Shown piece by piece: positions 1 to 64,000 of a stretch of DNA of 64,000 nt (position 1 is the stretch's first letter; each line of letters begins with the position of its first letter). Both the position numbers and the translations under genes were made by a program. The stretch comes from an uncultured Clostridia bacterium. Lineage in GTDB: Bacteria > Bacillota > Clostridia > Christensenellales > UBA1242. A model generated the notes under the pieces. The model was not told the origin of the DNA. It did no database searches and saw nothing but the letters and a program-made list of their open reading frames with translations. The DNA is taken from the NCBI GenBank assembly GCA_945919375.1, contig CAMEJD010000001.1, forward strand, positions 1 through 64,000, written 5' to 3'.

Positions 1-206
1 ATTAAATAATTAGTATTCCTTTTATTATGCAAGTTTCAAAAGTGTCTAACCTTAGGGTGTTTTTTTGTTGCTTATTTGATATCTTTTTAATTTAAACACA
101 AATTTAATTATGGTTAAATAAAAGAGTACCAATTGGTGTTCTTTTATTTTTGATTTAGTTTTATTGTCCCAAATACGTCGCCACTTTTGTTTAGGGTTTT
201 GATATA

Positions 207-1085
207 TTATGAAGGGGTTACACCTATATATCTCGTGAATGTGTTAGTGAATGCTGTTGTACTACTGAAACCAATTTTTTGAGCAATATTTTGAATCTTT
301 AGGTCGGAAAATTCCAAATAGAATTTGGCTTTTGAAAGTCTGAATCTTATGATATATTCCATTGGTGTTAATCCTGTGAATTTCTTGAAACTTGATATAA
401 AATAATATTTACTCATTCCACCCATTTTTGCCAAATTGTCTATTGTTATTCTTTCTGAATAGTTGCTGTTAATATAGTCACAAACCACTTGCAAACCTTT
501 GTGATATACCCTTGGCTTGAATGTTTCTTCATTAAACGCTTGAGCATTGGCTCTAATGATTTCAAAGGCAATGTCTTCGGCTATGGAATCTAACATATCT
601 TCCTTTAATTCAAAATCGGTGTTAAAAATTTCATAGAAATTTGAAATCATAGTTTTTAGAACATCGGTGTACTTAAAGTACTTTAGTGGTCCATGTTTTA
701 CTTTTAATCTATTTACTATTGATGTAAACCAATCATAGTCCAAAATAATGTTTATCATTGCAATGTCTTTTATTTCGGCTTGCACACCATGTTCTCTATC
801 AACATTTATTGGATAGACATACCCAACTTCTCCAAAACAAACTTCGCCATCTTGAATTAGGCAAGGTATTGGTGCAAGTGGAATAATAAATTCATAATCT
901 TTATGTTTGTGTATAACAGATTTTATGATTGAGTCAGTTGTATTGATTACAATTTTGATGTACATTCTTTTGCTTTGAGTGTAGGCAATCTTTCGATAAT
1001 CTTTTTTATCTTTTTGGTCTTGCTCAATTCTGTAAGCAATAGTAATTTCGTCAGGCAATTCATTTGATGTTTTGGTTTCTTCCAT
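207..1085 (-). CDS. AraC-family transcriptional regulator
   Basis: C-terminal double HTH typical of AraC (ITIDNLAKMGGMSKYYFISSFKKFTGLTPMEYIIRFRLSKAK...IAQKIGFSSTTAFTNTFTRYIGVTPS). Confidence 0.88.
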   Translation of the reverse strand: MEETKTSNELPDEITIAYRIEQDQKDKKDYRKIAYTQSKRMYIKIVINTTDSIIKSVIHKHKDYEFIIPLAPIPCLIQDGEVCFGEVGYVYPINVDREHGVQAEIKDIAMINIILDYDWFTSIVNRLKVKHGPLKYFKYTDVLKTMISNFYEIFNTDFELKEDMLDSIAEDIAFEIIRANAQAFNEETFKPRVYHKGLQVVCDYINSNYSERITIDNLAKMGGMSKYYFISSFKKFTGLTPMEYIIRFRLSKAKFYLEFSDLKIQNIAQKIGFSSTTAFTNTFTRYIGVTPS

Positions 1086-1206
1086 GTAACCTCCTTTTCG
1101 TTTTGAGTATACTCAGCATTGTTGATAAAGTCAAAAAACCTTTTTAAAATTTGAGGCATTTAAAAAGGTTTTCGCAACAAATTCACAACGATAAAATTTT
1201 TGCAAT

Positions 1207-1238
1207 AAAAAACAGGCTTATTGTTTTTGCCTGTTTTT
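1207..1238 (-). terminator. Rho-independent terminator downstream of spoIVA
   Basis: AAAAACAGGC / GCCTGTTTTT inverted repeat with flanking A/T runs just after the CDS stop. Confidence 0.7.
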
Positions 1239-1252
1239 CTTTGTTAATTGTT

Positions 1253-2728
1253 TTATAATAATATGCAAATTATACCACCCTTACCTTCATTTACAATTCT
1301 TCCAAGAGTTTTACGCATTTTGCGTTGTGCTTCAACCGGCATTGATGTTATTTTGTTTGCCATTCCTTCTTGAACCAAGTCGTTAAGGGTTTTTCCAAAC
1401 ATATTTGTTTGCCATACGGCTTCTGGGTTTGTATCCAATTCATTTTGCAAATATGTTACCAAATCTTTTGATTGGTCCTCTGTTCCAACAAGTGGATTAA
1501 CTTCGGTTTCCACGTCAACTTTCATTATATGCAAGCATGGTGCAGTTGCCTTTATTTTTACACCAAATCTACTGCCTTGCTTTACAATTACTGGACTTTC
1601 TAATATCATATTATCCTGTTTTGGAACTACAATTCCATAACCATTTTCATTCACTTGTTCCAATGCATCCTTGAGATAATCGTACTCTTTTTTGGCAAAA
1701 GCAAGGTCCTTGATATATTTTATCAAATGATAGTCATCTTTTACTTCAACCCCACATTTTTGTGAAAGGACTTTATAGAACAAGGATTGTCTTGGTTTTA
1801 CATCAAATTCAATTGTACCTTCACCCATTTTTATTGAGCCGACTGTAAGCGGTTCAAAATCTTCGCTTTCCAAAAAGGCGACATTTGTTTTGTCAATTTG
1901 CCCTATTTTTTCTGCACCTTCGCCAAATTTTTTCACTTCTTCAATTATTTGTTTAATAATTGGATCATCACCATCAAGAGCTTGTAACCATTGTGGCATT
2001 TTGACTTTTAATGATTTTATTGGAAACTCTAACAAAACTTTTTCAAAAATATTTTCAATATCTTTGGTTTGCAACTCTTTTGCATTTATAGTCAAAGCAC
2101 TTACACCATATTTTTGAGATAATGATTCTGCTAATTTCTTTGCATTTTCGCCTTCTGGATTTGTTGAATTAACCAACACAACAAAAGGCTTTCCTGTCTT
2201 TTTAAGCTCTTTTGCAACATTTTCTTCAGCTTCAACATAACTTTGTCTGTCAATATCTGTAATTGTTCCATCAGTTGTCATTAAGATTCCAATTGTAGAG
2301 TGTTCGCTTATTACCTTGTTTGTACCAATTTCGGCAGCCTCTTCAAAAGGCATTTCTTCTTCACTCCACGGTGTTTTTACAAGTCTTGGTTTGTTATCTT
2401 CTTCATGACCCATCGCACCACTTACAAAGTAGCCAACGCAGTCCACAAGTCTAACTTTCATACTAATGTTATCAACATTTATACTAACTGCTTGAGAAGG
2501 CACAAATTTTGGTTGTGTTGTCATTATTGTTTTACCTTCGGCACTTTGTGGCAATTCATCAATTGTTCTTTCCTTTGTCTGCTTGTTATCTATATTTGGA
2601 ATTACCAACTTTTGCATAAATTGTGATATAAACATTGATTTGCCAGAACGAACAGGCCCAACAACCCCAAGATATATATCTCCATTTGTTCGCTTGGCTA
2701 TATCATCATATATTTCAAATCTTTCCAT
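1253..2728 (-). CDS. spoIVA: Stage IV sporulation protein A (spore coat morphogenetic ATPase)
   Basis: N-terminus MERFEIYDDIAKRTNGDIYLGVVGPVRSGKSMFI and C-terminus GKGGIICILL are characteristic of SpoIVA; about 490 aa. Confidence 0.95.
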   Translation of the reverse strand: MERFEIYDDIAKRTNGDIYLGVVGPVRSGKSMFISQFMQKLVIPNIDNKQTKERTIDELPQSAEGKTIMTTQPKFVPSQAVSINVDNISMKVRLVDCVGYFVSGAMGHEEDNKPRLVKTPWSEEEMPFEEAAEIGTNKVISEHSTIGILMTTDGTITDIDRQSYVEAEENVAKELKKTGKPFVVLVNSTNPEGENAKKLAESLSQKYGVSALTINAKELQTKDIENIFEKVLLEFPIKSLKVKMPQWLQALDGDDPIIKQIIEEVKKFGEGAEKIGQIDKTNVAFLESEDFEPLTVGSIKMGEGTIEFDVKPRQSLFYKVLSQKCGVEVKDDYHLIKYIKDLAFAKKEYDYLKDALEQVNENGYGIVVPKQDNMILESPVIVKQGSRFGVKIKATAPCLHIMKVDVETEVNPLVGTEDQSKDLVTYLQNELDTNPEAVWQTNMFGKTLNDLVQEGMANKITSMPVEAQRKMRKTLGRIVNEGKGGIICILL

Positions 2729-2752
2729 ATAACCTCCATAGTTTGATATTGT

Positions 2753-2781
2753 AATTTATGCCTACAAAATTGCATATATGC
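2753..2781 (-). promoter_or_regulatory. Possible SigE-type promoter of spoIVA
   Basis: Minus strand GCATATAT-N13-CATAAATT upstream of an RBS (GGAGG) resembles the SigE -35/-10; spoIVA is a SigE target in Bacillus. Confidence 0.35.
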
Positions 2782-2913
2782 CAAGTTTTGCCAAATATTT
2801 TTGGTTACACCTTGACTAAATTTGTGACTTTTAAAAAATTTTTAAAAAAATAGAACATATGTTTGATTTTTGTTTTTTATTGTGTTATACTATGGTCACA
2901 AAAGGAATAAGAA

Positions 2914-3222
2914 ATGAAACAGTATTTGGTATTTGGAATATTTATGTTCGTGTCGAAAAGGAAAAAGACAACAGCAAAAGAGATTGCCGAAAATTTTGAG
3001 ATAAGCACAAGAACAGTCTACCGCTACATTGACTCCTTAACCCTTGCCGGAGTACCTTTTTATTGTGAAAATGGCAAAAATGGCGGGATATTTTTGCCAG
3101 AAAATTTTACTCTTGAAGGTTTGGTGTTATCTCAAAAAGAAAAAGACACTTTAAAAAGTGCCTTATCTAAAAACGATATTGGAATAAATGTTAAAAATAT
3201 TTTGGACAAAATATGTGTTTAG
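2914..3222 (+). CDS. Short HTH regulator resembling the N-terminal part of YafY/WYL-type regulators, lacking a WYL domain
   Basis: KKTTAKEIAENFEISTRTVYRYIDSLTLAGVPFYCENGKNGGIFLPENFTLEGLVLSQKEKDTL. Confidence 0.7.
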   Translation: MKQYLVFGIFMFVSKRKKTTAKEIAENFEISTRTVYRYIDSLTLAGVPFYCENGKNGGIFLPENFTLEGLVLSQKEKDTLKSALSKNDIGINVKNILDKICV

Positions 3223-4332
3223 TTATTTATGAATTTTTGCTGATGTTTTTGAGTAATTAAGAAGCACATTTGAATTGAAATCAAATTGGCACAAACAATG
3301 TTGTTTGTGTTTTTTTATTGCAAGGTCAATCAAGCGTTCAATCAATTCAAAAAACTCAACGTTTTTGCCTTTCCACAAATAAAACGCAAGCGACCCCGGA
3401 ACAGTGTTTATTTCATTTACATAAACATTGTTATTTTTTACCATAAAATCAATTCTTACAACTCCTGACAAGTCAAATACCCTGAAACATTGTTTTGCCA
3501 AAGTTTGTATTTTGTTTTGTATTTCGTTTGTGAGTTTTGGATTTATTATTTTTTTTGATATCACGTCTTTTTTGGTGTATTTATCTTGAAAATTCAAAAA
3601 GTCTTTCCAATTTTGGGGTTGTTCAAGGCAAGATAGTTCACAAAAGTTATTGCCAAGGCAAGATATGTTTATTTCTTTAAAATTTTCCAAGCATTTTTCA
3701 ATAATAACTCGCCTATCATAACTAAATGCAATATCTAATGCCCTTTCCAATTCTTTTGAATTGTTTGCTTTGTCTATGCCAATACTACTACCCAAATTTG
3801 AAGGTTTTACTATTACTGGATATGTTAACCTTTCTTCTACGTTTTTGATAGTTTCTTCTTGGTCCAAAAAGTATTCATCATATGTAACAAGCGTATAATC
3901 GACACATGGTATATCATTTGCCCTAAATATATCTTTCATTATAACCTTATCCATACATATGCTACTGGCAAGAATTGAGCAAGATGTGATTGGAATATCA
4001 CACAAATTCATCAAGGCAAAAAGCGTTCCATCTTCGCCAGTTGCTCCATGAAAACAATTTATAGCACAGTATATGTCATATTTTTTGAGTCCTATTTTTA
4101 CCTTTCTTTCGCCATACAAAAAATCAACTTTTTTGTATGGCATTTTTTCGTTAATATATGTTTTTATATCAAGATAATTTTTTGGAGAAATAAACTTCAG
4201 TTTTTTTGTTAGATAAATTGGTATAATATTGTATTTTTGTTTGTTTATATTTTTCATTGTTTGAATTGCTGTTAAAATGCTAATATCGTGTTCAACGCTT
4301 TTCCCACCATAAAATACTAATAAATTTTGCAT
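3223..4332 (-). CDS. ddl: D-alanine--D-alanine ligase (ATP-grasp)
   Basis: FYGGKSVEHDISILTA, HGATGEDGTLFALMNL, YPVIVKPSNLGSSIGI, NEINTVPGSL motifs. Confidence 0.9.
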   Translation of the reverse strand: MQNLLVFYGGKSVEHDISILTAIQTMKNINKQKYNIIPIYLTKKLKFISPKNYLDIKTYINEKMPYKKVDFLYGERKVKIGLKKYDIYCAINCFHGATGEDGTLFALMNLCDIPITSCSILASSICMDKVIMKDIFRANDIPCVDYTLVTYDEYFLDQEETIKNVEERLTYPVIVKPSNLGSSIGIDKANNSKELERALDIAFSYDRRVIIEKCLENFKEINISCLGNNFCELSCLEQPQNWKDFLNFQDKYTKKDVISKKIINPKLTNEIQNKIQTLAKQCFRVFDLSGVVRIDFMVKNNNVYVNEINTVPGSLAFYLWKGKNVEFFELIERLIDLAIKKHKQHCLCQFDFNSNVLLNYSKTSAKIHK

Positions 4333-4372
4333 AAAAAAACCTCACATATATATTATGAAATGTGAGATTTTT
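4333..4372 (-). terminator. Intrinsic terminator after the MurF-like gene
   Basis: CTCACAT...ATGTGAG stem flanked by A and T runs. Confidence 0.6.
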
Positions 4373-4378
4373 TGGTTA

Positions 4379-6001
4379 TTAAATATAACTATCCGGCAAG
4401 TCATTTTCAAACAAAATGACATCACCATCTTTTGCTATCTCTTTTAATTTGTCTTTTGCAATATTAAGGTTCTCTGTAATGTAAACATTATCCTTGTCAA
4501 AATTACCTTGTTTTAGCCCATTTTGGAGTGCTTCCTTGTTTGTTTCATTAACTATGATAACTTTGTTCGCAACCTTTGATATTTGCTCGCCAAGTGTCAC
4601 ATTTGCCTCATATTCTTTTTCACCAAGTTCAACAAGCCCCGGTGTTACAACAATCTTGTCGCCATCAAACATATTTAGTATGTTTAATGCTTCGTTGCTA
4701 CTTTCAACTGATGCATTATATGAATTATCAATTATTGTAAGTCCATTTTCTTGCATAACTTCCATTCTGTGCGGTATTGGTTTTAATGATGTTATTGCAC
4801 TTTTGATTTCACTTAACTTTACACCAAGTGAATATGCCAAACCACTTGCAAGAGCAATATCTTCCAAATTTCCAATACCCAACAATCTTGTTTGGCAAGA
4901 AACTGTTTTTTGATTGATTGTCAAGTCAAAAGTTGCACCATTTTTGTCTGTTTTTATATTTGTTATGTTTGCAAAGCAATCATTGTTATTTATTCCACAA
5001 AGTAGTTTGTTCTTTTGGCATTCGTCAAACATTTGTTTTGAACCTTGATTTTGAGCATTAAAGCATATATATCCGTCATCAATTGCATCAACAAGTTCCT
5101 TTTTTGCCTTATATACATTCTTTTCTGTTCCAAATGTTGAAAGGTGTTGATTTGACACACTTGTGATAATCGCATGTTTTGGTTGTATTAGTTTGCACAA
5201 ATATGCAATATCGCCAACCTGTCTTGCCCCCATTTCACAAATAAGGACATCGTTGTTTAATTTGAGATATTGGTTAATGACTTTTGTTAGTCCCATTGGT
5301 GTATTAAAACTATATGGACTCATACAAACATTATATTTTTTTGAAAGCAAAACATTGAGAATATGTTTAGTTGTTGTTTTCCCATAACTGCCAGTTATTC
5401 CGATTTTGATTAAGTTTGGCATATTTTTGAGTTTTCTTTTTGCCCTGTTGATATAAATTTGTCTTGACAAAAATTCAATTGGCACACATATATAGTGACT
5501 TGCAAAAACTACCAAATATGTGAATATTGGTGTTATTGCAATAATACCAAATTTTACACTTGGGACATATTCAGTAAACACTGCAATAAGTGTAAAAGTG
5601 AGCACTGCGGAAAGTAAGAACACAACAAACGAAAGTCTGTTCATCCTGTGTGTTTGTTTTAGTGGTGTTTTTTGCGGTGCTTGGTAGACATTGATAATAA
5701 AAACAATGCTAAAATAAAAATAGAAAATAAGACCAATATAACTCCAAAATTCGCCATGCCCATCAAGCAATGCATTTGCAACCATCATACATGCTGTTGA
5801 CAAAAAGCATAAGATAAGCAGTCTTGCAATATATTTGAATTTTGTTTCTTTTAGGTAGGCATTGACACTTTTGATCTTGTATCCGCCAAGTTGCAAAATA
5901 TGGAGCATTTTCCCTGCGAAAAAATACATCATAACTCCATTTATCGCCGACAAGACAATTGCTATCAATAATTGTGGTGAAAGTTTGCTTAAAAATTCCA
6001 T
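4379..6001 (-). CDS. MurF-like Mur ligase with an N-terminal multi-TM domain
   Basis: Mur ligase motifs IGITGSYGKTTTKHIL, ICEMGARQVGDIAYL, IIDNSYNASVESSNEAL follow about 180 aa of hydrophobic helices. Confidence 0.85.
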   Translation of the reverse strand: MEFLSKLSPQLLIAIVLSAINGVMMYFFAGKMLHILQLGGYKIKSVNAYLKETKFKYIARLLILCFLSTACMMVANALLDGHGEFWSYIGLIFYFYFSIVFIINVYQAPQKTPLKQTHRMNRLSFVVFLLSAVLTFTLIAVFTEYVPSVKFGIIAITPIFTYLVVFASHYICVPIEFLSRQIYINRAKRKLKNMPNLIKIGITGSYGKTTTKHILNVLLSKKYNVCMSPYSFNTPMGLTKVINQYLKLNNDVLICEMGARQVGDIAYLCKLIQPKHAIITSVSNQHLSTFGTEKNVYKAKKELVDAIDDGYICFNAQNQGSKQMFDECQKNKLLCGINNNDCFANITNIKTDKNGATFDLTINQKTVSCQTRLLGIGNLEDIALASGLAYSLGVKLSEIKSAITSLKPIPHRMEVMQENGLTIIDNSYNASVESSNEALNILNMFDGDKIVVTPGLVELGEKEYEANVTLGEQISKVANKVIIVNETNKEALQNGLKQGNFDKDNVYITENLNIAKDKLKEIAKDGDVILFENDLPDSYI

Positions 6002-6002
6002 T

Positions 6003-6716
6003 TTAGCCCCTTAAAAATATTTTTGTATCCAACAAAAATTGTTCCCCATTTTTTATATATGCAAAATGGTCAAAATTTTTGTAGATAATTAGTTTTGAAT
6101 TCGGTATATTCTTGTTAAATTTTTTTGCCATATACATTGGTGTTTCAGTATCTTTGTTTCCAAACACTAATAATGTTGGACATTTTATCTTTTTTATATC
6201 TTTATCAAAAGTTCGCGCTATTACATTATTAAATGTTTGTTTCATAACTTTTGACAAATCTCTATAGTCTTTTGAACCGGCTTTATAATTTTTGTTTATA
6301 AACTTTAAAATTTTGTACTTAATTTGTCTAAAAATTTTTTTTATGACATTTTTTGTTTTTAGCCCTGCCCCACCAGTGATTATCAATTTATTAACTTTTA
6401 CATTATATATGGTTATTAAATAAATTGCAACACGAGTGCCAAATGAGTGTGAAATAATACAAAACTCTTTTATTCCTTCCTGCTTTAACACACTTTTGAC
6501 TATGTTTGCATAATCACCTAAATCATAAGCAACTTTGGGTTCTTGACTTTTTCCAAAAGGTGGGAAATCAATCAAAATATTTTTTGCATTTATGTCGTTT
6601 GCCATAAACTCAAAAAATTTACCATTTGTTCCCCATCCATGTAAGTACACTATATTTTGTGTGCCATTTCCAATAATTTTGTAGTATACCTTTGAACCTT
6701 TGTATGTTATTTCCAT
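6003..6716 (-). CDS. Alpha/beta hydrolase
   Basis: NIVYLHGWGTNGKFF, nucleophile elbow ISHSFGTRVA, late catalytic FDHFA. Confidence 0.85.
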   Translation of the reverse strand: MEITYKGSKVYYKIIGNGTQNIVYLHGWGTNGKFFEFMANDINAKNILIDFPPFGKSQEPKVAYDLGDYANIVKSVLKQEGIKEFCIISHSFGTRVAIYLITIYNVKVNKLIITGGAGLKTKNVIKKIFRQIKYKILKFINKNYKAGSKDYRDLSKVMKQTFNNVIARTFDKDIKKIKCPTLLVFGNKDTETPMYMAKKFNKNIPNSKLIIYKNFDHFAYIKNGEQFLLDTKIFLRG

Positions 6717-6754
6717 ATAACATATTTATGCCATTTGTTATACATTTGCGACTT

Positions 6755-7192
6755 TTATTTTTGGTTATAAAACATTATAATTGCATTTTGTCCATCTTTG
6801 TAATAATGTTTTCGCATATAAACAACTTTAAAATCAAGTTTTGTATATAGACCAATTGCAGGCAAATTATTCTCTTTTACTTCAAGTGACAATGTTTTGT
6901 TATGCTTTTTAACATAATTTTGTAAATATTGTATGAGTTCTTTTGCATAACCCTCACGCTTATCGTTTTCACTTGTTGCAAGCATTAAAATATTAACATC
7001 ATCCAAACTCTCATTTGCAACAACAAAACTTTTAAGGTCTTGTTCTAAATAACAACCAAGTAATATATAGTTATCGTCACAAAATGCTGCGCTATATTGT
7101 TCTTTTGACCAACTCTCATTTTTGAATTGTTCAAAAGATATTACCAAAAGTTTTTCAAAATCGCATTTGTTAATTTTTCTTATTTGTACCAT
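6755..7192 (-). CDS. rimI: GNAT N-acetyltransferase, RimI-like
   Basis: GNAT fold (KREGYAKELIQYLQNYVKKHNKTLSLEVKENNLPAIGLYTKLDFKVVYMRKHYY); adjacent to tsaB. Confidence 0.82.
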   Translation of the reverse strand: MVQIRKINKCDFEKLLVISFEQFKNESWSKEQYSAAFCDDNYILLGCYLEQDLKSFVVANESLDDVNILMLATSENDKREGYAKELIQYLQNYVKKHNKTLSLEVKENNLPAIGLYTKLDFKVVYMRKHYYKDGQNAIIMFYNQK

Positions 7193-7823
7193 CTAACCCT
7201 GCTTCTGCTTGTGATTTGCGTAGATATAATGGCAACAAATTTGACTCATCAACAAAATCATTATTTGATACCTTATAGTTTGTGTATTCCATAAGTTTTT
7301 GTGGACTAAACTCTACAAAATCTGTGCAAAAATCAAGATTTTCGGATTTTAGGCCAACAACAGTGCCATTTAGATTATCAAGTTCTTCGCCTGTGAGCAT
7401 TTTTGGTTCGTTTGACCTTTTCCCATTTTTATATGAGCAAACAAATATGTTTCCACTTAATGCATCCAAAACACAAGAAAACTCATTGCATTTGGTTTGC
7501 GAATAATAGGTGTATGCCAATAAATCCAATGAGCAAATACCAACAAGTTTTATACTTGGTTTTGCAACTGCCATACCTTTTACAAGTCCAACCCCAATTC
7601 TTATTCCTGTAAAAGAACCGGGTCCAATAACAACGCCCATGGTGTCTATGTCTTGAATTTTTGTGTTATTTCTTTTTAATAATTCATCAATACAAACAAG
7701 TGCATTTTCTGACTGTTTTGCACTTGACGAATGAGAAATATAATCTTTTTTACCATCAATATCAATGGCAATATCACTATTTGCAAATGCTGTATTTAAT
7801 GTCAAGATTTTCATTTTACCCAA
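7170..7823 (-). CDS. tsaB: tRNA t6A biosynthesis protein TsaB
   Basis: MKILTLNTAFANSDIAI; GVVIGPGSFTGIRIGVGLVKGMA; tsaE-tsaB-rimI cluster. Confidence 0.92.
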   Translation of the reverse strand: MGKMKILTLNTAFANSDIAIDIDGKKDYISHSSSAKQSENALVCIDELLKRNNTKIQDIDTMGVVIGPGSFTGIRIGVGLVKGMAVAKPSIKLVGICSLDLLAYTYYSQTKCNEFSCVLDALSGNIFVCSYKNGKRSNEPKMLTGEELDNLNGTVVGLKSENLDFCTDFVEFSPQKLMEYTNYKVSNNDFVDESNLLPLYLRKSQAEAGLDGTNKKN

Positions 7824-8254
7824 CCTTTTACGCCAATTCTAATTTTGCGTTTATTCTCATCAATTTTTTCAAATTCAATTTCAACGTGCAGTTTTGGCAA
7901 AAGCCCTTCTACATTTTCTGCCCATTCGCAAACAACAACCCCGTCAAGTTTTCGCAAATCAAAATATTCGTCAAAACCAAGGTTTGATGCCTCTTCTTTG
8001 CCATTAAGTCTGTACATATCAAAATGATAAAGTGGGAGTCTACCACTTTTGTAATCATTCATTATTGTAAAGGTTGGACTTGTTACAAGTTCCTTTATTC
8101 CAAGTCCTTCTGCAAAACCTTTCGTGAAAGTTGTTTTCCCTGCTCCCAAATCTCCAACAAGTGATATAACAACGGGACTTTTTATACTTTCGGCATATTT
8201 TTTTGCTATTTGCTTTGTCATTTCTTCATTTTCTGAAATTACTTCTATTTGCAT
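7811..8254 (-). CDS. tsaE: tRNA t6A biosynthesis ATPase TsaE
   Basis: LVGDLGAGKTTFTKGFAEGLGI, VTSPTFTIMNDY, HFDMYRL, VVCEWAENV. Confidence 0.95.
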   Translation of the reverse strand: MQIEVISENEEMTKQIAKKYAESIKSPVVISLVGDLGAGKTTFTKGFAEGLGIKELVTSPTFTIMNDYKSGRLPLYHFDMYRLNGKEEASNLGFDEYFDLRKLDGVVVCEWAENVEGLLPKLHVEIEFEKIDENKRKIRIGVKGWVK

Positions 8255-8301
8255 GTTTTTCCCTTTTTTTTAGTATAAAACAAAACCCAAAATAACGCAA
8301 T

Positions 8302-8329
8302 AAAAAATGCCCAAAATTAGGCATTTTTT
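8302..8329 (-). terminator. Intrinsic terminator of the GLUG-repeat gene
   Basis: AAAAATGCC / GGCATTTTTT inverted repeat at the stop codon. Confidence 0.65.
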
Positions 8330-10307
8330 ACCAATATAGATTTTTAAGCCTTGGCTCGCCATTCACCATTTCCCAATTACTTGTTCCAAGTGTTGACAAA
8401 TTTGATGATGTGAATGAATCAATAAATTTTACATTATTATCTTTTACAATAGTTGTATCAATATCTGTTATCTGTAGCATTGTTGACGAATCCGTTAATT
8501 TATCCCTTAACCAAACTTTATCACTTTCATACATTCTTTCCGGATATGTGTATACGGTATAAGAGTTATTTGTTTTTGTCACTTTGTGAACAACTCTTCC
8601 CGCACTTTGTGAGTTTCCATTACAATCCTTCATTCCAACTTCCAGTGCTGTAAATTCATCAGAAGCAGTTTCATTAGATTCCCCACCAATATATGTACTA
8701 ATAATAAATCCACTCATAAAATATTCATAATGAAATGCTGTTGATGTATAATATGAGCCTGTGTTAAATGAACACTTTTTGCTTAAACTAAGGCTATTAC
8801 TTACTGATGAACCACTATTACAAGTTTTTGTATCCGAACCATTTATTGCGCCGGTTTTTATTGCTGTGCATACACTGAATGTTGATGTTCGAGTTTTTGT
8901 AACCATATTACTACCTGCAAAACTAAGGTATTTTGAATCTTTTTTTAGCACTTCATTTATTGAAATTTTAATTTCTTTAAATCCACCCGAAATAGTTCCA
9001 CTATTATAGCAATTTGAAATCTTTGCCAAACCATTTCCAACTATTCCACCGGCATATGCATTCATTTCCACAATATTTATTGATGCTTTTTCTCTTGTAT
9101 ACCACAACCAATCAGTCGCCCATCCCCAAAAGAAATATGTATGGCTATGATATTCAGTTTCATCAACTTTTTTGGTTGATATGTTATATGCTGAAGATGA
9201 TGTTTTAGTATCTGCTTTTGCTGATATGCTACCAGTGTTTATGCAGTTGTTAAGTTTTTCGGCTGAAAACCCTACAATTCCACCCGCATTGATATTATTT
9301 ATTGAGAGACTTCTTCCCCCTTGAGAAAGACTGCCACTGTTTGAACATTCACTTATGTTTGCAGATGTGTAACCAACTATTCCACCCATATATGCAGTGT
9401 ATTTGATTGTTGTAGAGTATGCAGAAATCCTGACATCAGCCAAATTTTGGCACAACCTAATTGTGCTACTTGCTCTTCCCGAAATTCCACCAAGATATAC
9501 ACTATTACCACTACTGTCTGCATAGTTGATATATCCTTTATTTATACATTGTTCAATTGTTCCATTGCTTTCTCCAGCAATTCCACCAATTGAATAACCA
9601 AAAGAAACGGCTGCATAGTTGATACACTTTTTTATGGAACCACGATAAATATATCCAACAATTCCACCGGTGTAAGCCGACCTTGAACTATAGTTTTGGT
9701 TAAAATGTGCACCATAAATTGATCCACTATTTACATATACATTTTCAATACTACCACCTGACATATATGCGGCAACACCACCAACATATTTATTCCCATT
9801 TGATGTTGACAATGACGAAATATAAATATTATCAAAGTAAAGATTTGTTATTGTGCCTGTAAGACTTTTTACAAAACCCAAATAGTTTGAAGATGTGTTA
9901 TCAACCCTTAGATTTTGAATATGATGACTATTTCCATTAAATACTTTGGAAAAGTCATTAACTACCCAATTTTTGCCAGATAAATCAATATTTTGTGTCA
10001 GTTTGTAATTATATGTATTAACACTTTCGGCACTAACACTTGTTGAATTTGATAACTCGAACATTCCCGCAAGTTGTTCCGGAGATGAAATTGCATAATA
10101 TGTTTCAGTTGTTCCATCTTCGTTTTCTTCTGTTACAAGTTCCAAATTTGTGTCAGCAACATATTGCCAACTTTGTTCGTAATAATCTCTTGCTTGCTTT
10201 TGAATGATGGCATTTGAAATTAAAAAATATATGAAAAAAGCCGTTGCAACTAATATTGCAAAATATACAATCCAATATACAATTTTTAGTTTTTTAGTTT
10301 TTGTCAA
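8328..10307 (-). CDS. Membrane-anchored GLUG-repeat surface protein
   Basis: N-terminal TM segment, then about 7 GLUG-like units (GGIVGYIYRGSIKKCINYAAVS, GGIAGESNGTIEQCINKGYI, GGIVGNGLAKISNCYNSGTI). Confidence 0.78.
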   Translation of the reverse strand: MTKTKKLKIVYWIVYFAILVATAFFIYFLISNAIIQKQARDYYEQSWQYVADTNLELVTEENEDGTTETYYAISSPEQLAGMFELSNSTSVSAESVNTYNYKLTQNIDLSGKNWVVNDFSKVFNGNSHHIQNLRVDNTSSNYLGFVKSLTGTITNLYFDNIYISSLSTSNGNKYVGGVAAYMSGGSIENVYVNSGSIYGAHFNQNYSSRSAYTGGIVGYIYRGSIKKCINYAAVSFGYSIGGIAGESNGTIEQCINKGYINYADSSGNSVYLGGISGRASSTIRLCQNLADVRISAYSTTIKYTAYMGGIVGYTSANISECSNSGSLSQGGRSLSINNINAGGIVGFSAEKLNNCINTGSISAKADTKTSSSAYNISTKKVDETEYHSHTYFFWGWATDWLWYTREKASINIVEMNAYAGGIVGNGLAKISNCYNSGTISGGFKEIKISINEVLKKDSKYLSFAGSNMVTKTRTSTFSVCTAIKTGAINGSDTKTCNSGSSVSNSLSLSKKCSFNTGSYYTSTAFHYEYFMSGFIISTYIGGESNETASDEFTALEVGMKDCNGNSQSAGRVVHKVTKTNNSYTVYTYPERMYESDKVWLRDKLTDSSTMLQITDIDTTIVKDNNVKFIDSFTSSNLSTLGTSNWEMVNGEPRLKNLYW

Positions 10308-10349
10308 TTGCTCCCTCCATTTGTATTTTATAAAAATTTTTATAGTATG

Positions 10350-10877
10350 TCAAACAAACTTATATTTTTGTTCAAATTTTAGTTCTATTGAACAAAGAAT
10401 AAGTGCTTCAACAAATCCAACGACAAGATCTGATATATAATGTTGCCCAAAATACATTCTTGAAATTGCAACAAGTGTTATAATTATTGCACTTGAAACA
10501 ACTAAAATTGTTTTTGACAATTTTGTTTTTAGCCTTTTAAATAAAAAGAAAATCAAAAAGAAAAGAACTGTTGTAATTGAAACCATATGTCCACTTGGCA
10601 TACTTTTTCCCAAAGAATTTGTAATATTTGAAACGTCACCAGAAATTTCATATGGTCTTGGTCTGTTTATTAAAAGTTTTAATATAAAATTTATACCAAC
10701 ATTAGTTAACGCCGAAATTAAAAACAAAAAAGAATATTTTTTTGATGCAAAAAAGAAAAAAATAATAAAAAATAAAATTATGGCATAAAAACTTGCCAAA
10801 TAAGTAAAAAACCACATCGCCCCATCAAAGAATGGAGATTTTAATGCCTGTATGTATTTTATTATTTGTATTTCCAT
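10350..10877 (-). CDS. PAP2-family phosphatase
   Basis: KLLINRPRPYE, SMPSGHMVSITT, SRMYFGQHYISDLVVGF. Confidence 0.9.
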   Translation of the reverse strand: MEIQIIKYIQALKSPFFDGAMWFFTYLASFYAIILFFIIFFFFASKKYSFLFLISALTNVGINFILKLLINRPRPYEISGDVSNITNSLGKSMPSGHMVSITTVLFFLIFFLFKRLKTKLSKTILVVSSAIIITLVAISRMYFGQHYISDLVVGFVEALILCSIELKFEQKYKFV

Positions 10878-10949
10878 AATTTTATTATATCAAATATTTT
10901 ATATTTTAAAAAAATAAATTTAACGATTTTTGATTATATAAAAAGTATC

Positions 10950-11555
10950 CTATAATTTTTTTATAATTGCAATGCCATCGCCTATATCCAAAATTTGTGT
11001 TTCCACTCTATTGTCTGTTGTTATAACATCAATAAACTTTCGCAAATTCACAACAAGGGTTCTTAACTTATGTTTCACAAATTCTTGTCCACGAACAAGC
11101 CCATGGAAATATACATTGTCAACCAAAATATATCCACCAACTTTAAGTAGTTTTAACAAATCTTCATAATAAGCCAAATATTGACCTTTTGGCCCATCAA
11201 GAAAAATAAAATCATATTCCGAGTGCAATGTTTTTATCACATCTTTTGCATCACCCAAAATTTGCGTAACCCTGTTTGTTAGGTTTAATGTTTGGAATGT
11301 TTTTTGTGCAACATTAAAATTATCTTCATTTATTTCTATTGTAGTTAAATGTGAGTTTGTTGTGCTTTGTAGCATAAACGAACCAGAATAACCAACAGCA
11401 GTGCCTATCTCTAGTATATTTTGAAAATTATGTTGCTTGCAAAATGATGTCAAAAAATCACACCCATCATCTTTTATGATTGGTATGTGATTTTCGTTTG
11501 ATATTTGTTTTAATTTTTCCAAATATTCCATATTATCCTTATAGTATAAAAACAA
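10950..11555 (-). CDS. O-methyltransferase (SAM-dependent)
   Basis: NILEIGTAVGYSGSFM, FIFLDGPKGQYLAYYEDLLKLLKVGGYILVDNVYFHGLV. Confidence 0.88.
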   Translation of the reverse strand: MFLYYKDNMEYLEKLKQISNENHIPIIKDDGCDFLTSFCKQHNFQNILEIGTAVGYSGSFMLQSTTNSHLTTIEINEDNFNVAQKTFQTLNLTNRVTQILGDAKDVIKTLHSEYDFIFLDGPKGQYLAYYEDLLKLLKVGGYILVDNVYFHGLVRGQEFVKHKLRTLVVNLRKFIDVITTDNRVETQILDIGDGIAIIKKL

Positions 11556-11610
11556 TAATTATTTTGGCGACTCGGATATCTAAATATGTCACCTTTGTCC
11601 GTCAATGAAA

Positions 11611-11653
11611 CCAAAGTAGAAATGACTATTTGAAAGAGATTTCGCCAAAGCAA
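11611..11653. repeat. Dispersed intergenic repeat fragments
   Basis: CCAAAGTAGAAATGAC and GAGATTTCGCCAAAGCAA. Confidence 0.5.
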
Positions 11654-11658
11654 TTACT

Positions 11659-13578
11659 CTACCCAAACATTACAACTGTTAAAATAAGTGGTCTACGTTT
11701 TGTTCTCTTGTAAATAAAGTTACTCAAACATCTTTTTACTTGGTTCTTAACTTCGCTTTGTTCCATATCCTTTATATCAACACTCTTAAATAGTTGGACA
11801 AGACATGCTCTTGCGTCTTGATTAAAGTCGTCTGCTTCATCGTTATAAACAACACCACGAGTGATGATAAATGGGTCAAAAGCAAGCTCTTTTGTTGCCA
11901 TAAGATTTACTACCGCAACACAAACTCCTTCTTCGCTCAATTGTTTTCTATCACGAAGAACAGCGCTTGACAAATCACCAACACCAGAGCCATCAACAAG
12001 TCTTAAACCTGCTTGAACATAGCCACATGGTTTAATTGAGTTTTGTGACATTTCAACTTGAAGTCCAAGTTCTGGCAAAATTATATTTCTTGCATCTTCA
12101 CCCAAAGCAATTGCAAGTTCCTTATGTTGCTTTAGGTGTCTATATTCACCATGGATTGGCATAAAATGTTTTGGTTTTACAAGTTTGTGAATAATCTTGA
12201 TTTCTTCTTGACAAGCATGTCCTGATGCATGAACATCGGCAAGTTCGTCATATATTACATCTGCATCTTTTTTGAAAAGTGTGTTAATAAGTCCATAAAC
12301 CGACTTTTCATTGCCCGGGATTGGAGATGATGACAAAATAACGCAATCGTTGTCACCTAAGTCAATGCCCTTAAATTCGCCATTTGCCATTCTTGACAAG
12401 GCACTCATTGATTCGCCCTGACTCCCTGTTGCCATTATCAATATTTCTTTGTCGTCATATTTTGACACTTTGTCAATATCAATAATATTTTCTTTTTTGT
12501 AGTTTAACTCGCCCAACTTCATTGCGACTTCACTGACATTGATCATACTTCTACCTGAAAAGGCAACTTTTCTTTTATATTTTTCGGCTAAATCCAAAAG
12601 TTGTTGCATTCTTTGAATGTTTGATGCAAAAGTTGCAACAATCAAACGATTGTTTGTATGTTTTTCAAAAATTGAATCCATTACCCTACCAACATTTGAT
12701 TCACTCATTGAATAACCTTTTCTGCAAACATTGGTGCTTTCACAAAGTAGCAAATTTACACCTTTTTTGCCAAGTTCACCAAAGCGTGTAAGATCTGTAG
12801 TTTCGCCAGTTACCGGTTCAAAATCAATTTTAAAGTCACCTGTGTGAATAATGTTTCCACATGGTGTTGAAATGCAAAGCGCAAGTGAACCTGCAATTGA
12901 GTGGTTTACATGTATAAATTCAATAGCAAAGCACCCAATTTTTAGCACTTGTCTTGGTTTTACTGCAACAAGTTTATATTTGAGTTTTGGATATTCTTTT
13001 AGTTTGTTTTCAATTAGTGCGAGAGTAAGTTTTGTTCCATAAATAGGCACATTAACATCACTCAACGCAAAAGGTATTCCCCCAATATGATCTTCGTGAC
13101 CATGAGTTATGACAAACGCTTTTAGTTTGTGTTTGTTTTGAATTAGATATGTTATATCAGGAACAACAACATCAACTCCTGGGAGTTCGTCATCTGGGAA
13201 ACTTAATCCACAGTCAACAACTATCATATCATCGCCATATTCAATGACAGTCATATTCTTACCAATTTCACCAACACCACCAAGGAAAGTTATTTTAACT
13301 TTTTTGCTTTTATCTTGTTTTTTTACAACAAGTTCGGCGTTTTCTGTGTCCAAAGATTCTTCCTTATCTTGTCCATTTTTTGGTTGTTTTTTTTGTTTTG
13401 CACCATTATTATTTTTGTGTCTTATTTGTCTTTTAGGTTTGTTTGTTTCGTTGCTTTGATTTACATTTATGCCTTCAACTTCAACCGGTGCATTATTATT
13501 TTCTTGTTTTTGAGTGTTATCACTTGAATTTGAGATAACATTTCTTAATGCTTCTATAATTTTTTCGTCTGAATTCAT
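11659..13578 (-). CDS. rnj: Ribonuclease J
   Basis: FLGGVGEIGKNMTVIEYGDDMIVVDCG, ITHGHEDHIGGIPF, VHASGHACQEEIKIIHKLVKPKHFMPIHGEYRH; about 90-aa N-terminal extension. Confidence 0.95.
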   Translation of the reverse strand: MNSDEKIIEALRNVISNSSDNTQKQENNNAPVEVEGINVNQSNETNKPKRQIRHKNNNGAKQKKQPKNGQDKEESLDTENAELVVKKQDKSKKVKITFLGGVGEIGKNMTVIEYGDDMIVVDCGLSFPDDELPGVDVVVPDITYLIQNKHKLKAFVITHGHEDHIGGIPFALSDVNVPIYGTKLTLALIENKLKEYPKLKYKLVAVKPRQVLKIGCFAIEFIHVNHSIAGSLALCISTPCGNIIHTGDFKIDFEPVTGETTDLTRFGELGKKGVNLLLCESTNVCRKGYSMSESNVGRVMDSIFEKHTNNRLIVATFASNIQRMQQLLDLAEKYKRKVAFSGRSMINVSEVAMKLGELNYKKENIIDIDKVSKYDDKEILIMATGSQGESMSALSRMANGEFKGIDLGDNDCVILSSSPIPGNEKSVYGLINTLFKKDADVIYDELADVHASGHACQEEIKIIHKLVKPKHFMPIHGEYRHLKQHKELAIALGEDARNIILPELGLQVEMSQNSIKPCGYVQAGLRLVDGSGVGDLSSAVLRDRKQLSEEGVCVAVVNLMATKELAFDPFIITRGVVYNDEADDFNQDARACLVQLFKSVDIKDMEQSEVKNQVKRCLSNFIYKRTKRRPLILTVVMFG

Positions 13579-13664
13579 TTTTTCTCCTTTTCATAAAAAA
13601 TCTTTGCAAGTGTTGCTTGCTTTATTTTCTTTTGTTTATTTATTACTAAAATTTGCTTAATAAA

Positions 13665-14600
13665 CTAAATTATGTCCTTAACTTTTTTTAATTTATCGCA
13701 TTGTTCAAGTTTCTTTGGTGTTACAATACAGTCAAGGTCAACATAATATCTCATTCCTTGACTTTCAAAAAACATTACCATTTCAAGCATTGTCACACAT
13801 ACTGAGCATAGTGGAACCAAGATTATTAGTGAGAATGTTGTAAACATAAAAGTAAACATTGTTGTTATGATTATTATCATAAGTATGCTTGAAAATACCC
13901 TGAAAAATCTTCTTAAAACGGCTTTAAATCCTTTTTTTAATCCCTTTACTGGTGACACATTAAACACAACTGTTGCAGGCATCCAACCTGAGAAAAATGT
14001 TATCATAAGTGCAGTCATAACAGAAAAGTATATAACTACCATAACAGGCATAAAAATTGCCCACAAACTGTTTATGGTTACAAGTGACAACATATAATAA
14101 ACTGTTACACCCATAAGTGCAATAAATGGCAAAGTGCATAAAGTCCTAAGCAATGCATAAAACATAGACTTACCCATTTTTGCAATTAGTGTGCCAACAA
14201 AACTTGATTTTGACAAACTTGCCATATAAGAATATAACCCTTCACCTGTTGGAATTGCAGATAACTCCATTAAAAATGGGAAAACAAACAACACAACAAC
14301 AGTTGAATATATAAAAGAGAATAAGTTATATGACAAAAGTAAGCCAACTGCTTTTAAAAAAGTGTCTACTAAAATAAATAACTGTTCAAAAAATGATGTT
14401 ATACTTGAAAACATTGTTGCGTTTGTAAAATTGCCAAGCCCAGAAAAAAAGTCAACTGAATTTAGCACATGTCCCCAACTTGAAAATGTTGGAATAAGCA
14501 ATAAAACGCAAATGCCAATTGCTATTATTTTATATAACAAAAGTTTCCAGAAAACTGAAAAATTTGCAATAAATAATTTTACTGAGTTTTTAAACATCAT
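13665..14600 (-). CDS. Multi-pass membrane protein of unknown function
   Basis: Multiple hydrophobic segments; no family recognised. Confidence 0.6.
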   Translation of the reverse strand: MMFKNSVKLFIANFSVFWKLLLYKIIAIGICVLLLIPTFSSWGHVLNSVDFFSGLGNFTNATMFSSITSFFEQLFILVDTFLKAVGLLLSYNLFSFIYSTVVVLFVFPFLMELSAIPTGEGLYSYMASLSKSSFVGTLIAKMGKSMFYALLRTLCTLPFIALMGVTVYYMLSLVTINSLWAIFMPVMVVIYFSVMTALMITFFSGWMPATVVFNVSPVKGLKKGFKAVLRRFFRVFSSILMIIIITTMFTFMFTTFSLIILVPLCSVCVTMLEMVMFFESQGMRYYVDLDCIVTPKKLEQCDKLKKVKDII

Positions 14601-14725
14601 ATATTTTCACCATATTAAACAAAAAAATATTTTAGTACAAATACTATACTACACTTAAAGTTAATTTTCAAGCAAAAATGTACAATTTTTTGGCTTAATG
14701 TGCAAAAAGTCATTTTTTATAAACA

Positions 14726-14824
14726 AGAAATTTCTCCAAAGTCCACACATTGGAGTGTGTATCAAAATGCCTAATCGGTTGATTTTTCTCATTTTTTCGT
14801 AAAGAAAGTCAAGGTTGAAATGAC
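14726..14824. repeat. Dispersed intergenic repeat, composite copy
   Basis: GAAATTTCTCCAAAGTCC...TCAAAATGCC...GGTTGAAATGAC. Confidence 0.55.
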
Positions 14825-14878
14825 ATAAAATATTATAAGAGTGCCATTTTGAGCGTTTGGTGAAACAACAAATTTAAT

Positions 14879-15493
14879 TTAGTTTTTGAATGCCATCTTG
14901 ATAAAATCGGATTGTTCGTCTATATCATCACTATTCTTTGCATTATCATTTGCATTTATCCAGTCTTCATCTGTAAATTGGGCATAATGCTTTTTTAGTT
15001 TTCTATCATATTCAAAAGACCTGAATGGCAAACCTTTTATCCTTTCCTTACTTGCTGGGCACTTGAAAAATGTGCTATAGTGAAATTCTCTTTTAAAAAG
15101 TTGCCCTTTTGCATTTATTGCAGCCAAAGAAACGGAAAACACACCTTCACTTTCCCCGCCTACTTCTTCAAATAATTTTTCATATGTTGCAATAAGTTCT
15201 TCGTCGGTCATTTCTCTTCCGTTGTGTCTTCTTACAAAAACACCTGGTTGATTTTCTTTTGAGAATCTTGAAACAATAAGTCCGCTATCATTGCTTATTA
15301 CTGGCAAACCAAGCAGTTTGTGATAGAACTCTGCTTTTATTACAGCATTCTCCAACGTATTACTCCCTGTTTCTTCAACCTTTTCCATGCATCCAATTTC
15401 GCTTAATGAAACAAGTTCAATCCCCAAATTTTTGAATGTATTTTTATATCCATCACACTTTCCTTGATTATAACTGGCAAAAACAACTTTCAT
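14879..15493 (-). CDS. RdgB/HAM1-like non-canonical purine NTP pyrophosphatase
   Basis: MKVVFASYNQGKCDGYKNTFKNLGIELVSL, GSNTLENAVIKAEFYHKLLGLPVISNDSGLIVSRF. Confidence 0.72.
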   Translation of the reverse strand: MKVVFASYNQGKCDGYKNTFKNLGIELVSLSEIGCMEKVEETGSNTLENAVIKAEFYHKLLGLPVISNDSGLIVSRFSKENQPGVFVRRHNGREMTDEELIATYEKLFEEVGGESEGVFSVSLAAINAKGQLFKREFHYSTFFKCPASKERIKGLPFRSFEYDRKLKKHYAQFTDEDWINANDNAKNSDDIDEQSDFIKMAFKN

Positions 15494-15563
15494 TTTAATT
15501 TCCCTTTTGTATAGTGGATATATTAACACATACTACCAAAGATTTCAAGGAGTTGTGACTATA

Positions 15564-15640
15564 AGGTTGAGATTTCTCCAAAGTAGTCGTTAGAGTGTGG
15601 GTTAAAATGACTAACAGAAAGAGATTTTGCCAAAGCAAGA
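15564..15640. repeat. Dispersed intergenic repeat at the phage-block edge
   Basis: GGTTGAGATTTCTCCAAAGTAG...TTAAAATGACTAACAGAAAGAGATTTTGCCAAAGCAAGA. Confidence 0.6.
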
Positions 15641-15686
15641 CTTTGGGGTCGGCAGTAAAAACCCGATACATCGGTCAAAACAGAGT

Positions 15687-15712
15687 AAAAAAAAATGTGG
15701 CAAGTGCCACAT
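15687..15712 (-). terminator. Terminator at the 3' end of the phage-derived block
   Basis: Perfect ATGTGGCA-AG-TGCCACAT palindrome followed on the minus strand by a T run. Confidence 0.75.
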
Positions 15713-15718
15713 CCTTTG

Positions 15719-15991
15719 TTATTCAGTTTTATTATCTTGTTTTTTGTTTTGGTCTTGTTTATCTTTTGGTTTGTCTATAGTCTTGGCATTATCTTTTTGT
15801 AAATCTTTTTGTGTTGGTCTACAAACAATACCAAGTGCCATAAGCACACCACAAATTGACATTATAATATCTTCAACAAGTTTGTTATCAATGGAAAAAC
15901 CAAATGCTTTTGAAATAACGTTCATAAGGACTACAAGTGAGGCTGCAAGTCCTGTCCAAAAACTATATTTTTTTATTCTTTTTTTAAGCAT
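15719..15991 (-). CDS. Phage holin
   Basis: MLKKRIKKYSFWTGLAASLVVLMNVISKAFGFSIDNKLVEDIIMSICGVLMALGIVCRPT; ATG overlaps the BhlA stop (ATGCTTAA). Confidence 0.75.
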   Translation of the reverse strand: MLKKRIKKYSFWTGLAASLVVLMNVISKAFGFSIDNKLVEDIIMSICGVLMALGIVCRPTQKDLQKDNAKTIDKPKDKQDQNKKQDNKTE

Positions 15992-16217
15992 TCTCTTTTG
16001 TCTCCTTTTTCTTTTTATATACAATTACATTTTTCATTTCATCAATATCTTCGCTTATTTTTTCAACTGTTTGTAATCTATTTGCCAAACTATCAATTGT
16101 CTTTTGATACTTTTTTTCTCTTGTTCTTGAATCTTTTAGTTCATAAACCAAAAGTGCAACAAAAAGGCACGCAAAAATTCCATTTGAAATTGCCATTGTG
16201 AAAATTTTTTCCCACAT
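15984..16217 (-). CDS. BhlA/UviB-family holin-like peptide
   Basis: Short N-terminal TM, then KDSRTREKKYQKTIDSLANRL, typical of BhlA/UviB. Confidence 0.8.
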   Translation of the reverse strand: MWEKIFTMAISNGIFACLFVALLVYELKDSRTREKKYQKTIDSLANRLQTVEKISEDIDEMKNVIVYKKKKETKENA

Positions 16218-16219
16218 GG

Positions 16220-17110
16220 TTATTTTCTACTTAACATTTTTTGTTTTAGTTTTGTATAGTTTGCCGGTCCAAGTTCGCTTATGAAAACTTTATTATTATT
16301 AAGTTCGTCAATTGCTTCGTCTTTTGATAGTCCCATAAGGTATTCTTCTGCATAGGCAACTTTTTCGTCTTGTTTTAGAGTATTTATTCCACCCTTGCCA
16401 TATTTTTCTATATAAGTTGCATAAGAAAGTGCCTTGTCCTTTTGCTTTGACTTGTACTCTGCTTCTTTTTCGGCAATTTCGTTGTTATATTCCAATATTT
16501 TTTGCTCTTCTTGTTTTAGTTTTTCATTTACTTCATCAATTTTGTTTGATAACTTTAGTGCATAAGAGATATCAAAAGAGTTTAATGCATTTTGTTTTTG
16601 TTCATCCAAAAGAGATTTTTGACTGGACAAATTTTGTATTTTTGAAGTAATGTCATCGTTGATTTTTTTATATTCGTTTAGCATATTTTTATCAAAAGCA
16701 TCAAGCATATTGATAACAATTGATGAACGAGCAAGTCCTCGTTTTAATGCGTCTTGTTTTGCATCTTCTTTTAGTGAAGAATAAAGTGATGATGTTTCTT
16801 TCTTTTTTTCTTCACCCGAATCTTTTGCCAATTGAATTTCTTTGTCCAAGTTTGATTTTTTGTCATCGTATGATTTTTCAATATCATTTATGCCTGTTTG
16901 TTTGTAATCTTGCAGGCTGTCTTGTGCTTGTTTTTTTATCTCGTCATCAGTTTTACCTTGAAAGGTTTTTTGTTGCAAATCAAGGTCTTGATTATCACTA
17001 AAATTATATTTTTCATCGACCTTTTTGAAATTTGACAATAAGTCTGAATAGTTTTTTGTTTTTTCTGTTATTTTGTCAGTGTCTTCACTACTGAAAGAAT
17101 ACTTGTACAT
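16220..17110 (-). CDS. Coiled-coil phage virion protein (possible ejection/pilot protein)
   Basis: Long charged heptad-like region in the structural cluster; DALKRGLARSSIVINML motif. Confidence 0.5.
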   Translation of the reverse strand: MYKYSFSSEDTDKITEKTKNYSDLLSNFKKVDEKYNFSDNQDLDLQQKTFQGKTDDEIKKQAQDSLQDYKQTGINDIEKSYDDKKSNLDKEIQLAKDSGEEKKKETSSLYSSLKEDAKQDALKRGLARSSIVINMLDAFDKNMLNEYKKINDDITSKIQNLSSQKSLLDEQKQNALNSFDISYALKLSNKIDEVNEKLKQEEQKILEYNNEIAEKEAEYKSKQKDKALSYATYIEKYGKGGINTLKQDEKVAYAEEYLMGLSKDEAIDELNNNKVFISELGPANYTKLKQKMLSRK

Positions 17111-17188
17111 CTTCTTTGTTCCCCCTTGCTCTATAATTTAATTTACGCCTTGTTATTTTGTTAAAATACTTTATCAATTTTGCATCAA

Positions 17189-18712
17189 TCAACTTGTTAC
17201 TCCTATTGTGATTTGTGGGCAAGAAATGTCTACATCCCCCGCCTTGTCACTTATGAATGAAATTTCTATTTGCTCACCAAAAACATCAATCTTTTTACGC
17301 TGGGACTTGTTTGAGCCTGTCACAAAAAACGTTTTGTCTTTCGTTTCGGTTTTTACATTTATCTTGCAATCAGATTTTGTTTTTATTAAAACTTCTTTTA
17401 TACGTTTTATTTTTGTGGGATAACCAAGATTACTCTTTGGACTTGTCCAACATTTTTTTAATGGAGTGCCAAATATTTCGCCATCGTGTGTCATCTCGCC
17501 AAGTTTGTCTTTGAACTCACCATTAAAGCAAGCAACAACTTTGCAAAAACTTCCGTTGTCAACTACAATCATACTTCTTATGTCCATTCCACGAGAGATA
17601 TTTACATCAAGAGTTTTTAAATCTACTTCAATTATTGCATTATTTATGTAACCTTCGTTATAACTTTCACAACCAATTTGTTCACCATCGTCAAAATTAA
17701 GTTTTAGTGCAAGATAGTATTTACCATTATAATAAAGTGATGAACAATTTTCATTTGTTACATTTATTAAAAGACTTTCTATTCCCAAATTTAACTTTTG
17801 TGTCGTATAGCCGTCAAACGACATAATTCCGTCACGAGAAAGGAACATTATTCTATCGCCACAAACACAAACAGAATTGCCATATATTTTTGCGCTTGAA
17901 ATAAAGAGTTGACTTACACTAAAATTGGTTTGATCACCATATGCAGAAACTCTTGCAACACCAAAATCTCTGAAAACATAAACATAGTCATTAAAACTAA
18001 CAACTCTGTTTAGTGGCCCACGTTCGTCTTGCATCTCAATAAAACCACCTTCTGACAATGATTCATTAAAATTTGTTGGGTCCAGACTTGCCGAAAAACT
18101 TAACCTATTATGCTCGCCATTTTCTATGATTGCAAACAAGCGTTCATAGTGCAAGCACATTGAAGCAATGCTTGGCCCATTTTCAATTTTTTGGGCGGTT
18201 TTGGTACAGTTATATTTCCACATACCTTCGGTTTTGGAAGAAAAAATCATATAATCAAGACCATCAAGTCGATAGTTTATTGCATTTGGCACTTCTTGAG
18301 AATATATGAAACTTGCAATTTCAAAAGTGTAAGGATATTCGTATGTAAGTGCGAACCACATAATTTTGCCACCAGTTGTATAGTACATAAGTTGGTAGTT
18401 GGGTTTGTTTAGTTTGGGGTCAAAATATTTGTAGAGCCATATTGCTTTTATGTCATCATTATATTTTGTTTCTATAATTCTTTCGTCTGTTAAGTCTTGA
18501 TCGGATTTTGGAAGTCTTAATTCCCTAAAACCTATTCCATTTTTCAAAGCACCATTCTTTACGGTGTAGTTATAGCATCTTTTGGCATATTTGTAAGGTA
18601 AAATACCTTCATCGACCTCGGAATTCATTCCATTAGCAAAAGCACTAAATGAGATTTGATAGTCCTTTACCTTTTTTAGAAGCAATGGCTTTTTATAAAA
18701 CATTACAACCAC
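17189..18712 (-). CDS. Phage structural protein with repetitive beta character (gp10-like DNA-stabilisation candidate)
   Basis: Position downstream of capsid/adaptor; segments such as VSFNDYVYVFRDFGVARVSAYGDQTNFSVSQLF. Confidence 0.5.
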   Translation of the reverse strand: MVVMFYKKPLLLKKVKDYQISFSAFANGMNSEVDEGILPYKYAKRCYNYTVKNGALKNGIGFRELRLPKSDQDLTDERIIETKYNDDIKAIWLYKYFDPKLNKPNYQLMYYTTGGKIMWFALTYEYPYTFEIASFIYSQEVPNAINYRLDGLDYMIFSSKTEGMWKYNCTKTAQKIENGPSIASMCLHYERLFAIIENGEHNRLSFSASLDPTNFNESLSEGGFIEMQDERGPLNRVVSFNDYVYVFRDFGVARVSAYGDQTNFSVSQLFISSAKIYGNSVCVCGDRIMFLSRDGIMSFDGYTTQKLNLGIESLLINVTNENCSSLYYNGKYYLALKLNFDDGEQIGCESYNEGYINNAIIEVDLKTLDVNISRGMDIRSMIVVDNGSFCKVVACFNGEFKDKLGEMTHDGEIFGTPLKKCWTSPKSNLGYPTKIKRIKEVLIKTKSDCKINVKTETKDKTFFVTGSNKSQRKKIDVFGEQIEISFISDKAGDVDISCPQITIGVTS

Positions 18713-19272
18713 CTTCTTTTTGGCATAACAAGATTATGCTTTTTTTGAGAAATTGACAAAAGTCCATTTTTGTATCTTGACTCCCACACACTTGCATCAT
18801 CATAAAGAGAACTTATAAATGAATATTCCATCGCTGTTCCATAGGCAAGCACCCTTTCTGGTATTTGGTTTGAAAAAGTTTCAACATTGCCATCAAGTGT
18901 TGTTTTTTGAGCAAATGATGTGTATGTTATTTGACAAGTGGTAGCATTAGCTTTTAGGTCATTGCCGATTATTTTGAATCGAATTTCACTTCCAAACTCG
19001 TCTTGCAATTTGACAATTTGATAAATATTTTCATCAACATCTTCCAAATGACAAATATTATCTACAAAATCAATTGTTTTTGTTTTGTATATTGGCAAAT
19101 AATCTGTTGAAATTTCGCTTGTTATTAAATTTAGGCATCTTAGAAGCAAGTCTAGTTCTTTTTGATTTTCAGGGCTTATTTCGTCTTGCGTTCCAGTAAA
19201 ATATGCACAATTTAGTAAGTCCTCTTTTCCTAAAAATACTGCAGTTAGTTCCAAAACTTGTTTTGTTTTCAT
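18703..19272 (-). CDS. Phage head-completion/adaptor-like protein
   Basis: About 190 aa between capsid and the 507-aa structural protein; position and size. Confidence 0.45.
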   Translation of the reverse strand: MKTKQVLELTAVFLGKEDLLNCAYFTGTQDEISPENQKELDLLLRCLNLITSEISTDYLPIYKTKTIDFVDNICHLEDVDENIYQIVKLQDEFGSEIRFKIIGNDLKANATTCQITYTSFAQKTTLDGNVETFSNQIPERVLAYGTAMEYSFISSLYDDASVWESRYKNGLLSISQKKHNLVMPKRRWL

Positions 19273-19571
19273 TCTTCCTCCATTTTTTCTTTTTGTGATT
19301 TTATAAATTCTTGTTCAATCTTTTTGTTTGCTTTGTCAATCTCTTTCATTAGTTCATCAATGTTTTCTCGTCTTGTTTTTTTAACCAGTTCAATCAATCT
19401 TTCATCCAATGCTGGGTTTGGATAGGTTAAGCAATATGTGCAACCAATTTGATTATGATTATGGACTTCGTATTTATGTTTTATTGTGTTAAAGACTAAA
19501 AAATAATCTTGGTCAATTTCCTTTAATCTGTTTGTAACAAAAAGTGGATCTGACTTTATTTCAATAAGCAT
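19269..19571 (-). CDS. Small phage protein, unknown function
   Basis: ATGA-type overlap in the structural operon; HNHNQIGCTYCLTYPNPALDERLIELV. Confidence 0.5.
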   Translation of the reverse strand: MLIEIKSDPLFVTNRLKEIDQDYFLVFNTIKHKYEVHNHNQIGCTYCLTYPNPALDERLIELVKKTRRENIDELMKEIDKANKKIEQEFIKSQKEKMEEE

Positions 19572-19593
19572 TTTATCTCCTTTTTGCTTATGA

Positions 19594-19627
19594 AAAACTA
19601 GACTTAAAAATTATTTAAGTCTAGTTT
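19594..19627 (-). terminator. Terminator downstream of the capsid gene
   Basis: AAACTAGACTTAAA / TTTAAGTCTAGTTT long inverted repeat. Confidence 0.75.
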
Positions 19628-19645
19628 ATAAGCATTTATTGTAAA

Positions 19646-20881
19646 TTAACCTTGAGTTGGTGTGTCAGTTTTTGCTTGATTTACAACTGTAACAGATTTG
19701 AATGGGTTTGTTACTGTACTAGAAATTCCTGTAATTTTTGCTTGTCCATTTGGTTTGTCGCAAACAAGTTCTGCATATTTTACAAGAGTTGCTGTGTAAG
19801 TTGGATATCCGGCATTTTGTTTTAACACTCTACCGTCTTCCCCTTCAAGCCATTTCCAATCACAAAGTTGGTGCAAAGTGAATTCGTCTGTATTGAGCAA
19901 ATACATTGCGTCATCTTCAACAAATCTGTCGGCAACAACCGGGATACCATTGTATGTTAGTGCTTTATATCCACCGGCAAGTTCCATAACATCTACATTG
20001 CGTCTATATGCCCCAAGATATTCTTGGTATGCACGTCTTACTTGGCTTGAGCAAGCAATATAGTTAATATTTGAGCCACTGACTTCATCCAAAAAGTCAA
20101 TTGCACTTTGAATAAGGCTGTCACTTATTTCGCCTGCCTCTGTTTTTGTGTATGGGGTAAGCCATGGATAGTCAGTTCTTGAAACACCATAAAGAGTTCC
20201 AGAATTTGAGAAGATTTTTCCAAGTCCTGAAATTTCAAAACCTTTTGAGTTTTGAACATATAAAGTATAATTTTGAGCAATTGTTTTTGAGTATGATGCA
20301 GGAAATGCGATATGCACTTTTTTATTTACTCTGTCAACATATGTAATTCTTAATCCGCCATCAACCTTTGTTGCCCCATTATAGATATCTATAACCATCC
20401 CTTCAATAAGGTTTCTAACACTATCGCAAGTTATAACTTTTGTTGAAGAATCAACTGCTGTGATTGTTGCCAAAAGTCCACTGCCATCACCAAACAACAT
20501 TCTACCAAAATTGAAGCTTGAAGCTTTTATAAGTCCTTCCATTTCATCGTTTAATAAATTAACAAAAGCACCTGCGTTGTTTTCTGATGCGCGAATTGCT
20601 TTGTCAGAAAGTTCAATTTTGCCATAAAGGTTTTTAAGTTCGCTTACAAATTGAACATAGTTATTTCCGGCAGCCTTTGGAAGTGCGTCAGTTTCCGCAC
20701 CTGCACCAATGCCACCATTGATACCATATGGGGCAAGTTTTCTTACTTCTTTTCCCCAAACATCTTTTGTTGTTTGTTTGATTTTTCCAAGAAGTGGGTT
20801 GGCATTTACATTTAATTGATTGCTAACCACTCCAAGATATACTGTTTTTAATGCATTTTCTGCACTTTGTAATGTAACCAT
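19646..20881 (-). CDS. Major capsid protein (HK97-fold type)
   Basis: About 410 aa following scaffold and portal; KIELSDKAIRASENNAGAFVNLLNDEMEGLIKASSFNFGRMLFGDGSG, VVADRFVEDDAMYLLNTDEFTLHQLCDWKWLEG. Confidence 0.8.
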   Translation of the reverse strand: MVTLQSAENALKTVYLGVVSNQLNVNANPLLGKIKQTTKDVWGKEVRKLAPYGINGGIGAGAETDALPKAAGNNYVQFVSELKNLYGKIELSDKAIRASENNAGAFVNLLNDEMEGLIKASSFNFGRMLFGDGSGLLATITAVDSSTKVITCDSVRNLIEGMVIDIYNGATKVDGGLRITYVDRVNKKVHIAFPASYSKTIAQNYTLYVQNSKGFEISGLGKIFSNSGTLYGVSRTDYPWLTPYTKTEAGEISDSLIQSAIDFLDEVSGSNINYIACSSQVRRAYQEYLGAYRRNVDVMELAGGYKALTYNGIPVVADRFVEDDAMYLLNTDEFTLHQLCDWKWLEGEDGRVLKQNAGYPTYTATLVKYAELVCDKPNGQAKITGISSTVTNPFKSVTVVNQAKTDTPTQG

Positions 20882-20896
20882 TTTTGTCTCCTATTT

Positions 20897-21550
20897 TTAG
20901 TTTGATTTGAGTATTGCCTCCACAAGTTTTTTTGCTTCGTCTAGCGTTGTGGCTTTCTTTTCGGTTTGAAAAGTTACATTTCCACCTTGTTTTTGTGTCA
21001 CAAATGGAGGCAATTTATTTTTTTCTAAATCTTGAATATATTGTGAAATAATTTTTTGTTTAATTTGCTCATTCGATATAATAAAATCGTCAACAAACTT
21101 ATCATCACTTACAATACTTTCTGGTGATTTATATTTTTGACTAACCACCTTTGCCCAAGCAAGGTCAAGGGCATTTTTATCGTTTTGAAGTTCTGGGTTG
21201 TTTATGATATAGTTTGATATCTCATTAGCATATTTTTTTGCGTCCTTGTTTTGTTCAAGAAAAGTTGTTACCTTTGTTTGCCAATCTTCCGATTCAAAAA
21301 TTGGCATTTTATTTTCTTCCTGCAATTTTGGGACTTCTTGTTCTTGTTTTTCAAGTTCGCTTAATTTTTGACACTTTCTTGTAAACTCTGCCTGCAAATT
21401 GTTATAGGCTGTGAGCAAACTTTCTGCATCTTTAAATTTTCCGTATTGGGAGCCACTATCGGACGAAGGCGTGCCTTCTTCTATTTTGGCATCTGCCACT
21501 GGCACATTATCCGAGTTTGTTGGTTGTTCCCAATTTTCTTTTTCTTCCAT
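20897..21550 (-). CDS. Phage scaffolding protein
   Basis: Acidic coiled-coil-rich 217 aa directly between portal and capsid. Confidence 0.68.
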   Translation of the reverse strand: MEEKENWEQPTNSDNVPVADAKIEEGTPSSDSGSQYGKFKDAESLLTAYNNLQAEFTRKCQKLSELEKQEQEVPKLQEENKMPIFESEDWQTKVTTFLEQNKDAKKYANEISNYIINNPELQNDKNALDLAWAKVVSQKYKSPESIVSDDKFVDDFIISNEQIKQKIISQYIQDLEKNKLPPFVTQKQGGNVTFQTEKKATTLDEAKKLVEAILKSN

Positions 21551-21554
21551 AATA

Positions 21555-23420
21555 TTACTCCTCTTGTTTTATGCTTTCTTCAATTTTTTTCATTTGTTTA
21601 TGTTGTCTTATATGATTCAAAAATACTTTTTCAATATTTTTATTTTCGCTTAATTTCTTTTTATATTCACAACCAAGCATATAAGAAATGTGTTCTTGTA
21701 TATGAAGGTCGTGATTATCAATTTCGCATACTTTGACATCTTTTTGATTTGCCAAATCAACATTTTCTGCCGAAGCCTTTTTGGTATGCAATTCATTTAA
21801 ATCTTGGGCATTTTCCCAAATTCCAAAGCCAAGTAAGTCAAGTGCTTTTAGACGCATTCTATTGCTCAATTTCCCATTTTCATCAGCAAGCAATCCTGCA
21901 TTTAGCAAATCAAAAACCATACTTCTTCTTTGTGCCAAACTTTCAGAAATCTCGCTATCACTTTCAAAAACAATGTCTTCGCTTGTTATGTCACTTGCAT
22001 TAAAATATTCAAGTTCAAGTTCGCCATTGTCACCTGCAACTTTTAGTAATCTTGGCATTGTTGCAAACTGTTTATATAGCCTTAAAATTTGACCACCAAG
22101 TTCTTTTATGCACTCTTTAATTTTGTCACTTGTTGGCGAAATTCTTGACTCGTCCTGTTCAATCAAAAGTTGAAGTGCCACACCACTTAAATTTGTGTAA
22201 GTTGAAGAATTGTTTAAAATATCACTAACCCCCGAAATTGTCATAAATTCGGCAAGCAAGGCTTGTTCTTCTCTTTCAAAATCGGTTGGCACACTGCTTG
22301 CAGACATAAATCTTGGAGCATTTGCACCTTGCCTATATACCAAGATTTTGCCCGGTGACAAGCCTTCTTCTTCCAAGTTATCTAAATCGACACTGCCATC
22401 TTCAACAGTCAAAACCCCCATTGAAATTCGATTTAAAAATTCGTGCTTTCGATTTTTTACTGCATTATATGCTCTTTGAACAGGTATAAGCCTTTCAACT
22501 ATCCCTGTTCCCCAAAAAGAACCCGCCTGCTCTATGCTAACTTGCTTTATAAAAGGAAAACCGCGAGTGTTGTCAATTCTGTTTACAAAAGGCAATTCGC
22601 CATCATACACAAGTGTGTTTCCTGCAATTATAATAAACCTGCCATTTGGATGGTCTTTGGATGGTTTTTCATATTTTTCAATAACCAGTGCGTGATTTGA
22701 TTTTACGCCACTGACTATTTTTGTTGCATATGAGTTATATCCAAGTCCACCAAGTCCTGTACCAACATTTTCAAGCGAAAAGACATTTATGTCCTCGCCC
22801 TTTACATCAACATTATAAATTCTTTTTATTTCATCAATATGATATGCCTTTGCATGAATAATACTTTGGCAGTCATCAATATTTTCGTTGTTCACGCTAT
22901 CCGGATATATTTCAAAAGGACTTATAACACTCACTTCTATATCGCCTGTATGCAATGTGTGATTATCGTCTTTCGCAACAACATCACCAAGTTCGCTATT
23001 CCAAATAATCTTATAAAAACTTGTGCCACAAATTTCACTCCATTTTGTTGCTTTGCAAATTTGTGCTGACAAGTCTTGTTTGTTATACACACTGTTAATA
23101 ATCTTTTTGCAAAGTTTTGCGGTTTTTAGGTCGCAATCATCATTTGATGCTGGAATAACACTCATAATTGGCCTAACCTTTTGCAATTTTGCAAGTCTTA
23201 TATCAAGTGTTGGTGCAATATGGTTGTAAACTTCTCGTTCTTGCCAAAAATATTGTTTGTCATTATTCTCAACTTCCAAGTTTGGTGCAATACTGCAATA
23301 TTGGTTGCCCATTAAAAAATTCATACAAAGTTTCCAAGTTGCTTCAAATTGTTTTCGTTCGTTTTGACGCTTTTTAAAATCTTGCAAAACTAAACTTACC
23401 AAATCTTCTTGTTTTTTCAC
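21555..23420 (-). CDS. P22-type portal protein
   Basis: GTG start after RBS; NRIDNTRGFPFIKQVSIEQAGSFWGTGIVERLIPVQRAYNAVKNRKHEFLNRISMGVLTVEDGSVD...LSGVALQLLIEQDESRISPTSD. Confidence 0.85.
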   Translation of the reverse strand: MKKQEDLVSLVLQDFKKRQNERKQFEATWKLCMNFLMGNQYCSIAPNLEVENNDKQYFWQEREVYNHIAPTLDIRLAKLQKVRPIMSVIPASNDDCDLKTAKLCKKIINSVYNKQDLSAQICKATKWSEICGTSFYKIIWNSELGDVVAKDDNHTLHTGDIEVSVISPFEIYPDSVNNENIDDCQSIIHAKAYHIDEIKRIYNVDVKGEDINVFSLENVGTGLGGLGYNSYATKIVSGVKSNHALVIEKYEKPSKDHPNGRFIIIAGNTLVYDGELPFVNRIDNTRGFPFIKQVSIEQAGSFWGTGIVERLIPVQRAYNAVKNRKHEFLNRISMGVLTVEDGSVDLDNLEEEGLSPGKILVYRQGANAPRFMSASSVPTDFEREEQALLAEFMTISGVSDILNNSSTYTNLSGVALQLLIEQDESRISPTSDKIKECIKELGGQILRLYKQFATMPRLLKVAGDNGELELEYFNASDITSEDIVFESDSEISESLAQRRSMVFDLLNAGLLADENGKLSNRMRLKALDLLGFGIWENAQDLNELHTKKASAENVDLANQKDVKVCEIDNHDLHIQEHISYMLGCEYKKKLSENKNIEKVFLNHIRQHKQMKKIEESIKQEE

Positions 23421-23635
23421 TTCATCACCCCTTTTTTGTTGTGAATAAATGGTGACGGAATACACTTTGGAACATATAGTTTTGACAAAGTTTCATTTAA
23501 AGATTTTGCACAATCTTCGCAAATTTTTAGACCAAACTTTGCATCATCTTCTTTGCATAATGTTATGGTTGCCAAATTTTTGCAACCATTTATTTCACAT
23601 TTTGTTTTTATGTTACATTGTTTAACTTGCATCAT
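23417..23635 (-). CDS. Small zinc-ribbon-like phage protein
   Basis: CEINGCKNLATITLCKED...LKICEDC cysteine pattern; ATGAAGTGA overlap with portal start. Confidence 0.6.
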   Translation of the reverse strand: MMQVKQCNIKTKCEINGCKNLATITLCKEDDAKFGLKICEDCAKSLNETLSKLYVPKCIPSPFIHNKKGVMK

Positions 23636-23930
23636 TTTCTCCCTCTTGCTCTAATAATTTTATCAATTTTAGTTTTTCTTGCCTTAACTCATCCAAACTC
23701 ATTTGTTCATACTTGTTTTCTTCCACATTTGTAAAATGCTCCAAAAGGACTTTTGCAGCAGAAATATCTGGTGAAATATGCTTTTTGGTAATCTTCTTTT
23801 TGGATAATTTACTCTCCCCCGATTCGTCAATAACATACTCTTCAACGACTTCTTTCGCTTCATAACCCAATGCTTTTTTGAGCAAGGCATCTTCAATTAT
23901 TTTTTTTGAGGGCAATTTTTCTTTCTGCAT
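23622..23930 (-). CDS. Small phage packaging-associated protein (possible small terminase)
   Basis: KALGYEAKEVVEEYVIDESGESKLSKKKITKKHISPDISAAKVLLEHF resembles proteins next to terminase genes in clostridial phages. Confidence 0.5.
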   Translation of the reverse strand: MQKEKLPSKKIIEDALLKKALGYEAKEVVEEYVIDESGESKLSKKKITKKHISPDISAAKVLLEHFTNVEENKYEQMSLDELRQEKLKLIKLLEQEGENDAS

Positions 23931-24284
23931 TTTCCCTCTCTTTTTATAAAAATAATTTATAATAAAAATTTTTAGTTAAATTTAAAATAATAATTATTAT
24001 TTATTTAAAAAATAAAATTTAATATTAAAAAATATTTATTCTCCTTTATTTGTAAGGGATTAAAGTAATTTTTAAACTAATTTTTATTTTCGGTTTAATA
24101 TTAAATCAAAAAAAAATAAATTGCCACAAAGTGTGACAATTTTTATTTATTTTCTTTCCAATTTACATATTATTTATAAGATGATTAACATAAAAAACGA
24201 GCCATAAATGTGGCTCTTAATTTTTTGTGTGCTAAACAATATTTTTCTTGTTTTACAAGCAAGAATTCCTATGTTCGCTTATGT

Positions 24285-24334
24285 GGTTGAGATTTCTCCA
24301 AAGCAAACCAATACAAGTCGGCAGTCGGAATGAC
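24285..24334. repeat. Dispersed intergenic repeat copy
   Basis: GGTTGAGATTTCTCCAAAGC...GGAATGAC. Confidence 0.6.
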
Positions 24335-24340
24335 TAGTAA

Positions 24341-24451
24341 AAAAAAGACACAAGAACAAGGTTACCCGAGTTCATGCACGCAGGAGCTTGCTTTCGCAAG
24401 TGACTGTGTGCAAGATGCTCGGCAGTAAACAAAGTTATTGTGTTCTTTTTT
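24341..24451 (-). ncRNA. Structured RNA element, isolated copy
   Basis: Minus strand: outer AAGAACACAA/TTGTGTCTT, CCGAG/CTCGG, TGCACACAG/CTGCGTGCA, CTTGC-GAAA-GCAAG, then poly-T; homologous to the 30.6-kb copy with compensatory changes. Confidence 0.65.
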
Positions 24452-24455
24452 ATTT

Positions 24456-26867
24456 TTAATAGTACATTTTTTTGTAATCGTTCTTTCCACCGCCTTTACC
24501 ACCAAAGCCACCACGCTTGCCTTTAATGATAAAGAATATAACAAGACCGATTATCAAAAGTCCACCACCAATTCCACAAGTTACCCATATCCATGTTGTA
24601 TCGGTATTATTTTCTTCAATTTCTTTTTTAAAACTTGCAACAATTGTCATTGTTTCATCTTCGTTTGTGATTTCAAGTTCAATTTCAAGTGTGTCGCCAA
24701 GTGTCCCAATGTTGCTTGTTCCATCGCTTTGGAACCAATTTAAAAACTCATAACCTGCAGGAAGTGAAACGGAAAATTTTGCCGTTTCGCCCATTTTTGC
24801 TTTTACTGTAAGAATGTTATCTTTTGCTTGAACATTTGAACCATTAAACTTTATTGTTGACAAAATATCATCAGTTATTTCATCATTAACTGCAAATTTT
24901 ATTGTTATGTCACAAACTCTTTTTGTGAATGTTGCATAAAGCATTAAATTATCTTCACCAAGTGTGAGTCCACCAAATATTCCTCCATCTTCAAATGCTT
25001 TTTCATTGAATTCAACTTTGATTTGTTGTTGTGTTCCTAATAGTTTGTTTTTTTCTTCATCACGATACCAACCATTAAACCCAAAATCACTTGTTGGTGT
25101 TGCTGTGTAATTTAAAGAACTGCCATAAACAACATTTGTTTCTGTGAACTCTTTTTGTTCAACACTTGCAGTACTTCTTTTTACTGTGCCTTGATTTACA
25201 TCTTCGGACTTTACAAGAACCGAATAGTTTATTGTTTCTAGTGCCAAAGAATAAATCCCAACATTTGTCAAGTTACCATTTGGAATTGTATACACATTGA
25301 CTTCGTTATCATTTATCGAATATTTGTTCCAAAGTATATTTGATGTGCTAATTGCATAAGTTTTTGCTATGTTTCCACCGATGTCACTTTCTGTTTCGGT
25401 TACTGTTATTCCATTATTTTTGTAAATTATTTTGCCTTCTTGTGTTTCAATTTGCGTGTCAGGATTACCTTCGCTTATTATTTCTTCAACTTTTTTGTTG
25501 TCAAAAATAAGTGAGCCATCTTTTCTTATTCCAACAGTTTTAAAGAACTTGTTCATATTTGAAACATTGTTAATATAACCACCAATTTCAATATCTTCAC
25601 CATAACGATATGTACACCCTGCATTTGTAATGAAAGTGATAATTTCTGTTACATCTTTTGGTTTGTTTGTATAGTCAAAACTTTTTGCTTCATTTACTGT
25701 GTATGTGAAACTATCAAAATGCTGAAGTGTTGGCAAACTTTTGGCAGTTTTCAATTGCCAAACGGAATTAAAATTCCAAGGGAAAAGTTTGTCAAATTTT
25801 TGCATTTCCAAGTAATAATTTTTTACATAAAAATTGTTTACATCAACTTGGCTTTCGATTTTATTGCTTTTAAAGGCATTATTTGTTTTTGCATTTAGTT
25901 GCTCCAAATTTCCAATTGTATCTAATGTGTTTGTTGAATACAAATAATTAACCTTTTGACTATCTGGAGTTAAAGATAATGAAATTTGTGCAATCAAACT
26001 ATATGCAAGAATATCATCATTGCATTCCGTAAGTGTTATCACACCTTTTGAAACAACACTTTGAATACTTGAACGATTGCCAACAAGTTGTCCAACAAGG
26101 CCACCAATTAACGAGTTTTTGCTTTGCACTTCGTTGATTTGCAATGAGATGTCTTGAACAACAAAGTTAATTGTTGAGTTCTCAACATAACCGGCAATTC
26201 CACCGACATAATTTGTTTTTGTTTCATCTTCGTTTTTAAAAGCAATATCTCCATTTAGATAACAATTTTTTATAACACAACCATCGGATATATTCCCTGC
26301 GATCAAGCCAACATAACTTCTTGATTTTGAAACAACATTCAAGGTTTGCAAAAGGTTCGTATTGCAAATTATTGAAACTTCTTCTATTCTTGAAGATACC
26401 ATGTTTCCACAAATTACACCTGCTTTAAGGTATTCGCCTTCAATTGTTTGAGATGTTGCAATTGATATATTTTTTAGTTGGAGATTTTTTATTGTTGCAT
26501 TATTTAATTTATTAAAAATTCCGGCAAAAGGCTTATCTTCGCTTGTAACTGCCAAGTCTGAAATTGTGTAACCATTTCCATCAATTTCACCAGAGAATGT
26601 ATCAAGACCTTCAAAATTGTCTACTCCGGCAAAGCTAATGTCATTGGCTAATTTGTATTTCCCCGTTGGGTTTGCTTGTATAGTTGCAAAATCTTGCACA
26701 CTGGAAATGTTTGTGTAGGTGTCATCTTGAGCAAAGGTGATATTGTTCTTTGGCACAAAAAATGCAAGACCAAAGGCAAACACAAATATTAAACTAAAAA
26801 CAAAACAATATTTTTTCAAAATAATTTCTCCAATTTTGATTTTATTTACAAAATAAATATAACACAC
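24456..26867 (-). CDS. Secreted/membrane-anchored surface protein with GLUG-like and InlB-type repeats
   Basis: Signal peptide (KKYCFVFSLIFVFAFGLAFFVPKNN), GGIAGYVENSTINF units, InlB-like YTATPTSDFGFNGWYRDEEK, C-terminal TM plus Gly/Lys tail. Confidence 0.75.
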   Translation of the reverse strand: MCYIYFVNKIKIGEIILKKYCFVFSLIFVFAFGLAFFVPKNNITFAQDDTYTNISSVQDFATIQANPTGKYKLANDISFAGVDNFEGLDTFSGEIDGNGYTISDLAVTSEDKPFAGIFNKLNNATIKNLQLKNISIATSQTIEGEYLKAGVICGNMVSSRIEEVSIICNTNLLQTLNVVSKSRSYVGLIAGNISDGCVIKNCYLNGDIAFKNEDETKTNYVGGIAGYVENSTINFVVQDISLQINEVQSKNSLIGGLVGQLVGNRSSIQSVVSKGVITLTECNDDILAYSLIAQISLSLTPDSQKVNYLYSTNTLDTIGNLEQLNAKTNNAFKSNKIESQVDVNNFYVKNYYLEMQKFDKLFPWNFNSVWQLKTAKSLPTLQHFDSFTYTVNEAKSFDYTNKPKDVTEIITFITNAGCTYRYGEDIEIGGYINNVSNMNKFFKTVGIRKDGSLIFDNKKVEEIISEGNPDTQIETQEGKIIYKNNGITVTETESDIGGNIAKTYAISTSNILWNKYSINDNEVNVYTIPNGNLTNVGIYSLALETINYSVLVKSEDVNQGTVKRSTASVEQKEFTETNVVYGSSLNYTATPTSDFGFNGWYRDEEKNKLLGTQQQIKVEFNEKAFEDGGIFGGLTLGEDNLMLYATFTKRVCDITIKFAVNDEITDDILSTIKFNGSNVQAKDNILTVKAKMGETAKFSVSLPAGYEFLNWFQSDGTSNIGTLGDTLEIELEITNEDETMTIVASFKKEIEENNTDTTWIWVTCGIGGGLLIIGLVIFFIIKGKRGGFGGKGGGKNDYKKMYY

Positions 26868-26975
26868 GAAAAATTTTTTAACAAATAATTTAACTAAATT
26901 ATTTAATATATATATTATTATTGTTTTTTAATATTTTATGAATATTGAATATTTATACAATAATTTGAATAATTA

Positions 26976-28415
26976 TTACAATTTATACGACTGTAATTTC
27001 ATTTTTCTTATCAATTTTTCTTTGTCCTTTTGAATTTCTGTTTTTTGAGATTTTGGACGGATATTTTCTGGTCTTGACATAATATAATATCTCAATTCAT
27101 CAAGGCAGTGGTCGTCTTTTTTTATTGGATGGTCTGCATTACCCCAAAAGTAGGATTTCAGTTCTCTTATAAGGTTTGTACAGGTTTTAAAGATAAATAA
27201 TTTGGACTTACCTTGTGCATCTTTTAGGTAAGTTTTTACACGTTGAATCCCTGTGAATAAATCTTTGTTGACCTTTGGGTTTACTTGTATTTTGTAGTCA
27301 TAAAAAAGTTCTGTCACACTCTTTTCACTTGCCAAAGTTTTTTGATTTGCGGCACTATCAATTAGTGCATAAATATACCCCGAACTTGTTTTTGGCCAAT
27401 TTAATCTTTCGCAAATGTTTTTTATTGCATTTGCATGATATTCAATTCCTTTTTTTGCTTCAAAATGCTCGGCAATGACATAAATATTGTTATCATAATC
27501 AACAGCATAAAAATGACAAGAAAGCGGATTATTAAGCCCCGGGTCAATTGATATGTTATCATACCACTCTATCGGGACATTGAATGGTTCAATAACATTA
27601 ACATTTTCATCAAACTCGGGATATACCATTCCCCCATTTGCAGTAAACTTGCCATAACGTCTTGCATCCAACTCATCAGCCGACATTGAACTTGTCAGTG
27701 CCTCAATTTCGTCTTTTGACAAATACGGATTATCTGCCCATTCCATTTCTTCGCACCACACTTCTTTGTCGTTTTTGCTATTTAGGTATATTTCGTCATA
27801 TACCCATGTTAAACCTTTTAGAGGTGTCATTGTTCCAAACAAATCACCTTGTTTGTCAAATACACGCATCTTGCATTCTTTGTATATATCTTCTGGAGGT
27901 TCTTCATCAAACCAGACGAAGTCAAGACTTGTGCCTTGAAATTTCTCCCTACCTTGGTCGCAACTTTTGAAACCTATTTTGCTTACTCCCCCAAAGACAT
28001 TTTTTATTAAGATATAGTCAATAATTCCACTTGACAAACTATCTTTTCTACCCGATAGCATTACAACATCTTGAATCCAATCAGGATTAAGATATGATAA
28101 TATTTTTGCTTGTGCAACATCTCTTTGAACTTGTGTTGATAGTGAAACAACCCAGCAAGATATATCTTTTTTATTCTTTCTAAAAGGATGTATTCCACGA
28201 GCAAGCCAAACGGTTTCAACAGCACCACATTCAGTTTTTCCACTTCGATTGCCACCAAACACCCAACGATTTCTTTTTTGACATTTGTGAAATAGTAATT
28301 GTTTTTGATGTTTTTTTTCACCAGTGTTATATTTTGACAATTTGGCATTGCAATTTAGTTTTGTTATTTGCAAATCTATTTTTGATATTTGTGATAAAAT
28401 TTCTTCCTTGTTCAA
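26976..28415 (-). CDS. terL: Phage terminase large subunit
   Basis: Walker A VFGGNRSGKTECGAVE, Walker B LDFVWFDEEP, motif FGTMTPLKG, nuclease IDPGLNNPLSCHFY. Confidence 0.92.
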   Translation of the reverse strand: MNKEEILSQISKIDLQITKLNCNAKLSKYNTGEKKHQKQLLFHKCQKRNRWVFGGNRSGKTECGAVETVWLARGIHPFRKNKKDISCWVVSLSTQVQRDVAQAKILSYLNPDWIQDVVMLSGRKDSLSSGIIDYILIKNVFGGVSKIGFKSCDQGREKFQGTSLDFVWFDEEPPEDIYKECKMRVFDKQGDLFGTMTPLKGLTWVYDEIYLNSKNDKEVWCEEMEWADNPYLSKDEIEALTSSMSADELDARRYGKFTANGGMVYPEFDENVNVIEPFNVPIEWYDNISIDPGLNNPLSCHFYAVDYDNNIYVIAEHFEAKKGIEYHANAIKNICERLNWPKTSSGYIYALIDSAANQKTLASEKSVTELFYDYKIQVNPKVNKDLFTGIQRVKTYLKDAQGKSKLFIFKTCTNLIRELKSYFWGNADHPIKKDDHCLDELRYYIMSRPENIRPKSQKTEIQKDKEKLIRKMKLQSYKL

Positions 28416-28494
28416 AACCTAAAATTCTCCTTTTTTGTATAATAAAAGACAGTAATTTTTTATACTGCCTTGTAACGTTTAATTTATAATTGTT

Positions 28495-29340
28495 ATGATG
28501 AAAAAGATTATAGTAATATTTATTTTTCTTTTGTCAATATGTCTTGTAACTCCCGCCCAATATATTTATGCAAGTGGCGAGTTTTATGGCAGAATTTTGT
28601 CAACCAATATATACTTGTATTCGTCACCATCGTCTAGTGATGATAATCAAAATCAAATTTTTATGTTACCTATAACCTATTTTGTAAAACTTCTTGGTGA
28701 TGAAAACGACCTGTACTATAAAGCCGAATATAAAGGCATATTTGGATATGTCAAGAAAAGCGAAGTGTCTTGTATAGACAAAACACCCGTAACACCCTAT
28801 GCAAATAATATTAGTTTTAGAATTTTTACGCCAAGCGGTGCAAACCTTAGGACTTCACCCAATGAAACTAATGGAATAAGTAATCTTGTTACAACAATTC
28901 CTTTTATGTGCACAAATCTTGAGTTCTATGGTCAAGCACTTGGCGAAGAAGCAATAAGTTATAAAGGAAATGTTTGGTATTATTGTAAATATGTTAAAGA
29001 TAACAAAGATTATTATGGATATGTATACTCCCCACTTTGTGATTTACTAACCAATATTCCACAAAATACCGAAACTTATGAATATATAACACCAAACTTT
29101 GAAAGTATATCTCAAAACACCGAAAATCAAGATAAATTTTTATCCATTTCAACTCCCCTTCAAATTGTTATAATTATTGCAGTTTGTTTACCTTGCATAT
29201 TGATTATTTACTTTTTGTTTAAACCTACAAAAATTGCAATGCAAAAACCCAATGGATGTAAGCCCAAAAAAGAAAAGAAAAAAATTTCAAGATTAAAACA
29301 TTCTGATTACTATGAAATTGATAGCGACTATTTTAATTAA
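28495..29340 (+). CDS. Secreted SH3-like protein with C-terminal TM (opposite strand within the phage block)
   Basis: Signal peptide; two SH3b-like regions (TNIYLYSSPSSSDDN, ANLRTSPNETNGISNLVTTIP); TM at IVIIIAVCLPCILIIYFLF. Confidence 0.65.
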   Translation: MMKKIIVIFIFLLSICLVTPAQYIYASGEFYGRILSTNIYLYSSPSSSDDNQNQIFMLPITYFVKLLGDENDLYYKAEYKGIFGYVKKSEVSCIDKTPVTPYANNISFRIFTPSGANLRTSPNETNGISNLVTTIPFMCTNLEFYGQALGEEAISYKGNVWYYCKYVKDNKDYYGYVYSPLCDLLTNIPQNTETYEYITPNFESISQNTENQDKFLSISTPLQIVIIIAVCLPCILIIYFLFKPTKIAMQKPNGCKPKKEKKKISRLKHSDYYEIDSDYFN

Positions 29341-29906
29341 CCTACTCTTGCCCTTTTGAACTCGCACATAAGTGTCCTTTGAAATTTGTTACGATATTCC
29401 ACACTGTCCATTATATTTTCCATTCCACTATCTTGGCATGATGAATATGAATTATAAACCAACATTATCCATTTTTCATTTTTAAGCATTTGGAATAATT
29501 TGAATGAATCGTACCCCTGCTTTGCTAATGCACAAGTAAAATGTGTTAATGCGCTGTTTACCTTTCTAAAATAAGTTCTATTGCAAACATTTAACATTTT
29601 TGCAATTTCTGCCGACTTTTTGTTATCAAAATATTTGTAAATTAAAATTCTCGCACTTGTCGAATCAATACTTTTTAATGTTTTGTCAATAATAACCTTT
29701 AAATTGATTAAATTATTTTTTCTTTGAGTTAGATTTATTATTGAGTTTGCAACATTCATAATGTCATTGAATGCCAAGTTATATAAACTTGTTGCCGATG
29801 AATTATATGCCCTTGATTTTACAAGTTTGTCAAATGCCAAAGTAACTCTTGGCAAATATTTATAAACTCCTAGTATTGTTTTACTCCAATTATTATTGTT
29901 TTCCAT
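29337..29906 (-). CDS. Sigma-70 region 4-like / late-regulator-like HTH protein
   Basis: ILIYKYFDNKKSAEIAKMLNVCNRTYFRKVNSALTHF; RBS AAAGGGAG before ATG at 29906. Confidence 0.6.
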   Translation of the reverse strand: MENNNNWSKTILGVYKYLPRVTLAFDKLVKSRAYNSSATSLYNLAFNDIMNVANSIINLTQRKNNLINLKVIIDKTLKSIDSTSARILIYKYFDNKKSAEIAKMLNVCNRTYFRKVNSALTHFTCALAKQGYDSFKLFQMLKNEKWIMLVYNSYSSCQDSGMENIMDSVEYRNKFQRTLMCEFKRARVG

Positions 29907-29929
29907 GTTATTCTCCCTTTGTACATCCA

Positions 29930-30010
29930 ATTATGTTATAGACTTTGGGGCAAAGTCAATTCAGTGTGACATTTTTTACAAATATCGACACTTTTTTACA
30001 AAAGTCGACA
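29930..30010 (-). promoter_or_regulatory. Promoter with operator-like repeats upstream of the phage-block regulator
   Basis: Minus strand TTGACT-N18-CATAAT; palindrome GACTTTG-CCC-CAAAGTC over the -35/spacer; two tandem 20-bp repeats (29971-29990, 29991-30010). Confidence 0.6.
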
Positions 30011-30264
30011 GGAAATTCCATAAATTGTCAATTGCCTTTTGTTTTTATGTTTTATAATTGAACATATGTTCTATATATAACACTCAAAACTTGACAACAG
30101 TATGTCAACAAATAAAAAATACTGAAGATTATTTTGTAAACCATTTCTCTATAATTGTTCACTAACCTGTGTTTAACCATATAACAATAAAGTTTTAAAT
30201 CGGTTGAGATTCCCCATAACACAGTAGTTTGCTGATGCAAATAGTGCTTCGCCATTTTAGACTG

Positions 30265-30716
30265 CGTCTCATTTTAAAGATTGTACAAACACATGATGTC
30301 TATGCTCATTGTAATGACTATGTGAAAATCACCAAATAGATAACAAAGAAGTTTTTGTACTATATGAAAATAAAAAAAACAAGAACAAGGTTCAGTGAGT
30401 TCGCACACCTAGGAGTTTAGTTTTCTAAATGACTGTGTGTATGATGCTTGCAAATAAACAATGTTAGTATTTTAAAATAAAAAAAATAGCCCGAAATTCG
30501 ATGTTCACTTGGCATTTTCACTCAGAACTTACCTACATAAGTAACTGTATGCAAATTTCCAAGCAGAAACAAAGAAGTTTTTGTACTATCTAAAAATAAA
30601 AAAAAGAACCCCAAGAACAAGGCTCGGTGAGTTCACACACGCAGGAGTTTAGTTTCCTAAATGACTGTGTGTGTGATGCTCGCCAGTAAACGAAGTTATT
30701 GGGAGTTCTTTTTTTA
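30265..30716 (-). ncRNA. Tandem array of about four copies (two degenerate) of the same structured RNA element
   Basis: Motif (A)TGACTGTGTG at 30314, 30429, 30541, 30661 and (A)AACAAAG-type motif at 30339, 30454, 30565, 30686, a 111-121 bp period; best copy 30602-30716. Confidence 0.6.
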
Positions 30717-30723
30717 TTTTTTA

Positions 30724-33360
30724 TTATTTTCTAGGGTTTTTGATGTTTGCTTGTGCAGCCGCTAATCTTGCGATTGGCACTCTAAATGGTGAACAAGAAA
30801 CATATGTGAGTCCTGTGTTATGGCAGAATTCGATTGATGATGGATCTCCACCATGTTCTCCACAAATTCCAAGTTCCATATTTGGACGAGTTTGTTTTCC
30901 AAGTCTTGTTGCATTTTCAATTAACTTACCTACACCATGTGTATCAAGTTTTGCAAATGGGTCAAATTCATAAATCTTGTGTTCATAGTATGATTTTAAG
31001 AATTTACCTGCATCATCACGAGAAAAACCAAATGTCATTTGTGTTAAATCGTTTGTTCCAAATGAGAAATATTCAGCTTCTTTTGCGATTTCGTCAGCAA
31101 GAAGTGCTGCTCTTGGTATTTCTATCATTGTACCAACTTTATATTCCATATTAAGACCTGATTCTTTGATTAAAGCATCAGCAGTTTCGGAAACAATTTT
31201 TTTAACAAATGCAAGTTCTTTTACTTCGCCAACAAGTGGAATCATAATTTCAGGTTCTGTCTTAAATTCTGGGTGGCGTTTTGTTACTGCAATTGCGGCC
31301 TTAATTACGGCTGTTGTTTGCATTCTTGCGATTTCTGGGAATGTTACAGCAAGTCTGCAACCACGATGTCCCATCATTGGGTTGAATTCATGGAGTGAAG
31401 CAATAATTTGTTTTACTTCTTCAACAGTTTTGCCTTGAGAATTGGCAAGAAGTTTTATATCGGCTTCTTCTGTTGGAACGAATTCATGAAGAGGTGGATC
31501 AAGGAAACGAATGTTTACTGGAAGACCTTTTGCTTCTTCATAAAGTTTTTCAAAGTCGCCTTGTTGCATTGGCTCAAGTTTATCCAATGCCTTTACTCTT
31601 TGTTCAACTGTATCAGCACAAATCATTTCACGAATTGCAGCAATACGGTCCGGTTCAAAGAACATATGCTCTGTTCTGCAAAGTCCAATACCTTCTGCCC
31701 CAAACATAAATGCTTGATGTGCGTCTTTTGGAGTATCTGCATTTGTTCTAACGGAAAGTGCCTTATACTTGTTTGCCCAAGCCATAATTCTCCCAAATTC
31801 ACCATCATTAGTGTTTGCTGGAACAGTTGCGATTATCCCATCATAAATTTTTCCTGTTGAACCATCAAGAGAGATTTCATCTCCTTCATGATAAGTTTTC
31901 CCATTAAGAGTGAAGCATTTGTTTTCTTCGTCCATCTTAATATCTCCACAACCAGATACACAACAAGTTCCCATACCACGAGCAACAACGGCTGCGTGAG
32001 ATGTCATACCACCACGAACAGTAAGTACACCTTGTGCATAGTGCATACCTTCTATATCTTCTGGAGATGTTTCCAAACGAACGAGAACAACTTTCTCTTT
32101 GTTTTTACCATGTTTTACGGCATCTTCTGCAGTAAATACAATCTTTCCACAAGCAGCACCTGGAGATGCAGCAAGTGCTTGTGCAATTGGTTGAGCAGAT
32201 TTTAATGCTTTTGTATCAAATTGTGGGTGAAGAAGTGAATCGAGAGATTTTGGGTCAATTTGCATAATTGCATCTTGTTCTGTAATCATTCCTTCATCAA
32301 CTAAATCGCAAGCGATTTTGATTGCCGCTTTTGCTGTTCTTTTACCATTACGAGTTTGGAGCATATACAATTTTTTATCTTCAATTGTAAATTCCATATC
32401 TTGCATATCATGGTAGTGATTTTCCAATGTTTTGCAAATTTCTTGGAATTGTTCATAAACATGTGGCATAATTTCTGCCATTTTTGATATTGGCATTGGA
32501 GTTCTTACACCAGCAACAACATCTTCACCTTGGGCATTCATTAAGAATTCACCCATAAGTTTCTTTTCGCCAGTTGCAGGGTCACGAGTGAAAGCAACAC
32601 CTGTTCCAGATGTTTCGCCCATATTACCAAAAACCATCATTTGAACATTAACTGCTGTACCCCATGAGTATGGAATATCATTTTGCATACGATAGTAGTT
32701 TGCTCTTGGGTTATCCCATGATCTAAATACGGCTTTGATTGCACCAAATAATTGCTCTTTTGGGTCATCTGGGAAATCTTGACCTATTTTTGCTTTATAT
32801 TCTGCCTTAAATTTGCCAGCGAGTTCTTTTAGGTCTTCTGCTGTAAGGTCGATGTCAAGTGTAACACCTTTTTTTTCTTTTAATTCGTCAATAAGTTGTT
32901 CAAAATACTTTTTACCAACTTCCATAACTACATCACTGTACATTTGAATAAATCTACGATAGCAGTCCCAAGCCCATCTTGGATTACCCGATTTTTTTGC
33001 AATAACTTCAACGACCTTTTCGGTAAGTCCAAGGTTCAAAATTGTGTCCATCATACCAGGCATTGATGCTCTTGCACCACTACGAACAGAAACTAGAAGT
33101 GGATTTTCTTCATCACCGAATTTTTTGCCAGTGATTTTTTCCATTTTTGAAATATATTCCATAATTTCTGCTTGAATTTCTGGATTGATTTGACGACCAT
33201 CTTCATAGTACTGTGTACAAGCTTCTGTTGATATTGTGAAGCCTTGTGGAACAGGAAGTCCTAGGTTTGTCATTTCGGCAAGGTTTGCGCCCTTACCACC
33301 CAAAAGTTCACGCATTTTTGCGTTACCTTCGGTAAACAAATAAACGTATTTTTTTGCCAT
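30724..33360 (-). CDS. ppdK: Pyruvate, phosphate dikinase
   Basis: KYVYLFTEGNAKMRELLGGKGANLAEMTNLGLPVPQGFTIST; GGMTSHAAVVARGMGTCCVSG; GICGEHGGDP. Confidence 0.98.
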   Translation of the reverse strand: MAKKYVYLFTEGNAKMRELLGGKGANLAEMTNLGLPVPQGFTISTEACTQYYEDGRQINPEIQAEIMEYISKMEKITGKKFGDEENPLLVSVRSGARASMPGMMDTILNLGLTEKVVEVIAKKSGNPRWAWDCYRRFIQMYSDVVMEVGKKYFEQLIDELKEKKGVTLDIDLTAEDLKELAGKFKAEYKAKIGQDFPDDPKEQLFGAIKAVFRSWDNPRANYYRMQNDIPYSWGTAVNVQMMVFGNMGETSGTGVAFTRDPATGEKKLMGEFLMNAQGEDVVAGVRTPMPISKMAEIMPHVYEQFQEICKTLENHYHDMQDMEFTIEDKKLYMLQTRNGKRTAKAAIKIACDLVDEGMITEQDAIMQIDPKSLDSLLHPQFDTKALKSAQPIAQALAASPGAACGKIVFTAEDAVKHGKNKEKVVLVRLETSPEDIEGMHYAQGVLTVRGGMTSHAAVVARGMGTCCVSGCGDIKMDEENKCFTLNGKTYHEGDEISLDGSTGKIYDGIIATVPANTNDGEFGRIMAWANKYKALSVRTNADTPKDAHQAFMFGAEGIGLCRTEHMFFEPDRIAAIREMICADTVEQRVKALDKLEPMQQGDFEKLYEEAKGLPVNIRFLDPPLHEFVPTEEADIKLLANSQGKTVEEVKQIIASLHEFNPMMGHRGCRLAVTFPEIARMQTTAVIKAAIAVTKRHPEFKTEPEIMIPLVGEVKELAFVKKIVSETADALIKESGLNMEYKVGTMIEIPRAALLADEIAKEAEYFSFGTNDLTQMTFGFSRDDAGKFLKSYYEHKIYEFDPFAKLDTHGVGKLIENATRLGKQTRPNMELGICGEHGGDPSSIEFCHNTGLTYVSCSPFRVPIARLAAAQANIKNPRK

Positions 33361-33449
33361 GTGTTTCCTCCTATATAAAAATACTTTGATAGTTTACAAT
33401 AACAAAAAAAAATTAGCAACTAAATACAAATAGTTGCCAAAATTTTTTA

Positions 33450-34163
33450 TTAAATCGCAATAACTAACTTTTTACCAAATCTATGCTCAAAATTGAGATT
33501 TAGAACATTTAGTGCCTCATCTTCACTAAATTTTGATAATTTTAACGTTGATAAATTGTTATATGGACTGTCAAACAAGATTTTGAAAGTCTTGTGACAC
33601 CTTGGCGAAATTTCCATACAATTTGCCGTTTTGCAACCTACGCATACAATTTCGCCAAAATCTAAATTGATATATCTTTTTACCCCAAAATCCTGACCAC
33701 AAACAGAGCATTTGTTTAGAGCAAGTTTGTAACCAACTGCATCAAAAATATCTAATAAAAATTTTATCAAAACATACTTATCATTCACATTGTCGTAACA
33801 AATTGTGCCAATCGCCTTTAATGTTTCTACAAATATTGCGGGATTTTTTTCCCCTTGTGGCAAAACAGTTCTTACTGCATCAATAATTGCACAAGCAATA
33901 TACAATTTATCTATGTTTTTTGTCAATTCAAAAAAACTGTCTTCAACATCAACACTTGTTATAATTTTTGATGGAAGAGTAATTAAAAATTCACCAAAAC
34001 AAAATGGTTCTTTGGCGAATTTGAGTTTTGCTTTTTCACTTTTTACTGACTTTAGTACACAAGTGATAATACCATTTTCAAGTGTAAATAAAGTTACCAA
34101 CTTGTCCTTTTCTTTGTAATCAACAGAACCAAGAACAATACCTTTTTGTTTTATTGTTTCCAA
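33450..34163 (-). CDS. recO: DNA repair protein RecO
   Basis: KGIVLGSVDYKEKDKLVTLFTLENGIITCVLKSVKS; CSVCGQDF...VCVGC; next to era; TTG start. Confidence 0.92.
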   Translation of the reverse strand: METIKQKGIVLGSVDYKEKDKLVTLFTLENGIITCVLKSVKSEKAKLKFAKEPFCFGEFLITLPSKIITSVDVEDSFFELTKNIDKLYIACAIIDAVRTVLPQGEKNPAIFVETLKAIGTICYDNVNDKYVLIKFLLDIFDAVGYKLALNKCSVCGQDFGVKRYINLDFGEIVCVGCKTANCMEISPRCHKTFKILFDSPYNNLSTLKLSKFSEDEALNVLNLNFEHRFGKKLVIAI

Positions 34164-34165
34164 CT

Positions 34166-34327
34166 TTATAACTCCATTCCACCATCTTTTTCTTGTGTGT
34201 CATCAAACACTAAATCTTGATATTTTCCATGTTGAATTGCACTATATAACAAATAAGCAGAAATACTTCCTGTTTTTGTAAAAATGTCCCACACTTTTTT
34301 TGCGTCATCACTAACAAAATTATCCAT
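34166..34327 (-). CDS. yqzL: YqzL-like small protein (53 aa, not in the ORF track)
   Basis: Manual translation MDNFVSDDAKKVWDIFTKTGSISAYLLYSAIQHGKYQDLVFDDTQEKDGGMEL; located between era and recO. Confidence 0.75.
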   Translation of the reverse strand: MDNFVSDDAKKVWDIFTKTGSISAYLLYSAIQHGKYQDLVFDDTQEKDGGMEL

Positions 34328-34420
34328 ACTCTGCTCCTTTTGTTTTTTGATATTTTATCTTATATCATTAGTTTACTATATTATATGCAAAAATCAAAGA
34401 AAAATTTACTAAATTTAAAA

Positions 34421-35326
34421 TTATTCTTCGTCCGGTTTGTATCCAAATTCGGTCAGCAAATTTGTATTTTCTCTCCAGTTCTTTTTTGTTTTTACAAACA
34501 ACTTTAAAAGGACTTTTTTGCCTGTTAGGTTTTCTAGTTCAATTCTTGCCTTTTCTCCAATGTTTTTTAGCATTGAACCTTTTTTGCCTATAATTATTGA
34601 TTTATGGCTTTCCTTTTCACAAATAATATCTGCATCAATAACAACAATTTTTTCCTTTTCCTCAAAGTTTACAATATCCACACTTATTCCATGTGGAATC
34701 TCGTCCTGCAAAAAGTATAATGCTTTTTCCCTTATCGTTTCACTTGCAATAAAACGCAAGGACTTGTTTGTATAGTAATCTTCATCATATTCAAAGTTTT
34801 TTACATCACTTTCTGGCAAGTATTTTAATATTGTGTCAATAAGTTCTTTTGTATTTTTGCCCTTAACACTTGAGATTGGCACGATTTCATCAATTTCCTT
34901 TATTTTTGACAGTTTGTCAATGATTGGCAAGATATCTAATTGTCTTATCAAGTCCACTTTGCTTATTGCGACAATAAGTGGGGATTGTTCTTTTTCCTTC
35001 AAGTTTTTGATATATTCAAGTTCTTGCTCTTGAATTTGTTTTGTTGAATCAATCAAGTAAACATTCACACTTGCACCACTTTGTGCAGAGCGAACATTTT
35101 TCATCATATACTTGTCGAGTGCATTCTTTGATTTGTGAATTCCTGGCGTATCAATAAGAACAAGTTGATAATTTTCTTTTGTCAAAATTCCCAAAATGTT
35201 ATTTCTTGTTGTTTGTGGTTTTGGAGAAACTATTGCAACTTTTTCTCCAACCAAATTATTAACCAAAGTACTTTTCCCTGCATTTGGTCTGCCAAGTATT
35301 GCTATATATCCAAATTTATATTTCAT
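34421..35326 (-). CDS. era: GTPase Era
   Basis: AILGRPNAGKSTLVNNLVGEKVAIVSPKPQTTRN, IDTPGIHK, KH domain IIGKKGSMLKNIGEKAR. Confidence 0.97.
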   Translation of the reverse strand: MKYKFGYIAILGRPNAGKSTLVNNLVGEKVAIVSPKPQTTRNNILGILTKENYQLVLIDTPGIHKSKNALDKYMMKNVRSAQSGASVNVYLIDSTKQIQEQELEYIKNLKEKEQSPLIVAISKVDLIRQLDILPIIDKLSKIKEIDEIVPISSVKGKNTKELIDTILKYLPESDVKNFEYDEDYYTNKSLRFIASETIREKALYFLQDEIPHGISVDIVNFEEKEKIVVIDADIICEKESHKSIIIGKKGSMLKNIGEKARIELENLTGKKVLLKLFVKTKKNWRENTNLLTEFGYKPDEE

Positions 35327-35784
35327 TTTCTCTCCATATGTGCTTTGTTTAGTATTTTATCTTGCAGTGGAAACATTATCATTTCATCTTCTTTTTGCAT
35401 ATGGTCATAGCCCAAAACGTGCAAAAAGCCATGCAATGCCAAAAAGCAAAGTTCCCTTTCCACACTATGTCCATATTCTTTTGCTTGCTCAATTGCCCTT
35501 GACTTACAAATAACAATATCACCAAGTTCGGTTTGTATGGATTCGTCATGCATTAACTCGCTTTTTAGTTCTTCATTTTCAAGCAAAGGGAAACTCAAAA
35601 CATCGGTAACCCTGTCAACATTTCTGTGTTCTTTGTTAAGTTCTCTTATTGTGTTTCTTCCAACAATGGTAACATCAATTACAATATTATTTTTGTTGTG
35701 TGTTTCTTTTAACGCAATTTCAAAAATTTCTGTTATTTTTTGTTTTAGAGATTTGTCCCCAAAGTTATTAAAATTTACTATCAT
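35323..35784 (-). CDS. ybeY: Endoribonuclease YbeY
   Basis: LNKEHRNVDRVTDVLSFPL; HGFLHVLGYDH. Confidence 0.96.
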   Translation of the reverse strand: MIVNFNNFGDKSLKQKITEIFEIALKETHNKNNIVIDVTIVGRNTIRELNKEHRNVDRVTDVLSFPLLENEELKSELMHDESIQTELGDIVICKSRAIEQAKEYGHSVERELCFLALHGFLHVLGYDHMQKEDEMIMFPLQDKILNKAHMERK

Positions 35785-35793
35785 ATGCGCCTT

Positions 35794-36906
35794 CTAACAA
35801 ATTTTTTTACTTAAAGTTAAAGTATATAAAATTGTGTATGTATCATCAATTTTATAAATCGAATAACTTTCATTTTTTATTATGTCATATTTTGCAAAAT
35901 TTAGCAAAGCAATTTGCTTACATTCTTCAATAAAAGTTTGTTTGTTTTCTTCAAAGTTTATGTTTTCTTTTGTTGTGACTGTTTCATAATATGTTGTTTC
36001 TTTTCTTTTTATTGGAAGCAATATATTTGAAATATAAACTTCATTTTCTTCCTTTTCATATGTTTTAAAAGTTACGTTCACTTGCTTTTTAAAGATTGGT
36101 AAGTTAAATGCATAAAGTTCAAAACTTGTTAAACTATTTCCTGTTCTTTTGGTTTTGATTTGATGTTCTTTTATGTTTAGATTTGAAGTTATATAAACAT
36201 CGCAAACAATATCTGCAAGTGGTTCAACACTTATCTTCTCACCAGCTTGATTTGTTATGTATGGTTCAACCAAAACATCCCCAATTTTTATAACATCACC
36301 CACCTTTACTTTAAGTGTGCCTTGAATTAGTTTTGCACTTGTAATTTGCCCATCATAAATAGACACAATTGGATCAAAATTCCCAATGTTTATCACTTCA
36401 TTATTTGTTAGTTCTTCTTTTACATTGACAATAAGTGTATTACCCCGAATAATAACACTTGCATAACTTATATGGTCAATTTTTTCAATCTTATTTTGTA
36501 GTATTTTGGTGTTTATATTTTTTTTGGGTTTCCACTTGTATATATCGTTATTTTCAAGTACTTCAAATATTTCTTTTGTTGTCAAATTATAATTGCCAAC
36601 AACCAATATATCAGTTATAAATAATGTTGATATTCCCCACAAAATACATGACAAAAAAATGCCAAATATAATACCAATGCTGAATATATTTTTTATATGA
36701 AACAAAAGTCCAAAATAACTTTTGTTATATATTTTTTGGTTTAATTTTTTTAATATTTTTTCAATATTTTTTTTGTCTTTATTCTTACAATAAAAAATAA
36801 CTTTTTCGTCATTTTTTGAAAAGTTAAATATTTCATATTTTTGTATTATTAAATTTATACATTTTTCACTATTTAGTGACGAAATTTCAAACTTAAACCC
36901 TTTCAT
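35794..36906 (-). CDS. yqfD: Sporulation protein YqfD
   Basis: YqfD architecture with TM near aa 80, position next to yqfC. Confidence 0.85.
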   Translation of the reverse strand: MKGFKFEISSLNSEKCINLIIQKYEIFNFSKNDEKVIFYCKNKDKKNIEKILKKLNQKIYNKSYFGLLFHIKNIFSIGIIFGIFLSCILWGISTLFITDILVVGNYNLTTKEIFEVLENNDIYKWKPKKNINTKILQNKIEKIDHISYASVIIRGNTLIVNVKEELTNNEVINIGNFDPIVSIYDGQITSAKLIQGTLKVKVGDVIKIGDVLVEPYITNQAGEKISVEPLADIVCDVYITSNLNIKEHQIKTKRTGNSLTSFELYAFNLPIFKKQVNVTFKTYEKEENEVYISNILLPIKRKETTYYETVTTKENINFEENKQTFIEECKQIALLNFAKYDIIKNESYSIYKIDDTYTILYTLTLSKKIC

Positions 36907-37178
36907 ACACCACTCTCAATTTGTTTAATTTCGCCACTTATTACAAGTGTTGTATCGGTTATTCTTTTTATTGTAAGGTTTTGTCCAAACACAGAAATAA
37001 CACCCTTTTTCACTCTAAATGTTATACAATCGGTTGCTATTTTTATTATTCCTTTTTGACCCTCGATATAAACCAATCTATTTGAAAGATTAACCAAGTT
37101 AAACTGATTATATTCGCCAATATTTAGGTTATAATCCAAAGCCAATTCATTAAAAAAATTAAACACGCCGTACCTCAT
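36903..37178 (-). CDS. yqfC: Sporulation protein YqfC (YabP family)
   Basis: About 91 aa; NRLVYIEGQKGIIKIATDCITFRVKKGVISVFGQNLTIKRIT; adjacent yqfD. Confidence 0.85.
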   Translation of the reverse strand: MRYGVFNFFNELALDYNLNIGEYNQFNLVNLSNRLVYIEGQKGIIKIATDCITFRVKKGVISVFGQNLTIKRITDTTLVISGEIKQIESGV

Positions 37179-37210
37179 AATAATACTATGCGTGTTTAAT
37201 TATTTATATG

Positions 37211-37867
37211 TTATTTTTTATCGTCATCAGTCTTTTTGTTAAGCACATTGTCAATAAGCAATGCTTTGAGTTCGGGAGATAAATTTTTTATCTCTTGACC
37301 TATTGATTTATTCTCGCCAACATTGAACATATCATAGTCATCATCACCTATTTCAAAATCGTCAACTGATTGATTATCATTTGAAGTATCTTCATCGTCA
37401 TCATCAAAACCAGCATTTTCGTCATAATCGCCAAGGTCTTCAACTTCAACTTTTTCTATATCAGCACCTTTTACAGCACCCGACTTTCTTCCACCTTTGA
37501 CAAGTCTACCTTTTCTGCTTTTGTCTTGACCTTCACCTGTTTCTCTTGCCTTTATTTCTGCTTTTTCTTTGGCGATTTCTTCCTTTAAAGTTGTATAGGC
37601 AACTTGAGAAGATTTTTCTTCTTGCTTATCTTTCTTTTCATTCAAATTGTCAACTTTGACCTTTTCTTTTGGTTCTTCCTTTGGTTTATATTCATTGTAA
37701 CTAAAGTTTGGGTCAGTTGGAGTTTTATCCTTATCTTTTGGTTTTTCTACCTTTACCTTTGGTTCTTTTGATTTTCTTTTGAAAAGAGCCCTTACTTTTT
37801 CAGGATTAAGCGCATAGATGAAGAATAGAAAAACAAGTACAATTATTGCTATTAAAATCCACCACAC
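37211..37867 (-). CDS. Single-TM protein with a long charged disordered tail
   Basis: N-terminal TM (WWILIAIIVLVFLFFIYAL), then Lys/Glu-rich and Asp-rich segments; between floA and yqfC. Confidence 0.6.
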   Translation of the reverse strand: MWWILIAIIVLVFLFFIYALNPEKVRALFKRKSKEPKVKVEKPKDKDKTPTDPNFSYNEYKPKEEPKEKVKVDNLNEKKDKQEEKSSQVAYTTLKEEIAKEKAEIKARETGEGQDKSRKGRLVKGGRKSGAVKGADIEKVEVEDLGDYDENAGFDDDDEDTSNDNQSVDDFEIGDDDYDMFNVGENKSIGQEIKNLSPELKALLIDNVLNKKTDDDKK

Positions 37868-37882
37868 GCTACTTTACTCCTT

Positions 37883-38899
37883 TTAGAATTTTGGTTTTTT
37901 GTTTGGGTTGTTTGAATCATTTCCGGCAATTGCATTACGCATTGCAGTGTCTGATGTCAAGTTTTGAATCTTATAATAGTCCATAACACCCAACTTGCCA
38001 TTTTTGATTGCTTCTGCCATCGCTTTTGGGACTTCTGCTTCTGCCGCAAGAACCATAGCTTTCATTTCTTGAGTTTTTGCCCTCATTTCTTGTTCATGAG
38101 CAGCTGCCATTGCCCTTCTTTCTGACGCTTCTGCTTCGGCAATAACCTTCTTTGCTTCAGCAGAGTCTTTTAATAAGTCTGCACCAATGTTTTTACCAAC
38201 ATCAATATCTGCAATATCAATTGACAAAATTTCATAAGCTGTACCAGTATCAAGACCTTTGTCAAGAACTGTTTGTGAAATTCTATCTGGATTTTCAAGC
38301 ACTTCTTGGTGAGTTTCTGCCGAACCAACTGTTGTTACAATACCTTCACCAACACGAGCAAGGACTGTGTCTTCCCCAGCACCACCGACCAAACGTGCGA
38401 TGTTTGCTTTTACTGTTATACGAACCTTTACACTAAGTTCAATACCATCTTTTGCAACTGCACTAATCCAATCTGTTTCAATAACTTTTGGTGTAACACT
38501 TTGTCTTACTGCCAAGTTTACATCACGACCTGCAAGGTCAATTGCTTTTGCAAGGTCAATTGGCAAGTCAATTTTTGCACTATGTGCAGAAATCAAGGCA
38601 TTTATAACCTTTTGAATATCCCCACCTGCAAGTTGGTGAGTTTCTAGTTCACTGATATCAATTTTGATACCTGCTTTTTTTGCCATAATATAGGCATCAA
38701 CAATAGGCCCAACCTTAATTCTACGCATTTTCATACCAATAAGTCTTGACATTGAAACATGTGCGCCAGAAACCAAAGCGATGAACCATGTTTTTGTTGG
38801 GACAATTGCAAACACTACAACGACTAGCACAAGCAATAATCCAAGTGCAACATATAGTACAATTTGTGCCCAAAGTTCCATAAGTAATAAGTTTATCAT
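37883..38899 (-). CDS. floA: Flotillin-like protein FloA
   Basis: [55 protein letters not shown]; next to NfeD. Confidence 0.95.
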
Positions 38900-38910
38900 A
38901 AAAATCTCCT

Positions 38911-39516
38911 TTAATAAGTTAATTTACTAATATAGACAACATTATCTTCAACTGCAACAATTTTTACAACTTCGCCTTTTGAAATAAGTCCGCCCTTTGT
39001 TGACACTTCAATAATTTCATCACATATCCTAATTTTGCCAAGTGGCCTACATTCTGTTAGCGTTATTGCTTCCTTGCCAATGTATGACTTTAGTTTATCT
39101 TGTTCTTTTTGACCATAGTCTTTTGGAATTGCTGTGTTATTTTCAACTATTGGTGTCTTCCCCAAAAGTCCAAACCTTGCGGAACGCACAAATAGTAAAA
39201 ATATAAGTAAAACAACCAAAACTATCATTACTATCAAAATTAGTATTTGAAGTGGATGTTCAATTCCGTTACACAAAAATGCATGAACAAGAACTGCACC
39301 AACTTCACATAATATTCCTGCTATTCCAAAGAATCCAAACCCTGGTATAACTGCTTCTATTATGCACAATATGATTCCAAGCACCATTAGTGTGATTGTA
39401 AGCCATGCATACTCGCCAACAAATATTTCTGCAAAATCATTCCATATTGACAACAATAATCCTGCCATATCTTTCTCCTTTGCTATGATTATAGCATACA
39501 TTTTTTTTGTATGCAA
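38911..39516 (-). CDS. NfeD-family membrane protein
   Basis: TMs plus OB-like C-terminus ([51 protein letters not shown]). Confidence 0.88.
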
Positions 39517-39543
39517 TACACAATTAAATAAAAGTCCAATTTT

Positions 39544-40380
39544 TTAAACGAGTTCGGCATTTAAACTTCGTTTGTAAAAAAATAGATATTGTTGAGCATA
39601 TCCCGACAAATCACCAAAGTAATTTACCAAATCTTTTGACATATTTTGTGGCGACTTTTTTGTTTTAAAAATATCAAAGTATACTTTTTCTATCCAAGTG
39701 TCAACGGGAAACGAATTGCTTCTATGATAACCAAAAAGCAAAATACAATCAGCAACTTTTGGACCCACTCCACAAAGTGAAAGTAACCATTTTTTCAAAG
39801 CATCCGTTCCCATACTTTCTGTGGCTCTTAAATCAACATCTTTTAACTGTTTAATTAGTTTTATAAGATAATTTGCCCTGTATCCACATCCAAAAGCCTT
39901 AAATTGTTCAAATGTTATTTTCCCCAATTGATTCATATTTGGAAAAGAGTAATATGTGCCATTATCTATGCCACATTCCCTAATTTTTGCCATTGTCTTT
40001 TTTATTCTTTCAATGTTATTGTTGGAAGATATAACAAATCCAATTATCACTTCCAAAAGATCTTGTTTTAGTATTCTTATTCCATAACCAAATCTTACTG
40101 CATTTTTCATATAATCATTTTTGGCAAGTTCATTCTTTATTTTTGTATAATCAGTTTGCATATCAAAAAAATTAACAAAATACAAAGGGTTACTTGTTTC
40201 TATTATATAATTTTTGTTTTTTAAATATATATGTGCCATTTGGTCTTTTGAATAAACGATATAATTACTTTGACCTAATTTTTTGTAAGTAAAGATTTGC
40301 CCACATTCAAGTATGTGTTCAATATTAAAATCATTTGTGTTTTTTACAACAATTTTGTCTTTTTCTACTTTGTAGTCCAT
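39544..40380 (-). CDS. 8-oxoguanine DNA glycosylase (OGG1/AlkA-type HhH-GPD)
   Basis: ECGQIFTYKK...VISSNNNIERIKKTMAKIRE...LLSLCGVGPKVADCILLFGYHRSNSFPVDTWIEK. Confidence 0.9.
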   Translation of the reverse strand: MDYKVEKDKIVVKNTNDFNIEHILECGQIFTYKKLGQSNYIVYSKDQMAHIYLKNKNYIIETSNPLYFVNFFDMQTDYTKIKNELAKNDYMKNAVRFGYGIRILKQDLLEVIIGFVISSNNNIERIKKTMAKIRECGIDNGTYYSFPNMNQLGKITFEQFKAFGCGYRANYLIKLIKQLKDVDLRATESMGTDALKKWLLSLCGVGPKVADCILLFGYHRSNSFPVDTWIEKVYFDIFKTKKSPQNMSKDLVNYFGDLSGYAQQYLFFYKRSLNAELV

Positions 40381-40444
40381 ATTCGCATTATATCAAAAAA
40401 AAGAGTTATAATCAAGTTTTGACTTTAACTATAACTCAATATTA

Positions 40445-41626
40445 TTATTTATCTTGTATAACCTCAACTCCGGGAAGTTCTTCGCCCGCAATAAGTTTTA
40501 GGCTTGCTCCACCACCGGTTGAAATGTGATATATTTTTTTTGCCAAACCAAGTCTATTTAATGCAGAGATACTATCACCACCACCAACAATAGTTTTGCC
40601 TTTGTTGTTTGCAACTTGCTTTGCAATTTGCTTTGTCCCATTCATAAAGTTTGAGAATTCAAAAACTCCCATTGGGCCATTCCAAATTATTGTTTGGGCA
40701 GACTTTATTACTTTTGTGTATTGCTTTATGGTCGTTTTGCCAATGTCAAGCCCCATAAGTCCATTTGGAATATCTTGTGTTTTGACTGTTACTGCTTTTG
40801 CTGTTGGGCTAAAAATTGTTGCACAAACATGGTCAACAGGGAGCATAATTTCAACATTATTTTCTTCTGCTTCTTTTAAAATTGATTTTGCATCTTCTAG
40901 ACAATGCTCTTCATAAAGAGATGTTCCAATATTCACACCTTTTGCTTTTAAGAATGTGTAAGCCATTCCCCCACCTATAAGCACTTTGTCACATTTTTTG
41001 ATAAGATTATGGACAACCCCCAATTTGTCACTAACTTTTGCTCCACCAAGAATTGCAATAAAAGGACGATTTGGATTTTCAAGTGCTGATGCTATTGTGT
41101 TAATTTCCTTTCCCATTAAAAATCCAACTGCATTTGGCAATAACTTTGCAAGGCCATAGGTTGATGCATGCTTTCTATGTGCACAGCCAAAAGCATCGTC
41201 AACATAAATATCTGCGAGTTTTGAAAGTTTGTTAGCAAAAATTGGAGAATTTTCTTCTTCATCTTTGAAAAATCTAATATTTTCCAAAACAAGCACTTCA
41301 CCAAAATTCATATTATCTATCATTTCTTCAACTTTTTCACCTACTACACTTGGTGAAAAATAGATTTTACAATGCAAACATCTAATAAGATATTTTGCAA
41401 CATAAATCATACTTAGTTTTGGGACAACTTCGCCTTTTGGTCTGCCTAGGTGTGAGCAAATAATAACTTTTGCATTGTTTTTTAGTAAATAACTTATTGT
41501 TGGAAGTTCGCTTTCTATTCTTGTGGCATCCAAAACTTCGCCTGTGTCAGAAAGTGGAACATTAAAGTCTACTCTCAAAAACACCCTTTTACCATTTACA
41601 TCAATATCTTTAATGGTTCTTTTCAT
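40445..41626 (-). CDS. pgk: Phosphoglycerate kinase
   Basis: KRVFLRVDFNVPL, IICSHLGRPKG, WNGPMGVFE, GGGDSISA, HISTGGGASLKLIAGEELPGVE. Confidence 0.97.
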   Translation of the reverse strand: MKRTIKDIDVNGKRVFLRVDFNVPLSDTGEVLDATRIESELPTISYLLKNNAKVIICSHLGRPKGEVVPKLSMIYVAKYLIRCLHCKIYFSPSVVGEKVEEMIDNMNFGEVLVLENIRFFKDEEENSPIFANKLSKLADIYVDDAFGCAHRKHASTYGLAKLLPNAVGFLMGKEINTIASALENPNRPFIAILGGAKVSDKLGVVHNLIKKCDKVLIGGGMAYTFLKAKGVNIGTSLYEEHCLEDAKSILKEAEENNVEIMLPVDHVCATIFSPTAKAVTVKTQDIPNGLMGLDIGKTTIKQYTKVIKSAQTIIWNGPMGVFEFSNFMNGTKQIAKQVANNKGKTIVGGGDSISALNRLGLAKKIYHISTGGGASLKLIAGEELPGVEVIQDK

Positions 41627-41687
41627 ATGCACCCCTTTTACTGATTTTATTGTAATATAAATGCAAAAATATAACAAGCAAATTCAG

Positions 41688-42623
41688 TTAGTTTTGTTTT
41701 TCAAATGCTTTTTTTATTATTTTAAGACTTTCGTCAAGAGAAATGGTGTTTGCAAGAACTTGCCTATAAGATGTTGAATCGTAAACATCTCTTATGTACC
41801 AAAGCAAGTGTTTTCGAAGAACTGTGCACAAATACTTTTCATCATAGTATTTTTTTAATGTGTTTATATGAGTTTCAACAATACTATATTTGTCAGGCAT
41901 TTCTTTGTGTTTTAGTAAACTAAATATCCAAGGTTGACCAAGTGCACCTCGACCAATCATAACACCATCAACACCGGTTTCTAGCATTTTTTTGTATGTA
42001 ACTTCATCCACAACATCACCATTCCCAATAACTGGGATGGAAACACTTTCTTTAACTTTTTTTATTGTTTCATAATCAACATAGAATTGTTCTCTTGTTC
42101 TTCCATGGATTGTAATTGCTTTTGCCCCACACTTTTCACACAATTTTGCAACCTGCACAGCAACATTGTCATTTTTTTTGAAACCTTTTCTAATTTTTAC
42201 CGTTATTGGTTTGTTTGTTGCATTTACACATTTTGTAACAATCTCTTCAATTTTATCTAAATGACAGAGCAATGCACTACCATCTCCGTTCTTTATAATT
42301 TTTGGTGCAGGGCAACCAAAGTTTATGTCAATTATATCAAATTGTTCAAGTTCTTTGCTTGCACAAACTTTTGCCATTTGGTCGGCATCGTGCCCAAAAA
42401 TTTGAACTACTTTTGGTTTTTCATCATCTTCTGTCCTAAGCAAATCAAGTGTATGCTCATTTTTAAAACGAATAGCATTGCAGTTTACCATTTCGATATA
42501 TGTTAAATCTGCCCCACACATTCGGCAGACCTTTCTAAATCCTATATCGCTTACCCCTGCCATTGGTGCAAGGAATAAATTTCCTACTTCTATATTCCCT
42601 ATTTTCATACCTTTATTATACAC
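41688..42623 (-). CDS. dus: tRNA-dihydrouridine synthase
   Basis: LAPMAGVSDIGFRKVCRMCGADLTYIEMVN, DINFGCPAPKI, TIHGRTREQFY, VIGNGDV, MIGRGALGQPWIF. Confidence 0.95.
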   Translation of the reverse strand: MYNKGMKIGNIEVGNLFLAPMAGVSDIGFRKVCRMCGADLTYIEMVNCNAIRFKNEHTLDLLRTEDDEKPKVVQIFGHDADQMAKVCASKELEQFDIIDINFGCPAPKIIKNGDGSALLCHLDKIEEIVTKCVNATNKPITVKIRKGFKKNDNVAVQVAKLCEKCGAKAITIHGRTREQFYVDYETIKKVKESVSIPVIGNGDVVDEVTYKKMLETGVDGVMIGRGALGQPWIFSLLKHKEMPDKYSIVETHINTLKKYYDEKYLCTVLRKHLLWYIRDVYDSTSYRQVLANTISLDESLKIIKKAFEKQN

Positions 42624-42639
42624 AAAATCTTACATCTTT

Positions 42640-44175
42640 TCAATTTTTATTACCAAGTTTTACATTTTTTAATGTACTTTTTACTTCCTTAATTGAAATA
42701 ACCTTAAAAGCAAAACAAAGTGCAAAATAGGACAATACTCCAATAATCAAAAAAACGATAATTTTTAAAATTGGATTCATAATTATAAAATAGTTGCAAA
42801 AACCTACAATCAAATACATTGCGATTGAAGATAAAAAACAGAAAGATAATTTTCTTAATGAATTATTAAGAAATACATATTTTCTTGCATAGCAGATGCT
42901 AATTATAAGTGATATAAGATATCCAACATTTATTGCAATTGCCAAAGATATTATGTTTAGATTTGCAAACAATATGCCAACGATAAGAACTATTGTTTTT
43001 AAAACAATTCCAACTATTTCACTTACAAGTGACAACCTATACTTACCAAAACCATATAAGATATTGTTTACAATTTGCAAAAGTGTTTGCCAAATGATGC
43101 TTATACTCGCAATTTTAAGGTAGAATACTGCCACATTTTGAAATTGTTGTTCAATGCTTGGAAAAAATACTTTTATAACATTTTCAGCAAGTGCCATAAG
43201 ACCAAATGCACATGGAACAAAAATAAAAAACACAAAAAATAATATACCATTACAAGTTTTTGATATATCTTCGTTATTTGCAATTTTGTAACTAATGCTT
43301 GGCAAAATCGCGGTACAAATTGTGCCACAAAGAAGAACTGGAAAATTTACTATTGGAGCGACCATACCTGTTGCTATACCAAACAATGAAGTTGATATCT
43401 TATTTTCAAAAAAATTATTAAGCAAATTAACAACCAAAAAACTATCCAAAAAATTTGAAAATGGAATAACAATGTTAGTTGCAACAAGTGGCAATAATTT
43501 TGTACCAAAATCTTTTATATCATAAACCCCAATATTTATTTTTTGCGTTTGTTTTTTCCTTAAAAAAAAGATGAGCATAAAGCAAAAAGCGACTAACTCA
43601 CTAACAAAAACACCAAAAAATGCACCATAAACTGCATATATAATGCCATATTTTGTTAAAATGCTTGCAAAAACTAAACCAAAAACCAATTTTACACATT
43701 GTTCGATAATTCCCGATATTGCCGATGGCAACATATACTCATAACCAAAAAAATATCCCTTTATAACACTTGATATAGAACTAAAAATGATGCTTGAACC
43801 GATTATGATATACCCAAAATAAGCATCATCAATCCCCTGCAAATTGGCAAAAATCTTTGACATAAAAGTGATAATAATCGCAAAAAATACTCCTGACATT
43901 ATTGCAAACCAAAATGCACTTTTGATTAATTTTGATATTGCGTTATTTTCTTTTTTTGCTCGATAATATGACACTCTTTGTGCGACATAAATTGGTATTG
44001 CACCGGTTATAAAAACCAAAAATAAGGAATAAACATAATATATCATTTGATAAATTCCAATTCCATTCGTTCCCAATATGTTTGATAATGGAATTTTGTA
44101 TACTGCGCCAACAAATTTAGTGATAATCAAACAAACAAATAATATAATTGAATTTTTTATGTATTTTTCTTTCAT
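42640..44175 (-). CDS. MATE/MurJ-superfamily flippase (SpoVB/polysaccharide exporter type)
   Basis: IIKFVGAVYKIPLSNILGTNGIGIYQMIYYVYSLFLVFITGAIPIYVAQ; about 14 TM. Confidence 0.85.
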   Translation of the reverse strand: MKEKYIKNSIILFVCLIITKFVGAVYKIPLSNILGTNGIGIYQMIYYVYSLFLVFITGAIPIYVAQRVSYYRAKKENNAISKLIKSAFWFAIMSGVFFAIIITFMSKIFANLQGIDDAYFGYIIIGSSIIFSSISSVIKGYFFGYEYMLPSAISGIIEQCVKLVFGLVFASILTKYGIIYAVYGAFFGVFVSELVAFCFMLIFFLRKKQTQKINIGVYDIKDFGTKLLPLVATNIVIPFSNFLDSFLVVNLLNNFFENKISTSLFGIATGMVAPIVNFPVLLCGTICTAILPSISYKIANNEDISKTCNGILFFVFFIFVPCAFGLMALAENVIKVFFPSIEQQFQNVAVFYLKIASISIIWQTLLQIVNNILYGFGKYRLSLVSEIVGIVLKTIVLIVGILFANLNIISLAIAINVGYLISLIISICYARKYVFLNNSLRKLSFCFLSSIAMYLIVGFCNYFIIMNPILKIIVFLIIGVLSYFALCFAFKVISIKEVKSTLKNVKLGNKN

Positions 44176-44283
44176 AAATTTAGTTTTTGGAGTTTGTTAC
44201 ATAATATACAAAAATGTTTGACAATTTGCTATTTACAAAAACAAATTTATGTGTTAGTATATAATAAATAGATAGGAGACATA

Positions 44284-44826
44284 ATGTCAGTTTTTAAGAA
44301 AAAAGAAAAATTACCAACATCACTTACAGATGAAATCCCAAGAACAAAAAAATATGATTATCAAGGTAAACTTTATGAAAGTGAAAAATATTTTATGATA
44401 TCGCAAAAAGATGCTGAAGCGTTTAATCAATTGGCAGGTGTTATATTGCACGATTATGCTCGTGAAGGCAAATTATCAAAACTTTCAAAATTTATTCGTG
44501 ATGACCAAGTTATTGACCCAACAACAAAATTATATTATAACAGAATGATAAATTTACTTGAAACAATAAAAGACAATGAAAGAGTAAGAAATAATTTATA
44601 TAAATTCCATTCACTTATGTTTGCAAGCAACTCACCTGCAAAGGTTCTTACAAATGACCTTTATAAAGACCATAATAAATGTGTAAACTATATTGAAATT
44701 ATTGATTGCATAATTAAGAATTCAAAAAATAAAGATTATGATTTTAAAAACTCTATCTTATATCAAAAATTGATTGCCTATGCAAAAGATGTTGACAATA
44801 AGTATGGTTCATACATTGAATATTAA
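44284..44826 (+). CDS. Hypothetical protein
   Basis: 180-aa ORF with RBS (GGAG); no family recognised. Confidence 0.65.
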   Translation: MSVFKKKEKLPTSLTDEIPRTKKYDYQGKLYESEKYFMISQKDAEAFNQLAGVILHDYAREGKLSKLSKFIRDDQVIDPTTKLYYNRMINLLETIKDNERVRNNLYKFHSLMFASNSPAKVLTNDLYKDHNKCVNYIEIIDCIIKNSKNKDYDFKNSILYQKLIAYAKDVDNKYGSYIEY

Positions 44827-44863
44827 AAAAAATACCAAAGTTTTGTAACTTTGGTATTTTTTT
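44827..44863. terminator. Bidirectional terminator between convergent genes
   Basis: AAAAAATACCAAAGTT-TTGT-AACTTTGGTATTTTTT. Confidence 0.88.
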
Positions 44864-46343
44864 AATCTATATTTTTATCATCAAAAACATTTGTTAAATC
44901 ATTTATATCAAGACCACTCAAATCTTCGTCTGGTGGAAAATCTGGCACTTCCCCAAATGCATCATCACTAACAACTTTAACCTTGTCACCATAATCTTTT
45001 CTGTCAATTTTTTTATCTGGGTCAATAAATGTTGTGAGTTCACCTATCCAACGCATCTTTATATTTGCGAGTTCACCATTACGATGTTTTGCAACAACCA
45101 ATTCACAAATTCCCGGTTCGTTTGGATTAACAATGTCATTATATTTGTCTGGGTTGTCAATAAAGAGAACAATATCTGCATCCTGCTCAATTGCTCCACT
45201 TTCACGAAGGTCGGAAAGCATAGGTTTGTGGTCTTTTCTTTGCTCAATTGCACGAGAAAGTTGAGAAAGAAGTATAATTGGCACATTAAGTTCTTTTGCA
45301 GCAATTTTCAAAAATCTTGTGATTTGTGAAATTTCTTGTTGACGATTATCGTCTTTGCTTGTTTTCCCACTTGACATAAGTTGAAGATAGTCAATTACAA
45401 TAAGGTCAAGACCCTTTTCTCTTTTCAATCTTCTACATTTATCCAAAACATCCATTGGAGTTACAAGCGAACTATCACTAACATAAAGTCCACTTTCGGC
45501 AAGAGTTTTGTTCGCCATCCAAATATATTTCATTTCTTCGGTTGTTAAATTGCCTTTCTTTGCCTTGCTCATACTAACCTTTGCAACTTGACAAAGTGAA
45601 CGCATTGCAAGTTGTACTCTTGGCATTTCCAAAGAGAAAATTGCACAATTTTTGTGTTGATTTGTGGCAGCATTTATTGCGATATTCATTGCAAAAGATG
45701 TTTTACCAACACCCGGACGAGCAGCAAGCAAAATAAGGTCAGAGTTTTGAAGCCCGTTAGTAAGTTTATCAAATTCTGTAATTCCTGTTGAAATACCTTT
45801 GATTTGTCCACCATTTTTGGCAAGTTCATCAATTGATTTCATTGCTTCATTAAGAGCAATAGAGATATGCTCAAGTGTGCTTGTTTCTTCTTTTTGAGCA
45901 ATGTCATATACCATTTTTTCGGCAAACGCAATGGAGTCTTGAATCTCTCCACCTTCATATGCCTTTTCAATTATCTTTTGACCTGCAGAAATCAATGCTC
46001 TATTTAGACTATCTCTTTTTACAATGTCTATGTATGATTTAAAGTTTACAGCACTTGGAAGTGAAGATGCAAGAAGTGTAAGATAGTCAATTCCCCCAAC
46101 TTCATTTATCAAATTTTGTTTTTCAAGTTTGTCTACAACTGTAACAAAATCAATTGGTTGATTTGTTTCATACAAACTATACATAATTTCATAAATCTTT
46201 TTGTGTGCTTCACTATAAAAGTCTTGTGGCTTAATTTTTTCTGTTATGCTTGACACAACATTATTATCAATAAGCAAACAAGAGAGCAATGATTGCTCCG
46301 CTTCAATTGAATGTGGCATCATTTTTACTGGATTTGTTGCCAT
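44862..46343 (-). CDS. dnaB: Replicative DNA helicase DnaB
   Basis: PHSIEAEQSLLSCLLID, LAARPGVGKTSFAMNIA, VIDYLQLMSSG, LSQLSRAIEQRKDHKPMLSDLRESGAIEQDAD. Confidence 0.97.
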   Translation of the reverse strand: MATNPVKMMPHSIEAEQSLLSCLLIDNNVVSSITEKIKPQDFYSEAHKKIYEIMYSLYETNQPIDFVTVVDKLEKQNLINEVGGIDYLTLLASSLPSAVNFKSYIDIVKRDSLNRALISAGQKIIEKAYEGGEIQDSIAFAEKMVYDIAQKEETSTLEHISIALNEAMKSIDELAKNGGQIKGISTGITEFDKLTNGLQNSDLILLAARPGVGKTSFAMNIAINAATNQHKNCAIFSLEMPRVQLAMRSLCQVAKVSMSKAKKGNLTTEEMKYIWMANKTLAESGLYVSDSSLVTPMDVLDKCRRLKREKGLDLIVIDYLQLMSSGKTSKDDNRQQEISQITRFLKIAAKELNVPIILLSQLSRAIEQRKDHKPMLSDLRESGAIEQDADIVLFIDNPDKYNDIVNPNEPGICELVVAKHRNGELANIKMRWIGELTTFIDPDKKIDRKDYGDKVKVVSDDAFGEVPDFPPDEDLSGLDINDLTNVFDDKNID

Positions 46344-46355
46344 ATTTTTCTCCTT

Positions 46356-46637
46356 TTAATCTTTGAATGGGTCATATTTATCTTTGTTTTCAAGCAATTC
46401 TTTTTTCTTTTTATTTTTAGATATTTTATCAAAAATTAGGTAAACAATCAAACAAACAAAACCACTAAAAACAACATTCATAAACACAACAAGCCATTCT
46501 GGAAGTTTTAACACAACTCCAAATACATAGGTTGTGGCAATAATAACGGGAATCAAACACCCCATTATTATCCATACCCTTTTTATTGACTTTTTGTATT
46601 CCAAATCTGTTTTTGGTGGTTTTTGTTCATTACTCAT
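46356..46637 (-). CDS. Small two-TM membrane protein
   Basis: Two hydrophobic segments, charged C-terminus; overlaps typA end. Confidence 0.55.
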   Translation of the reverse strand: MSNEQKPPKTDLEYKKSIKRVWIIMGCLIPVIIATTYVFGVVLKLPEWLVVFMNVVFSGFVCLIVYLIFDKISKNKKKKELLENKDKYDPFKD

Positions 46638-48477
46638 CTATTGTTTCACCTTCGCCTCTTAACATTTTTCCTCTTTCTCTTAGTCTCATATTATGGTCAA
46701 GGATCTTCTTTCTAATTCTTATACTCTTTGGAGTAACTTCCAAATATTCATCATCAGCCAAGAACTCCAAACAATCTTCCAAACTCATAACAATTGGGGT
46801 TTCAAGACGGAGTGCATCATCGGCAGCACTTGAACGACAGTTTGACAAGTGTTTTCTCTTGCAGACATTAACAACAAGGTCCTCGCCTTTTGGATTTCTT
46901 CCAACAACCATACCTGCATAAACAGGAACACCGGGTCCAATAAAGAGTTCGCCTCTTTCTTGTGCATTGAAAAGTCCATACACAATACTTTCACCAGCTT
47001 CAAAAGCAATAAGTGAACCATATTCTCTTCTTTCAATTTCGCCCTTGTATGGTTCATAGTCATGGAACACTGAACTCATTATACCTTCACCTTTTGTATC
47101 GGTCAAAAGTTCACTCTTAAAGCCAAAAAGTCCACGTTCTGGAATATAGAATTCCATTTTCATTCTTGATGCTTTTGGTGTCATATGGATAAGTTCACCC
47201 TTTCTTACACCCATTTTGTTCATAACTGTTCCAACACAATCTGCAGGCACATCCAAAGTTAAAATGTCAATTGGTTCACATTTTTTGCCATCAATTGTTT
47301 TAAATCTAACTCTTGGCATACTTACTTGAAATTCATATCCGTCACGACGCATATTTTCAATCAAAATGCTAAGGTGCATTTCGCCACGTCCACAAACTGT
47401 GAATGCATCACTTGTTTTTGTGTCGGAAACTCTTAATGACAAGTCTTTTACTGCTTCTTTGTATAATCTATCTCTTAGGTGTCTTGATGTTACAAACTTG
47501 CCTTCCTTCCCTGCAAATGGACTATCATTTACCATAAATGTCATTTCAACACTTGGTTCTGCAATTTGTACAAATTCTTCTGGTTCAACTTTTTCTGGTC
47601 CACAAATTGTATCTCCAATTTTTACATCTTCAAGTCCAGCGATACAAACTATATCACCCATAACAGCTTTGTCTGTTTGAACACGCTTTAACCCTTGATA
47701 TGTGAACAATTGAACAACTTTGCTTTTTACATTTTTTGATTTGTCAAAATAGTTGCAAACAACAACATTGTCGCCAACCTTAACTTGTCCATGAGTAATT
47801 TTACCAATAGCAAGTTTACCAACATAATCATTATGTTCAGCACTTGAAACAAGCATACTAAATGGTGCATCCATATCCCCTTCTGGTGCTGGAATATGAC
47901 TTAATATTGTTTCAAAAAGTGGAACAAAGTTTTCCCCCTCTTTTGTGTAATCAAGCGATGCCTTTCCTGTTCTTGCACTTGCAAAAACAAATGGGCTGTC
48001 AAGTTGCTCTTCATTTGCGTCAAGATCCATAAGTAGTTCCAAAACCTCATCAACAACTTCGGCAGGTCTTGCATCCGGTCTATCTATCTTGTTGATTACA
48101 ACAATGACCTTTAAATTTAGTGCAAGAGCATGCTCCAAAACAAATCTTGTTTGTGGCATTGGTCCTTCAAAAGCATCAACAACCAACAAAACACCATCAA
48201 CCATTTTTAATACTCTTTCAACTTCGCCACCAAAGTCTGCATGTCCCGGGGTATCTACAACATTGATTTTTACGCCCTTGTACTCACAACTTGCATTTTT
48301 TGACAAAATTGTAATGCCTCTTTCTCTTTCAATTGCATTACTATCCATTACTCTATCTTCAACAACTTGGTTATCTCTAAAGACATTGCCTTGTTTTAAC
48401 ATTTCGTTTACCAAACTTGTTTTACCATGGTCAACGTGGGCAATTATCGCAACATTTCTTACTTTTTCATTTTTCAT
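46630..48477 (-). CDS. typA: Translational GTPase TypA/BipA
   Basis: IIAHVDHGKTSLVNEMLKQ, NAIERERGITILSKN, VDTPGHADFGGEVER; C-terminal BipA motifs. Confidence 0.97.
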   Translation of the reverse strand: MKNEKVRNVAIIAHVDHGKTSLVNEMLKQGNVFRDNQVVEDRVMDSNAIERERGITILSKNASCEYKGVKINVVDTPGHADFGGEVERVLKMVDGVLLVVDAFEGPMPQTRFVLEHALALNLKVIVVINKIDRPDARPAEVVDEVLELLMDLDANEEQLDSPFVFASARTGKASLDYTKEGENFVPLFETILSHIPAPEGDMDAPFSMLVSSAEHNDYVGKLAIGKITHGQVKVGDNVVVCNYFDKSKNVKSKVVQLFTYQGLKRVQTDKAVMGDIVCIAGLEDVKIGDTICGPEKVEPEEFVQIAEPSVEMTFMVNDSPFAGKEGKFVTSRHLRDRLYKEAVKDLSLRVSDTKTSDAFTVCGRGEMHLSILIENMRRDGYEFQVSMPRVRFKTIDGKKCEPIDILTLDVPADCVGTVMNKMGVRKGELIHMTPKASRMKMEFYIPERGLFGFKSELLTDTKGEGIMSSVFHDYEPYKGEIERREYGSLIAFEAGESIVYGLFNAQERGELFIGPGVPVYAGMVVGRNPKGEDLVVNVCKRKHLSNCRSSAADDALRLETPIVMSLEDCLEFLADDEYLEVTPKSIRIRKKILDHNMRLRERGKMLRGEGETIDE

Positions 48478-48655
48478 TTTTATCCTTCCTATGTATAAAT
48501 ACTAATTATATTCAATCTTGTGCAAATTGATTTAATATATTCAATACTATGTATAACGATTGATTATACCACACACCAAAATTATTTTCAATATTTTGAC
48601 AATAAAAAATGAAACATTTTATATATATATTCTAATACAATAAAATTATAAGGAA

Positions 48656-48762
48656 GAGATTTCTCCAAAGTCCGTAAATGATGGGCAAGGTGGAAATGAC
48701 AAGATAAATATATATGTCATTTCAAGTGCATTTTTGAACTTGCTTACGAGAAATCTCAACCG
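48656..48762. repeat. Inverted pair of the dispersed intergenic repeat
   Basis: GAGATTTCTCC...GGAAATGACA then TGTCATTTC...GAGAAATCTCAACCG. Confidence 0.65.
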
Positions 48763-48812
48763 ATAAAAAAAGAGCAACCAAAATTCCTAGTTGCTCTTTA
48801 TAATATTTTTCC

Positions 48813-50285
48813 CTAGATGCTTGCCGTTGTAGATAGGATGAAAGCTGCACGCACACGACAATAGGTATCACGAGCACTATAATAGTTAAGGCTACCACTA
48901 TCAATAACATTCATAGTAATATTAGTAGTACCCGACAAAGGTGAACGAAGCCACCAATATTGTTTGTTAAAAGTTCTTGAAGAGTTATCTGTGCCAAGAT
49001 ATGTATTTACTTCACCAAGACTCATAAGCCAGAACTTATCTGTACTTGAATCTGATAATGTATATTTGTCTGTTGTGGTTTCTTGATAACCTGAGCTATC
49101 TGAAACTCCTTTTATACTTGATATTTTTCTTGGCATAGCAAGATTAAGTGTTTTTTCTTCGTCACTTAAGTTAAAGTATGTTCCGTCTTTTATTTTTTCT
49201 CTTATCGTACTTGTATAGTAGTTACTGCTATTATTTGTATCAAAAGCAATATCACTGTCTTCGGATAACGATTGTTGAACAAACACTGCTTTACCAGCAA
49301 GCCCAGTTGGTTTTGTTGATGAATATGTGTACTTTTGCATTGTGCCATCAGTATCCATTGTTCCAACATATTTCCACAATATTGGCCTATTGTTATATGT
49401 GCCATAATATAAGAACCAGTAGCCATCTTGCTTGTTTTCATATAATTTACCACGCTCTGATGTTGAATAGTTTGCTTTATCTGTTATAACGGTTGTTTTT
49501 GTAACTTTTGTTGTAACATTATATAATTGACTTCCATCATATAAAATATTACCTGAAGAATCTGCTGTCAATTTTGAATTAGTATTATTTGCCATATATT
49601 GTTCAAAAGTCATTCCATACACTGTTTGAGACATTTGAGTTCCATTTATATATGCTGTAATTGGCAAATCTCCGATATTTAGTGTTACTCCAAAAGAATA
49701 TTTTGTCAATTCAAAAGATGAACCTATTGAACCAACTCCCACTGCCAAAACAATATTTTTACCTGAACCCTTTTTTATTTGAGGTACTCTTTCGGATGTG
49801 TATCTAACAAGATTTGAACCTACTGAACTAACACTTGCAGATGCATAAACATTGCTTGCTGTTCCTGATGAAACTAAATTTTCAATATGTATCACAAAAT
49901 AATAAATTTGTTTTGAATTTGTGAATTCCAAATCTGGAATTTTATAACTTGGCGCTCCCTCATCAACAACTGAATTGTATTTATATTCTGTTCTAGAATC
50001 TAAAGTTACACCAGTTGGTGTGTTTGACCTTATGTCGCATGTAAGCAAATTTGTTTTTTGCTTTATAAATGAATCAATATCTGATGTTGTTAAGTTGTTT
50101 GGTGTAATATGCTTAGAATAATAAACTTTTGTTGTTATATCAACAATTGCCTCATTGATTTCATACTTAACCTGTCCAGAAATCTGATAGTTGATTGTAT
50201 TTGTTGCCGCAAATACACCAACGCAAAGTGCTGCTACTGCCAAACACATACTTGCGATTGATGCAAATAACTTAAATTTTTTCAT
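48813..50285 (-). CDS. Secreted DUF6273-type protein with the shared N-terminal export module
   Basis: MKKFKLFASIASMCLAVAALCVGVFAATNTINYQISGQVKYEINEAIVDITTKVYYS; C-terminus KQYWWLRSPLSGTTNITMNVIDSGSLNYYSARDTYCRVRAAFIL. Confidence 0.75.
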   Translation of the reverse strand: MKKFKLFASIASMCLAVAALCVGVFAATNTINYQISGQVKYEINEAIVDITTKVYYSKHITPNNLTTSDIDSFIKQKTNLLTCDIRSNTPTGVTLDSRTEYKYNSVVDEGAPSYKIPDLEFTNSKQIYYFVIHIENLVSSGTASNVYASASVSSVGSNLVRYTSERVPQIKKGSGKNIVLAVGVGSIGSSFELTKYSFGVTLNIGDLPITAYINGTQMSQTVYGMTFEQYMANNTNSKLTADSSGNILYDGSQLYNVTTKVTKTTVITDKANYSTSERGKLYENKQDGYWFLYYGTYNNRPILWKYVGTMDTDGTMQKYTYSSTKPTGLAGKAVFVQQSLSEDSDIAFDTNNSSNYYTSTIREKIKDGTYFNLSDEEKTLNLAMPRKISSIKGVSDSSGYQETTTDKYTLSDSSTDKFWLMSLGEVNTYLGTDNSSRTFNKQYWWLRSPLSGTTNITMNVIDSGSLNYYSARDTYCRVRAAFILSTTASI

Positions 50286-50335
50286 ATGTACTCCTTTTTT
50301 TATTATGTAATAAAAGCATCACTTTTATTCAATTC

Positions 50336-50365
50336 AGTATACCCACCCCCCTCCGAGATTGTCAA
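50336..50365 (-). promoter_or_regulatory. SigA-type promoter of the 48813-50285 gene
   Basis: TTGACA-N18-TATACT on the minus strand; spacer ATCTCGGAGGGGGGTGGG. Confidence 0.8.
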
Positions 50366-50443
50366 ACGATATTCAAAGGTTTTTTGAATTTTTTTACAAG
50401 TTCACAATATCCCACTTTCACAAAAAGCACAGGTCTTTATTCT

Positions 50444-50492
50444 GGTTGGAGATTTCTCCTAGGTAATGTTACAAAGTTGTAGCCTAAATGAC
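50444..50492. repeat. Dispersed intergenic repeat
   Basis: GGTTGGAGATTTCTCCTAGG...CCTAAATGAC. Confidence 0.55.
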
Positions 50493-50554
50493 AAGATATA
50501 AAAAAGACCCACAGGTATTTGTGAGTCTATAAAAATTTGCATTAACAAAAAGAG

Positions 50555-51142
50555 TTAAATATTTGTTCTACTTTCTAATGCACGAGTAAGAGTAACTTCA
50601 TCTGCAAATTCAAGTTCACTACCCATACTAACACCTTGTGCAAGTCTTGTAACCTTTACCCCAAGTGGAGTAAGCAATCTTGAAATATACATTGCGGTGG
50701 CATCACCTTCAACATCTGGGTTTGTTGCCATAATCACTTCTTTTGTTCCATATTTTTTAATTCTATCTAATAATTCTTTTATTCTTATATCGTTTGGTCC
50801 ACGATTTTCAAGTGGACTTATCGTTCCATGCAAAACATGAAAAACTCCGTCATAGTTCTTCACTTTTTCCATTGCAACAACATCTTTTGGTTCTTTTACA
50901 ACACAAATAATTTGTTTGTTTTTCTTTAGGCAAGTTTCACAAACATCAGTTTCTGAAAAATTGCCACATTCACTGCAAAACTTGATTTTTTGCTTTGCTT
51001 CAATTATTGCATCGGCAAAATCTTTTGCTTCTTGCTGTGTGGAATTAAGTATACTATATGCATATCTCTGTGCCGTTTTGTAACCAACACCCGGAAGAGA
51101 ACGAAAAGAATTTATTAGTTTTTCCAAACTTTCTATATACAT
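50555..51142 (-). CDS. recR: Recombination protein RecR
   Basis: RSLPGVGYKTAQRYAY, zinc finger CSECGNFSETDVCETC, Toprim region. Confidence 0.96.
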   Translation of the reverse strand: MYIESLEKLINSFRSLPGVGYKTAQRYAYSILNSTQQEAKDFADAIIEAKQKIKFCSECGNFSETDVCETCLKKNKQIICVVKEPKDVVAMEKVKNYDGVFHVLHGTISPLENRGPNDIRIKELLDRIKKYGTKEVIMATNPDVEGDATAMYISRLLTPLGVKVTRLAQGVSMGSELEFADEVTLTRALESRTNI

Positions 51143-51145
51143 AAA

Positions 51146-51478
51146 TTAAAATCCTTGTGGCATTTGTGGTAATTTTTCTTGTTCTGCTTTTGTAACCTTG
51201 TCAACAGCATCATTGAATGCACTTGTAATAAGGTCCTCAAGCATTTCTATATCATCTGGGTCAACAACTTCTGGTTTTATTTTAACACCTTTTGCCTTTT
51301 TGTCGCCTGTTATGGTTACTTCAACCATTCCACCACCCGATGAGCCAACAAAATCAGTGTTAATCAATTCTTCTTTTGCCTTTTCCATATCTTGTTGCAT
51401 TTTTTGTGCTTGTTTCATAAGGTTTTGAAGGTTTGCTCCACCAAATCCTCCACCAAATCCACCTCTAAAATTATTCAT
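51146..51478 (-). CDS. YbaB/EbfC nucleoid-associated protein
   Basis: GANLQNLMKQAQKMQQDMEKAKEELINTDFVGSSGGGMVEVTITGDKKAKGVKIKPEVVD. Confidence 0.95.
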   Translation of the reverse strand: MNNFRGGFGGGFGGANLQNLMKQAQKMQQDMEKAKEELINTDFVGSSGGGMVEVTITGDKKAKGVKIKPEVVDPDDIEMLEDLITSAFNDAVDKVTKAEQEKLPQMPQGF

Positions 51479-51893
51479 TTTTATTGTCTCCTTTTATTAT
51501 ATTTACATTTGAAAAATATTTTTTTAGTGTTTTTATATTTTCTTCAATTTTTTGGACTTTTTCATCAAGTTTTATTTCAAACTTTTCCTGTCCCATAAAT
51601 GCAAGTGCTTTTTTTAGTTCATCATAGTTATTTTTTTCATTAAGCAAATCAACAACATTTTTTTGCTCGGGCGATATTATCAAAGTGTCGCCATCATACT
51701 TAACATTTTCAATATCTCCACAAACTATGTGTAAAATAACTTGATTATGCTCTCTTAAATATATAACAAGCCTTCCCCAAAGAGTTTTAGCCGTCAAATG
51801 CTCATTGCCAACTTTTGTGGAATGTTCTTCCCTTAACTTTGCATTATTTTTAAGAGTTAATATTAGTTTTTTTTTTCGCTCTCGCTTATGCAA
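51471..51893 (-). other. dnaX: Tau-specific C-terminal region of DnaX in the -1 frame relative to the upstream dnaX ORF
   Basis: LWGRLVIYLREHNQVILHIVCGDIENVKYDGDTLIISPEQKNVVDLL...ALAFMGQEKFEIKL resembles clostridial DnaX C-termini; overlaps the end of the upstream ORF across an A10 run. Confidence 0.7.
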
Positions 51894-52996
51894 GAGATTA
51901 TTGCCGTTTCTATCAAAGTTTTTGGAGAAATTGCATATTTTAGTTCTGCTTCAATACTAGAAAATATTTTCATATCTTCCATAAGGTCTTTAACTTCAAA
52001 TTTGTTTGCAAGTTCCATATATGCATCATACATTTCATTTGAAAAACCTAACATAATTTTTGAGTCATTACAAGTTTTGCAAACCAAAAGATTTCTAAAT
52101 GTTATTGTTATATCCTTTGCCACAAAACTCATATTTTTCCCTTGTTTTTCCAAATTAGACAAGGTCATAAGTGCCGTTCCAATATCCTTGCTTTGAATTG
52201 CTCCACATATTTTTAGGTTTGCCTCATAACCGGAGTTTCCCAAAATATCCATTACATCTTTGGTCTTTATATCTCCACCACTAAAAGCAACCAAGCAATC
52301 AGCAACTGAAAGAGTATCCCTTACACTGCCTTGACCTGCCTTTGCAATTAAGTTATATGCATCTTCTTCACACTTTATATTTTCTTTTTGGAATATGTTT
52401 TTTAAGTGTTGAATAAGAGTTTGTTCTGGCACAAGATGAAAATCAAAACGCATACATCTTGAAAGAATTGTTTGTGGGAGTTTGTGAACCTCTGTTGTTG
52501 CCAAAATAAATATAATATGTTCTGGCGGTTCTTCCAAAGTTTTTAACAAAGCATTGAATGCACTTTCTGTAAGCATATGGACTTCATCAATGATATATAC
52601 CTTATACTTTCCATTGACCGGCAAAAACTTTACCTTTTCTCTTATATCTCTAATTTCATCAACTCTATTGTTTGATGCTGCATCAATTTCCAAAACATCA
52701 ACATTGTTTGCATTTTCCAATGCTTTACAAACTTCACACTCATAACAAGGCGAACCATTTACCGGGTGTAAGCAATTTACTGCTTTTGCAAAAATTTTGG
52801 CACAACTTGTTTTGCCTGTTCCACGAGAACCAGTAAACAAATATGCATGATTTATCTTGCCATTTTCAACTTGTCTTTTTAGCGTTTGAGTGATATGGTC
52901 TTGCCCTACCACTTCATCAAATGTTTTTGGTCTATATTTTCTGTAAAGTGCTTGATACAAAATTTTTCTCCTATGTGAATATTTTAAACTAAACAC
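51863..52996 (-). CDS. dnaX: DNA polymerase III gamma/tau ATPase part, zero-frame product ending just after the A10 run
   Basis: YQALYRKYRPKTFDEVVGQDHITQTL, FTGSRGTGKTSCAKIFAKAVNC, IIDEVHMLTESAFNALLKTLEEPPEH; in-frame TAA right after GAA AAA AAA AAC. Confidence 0.95.
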   Translation of the reverse strand: MFSLKYSHRRKILYQALYRKYRPKTFDEVVGQDHITQTLKRQVENGKINHAYLFTGSRGTGKTSCAKIFAKAVNCLHPVNGSPCYECEVCKALENANNVDVLEIDAASNNRVDEIRDIREKVKFLPVNGKYKVYIIDEVHMLTESAFNALLKTLEEPPEHIIFILATTEVHKLPQTILSRCMRFDFHLVPEQTLIQHLKNIFQKENIKCEEDAYNLIAKAGQGSVRDTLSVADCLVAFSGGDIKTKDVMDILGNSGYEANLKICGAIQSKDIGTALMTLSNLEKQGKNMSFVAKDITITFRNLLVCKTCNDSKIMLGFSNEMYDAYMELANKFEVKDLMEDMKIFSSIEAELKYAISPKTLIETAIISCISESEKKN

Positions 52997-53032
52997 AACA
53001 AAAAATCAAACAATTTGATTAGATATTTAAAA

Positions 53033-53083
53033 GCGGTTGAGATTTCTACAAAAACCACATTTCAAAGTCTGTGTCAAAATGAC
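53033..53083. repeat. Dispersed intergenic repeat
   Basis: CGGTTGAGATTTCTACAAAAACC...GTCAAAATGAC. Confidence 0.55.
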
Positions 53084-53128
53084 AATTTAGTATGCTCTCC
53101 ACAAAAAATATGTACCAAAAATAGATGA

Positions 53129-53362
53129 CTATTTTTGCTGTTTGAACAAAAGTTTGTAATAATCTTCAAACATATAATCTCTTACTGGGAATATTGACCC
53201 ATCAAAAAAGTAAAGAACAAGTGCCGGACTTATTCCATGATATTCATCAACAAATTCAAAATACTTTAGTTCGCCCCTTTTTATTTTTGACTGCAACTTT
53301 GCGTGATATGAAAAATAATTCATATAATTAGTATGCAAAATTTGACAAACATAATTCAACAT
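53129..53362 (-). CDS. Small hypothetical protein
   Basis: ORF with YHGISPALVLYFFDG; start uncertain. Confidence 0.4.
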   Translation of the reverse strand: MLNYVCQILHTNYMNYFSYHAKLQSKIKRGELKYFEFVDEYHGISPALVLYFFDGSIFPVRDYMFEDYYKLLFKQQK

Positions 53363-53388
53363 GTTAAATTGTATTTACGGAGAAAATT

Positions 53389-53964
53389 ATGAAAATTATA
53401 CTTGCATCAACAAGTTCAAGAAGAAAAGAACTTTTAACACAAATGGGTATTGAATTTGAAGTGAAAGCACCAGAAATTGAAGAAGATATGAGTCAAAAAG
53501 TCAATTTTAAAAAATTGAGTGAAATACTTTCAAAACAAAAATGTGAAGATGTTTTTAATAGCACAAAAGGTAATCGTCTTGTTATTGGCAGTGACTGTAT
53601 GGTTTATATCAATAAACATTTGCTAGGCAAACCACATTCTCGTGAAGATGCAATAAATATGGTTACAATGTTATCTGGCAAATGGCATAAAGTTGTTTCT
53701 GGTTTATGTGTTATGGTACAAGACAAAAATGGTACAAGAGAATATCTTTGCCACGATGTAACAAAAGTTAAATTCAAAAAGTTGTCTACCCTTGATATAG
53801 AAAGATACATAGATAGTGGCGAATATATAGACAAAGCCGGTTCTTATGCTATTCAAGGCGGAGCAGGAATGTTTGTTGAAAAAATTGTTGGGAATTTGTC
53901 AACAGTCATTGGAATTCCTACCCACAAACTCCACGATATATTAAAACAAGAAAATATTCTATAA
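53389..53964 (+). CDS. maf: Maf-like nucleotide pyrophosphatase
   Basis: ILASTSSRRKELLTQMGIEFEV, VIGSDCMVYIN, YIDSGEYIDKAGSYAIQGGAGMFVEKIVGNLSTVIGIP. Confidence 0.95.
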   Translation: MKIILASTSSRRKELLTQMGIEFEVKAPEIEEDMSQKVNFKKLSEILSKQKCEDVFNSTKGNRLVIGSDCMVYINKHLLGKPHSREDAINMVTMLSGKWHKVVSGLCVMVQDKNGTREYLCHDVTKVKFKKLSTLDIERYIDSGEYIDKAGSYAIQGGAGMFVEKIVGNLSTVIGIPTHKLHDILKQENIL

Positions 53965-53974
53965 AGATTTTTAG

Positions 53975-54003
53975 CAAAAAAATGTGGCTTTTGCCACATT
54001 TTT
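53975..54003. terminator. Bidirectional terminator between maf and the LRR gene
   Basis: AAAAAAATGTGGC-TTTT-GCCACATTTTTTT. Confidence 0.85.
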
Positions 54004-55818
54004 TTATGCTTTTGTTAATAAATATATTCCACTATCTCCTGAGGTTGAACCACCATAACTAGATAATGTATCCATATGTTCAATAATATTTTGCCCTTTA
54101 TTTAAAGAGTAAACCGTTGTTCCTGCCTTCTTGGCAACTCTTGCGAATGAAGAAACTACAATTCCACTTATTCCCTCCCCATGGTTACTGCATGCAAATG
54201 CATGATTTCTTATTGTAATAGTTTCAATGTCAGAATTGATTTCAATATAAGATAGTTTTGGATTATATCCAAAAGCTTCTACTCCAATGTAACTCACACT
54301 TTTACCTATAATAACTTTTTCCAAATTTGGACAACCAGCGAACACATTATCATCAAGTCTTGTAACTTGGTCTGGAATTATTACTTGCTTTAATCCTGAA
54401 TCTCCAAACGCCCAATTATCTAAACAAGTAATATAGTTTCCCAAGTCAACTCCTTCCAAATTCTTTGCTCCCGAAAATGCCCGCATAGCAAAATTTCTAA
54501 CAGTTGTTGGAAGTACGTAAAATTTATCTTTTCTTCCAGTTGGGTAACTTACCAAAATAGATTTATCTTTGTTAAACAGCACACCATCAATTGTTGAACA
54601 ATTTTCATGCTCTGGGTCAACTTCAATTTTTTCAAGACTCATAGCATTATTGTTTAATGCGCAAAATACTGTTTTATCTTCACCTTCCGCAATATCACCT
54701 TCAGAATTACTTTCTACATTATAAACTTCTAGAGTTTTTGGAATAAACAAGTATTTTAAATTTGAACAATAAGCAAATGACTTCGCTCCAATTTTTGTCA
54801 CTGTGTCATAAAATTTTACGCTTTCAAGGTTTGTGCAATATGCATAACTATATTGTGTTAATGCTCTCACTCTTGCACTATAAACCCCTGTTCCTGCAAG
54901 AAAGGCTGCATCCATAACATATCTACTTGGCAAAATTACTCTTGTTAATGTGGGAACCATACACAAGCCTGCAATTGGTGGTTGAACCATTGATTCAGGT
55001 AAAACAATTGTTGTGAATTGTGAATTTGAAAAACTACTTGATGAGCTCGTTGGATTTGATGCATCAACTGTTCCTTGTGCAACTGTAACTGCTCCAGTAT
55101 GTCCTTCACTTGTGTAACTTTCTGGGAATACAAACAAACCTGTAGCATTATTCCCATTTGGTGATGCAATCCAACTCGAATCTGTCCAAGTTAGATTAAC
55201 CTTTGAAAGATTTTCACTTGATAATGAATAATCGCCAATTCCGGCTTTAACTTGCAATTTAAAATTTGATGTTGCGACACTTGACTTATCGTCTTTTATA
55301 CTGATAGCAAAATACATCTTTTTTGGAGAAGCACTCGTTACTTCTCTAATAATAACATTGTTGCCTTGAACAACATTTTCTGGCATTGATATATTCCCCA
55401 AGTCAGCAAGAACCCAAACATTTGTGCTTGGACTTAGATTTTTTAGTTCGGTTTCAACAAGAAAACATTTGTCTGTTGACGAAAACTTTAAGTTTAGTTG
55501 GTCAAATGAGAAAGAATCTTGAGATGTTGAATCATACTCTTCAATATTAAAAGAATTGTCCAAAGTGAACGACTCCTTGTCGACAGTGGTTGTTCCGTCT
55601 GAAAGTTCCTCTGCAAGAATTTCCAAATCTCCTTGATTATATTTCTTTGAATTTTTGTAAACCTTTGTGTTAATTTTTACAAAAGCATCATTAACTTCAT
55701 AACTAATGCTTCCACCTATGTTGTAAGAAACATTTGTTGCACTGAACACACCAAAACATAAAACAGCAATGCACAAGCAAAGTGATGCAATTGATAAACT
55801 TAATTTTAGTTTTTTCAT
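54004..55818 (-). CDS. Secreted BspA-type leucine-rich-repeat protein with the shared N-terminal export module
   Basis: MKKLKLSLSIASLCLCIAVLCFGVFSATNVSYNIGGSISYEVNDAFVKINTKVYKN; LRR_5-like units (YAYCTNLESVKFYDTVTKIGAKSFAYCSNLKYLFIPKTL). Confidence 0.82.
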   Translation of the reverse strand: MKKLKLSLSIASLCLCIAVLCFGVFSATNVSYNIGGSISYEVNDAFVKINTKVYKNSKKYNQGDLEILAEELSDGTTTVDKESFTLDNSFNIEEYDSTSQDSFSFDQLNLKFSSTDKCFLVETELKNLSPSTNVWVLADLGNISMPENVVQGNNVIIREVTSASPKKMYFAISIKDDKSSVATSNFKLQVKAGIGDYSLSSENLSKVNLTWTDSSWIASPNGNNATGLFVFPESYTSEGHTGAVTVAQGTVDASNPTSSSSSFSNSQFTTIVLPESMVQPPIAGLCMVPTLTRVILPSRYVMDAAFLAGTGVYSARVRALTQYSYAYCTNLESVKFYDTVTKIGAKSFAYCSNLKYLFIPKTLEVYNVESNSEGDIAEGEDKTVFCALNNNAMSLEKIEVDPEHENCSTIDGVLFNKDKSILVSYPTGRKDKFYVLPTTVRNFAMRAFSGAKNLEGVDLGNYITCLDNWAFGDSGLKQVIIPDQVTRLDDNVFAGCPNLEKVIIGKSVSYIGVEAFGYNPKLSYIEINSDIETITIRNHAFACSNHGEGISGIVVSSFARVAKKAGTTVYSLNKGQNIIEHMDTLSSYGGSTSGDSGIYLLTKA

Positions 55819-55842
55819 AGCTTCTCCTTTTGTTTATGATAG

Positions 55843-55999
55843 AAAAAAGTCGGCCAACTCAAAGGTCAACCGACACAAATTTTTTGCCACTTTGACTTAA
55901 CTATGGTTAACCAGTCAAGTTTCTTCTGATTCCGACCACATTGCAAGAATGTAGTATCTATCATCAAAAATGATGCCACACTCCCCAAGTTTATGTCAA
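55843..55999 (-). promoter_or_regulatory. Candidate structured leader with intrinsic terminator upstream of the LRR gene
   Basis: TTGACA-like box (55994-55999), hairpin ACTTGACT/AGTTAAGT (55895-55920), 10-bp stem GTCGGTTGAC/GTTGGCCGAC plus T6 (55843-55874), about 25 nt before the start codon. Confidence 0.45.
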
Positions 56000-56028
56000 G
56001 CAAAATGCAATAGTTTTTTTAATATTTT

Positions 56029-56655
56029 TTAACTTGCTTGTGTTAAAGTTAGCGGAATATTAAAAGTTTGGTTTGTAACTGTTACTGTTGGGTCAATTAG
56101 GTATACATAAAAGACCATTGTTTTTGCTCCACTTGCAGGAACATCACCAGTATTGTTTGTATCTGCCACAACATTATAGTTCGCACCTTCTGGAACGCCA
56201 AAACTTCCAACTGCAACATTAACTCCCTTGTCCTTTTGAATTGTGGAAATTGCTATGCTAACCTTCCATGCAGTGGAATCATTAAAACTAATGTTTAATG
56301 TTGATGTCCCACTTGTTGTGTCGTTGGCAATGTTGCCACTATCATATGTTGTAATTGTTGTATCGCCGGTTATTGTTGTTGACAAGCCTTTTAGGTCTGT
56401 GCCGTTGTAGGTCGCCGACTTTGCCGTTGATTCGGTGTAACCTATTCTATTTTCTTTTACATCACCTGTTGAAGATTCGTCTGTCACATAAGAAAGTGTT
56501 GTTGTTAGTTTTACAAGGACATCAGTCATTGTATAGTTGACTTGACCATTTACATTATATGATATTGTTGATGCGGCATAAACACCAAATGCCAATAGTC
56601 CAACGGAAAGGCACAATGCCAAAATTGCAGAAAATAATCTTACTTTTCTTTTCAT
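56029..56655 (-). CDS. Small secreted beta-rich protein with the shared export module (TasA/CalY-like candidate)
   Basis: MKRKVRLFSAILALCLSVGLLAFGVYAASTISYNVNGQVNYTMTDVLVKLTTTLSYV; Thr/Ser-rich beta-type C-terminus; next to two SipW-like peptidases. Confidence 0.6.
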   Translation of the reverse strand: MKRKVRLFSAILALCLSVGLLAFGVYAASTISYNVNGQVNYTMTDVLVKLTTTLSYVTDESSTGDVKENRIGYTESTAKSATYNGTDLKGLSTTITGDTTITTYDSGNIANDTTSGTSTLNISFNDSTAWKVSIAISTIQKDKGVNVAVGSFGVPEGANYNVVADTNNTGDVPASGAKTMVFYVYLIDPTVTVTNQTFNIPLTLTQAS

Positions 56656-56754
56656 AAATCCCCCTTTATTTTTTCTACAAAAATATTTTGTGAAGATTTT
56701 TGAAAAGTATACAAACCGAATTATAAAATTTATTTTGTATTTGTGTTAAATAAA

Positions 56755-56795
56755 AATAAGGCAAATTGATTTTTATCAATTACCTTATCTTATAT
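56755..56795 (-). terminator. Terminator after the signal peptidase pair
   Basis: AAGGTAATTGAT...ATCAATTTGCCTT inverted repeat followed by T-rich sequence on the minus strand. Confidence 0.65.
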
Positions 56796-56802
56796 AAAAA
56801 TA

Positions 56803-58014
56803 TTATTTTTTCATTACTTCATTAAATGTTAAATCGTTCAACTCACTTTCAATTTGCTTTTTATCCCACTTGCTTTTTAGGTTGTTTCTCCAAAACAAAA
56901 GATATTCTCTCTTACCCTTGCTTTCAAGAATTTCCCAACTTTGAGCGACTTTTTGCATTTCTCGTTGTTCTTTTTTTGACAAGTTACCTTTGCTAAACCA
57001 AAGTTCGTCTTTTAGGTCATCTCTATCTTCTTTTGGTGCTTTGGCATAGTAAATAATTCTAACAACCTTTTCCATCTCGTCAGTTTTTAACAAACGTTGA
57101 ACTTCTTTATCTTGCCAATATATAGTCCCAGCGATTAGCCTTCTTTCTATCATCATAAAGTTGACTTGTTCAATAAGTGACAAAGTTTCCAAAATGCATA
57201 ACAACCCAAGTGGAATACAAACACAACAAATCATACCAACTGAACTTGCCATCCAACCAAGGACATTGCTAACCCACTTTGGAGTGCCAGCAAACTTGCC
57301 AACGACAAAATCTTGTCTTACATATGTTGAATCACTGCTTTGATTATGTGTGCCTTTTGTAACATAAAATATAGTGCCAGATTCATCAATTTTTATTTGA
57401 ATTACTTGGTGAAATTTGATAACGATTTTTTTATCCTTAAAGTCTTTTACACTTGCCCTATTTGCTGGAACTGCTTTTTTTGTGTATTCCCTATTATTAA
57501 ACAAAAACCCGTCACCAACGCTTGCATTATTTATTGTATCCAAAAGTTCTTGGTTGAAAATAACATTGTTATTTTCATCTTTTGCGGGAACATATGAACT
57601 TTTTGTGTATGTGATATTACCATCGGCATCTTTTATCACATTGCCATTTTTATCTAGTTTTTCTATGTCTTTTGTTTCAAGTCCTGTTAGCTCAAATTTT
57701 GTGTAGGTATCTGCCCTATCATAGTAATCATAAAAGGCAATAACATCTCCAACCTTGACTAAATTTGTTTTTTGAATAAACACTCTTTCCCCAACTTCAA
57801 AATTACGGTTTGCTTCTATGCAATAATCACTCATACTAGGCGACAAAATTCTTACCATACCAATTCCAAATACAGTTGGAACAGAATTTGTTCTTTGTTG
57901 GTTAAATATCATCACACTTGTAAAAAGAGCAAGTATAATAATGGGAATCATTAAAATATCCCCAACCTTGCCCAAAAATGTGTAAATAGTATTCCTTTTT
58001 TGTTTTTTTGCCAT
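56803..58014 (-). CDS. SipW/ER-type signal peptidase I (S26B-like) with a long C-terminal extension
   Basis: VRILSPSMSDYCIE, VGDVIAFYDYYD, VIKFHQVIQI (His in place of Lys), YVTKGTHNQSSD. Confidence 0.85.
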   Translation of the reverse strand: MAKKQKRNTIYTFLGKVGDILMIPIIILALFTSVMIFNQQRTNSVPTVFGIGMVRILSPSMSDYCIEANRNFEVGERVFIQKTNLVKVGDVIAFYDYYDRADTYTKFELTGLETKDIEKLDKNGNVIKDADGNITYTKSSYVPAKDENNNVIFNQELLDTINNASVGDGFLFNNREYTKKAVPANRASVKDFKDKKIVIKFHQVIQIKIDESGTIFYVTKGTHNQSSDSTYVRQDFVVGKFAGTPKWVSNVLGWMASSVGMICCVCIPLGLLCILETLSLIEQVNFMMIERRLIAGTIYWQDKEVQRLLKTDEMEKVVRIIYYAKAPKEDRDDLKDELWFSKGNLSKKEQREMQKVAQSWEILESKGKREYLLFWRNNLKSKWDKKQIESELNDLTFNEVMKK

Positions 58015-59405
58015 TATGCTCCCTTGTTTGTATTTTTATCGTTATTGTTGTTCGTTTTGTCCAAATTTTTTATTCTTTCCAAAATTTTGTCAGTTTGTTG
58101 TTCACTAGCAGATTTTGTTTGTATGTCTGGTTTTATTGGATTTTGATTAACTTTTGAAAGTTTCTTTTTTGGTCTATAGTTTTGATATTCTTCTATCAAA
58201 ACATCTTGATATCTATCTTGCTCGGCTCTCTTTTGTGCATCCAAAATTTTTTGTTTCTTGTGTTTTGAATTATAAAAATCAAACCAAATATCATAATATT
58301 TTTGAGTGTTTCCTTCTTGATATTTTGACACAGCAAGTTGAGATGTTTCATAAAGTTCTTTATCTTTTTTCTTTTCAGAATTTTTATTGTAACCCCAAAT
58401 TATTTTGTATAAATCATTTTTGTAATCTTTGGGCATAACATCATATAAATAAATTTTATTGAAGTATGGCATTTCAATTCCTATTTTTGCCTTTTCACAT
58501 TCTTTTGTATCAAAAAATACCGCACGAGCAATAACATTTCTTTCCAAAATAATATTGTTGATTTGCTCCAAAATTGAAAGAGATTCAAATAATATTACAA
58601 TTGAAATCGGAACAATAACAAGCACGATAAGTCCTGTTGAACTTGCACAAAAACCCAAGAAATCCGAAAGCCATCTTGACGATTTTGCATAACGCCCAAA
58701 AACCATATCACTTCTTACCTCATATGTGTCAGGAGCACCATTATGTGTGCCTTTTGTAAGATAAAATATTGTACCATTTGTATCAACTTTTATTTGAATA
58801 ATTTGGTGAAAAATTACTCTCGTTTTGCCTGCATCAACTTTATCTCTTGATGTCCTATTTTTGGGTACAGTTGTTTTTCTGTATGTTGTTCCAACAATAG
58901 CATTGCCAACTTCGGTGTTTTGAATATGGTTAAAAAGTTCATTATCAAAAACAACATCGCCGTTTTCATCTTTGACCGGAACATATTTGTTTGTTATCTT
59001 TTTTGGCTCGCCATTTTCATAAATTATATTTCCGTCTTTATCTTTTTCATAGACTTCTTGAGAAGTATACGTTGTTAAATTCATTAACTTTGAATAATCA
59101 TCAACTGGATCTTTAAAATCATAAAAAGCAATTACATCGCCAACATTGTATGATTTTTTTTCTTCCAAAATTGCAACATCACCCTTGAAGAAACTTCTTT
59201 GTACTTCTTCACAATATGTGCTCATACTATTTGATAATACGCGAACAATTGCATGCCCAAAAATTGGAGTTATTGCCCTATCTTGTTTTGATATAAGTAT
59301 AATTCCACTAACGCAAATTGACAAAAATATGATTGGAAAAACTAAAGCATCAACAATGCTTGAAACAATTCTATATAATGATTTTCTTTTTTTTAATTTT
59401 TCCAT
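58014..59405 (-). CDS. SipW/ER-type signal peptidase I (S26B-like), paralog, with a long charged C-terminal extension
   Basis: VRVLSNSMSTYCEE, VGDVIAFYDFKD, VIFHQIIQIKVDTNGTIFYLTKGTHNGAPDTYEVRSDMVFG; TAATG coupling with the downstream paralog. Confidence 0.85.
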   Translation of the reverse strand: MEKLKKRKSLYRIVSSIVDALVFPIIFLSICVSGIILISKQDRAITPIFGHAIVRVLSNSMSTYCEEVQRSFFKGDVAILEEKKSYNVGDVIAFYDFKDPVDDYSKLMNLTTYTSQEVYEKDKDGNIIYENGEPKKITNKYVPVKDENGDVVFDNELFNHIQNTEVGNAIVGTTYRKTTVPKNRTSRDKVDAGKTRVIFHQIIQIKVDTNGTIFYLTKGTHNGAPDTYEVRSDMVFGRYAKSSRWLSDFLGFCASSTGLIVLVIVPISIVILFESLSILEQINNIILERNVIARAVFFDTKECEKAKIGIEMPYFNKIYLYDVMPKDYKNDLYKIIWGYNKNSEKKKDKELYETSQLAVSKYQEGNTQKYYDIWFDFYNSKHKKQKILDAQKRAEQDRYQDVLIEEYQNYRPKKKLSKVNQNPIKPDIQTKSASEQQTDKILERIKNLDKTNNNNDKNTNKGA

Positions 59406-59444
59406 ATATTTTCTTTTTATTTTTATTTATTTTATTATTATTAT

Positions 59445-59912
59445 TTATTTTCTTTTATTTTTAAAATATTTTTTTAATATATTTTCACAATTTTCATTTT
59501 TTAAGTATATTAAATTAGTTTTGTGGTTTAATCTGTTTACATCTGCCATTATTTTTTCACATAGGCATTGGTTATCATTTGGAGAATCTGCCCCATAATA
59601 TACATCTTTTATTCTGGCATTTAATATTGCACCGGCACACATTGGACAAGGTTTTAGGGTTACATACATTGTCATATTATCAAGTCGCCAAGATTTTTGT
59701 TTTTTGCAGGCTTTTTGTATGGCATCAATTTCTGCATGGTTTATTGCATTTTGTGTTTTTTCCCGTTTATTGTAACCTTTTGAAACGACATTGCCATCTT
59801 TGTCAACAATAACTGCACCAATTGGAACTTCATCTTTTTCGTATGCTTTTTCTGCCATTTTTATGGCAAGTTCCATATATCTATTATTTACCATATGATT
59901 ATAATATATCAA
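59445..59912 (-). CDS. tadA: tRNA-specific adenosine deaminase
   Basis: DEVPIGAVIVDKDG, NHAEIDAIQKACKK, LKPCPMCAGAILNARIKDVYYGA. Confidence 0.95.
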   Translation of the reverse strand: MIYYNHMVNNRYMELAIKMAEKAYEKDEVPIGAVIVDKDGNVVSKGYNKREKTQNAINHAEIDAIQKACKKQKSWRLDNMTMYVTLKPCPMCAGAILNARIKDVYYGADSPNDNQCLCEKIMADVNRLNHKTNLIYLKNENCENILKKYFKNKRK

Positions 59913-59959
59913 AACAAATTTTTTTCAAAACAAAAAAACACAAAAGTGCTTTTTGTTAA

Positions 59960-60421
59960 TTATTTATGATAACTGATATTATTTTGAATTGTGTATGCTC
60001 GATAGATTTGTTCAAGAACCATAACTCTAAAAAGTCTATGTGGGAATGTCATTTTACTGAAACTAATTTTGTTTTTTACTTTGTTTTTCAAAATGTCACT
60101 CATTCCATAACTTCCACCAATAACAAAAGTTATTTCACTATTATATAAAAACCATTCTTCCAAAAATTTTGAAAATTGTTCGCTTGTTTGTTCATTTGAT
60201 TTAACATCAAACAATACTGTTTTTGCTGGGTCAATTTTTGATAAGATTTCTTGACTTTCACTTTCTATTATTTGCGGAATATTCCCCAAATTATTTTTTT
60301 CTTTTAGTTCAATTATATTTATATTCGCAAAGCGAGAAATCCTTTTTTGATATTCTTCACACATTGAAATAAATTCTTTGTCTTTTAAGTTCCCTACACA
60401 AATTAAGTTTATTTTTTGCAT
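59960..60421 (-). CDS. rlmH: 23S rRNA methyltransferase RlmH
   Basis: MQKINLICVGNLKDKEFISMCEEYQKRIS, FVIGGSYGMSDI, KMTFPHRLFRVMVLEQIYRAYTI. Confidence 0.95.
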   Translation of the reverse strand: MQKINLICVGNLKDKEFISMCEEYQKRISRFANINIIELKEKNNLGNIPQIIESESQEILSKIDPAKTVLFDVKSNEQTSEQFSKFLEEWFLYNSEITFVIGGSYGMSDILKNKVKNKISFSKMTFPHRLFRVMVLEQIYRAYTIQNNISYHK

Positions 60422-61542
60422 TATATTATTCCCCAAACAAAAGTTGAAATTGTTAAAACTATTCCAAGAAACAAACTTGCATACAAAAATATCATATCCT
60501 TTTTGGTTGGATTATATGTTTGTTTGTATTGCATTAAGTTTGTTTTTATATTGACGCTAACAAACCTTTTCCCATTAAAAACTTGTGGGGCAAGTTGCAC
60601 ATCAACTTCATTAGTATTCGCAATTGGTTTTGCTTCTTCAATCCCGCTCATAATTTCATTTCTCAATTGTTGTTTTATTGCTGTGTCGGCAAGCTGTGCC
60701 ATTTGAGTTATACGTGTGTCTTTTATTATATATCTTGTTAAAAATACAACAAGAGAAACAATTAAAGCGATAAACATAAACAAAACTAATATTGCAAGAG
60801 CAAAGCCGTTTGAAACGACTTTTGCAAGTGCTTGATCTAAAAATGAACCAATTGGCAAATTATTTACAATTGCAAAAGTCATACAGGTGCTTATTGCGTT
60901 GTTTGTAAAGTGCATAATCATTGTTGGATAAATGCTTCCACATGAAAGTGCAACATAACCAAAATAAAATCCTAATATTGTTGCATAGAAAAATTGATTG
61001 ATGTTTAGGTGCATAAGTCCAAACATAAGTCCAGAAAGCAATATTGCCTTTTTTGCACCCAAACATTTATAATTGTTAAGTAGCATTCCTCTGTGAGCAA
61101 CTTCTTCACAAATTCCCGGCAGAATTGCTGTTGTAAACAATTCCAAGAATAACAGCCAAACTGGATAACTTGTCATAGTCACCCCACCTGATGACGATTC
61201 ATATCCAAGACCTTTTAATACAACCGAGAAAAATGACGCAATAAAAATTGTTACAATATAAACGAGAACACCAAGCAAAAGCGAAACAAAAAAGGTTTTT
61301 GCAGTTATTTTTTTAAAGCCGTAGTCAACAAGTGTATTTTTTACTTTTTGTTTCCTTAAATAAGAGAACAAAAAAATAGGCAAAGAGAATGCAAGCCCTA
61401 TTTGTATTATTGCATTAAGGACGTATCCCATAACTGTGCCAATGTTAAATGTTGCAGATATTATTCTTATTATAACGAAAAATGAAAGTATCAAAAAATA
61501 CACAAAATTACAATCAAATAATGCACTTCTTTTTTTAAACAT
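60421..61542 (-). CDS. CPBP-family intramembrane metalloprotease
   Basis: GICEEVAHRGMLLNNYK, GLMFGLMHLNINQFFYA, MIMHFTNNA. Confidence 0.92.
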   Translation of the reverse strand: MFKKRSALFDCNFVYFLILSFFVIIRIISATFNIGTVMGYVLNAIIQIGLAFSLPIFLFSYLRKQKVKNTLVDYGFKKITAKTFFVSLLLGVLVYIVTIFIASFFSVVLKGLGYESSSGGVTMTSYPVWLLFLELFTTAILPGICEEVAHRGMLLNNYKCLGAKKAILLSGLMFGLMHLNINQFFYATILGFYFGYVALSCGSIYPTMIMHFTNNAISTCMTFAIVNNLPIGSFLDQALAKVVSNGFALAILVLFMFIALIVSLVVFLTRYIIKDTRITQMAQLADTAIKQQLRNEIMSGIEEAKPIANTNEVDVQLAPQVFNGKRFVSVNIKTNLMQYKQTYNPTKKDMIFLYASLFLGIVLTISTFVWGII

Positions 61543-61552
61543 AAATTTCCTT

Positions 61553-62518
61553 CTAAATACTAAATAGACTAACAAACCAAAGGATTATTCCCACAAAAAT
61601 ACCTACCCATAAATAAATATTTGTTTTTGGATACATACTTGCCTGATAATTTCCAAAAACAAGTTCTTTTTGAGGTGATTTTTTTGGTCTTATCAAAAAT
61701 CTTACAATTGCATAAATAACCAATCCAGCAGTAATTGCATATACAATTGAAGTAAAAATGTTGACAAATGATAATTCAAAACTAAATTCACTGCTTATGT
61801 TATTTATTTCCATAATATATCTATTCACAACAACAATCAAATTATTACAAAAGTGAATTATCATAGAATACAAAATATTATCAGTTTTATACACAATAAG
61901 AGCAAAAACACAACCAGCCAAAATTGGGTAAATCGTTTGACTTATTGAAGCATGCATAAGCGAAAATAATAATGCGCTGTATATTACTGCTTGCTTTTTT
62001 CCATAGGCCTTTAGTCCGTTAAAAATCACTCCCCTAAAAACTAACTCTTCAAAAATTGCAGGCAAAAGAGCCATTGCAAGAATATTAAACACAAGCCAAT
62101 ATCCATTGTTTATTGGAATCCCCCAATCTGTGTTTGGTTTTATGCCAAATAAATTAAAAATGGCATCAAACATTGATACAAAATTGTTAAATCCAAAAAT
62201 ACAAACGAAAGCAATTATAATGCATAGCAAAACATTCAATATGTCAAGTTTAAAATCAATATGTGACGCCTGCATATAATCTATGTCACCTTTTTTGTTT
62301 ACAATTAAATAAACAAGAAAAAATGCAAGTGGCGAAGCAAGTGTTGACATTGCCAAAAACCAAGGGGCACTCATTACCCCTTGAAGATTTGTATTTGTTG
62401 TTCCGGCAACTATGGTTGCAACTAAAATCAATGCTAATGCGATTACATATGGTGCAAAAATTGAGTAGCAAAAAGTTTTCCCCGCATCATATTTTGTATA
62501 AAAATTTCTTTTTGTCAT
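61553..62518 (-). CDS. CPBP-family intramembrane metalloprotease
   Basis: AIFEELVFRGVIFNGLK, LLFSLMHASISQTIYP, MIIHFCNN. Confidence 0.92.
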   Translation of the reverse strand: MTKRNFYTKYDAGKTFCYSIFAPYVIALALILVATIVAGTTNTNLQGVMSAPWFLAMSTLASPLAFFLVYLIVNKKGDIDYMQASHIDFKLDILNVLLCIIIAFVCIFGFNNFVSMFDAIFNLFGIKPNTDWGIPINNGYWLVFNILAMALLPAIFEELVFRGVIFNGLKAYGKKQAVIYSALLFSLMHASISQTIYPILAGCVFALIVYKTDNILYSMIIHFCNNLIVVVNRYIMEINNISSEFSFELSFVNIFTSIVYAITAGLVIYAIVRFLIRPKKSPQKELVFGNYQASMYPKTNIYLWVGIFVGIILWFVSLFSI

Positions 62519-62564
62519 AAGGTTATTTTACAATATAATACAAAAAAGTGCAAACTATTTTATG

Positions 62565-63653
62565 CTACATTTTTTCTTGCAAGTTATATCTTATCTCCAT
62601 TTCTTTTCCGTCACGAATAAGTTTTATATTTAAAATATCTCCACTACTATATTTATAAATTTCCAGTCTTAAATCTAGCACTGAATTTATTTTTACATTG
62701 TTTATTTCAAGAATAATATCTCCATTTTTGAAGCAATTTTTACTTTCGCAATTTTGGTCAATTCCTGCAACAAACACTCCTTTTTGTGAAAAATCAATAT
62801 TATTCCCTTTAAAGTATGCAACATCATTGTCAAGCGAAAAAATGCCCATATATGAAGATTTCCAATTAACATCTTGACTTACATTTTTTACAATGCTACT
62901 ACCAATACTAATAGGAATAGCAAATCCAATACCTTCCGCTTCGCTTGCTTTTAGAGTGTTTATACCAACAACTTCGCCCTTGTAATTTATTATAGGGCCA
63001 CCACTATTGCCGGGATTAATGCTTGCATCATGTTGAATTAGATTTTGCATATAGGAAATGGTGCCATTACTATTTTCAAGTTCTACAGTTCTATTTATTG
63101 CCGAAATTATACCTTTGGTTACAGTGTGTTTAAAATCAAGTGAAAGTGGCGTACCAATTGCAATAATATCTTCGCCGGTTCTTGGTGCTTCGTTTGAGCA
63201 AACAAGATATGGCATATCTTTTGACGATTTTATAACTGCCAAATCTTGAGATTTATCTTTCCAAACAAGTGTTGCCACTGCATTTGTTTTATCGGCAAAA
63301 TAAATTGTAATATTTTTTGCACCAGAAATAACATGCTCATTTGTTAGGATATATCCCCCTTCTCTTATCGCAACACCACTGCCAATAGAATATCCACCAC
63401 TAACAGAGCAAGCAATACCAACAACGGCACTTTTTACATTTTCAACCAAATTTACTGTATCAACATTGTTTGTTATAGAAATTTGTCTTGGTGACATATC
63501 AACATACTCATATGTATCAGTATTTGTAACCAAGTTACACCCAAAGAGTGCAATTATTGGCAAAATAATTAAACAAACCAAAAATTTATCAAAAAAAATA
63601 ACTGCCCTTTTCATAATTCTCCTTTGGCAGTTATTTTTATTTGATTTTATCAC
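62565..63653 (-). CDS. HtrA-family trypsin-like serine protease with PDZ
   Basis: YILTNEHVISGAKNI, DLAVIK, HDASINPGNSGGPIINYKGEVVGINTL, C-terminal PDZ. Confidence 0.93.
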   Translation of the reverse strand: MIKSNKNNCQRRIMKRAVIFFDKFLVCLIILPIIALFGCNLVTNTDTYEYVDMSPRQISITNNVDTVNLVENVKSAVVGIACSVSGGYSIGSGVAIREGGYILTNEHVISGAKNITIYFADKTNAVATLVWKDKSQDLAVIKSSKDMPYLVCSNEAPRTGEDIIAIGTPLSLDFKHTVTKGIISAINRTVELENSNGTISYMQNLIQHDASINPGNSGGPIINYKGEVVGINTLKASEAEGIGFAIPISIGSSIVKNVSQDVNWKSSYMGIFSLDNDVAYFKGNNIDFSQKGVFVAGIDQNCESKNCFKNGDIILEINNVKINSVLDLRLEIYKYSSGDILNIKLIRDGKEMEIRYNLQEKM

Positions 63654-64000
63654 TTTAAATTAAATATTGCAGTTGGAACAAGTTTTGCCACAGAAATCCT
63701 AATATTCTCGCCCTCTATTACGCCATTTTCTTTAAGATAAGAGCAAACAGTGTTATACGCAAGTTGTTCTGTATTATTTTTTGTACTTAAGTGTGAAAGC
63801 ATAATTTGCTTTGTTCCACTTTTTGCCAAGAACAAGCAGGCTTTTGCACAAGCAATATTTGACAAATGTCCATTCTTTCCCAAAATTCTTGCTTTTAATT
63901 GCATTGGATATGTAGGATTATTTTTGAGCATTTCTTCATCGTGATTACTCTCCAAATAAACAAGTGAACTGCCACTTATTTTATTTAAGATTACATCAGT
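63650..64000 (-). CDS. MBL-fold metallohydrolase (WalJ/YycJ-like), partial: N-terminus beyond the window edge
   Basis: SSLVYLESNHDEEMLKNNPTYPMQLKARILGKNGHLSNIACA; next to htrA. Confidence 0.85.
   Translation of the reverse strand, partial: TDVILNKISGSSLVYLESNHDEEMLKNNPTYPMQLKARILGKNGHLSNIACAKACLFLAKSGTKQIMLSHLSTKNNTEQLAYNTVCSYLKENGVIEGENIRISVAKLVPTAIFNLK

Follow-up and report, generated by a model that had tools for sequence, protein, structure and literature searches.

Hairpin array downstream of ppdK

The window analysed here is the whole 64,000-nt stretch, positions 1 to 64,000 of contig CAMEJD010000001.1. Within it, the gene for pyruvate phosphate dikinase (ppdK; 30724..33360, minus strand; Pfam PF01326, PF00391 and PF02896) hosts a tandem array of hairpin units at its 3' end. 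The array, first reported in an earlier note made from the letters of this DNA, is real, with motifs at ~30314, 30430, 30541 and 30661 on the plus strand and units delineated on the minus strand using a covariance model. Unit 1 (30595..30714, minus, 133 bits), a full hairpin and the newest copy, stands ~10 nt 3' of the ppdK stop, where that note had placed its best copy. Unit 2 (30476..30594, minus, 63 bits) is of another subtype with a TTGG..CCAA stem; in the sequence its left outer arm is gone and its right outer arm, GGGCTATTTTTTTT, is retained. Unit 3 (30368..30474, minus, 69 bits) is of unit 1's subtype, has lost the left outer arm and retains the right arm and T run, and is 83% identical to unit 1 over 103 nt (30364-30466 against 30596-30698), with diverged copies in between. 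The fourth unit of the earlier description is a left half alone (30313..30359, minus), recovered by half-element BLAST, which carries a ~70-nt foreign insert in its hairpin tip (ACAATGAGCATAG...GGCGAAGCACTA; sequence match at 30222..30319, minus, taking in the last bases of the unit 4 left arm); a decayed right arm (TTTGCATCAGCAAACTACTGTG), read by eye, appears to resume beyond the insert at ~30210..30243 (minus). The copies are, as had been described, more degraded farther from the gene.

The ~70-nt segment (ACAAGGAGCATA...GGGCGAAGCCCTA) was also found as a tip insert at the identical position in the old copies L112, L116 and L136, and is present in old hairpin copies after secG and dnaN. This shared position in several old copies makes the segment a candidate for a further small mobile sequence.

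The minimum-energy fold of unit 1 on the minus strand (-47.1 kcal/mol; shuffle mean -21.1; z -7.9) contains nearly all of the nested stem pairs previously named, together with the GAAA loop. Complementarity reaches into the A/T tracts that flank the unit (DNA fold of 30590-30727, z -7.1), and a terminator-like site on the minus strand at 30625-30606 is followed by T8. Judged from its sequence, this copy looks like an intrinsic terminator, a GC-containing hairpin and a T run just after the gene. For the plus strand an even more stable fold was computed (-59.5, z -9.6), so that folding energy cannot decide the strand and was ruled out as strand evidence; orientation and loop closure indicate the minus strand.

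A second, isolated full copy (24334..24453, minus, 115 bits) lies 2-3 nt after the stop of an 803-aa surface-protein-like ORF (24456..26867, minus) in which Pfam matched a Peptidase_M26_N-like region only. This copy is missing at the same place in the sister species G010, where other AT-rich sequence stands. Between the 803-aa ORF and a 281-aa ORF, a phage-type large terminase ORF (Terminase_6N/6C) was located at 26976-28415 (minus), possibly a prophage remnant.

Occurrence of the family

The repeats after ppdK are members of a previously undescribed family of dispersed hairpin-forming elements. With the best copy as query, matches were numerous and spread over many contigs of the host genome (1.16 Mb, 26 contigs, 96.8% complete), in which gene context was read from the stretches around the copies. 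A covariance model (R1) built from 12 copies identified 32 copies in this genome. Homologs in other genomes, which the earlier note had proposed to look for, were found with the same model in 17/17 genomes of the genus (4-40 copies per genome) and, patchily, in 34/120 genomes and 14/42 genera of the family. A core-pattern scan of species genomes gave matches in uncultured Clostridia, Candidatus Caccopulliclostridium, Candidatus Stercoripulliclostridium and MAGs labelled Christensenella. A core of ~75 nt with invariant unpaired motifs is shared across genera, several of which also have the copy that follows rpsG. Phages and plasmids were searched with no element match, and a single pattern match on a viral contig (L314), unconfirmed by the covariance model, was hence taken as chance. 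The search of Rfam returned zero matches at gathering thresholds and noise alone at E up to 10, in agreement with the original failure to assign the array to a known RNA family, and no published description of the family was found in the open-access literature.

Consensus anatomy and folding strand

Each element is an imperfect hairpin of ~115-150 nt in which a family-specific core is enclosed by an outer stem of locus-variable sequence; in the consensus of 32 diverse units, the ends are not conserved between loci. The core reads roughly CTKYGTTTACTG - stem - ACAG-TCA - apical stem-loop - CTC-CTGC - stem - CGAGCCTYG. On the gene strand, the consensus runs on its 5' side from the outer stem through C-TKY-GTTT(A)CTG, a stem, a CA/A loop in about half of the units and a further stem, then inward through the A.C mismatch, CAG/CTG, TCA/CTC and the apical stem to the loop, returning through CGAGCCTYG. 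Two unpaired features are fixed, namely the A.C mismatch (202/208 units) and the TCA/CTC loop (185/208). The apical loops close with G..A in 132 cases versus 2 with T..C, the equivalent on the other strand, from which it follows that the gene strand is the strand whose fold matters. GNRA sequences are enriched among the tetraloops (64/116), a proportion that rules out the GNRA loop as an obligatory feature. The proposal that the array is to be read in the sense of the gene strand is supported by loop closure and by the orientation of near-gene copies given below. A T5 run within the last 30 nt at the 3' end is present in 140/239 units and absent in 99/239.

Position relative to host genes

Among the 239 distinct units, 132 have an ORF no more than 60 nt upstream; of these, 128 share its strand and 4 are oriented against it (p 5e-33, the p-values being too optimistic because the copies are related and non-independent). 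Units near an upstream gene start mostly within 12 nt of its stop, most at -9 to +9 nt, and stop-adjacent units are more intact (mean -39.5 versus -29.1 kcal/mol elsewhere). The host ORFs, named from protein termini and with Pfam confirmation for ppdK only among the named housekeeping hosts, include lysS-, glnS-, ppdK-, secG-, rplS-, rpsG-, fusA-, dnaN- and ychF-like genes and others. An element is retained between rpsG and fusA (str operon) in several genera, a place where a terminator is unexpected.

The outer arms frequently mirror the end of the host gene. In 14/84 genes with an element (17%), the 3' end of that element carries the reverse complement of 8 or more terminal nucleotides of the coding sequence, counting the stop codon; the corresponding figure downstream of genes without an element is 19/790 (2.4%; Fisher p 4e-7). 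An instance is L274, in which GAAAAGGCATAA has TTATGCCTTTTC as its mirror. Outer stems of the same kind also occur in hairpins that have no core, and these follow ppdK in G010, a gene in G000 C4 and a tRNA in G012. The mirroring could have arisen either by entry of the core into existing stop-overlapping terminators or by copying of the 3' arm from the 5' arm after insertion; since some native terminators also overlap stops (the 2.4% above), the mirrored codons may derive from captured terminators rather than from copying. Dispersal over many genes and the tracking of host gene ends by the outer arms go beyond what the window alone shows.

Covariation and base pairing

Covariation, which had been put forward as a check on the array, is massive. 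In a set of 32 units, each <72% identical to one another, double changes were observed in 24 of the 30 stem pairs, with a covariation score of 0.67 versus 0.18 for shuffled and at most 0.13 for slid alignments, and with 94% of cells paired versus 67% when shuffled and at most 41% with slid partners. A census over 208 units counted 4571 Watson-Crick pairs, 30 G-U pairs and ~34 A-C pairs outside the fixed mismatch; helices were extended through Watson-Crick pairs, a rule that depresses the G-U and A-C counts alike, and the copies are related. G-U pairs thus make up ~0.65% in the elements versus 7.7% (72/937 pairs) in tRNAs of the same loci. As a G-U pair on one strand is an A-C pair on the other, the equal counts indicate that neither strand has RNA-like tolerance, although the rarity of G-U could in part reflect the youth of the copies. 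The designation of the repeat as an RNA unit is, as stated, not supported by these data, in which stem changes almost avoid G-U and G-U is no commoner than A.C, unlike the outcome of RNA-level selection. The near-exclusive Watson-Crick covariation, together with the fixed A.C and TCA/CTC features, favours a folded strand of DNA over a classical RNA.

A structured regulatory RNA, acting either in cis as a 3'-UTR stabiliser or regulator or as a ~115-nt sRNA released from mRNA 3' ends, and multiplied by recombination, is considered unlikely. It would account for the strong covariation, the orientation fixed relative to the transcript, the G..A and GNRA-like loop bias of the sense strand, and the conserved internal loops and invariant U.G positions on that strand. 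Set against these are the pair census, the absence of a pathway common to the hosts, copy numbers and host genes that differ greatly among species, and the empty Rfam search. For the folded DNA strand, a suitable source of change would be DNA template switching during replication, which can create and repair perfect stems in one event (PMC8794818) and fits both the Watson-Crick-only double changes and the mirrored host codons.

Polarity of the arrays

A half-element search yielded 138 full units, 105 right-only and 33 left-only remnants. The right-only remnants lie downstream of a full unit in 96 cases and upstream in 3, and they begin most often at the base that opens the 3' arm of the apical stem (32/105 within two bases), some excess at zero being built in because the half-element queries begin at that base. 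Inspection of L162 and L187 revealed that the T-run end of the preceding unit stands in place of the left arm and loop, and in the explicit stacks that were seen the stacked right halves are different variants. The arrays are therefore polar: next to the stop codon stands the newest full hairpin, and what persists of older variants downstream is mainly right halves. A simple duplication model of the array is ruled out by the differing right halves and the tip breakpoints, and the repeated duplication suggested previously is an incomplete description, as most units farther from the gene are right halves that stem from various older forms of the hairpin, many of them cut at the tip.

Comparison with the sister species gave the same picture of replacement. 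At the L120 gene, G000 has a single full element; G010 has a full element that differs from it and, behind that, the right half of the G000 element, starting from the tip. The gene-proximal copy has here been replaced by a different variant, and differences in presence or absence also occur, as for the copy at 24334.

As a separate observation, L111:2860-2979 in G000 is a chimeric element that joins the left half of one subtype to the right half of another. Its G010 counterpart consists of a full element of the first subtype and then the right half of the second, an arrangement that makes a deletion between conserved cores likely.

Proposed mode of spread

The reading that we prefer, and hold tentatively with confidence just short of even, is that the repeats are dispersed imperfect-hairpin DNA elements in terminator position, whose sense-strand DNA fold is maintained and copied and which spread by copy-in. 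The hairpin transcript would end the mRNA as an intrinsic terminator, and the folded sense DNA strand, exposed for example on the lagging-strand template, would be the form that is maintained and copied. A folded DNA strand is proposed because pairing is almost only Watson-Crick while a few unpaired positions are fixed. A copy-in event would link a new hairpin to the end of the gene and resume at the exposed tip of the old one, so that the gene-side (left) arm of the resident hairpin would be deleted; it could proceed via replicative template switching or recombination among copies, with or without a hairpin-recognising enzyme. Termination cannot explain everything, as 99/239 copies are without a T5 run and the rpsG-fusA copies lie inside an operon.

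A broader version of this reading, a new self-spreading class of DNA hairpins that colonises gene ends by insertion in terminator position only, with an outer arm built on the last codons of the host, loss of the predecessor's gene-side arm at each replacement and an ordered stack of right-half fossils behind it, is put forward as doubtful, if possible. If true, the stack of right halves would preserve a legible history of earlier invasions, in genomes where SbcD was not detected. If the preferred reading is right, the small palindromic bacterial repeats would gain a family with an unusual growth rule, namely gene-side replacement with a cut at the tip. The many diversified natural hairpins would provide a set for telling DNA-level from RNA-level compensation, and they caution that strong covariation is by itself no proof of a functional RNA.

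SbcD normally attacks long palindromes. No match to SbcD (TIGR00619) above cut-off was obtained in the 17 genomes of the genus, the control being detected in 13/14. Loss of this nuclease may explain the tolerance of long hairpins, and the undetected SbcD is a testable reason for the thriving of long palindromes here.

Movement by a putative enzyme that recognises one folded strand, in the manner of integron integrase on attC or TnpA-REP on REP hairpins, would fit the fixed unpaired bases in otherwise free stems, the fixed orientation, the patchy family-wide distribution and the presence/absence differences between sister species, but it is as improbable as the regulatory RNA. The outer ends are not conserved, unlike recombinase sites, and the candidate movers (REP transposase, integron integrase and reverse transcriptase) were not found or fell below cut-off. 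The Y1 (REP-associated tyrosine) transposase PF01797 had no match in the host genome, with a positive control in 5 genomes; the integron integrase TIGR02249 was above cut-off in 0/17 genomes of the genus, which gave general tyrosine recombinase similarity only; and the reverse transcriptase PF00078 (group II intron or retroelement) was absent from G000, G010, G008 and G001, the host genome included. No direct sign of a transposition event or of a mobilising enzyme was observed.

Terminators near stop codons fit runaway transcription in Bacillota. The assignment of runaway transcription to this phylum (PMC13323073), the location after stops and the T runs would suit ordinary intrinsic terminators that look alike through an AT-rich genome, a very improbable account that is refuted as a full explanation by the ~75-nt core with invariant unpaired motifs common to several genera, and opposed also by the tandem right-half stacks and the coexistence of plain core-less terminators.

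Comparison with known systems

The elements resemble REP/BIME sequences in being extragenic palindromes in many copies, mostly 3' of genes and clustered, and REP ends often provide the stop codon of a neighbouring ORF (PMC3733652). REP sequences, however, are 20-40 bp long, carry a GTAG or CGTC foot and often come in oppositely oriented pairs, whereas the present elements are ~115-150 nt long, have a consensus without either foot and a single fixed orientation, and reside in a genome without the Y1 transposase.

The attC sites of integrons also follow gene stops, and the newest integron cassettes stand first. The attC site is palindromic and is recognised as a folded single strand with extrahelical bases (PMC3053210), a likeness to the fixed unpaired bases in variable stems described here (A.C 202/208, TCA/CTC 185/208). 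Unlike attC, the present elements have no cassettes between copies, no conserved ends and no accompanying integron integrase above cut-off.

The repetitive hairpin elements (RHE) of sponge mitochondria are small hairpins multiplying in the intergenic DNA of compact genomes (PMC2800124). RHE and double-hairpin elements are organellar and the likeness lies in small multiplying hairpins in compact genomes; stop adjacency, fixed mismatches and right-half stacks are features of the present elements. Template-switch hairpins share the one-step formation of perfect stems but represent a mutational mechanism and not a dispersed repeat family. Intrinsic terminators share the outer stem and A/T runs right after stops, and differ by the ~75-nt conserved core inside the stem of the present elements. 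For comparison with MITEs, the terminal arms of the present elements are inverted repeats that are not conserved between loci.

Other repeats associated with the elements

A second repeat of ~115 nt (GGGGTACCCCAAAAACAG...GGAAAAACCGAGCGTGCGAACCGAG...GACGATGAGTC) was found nested in the right arms of hairpin elements in several genomes (L115:3306-3419, L139:1421-1536, L131:3164-3272, L158, L159 and L176). At L157:2454-3210 (G001), three near-identical full copies stand at an exact spacing of 319 nt, where a larger tandem repeat carries the element away from stops.
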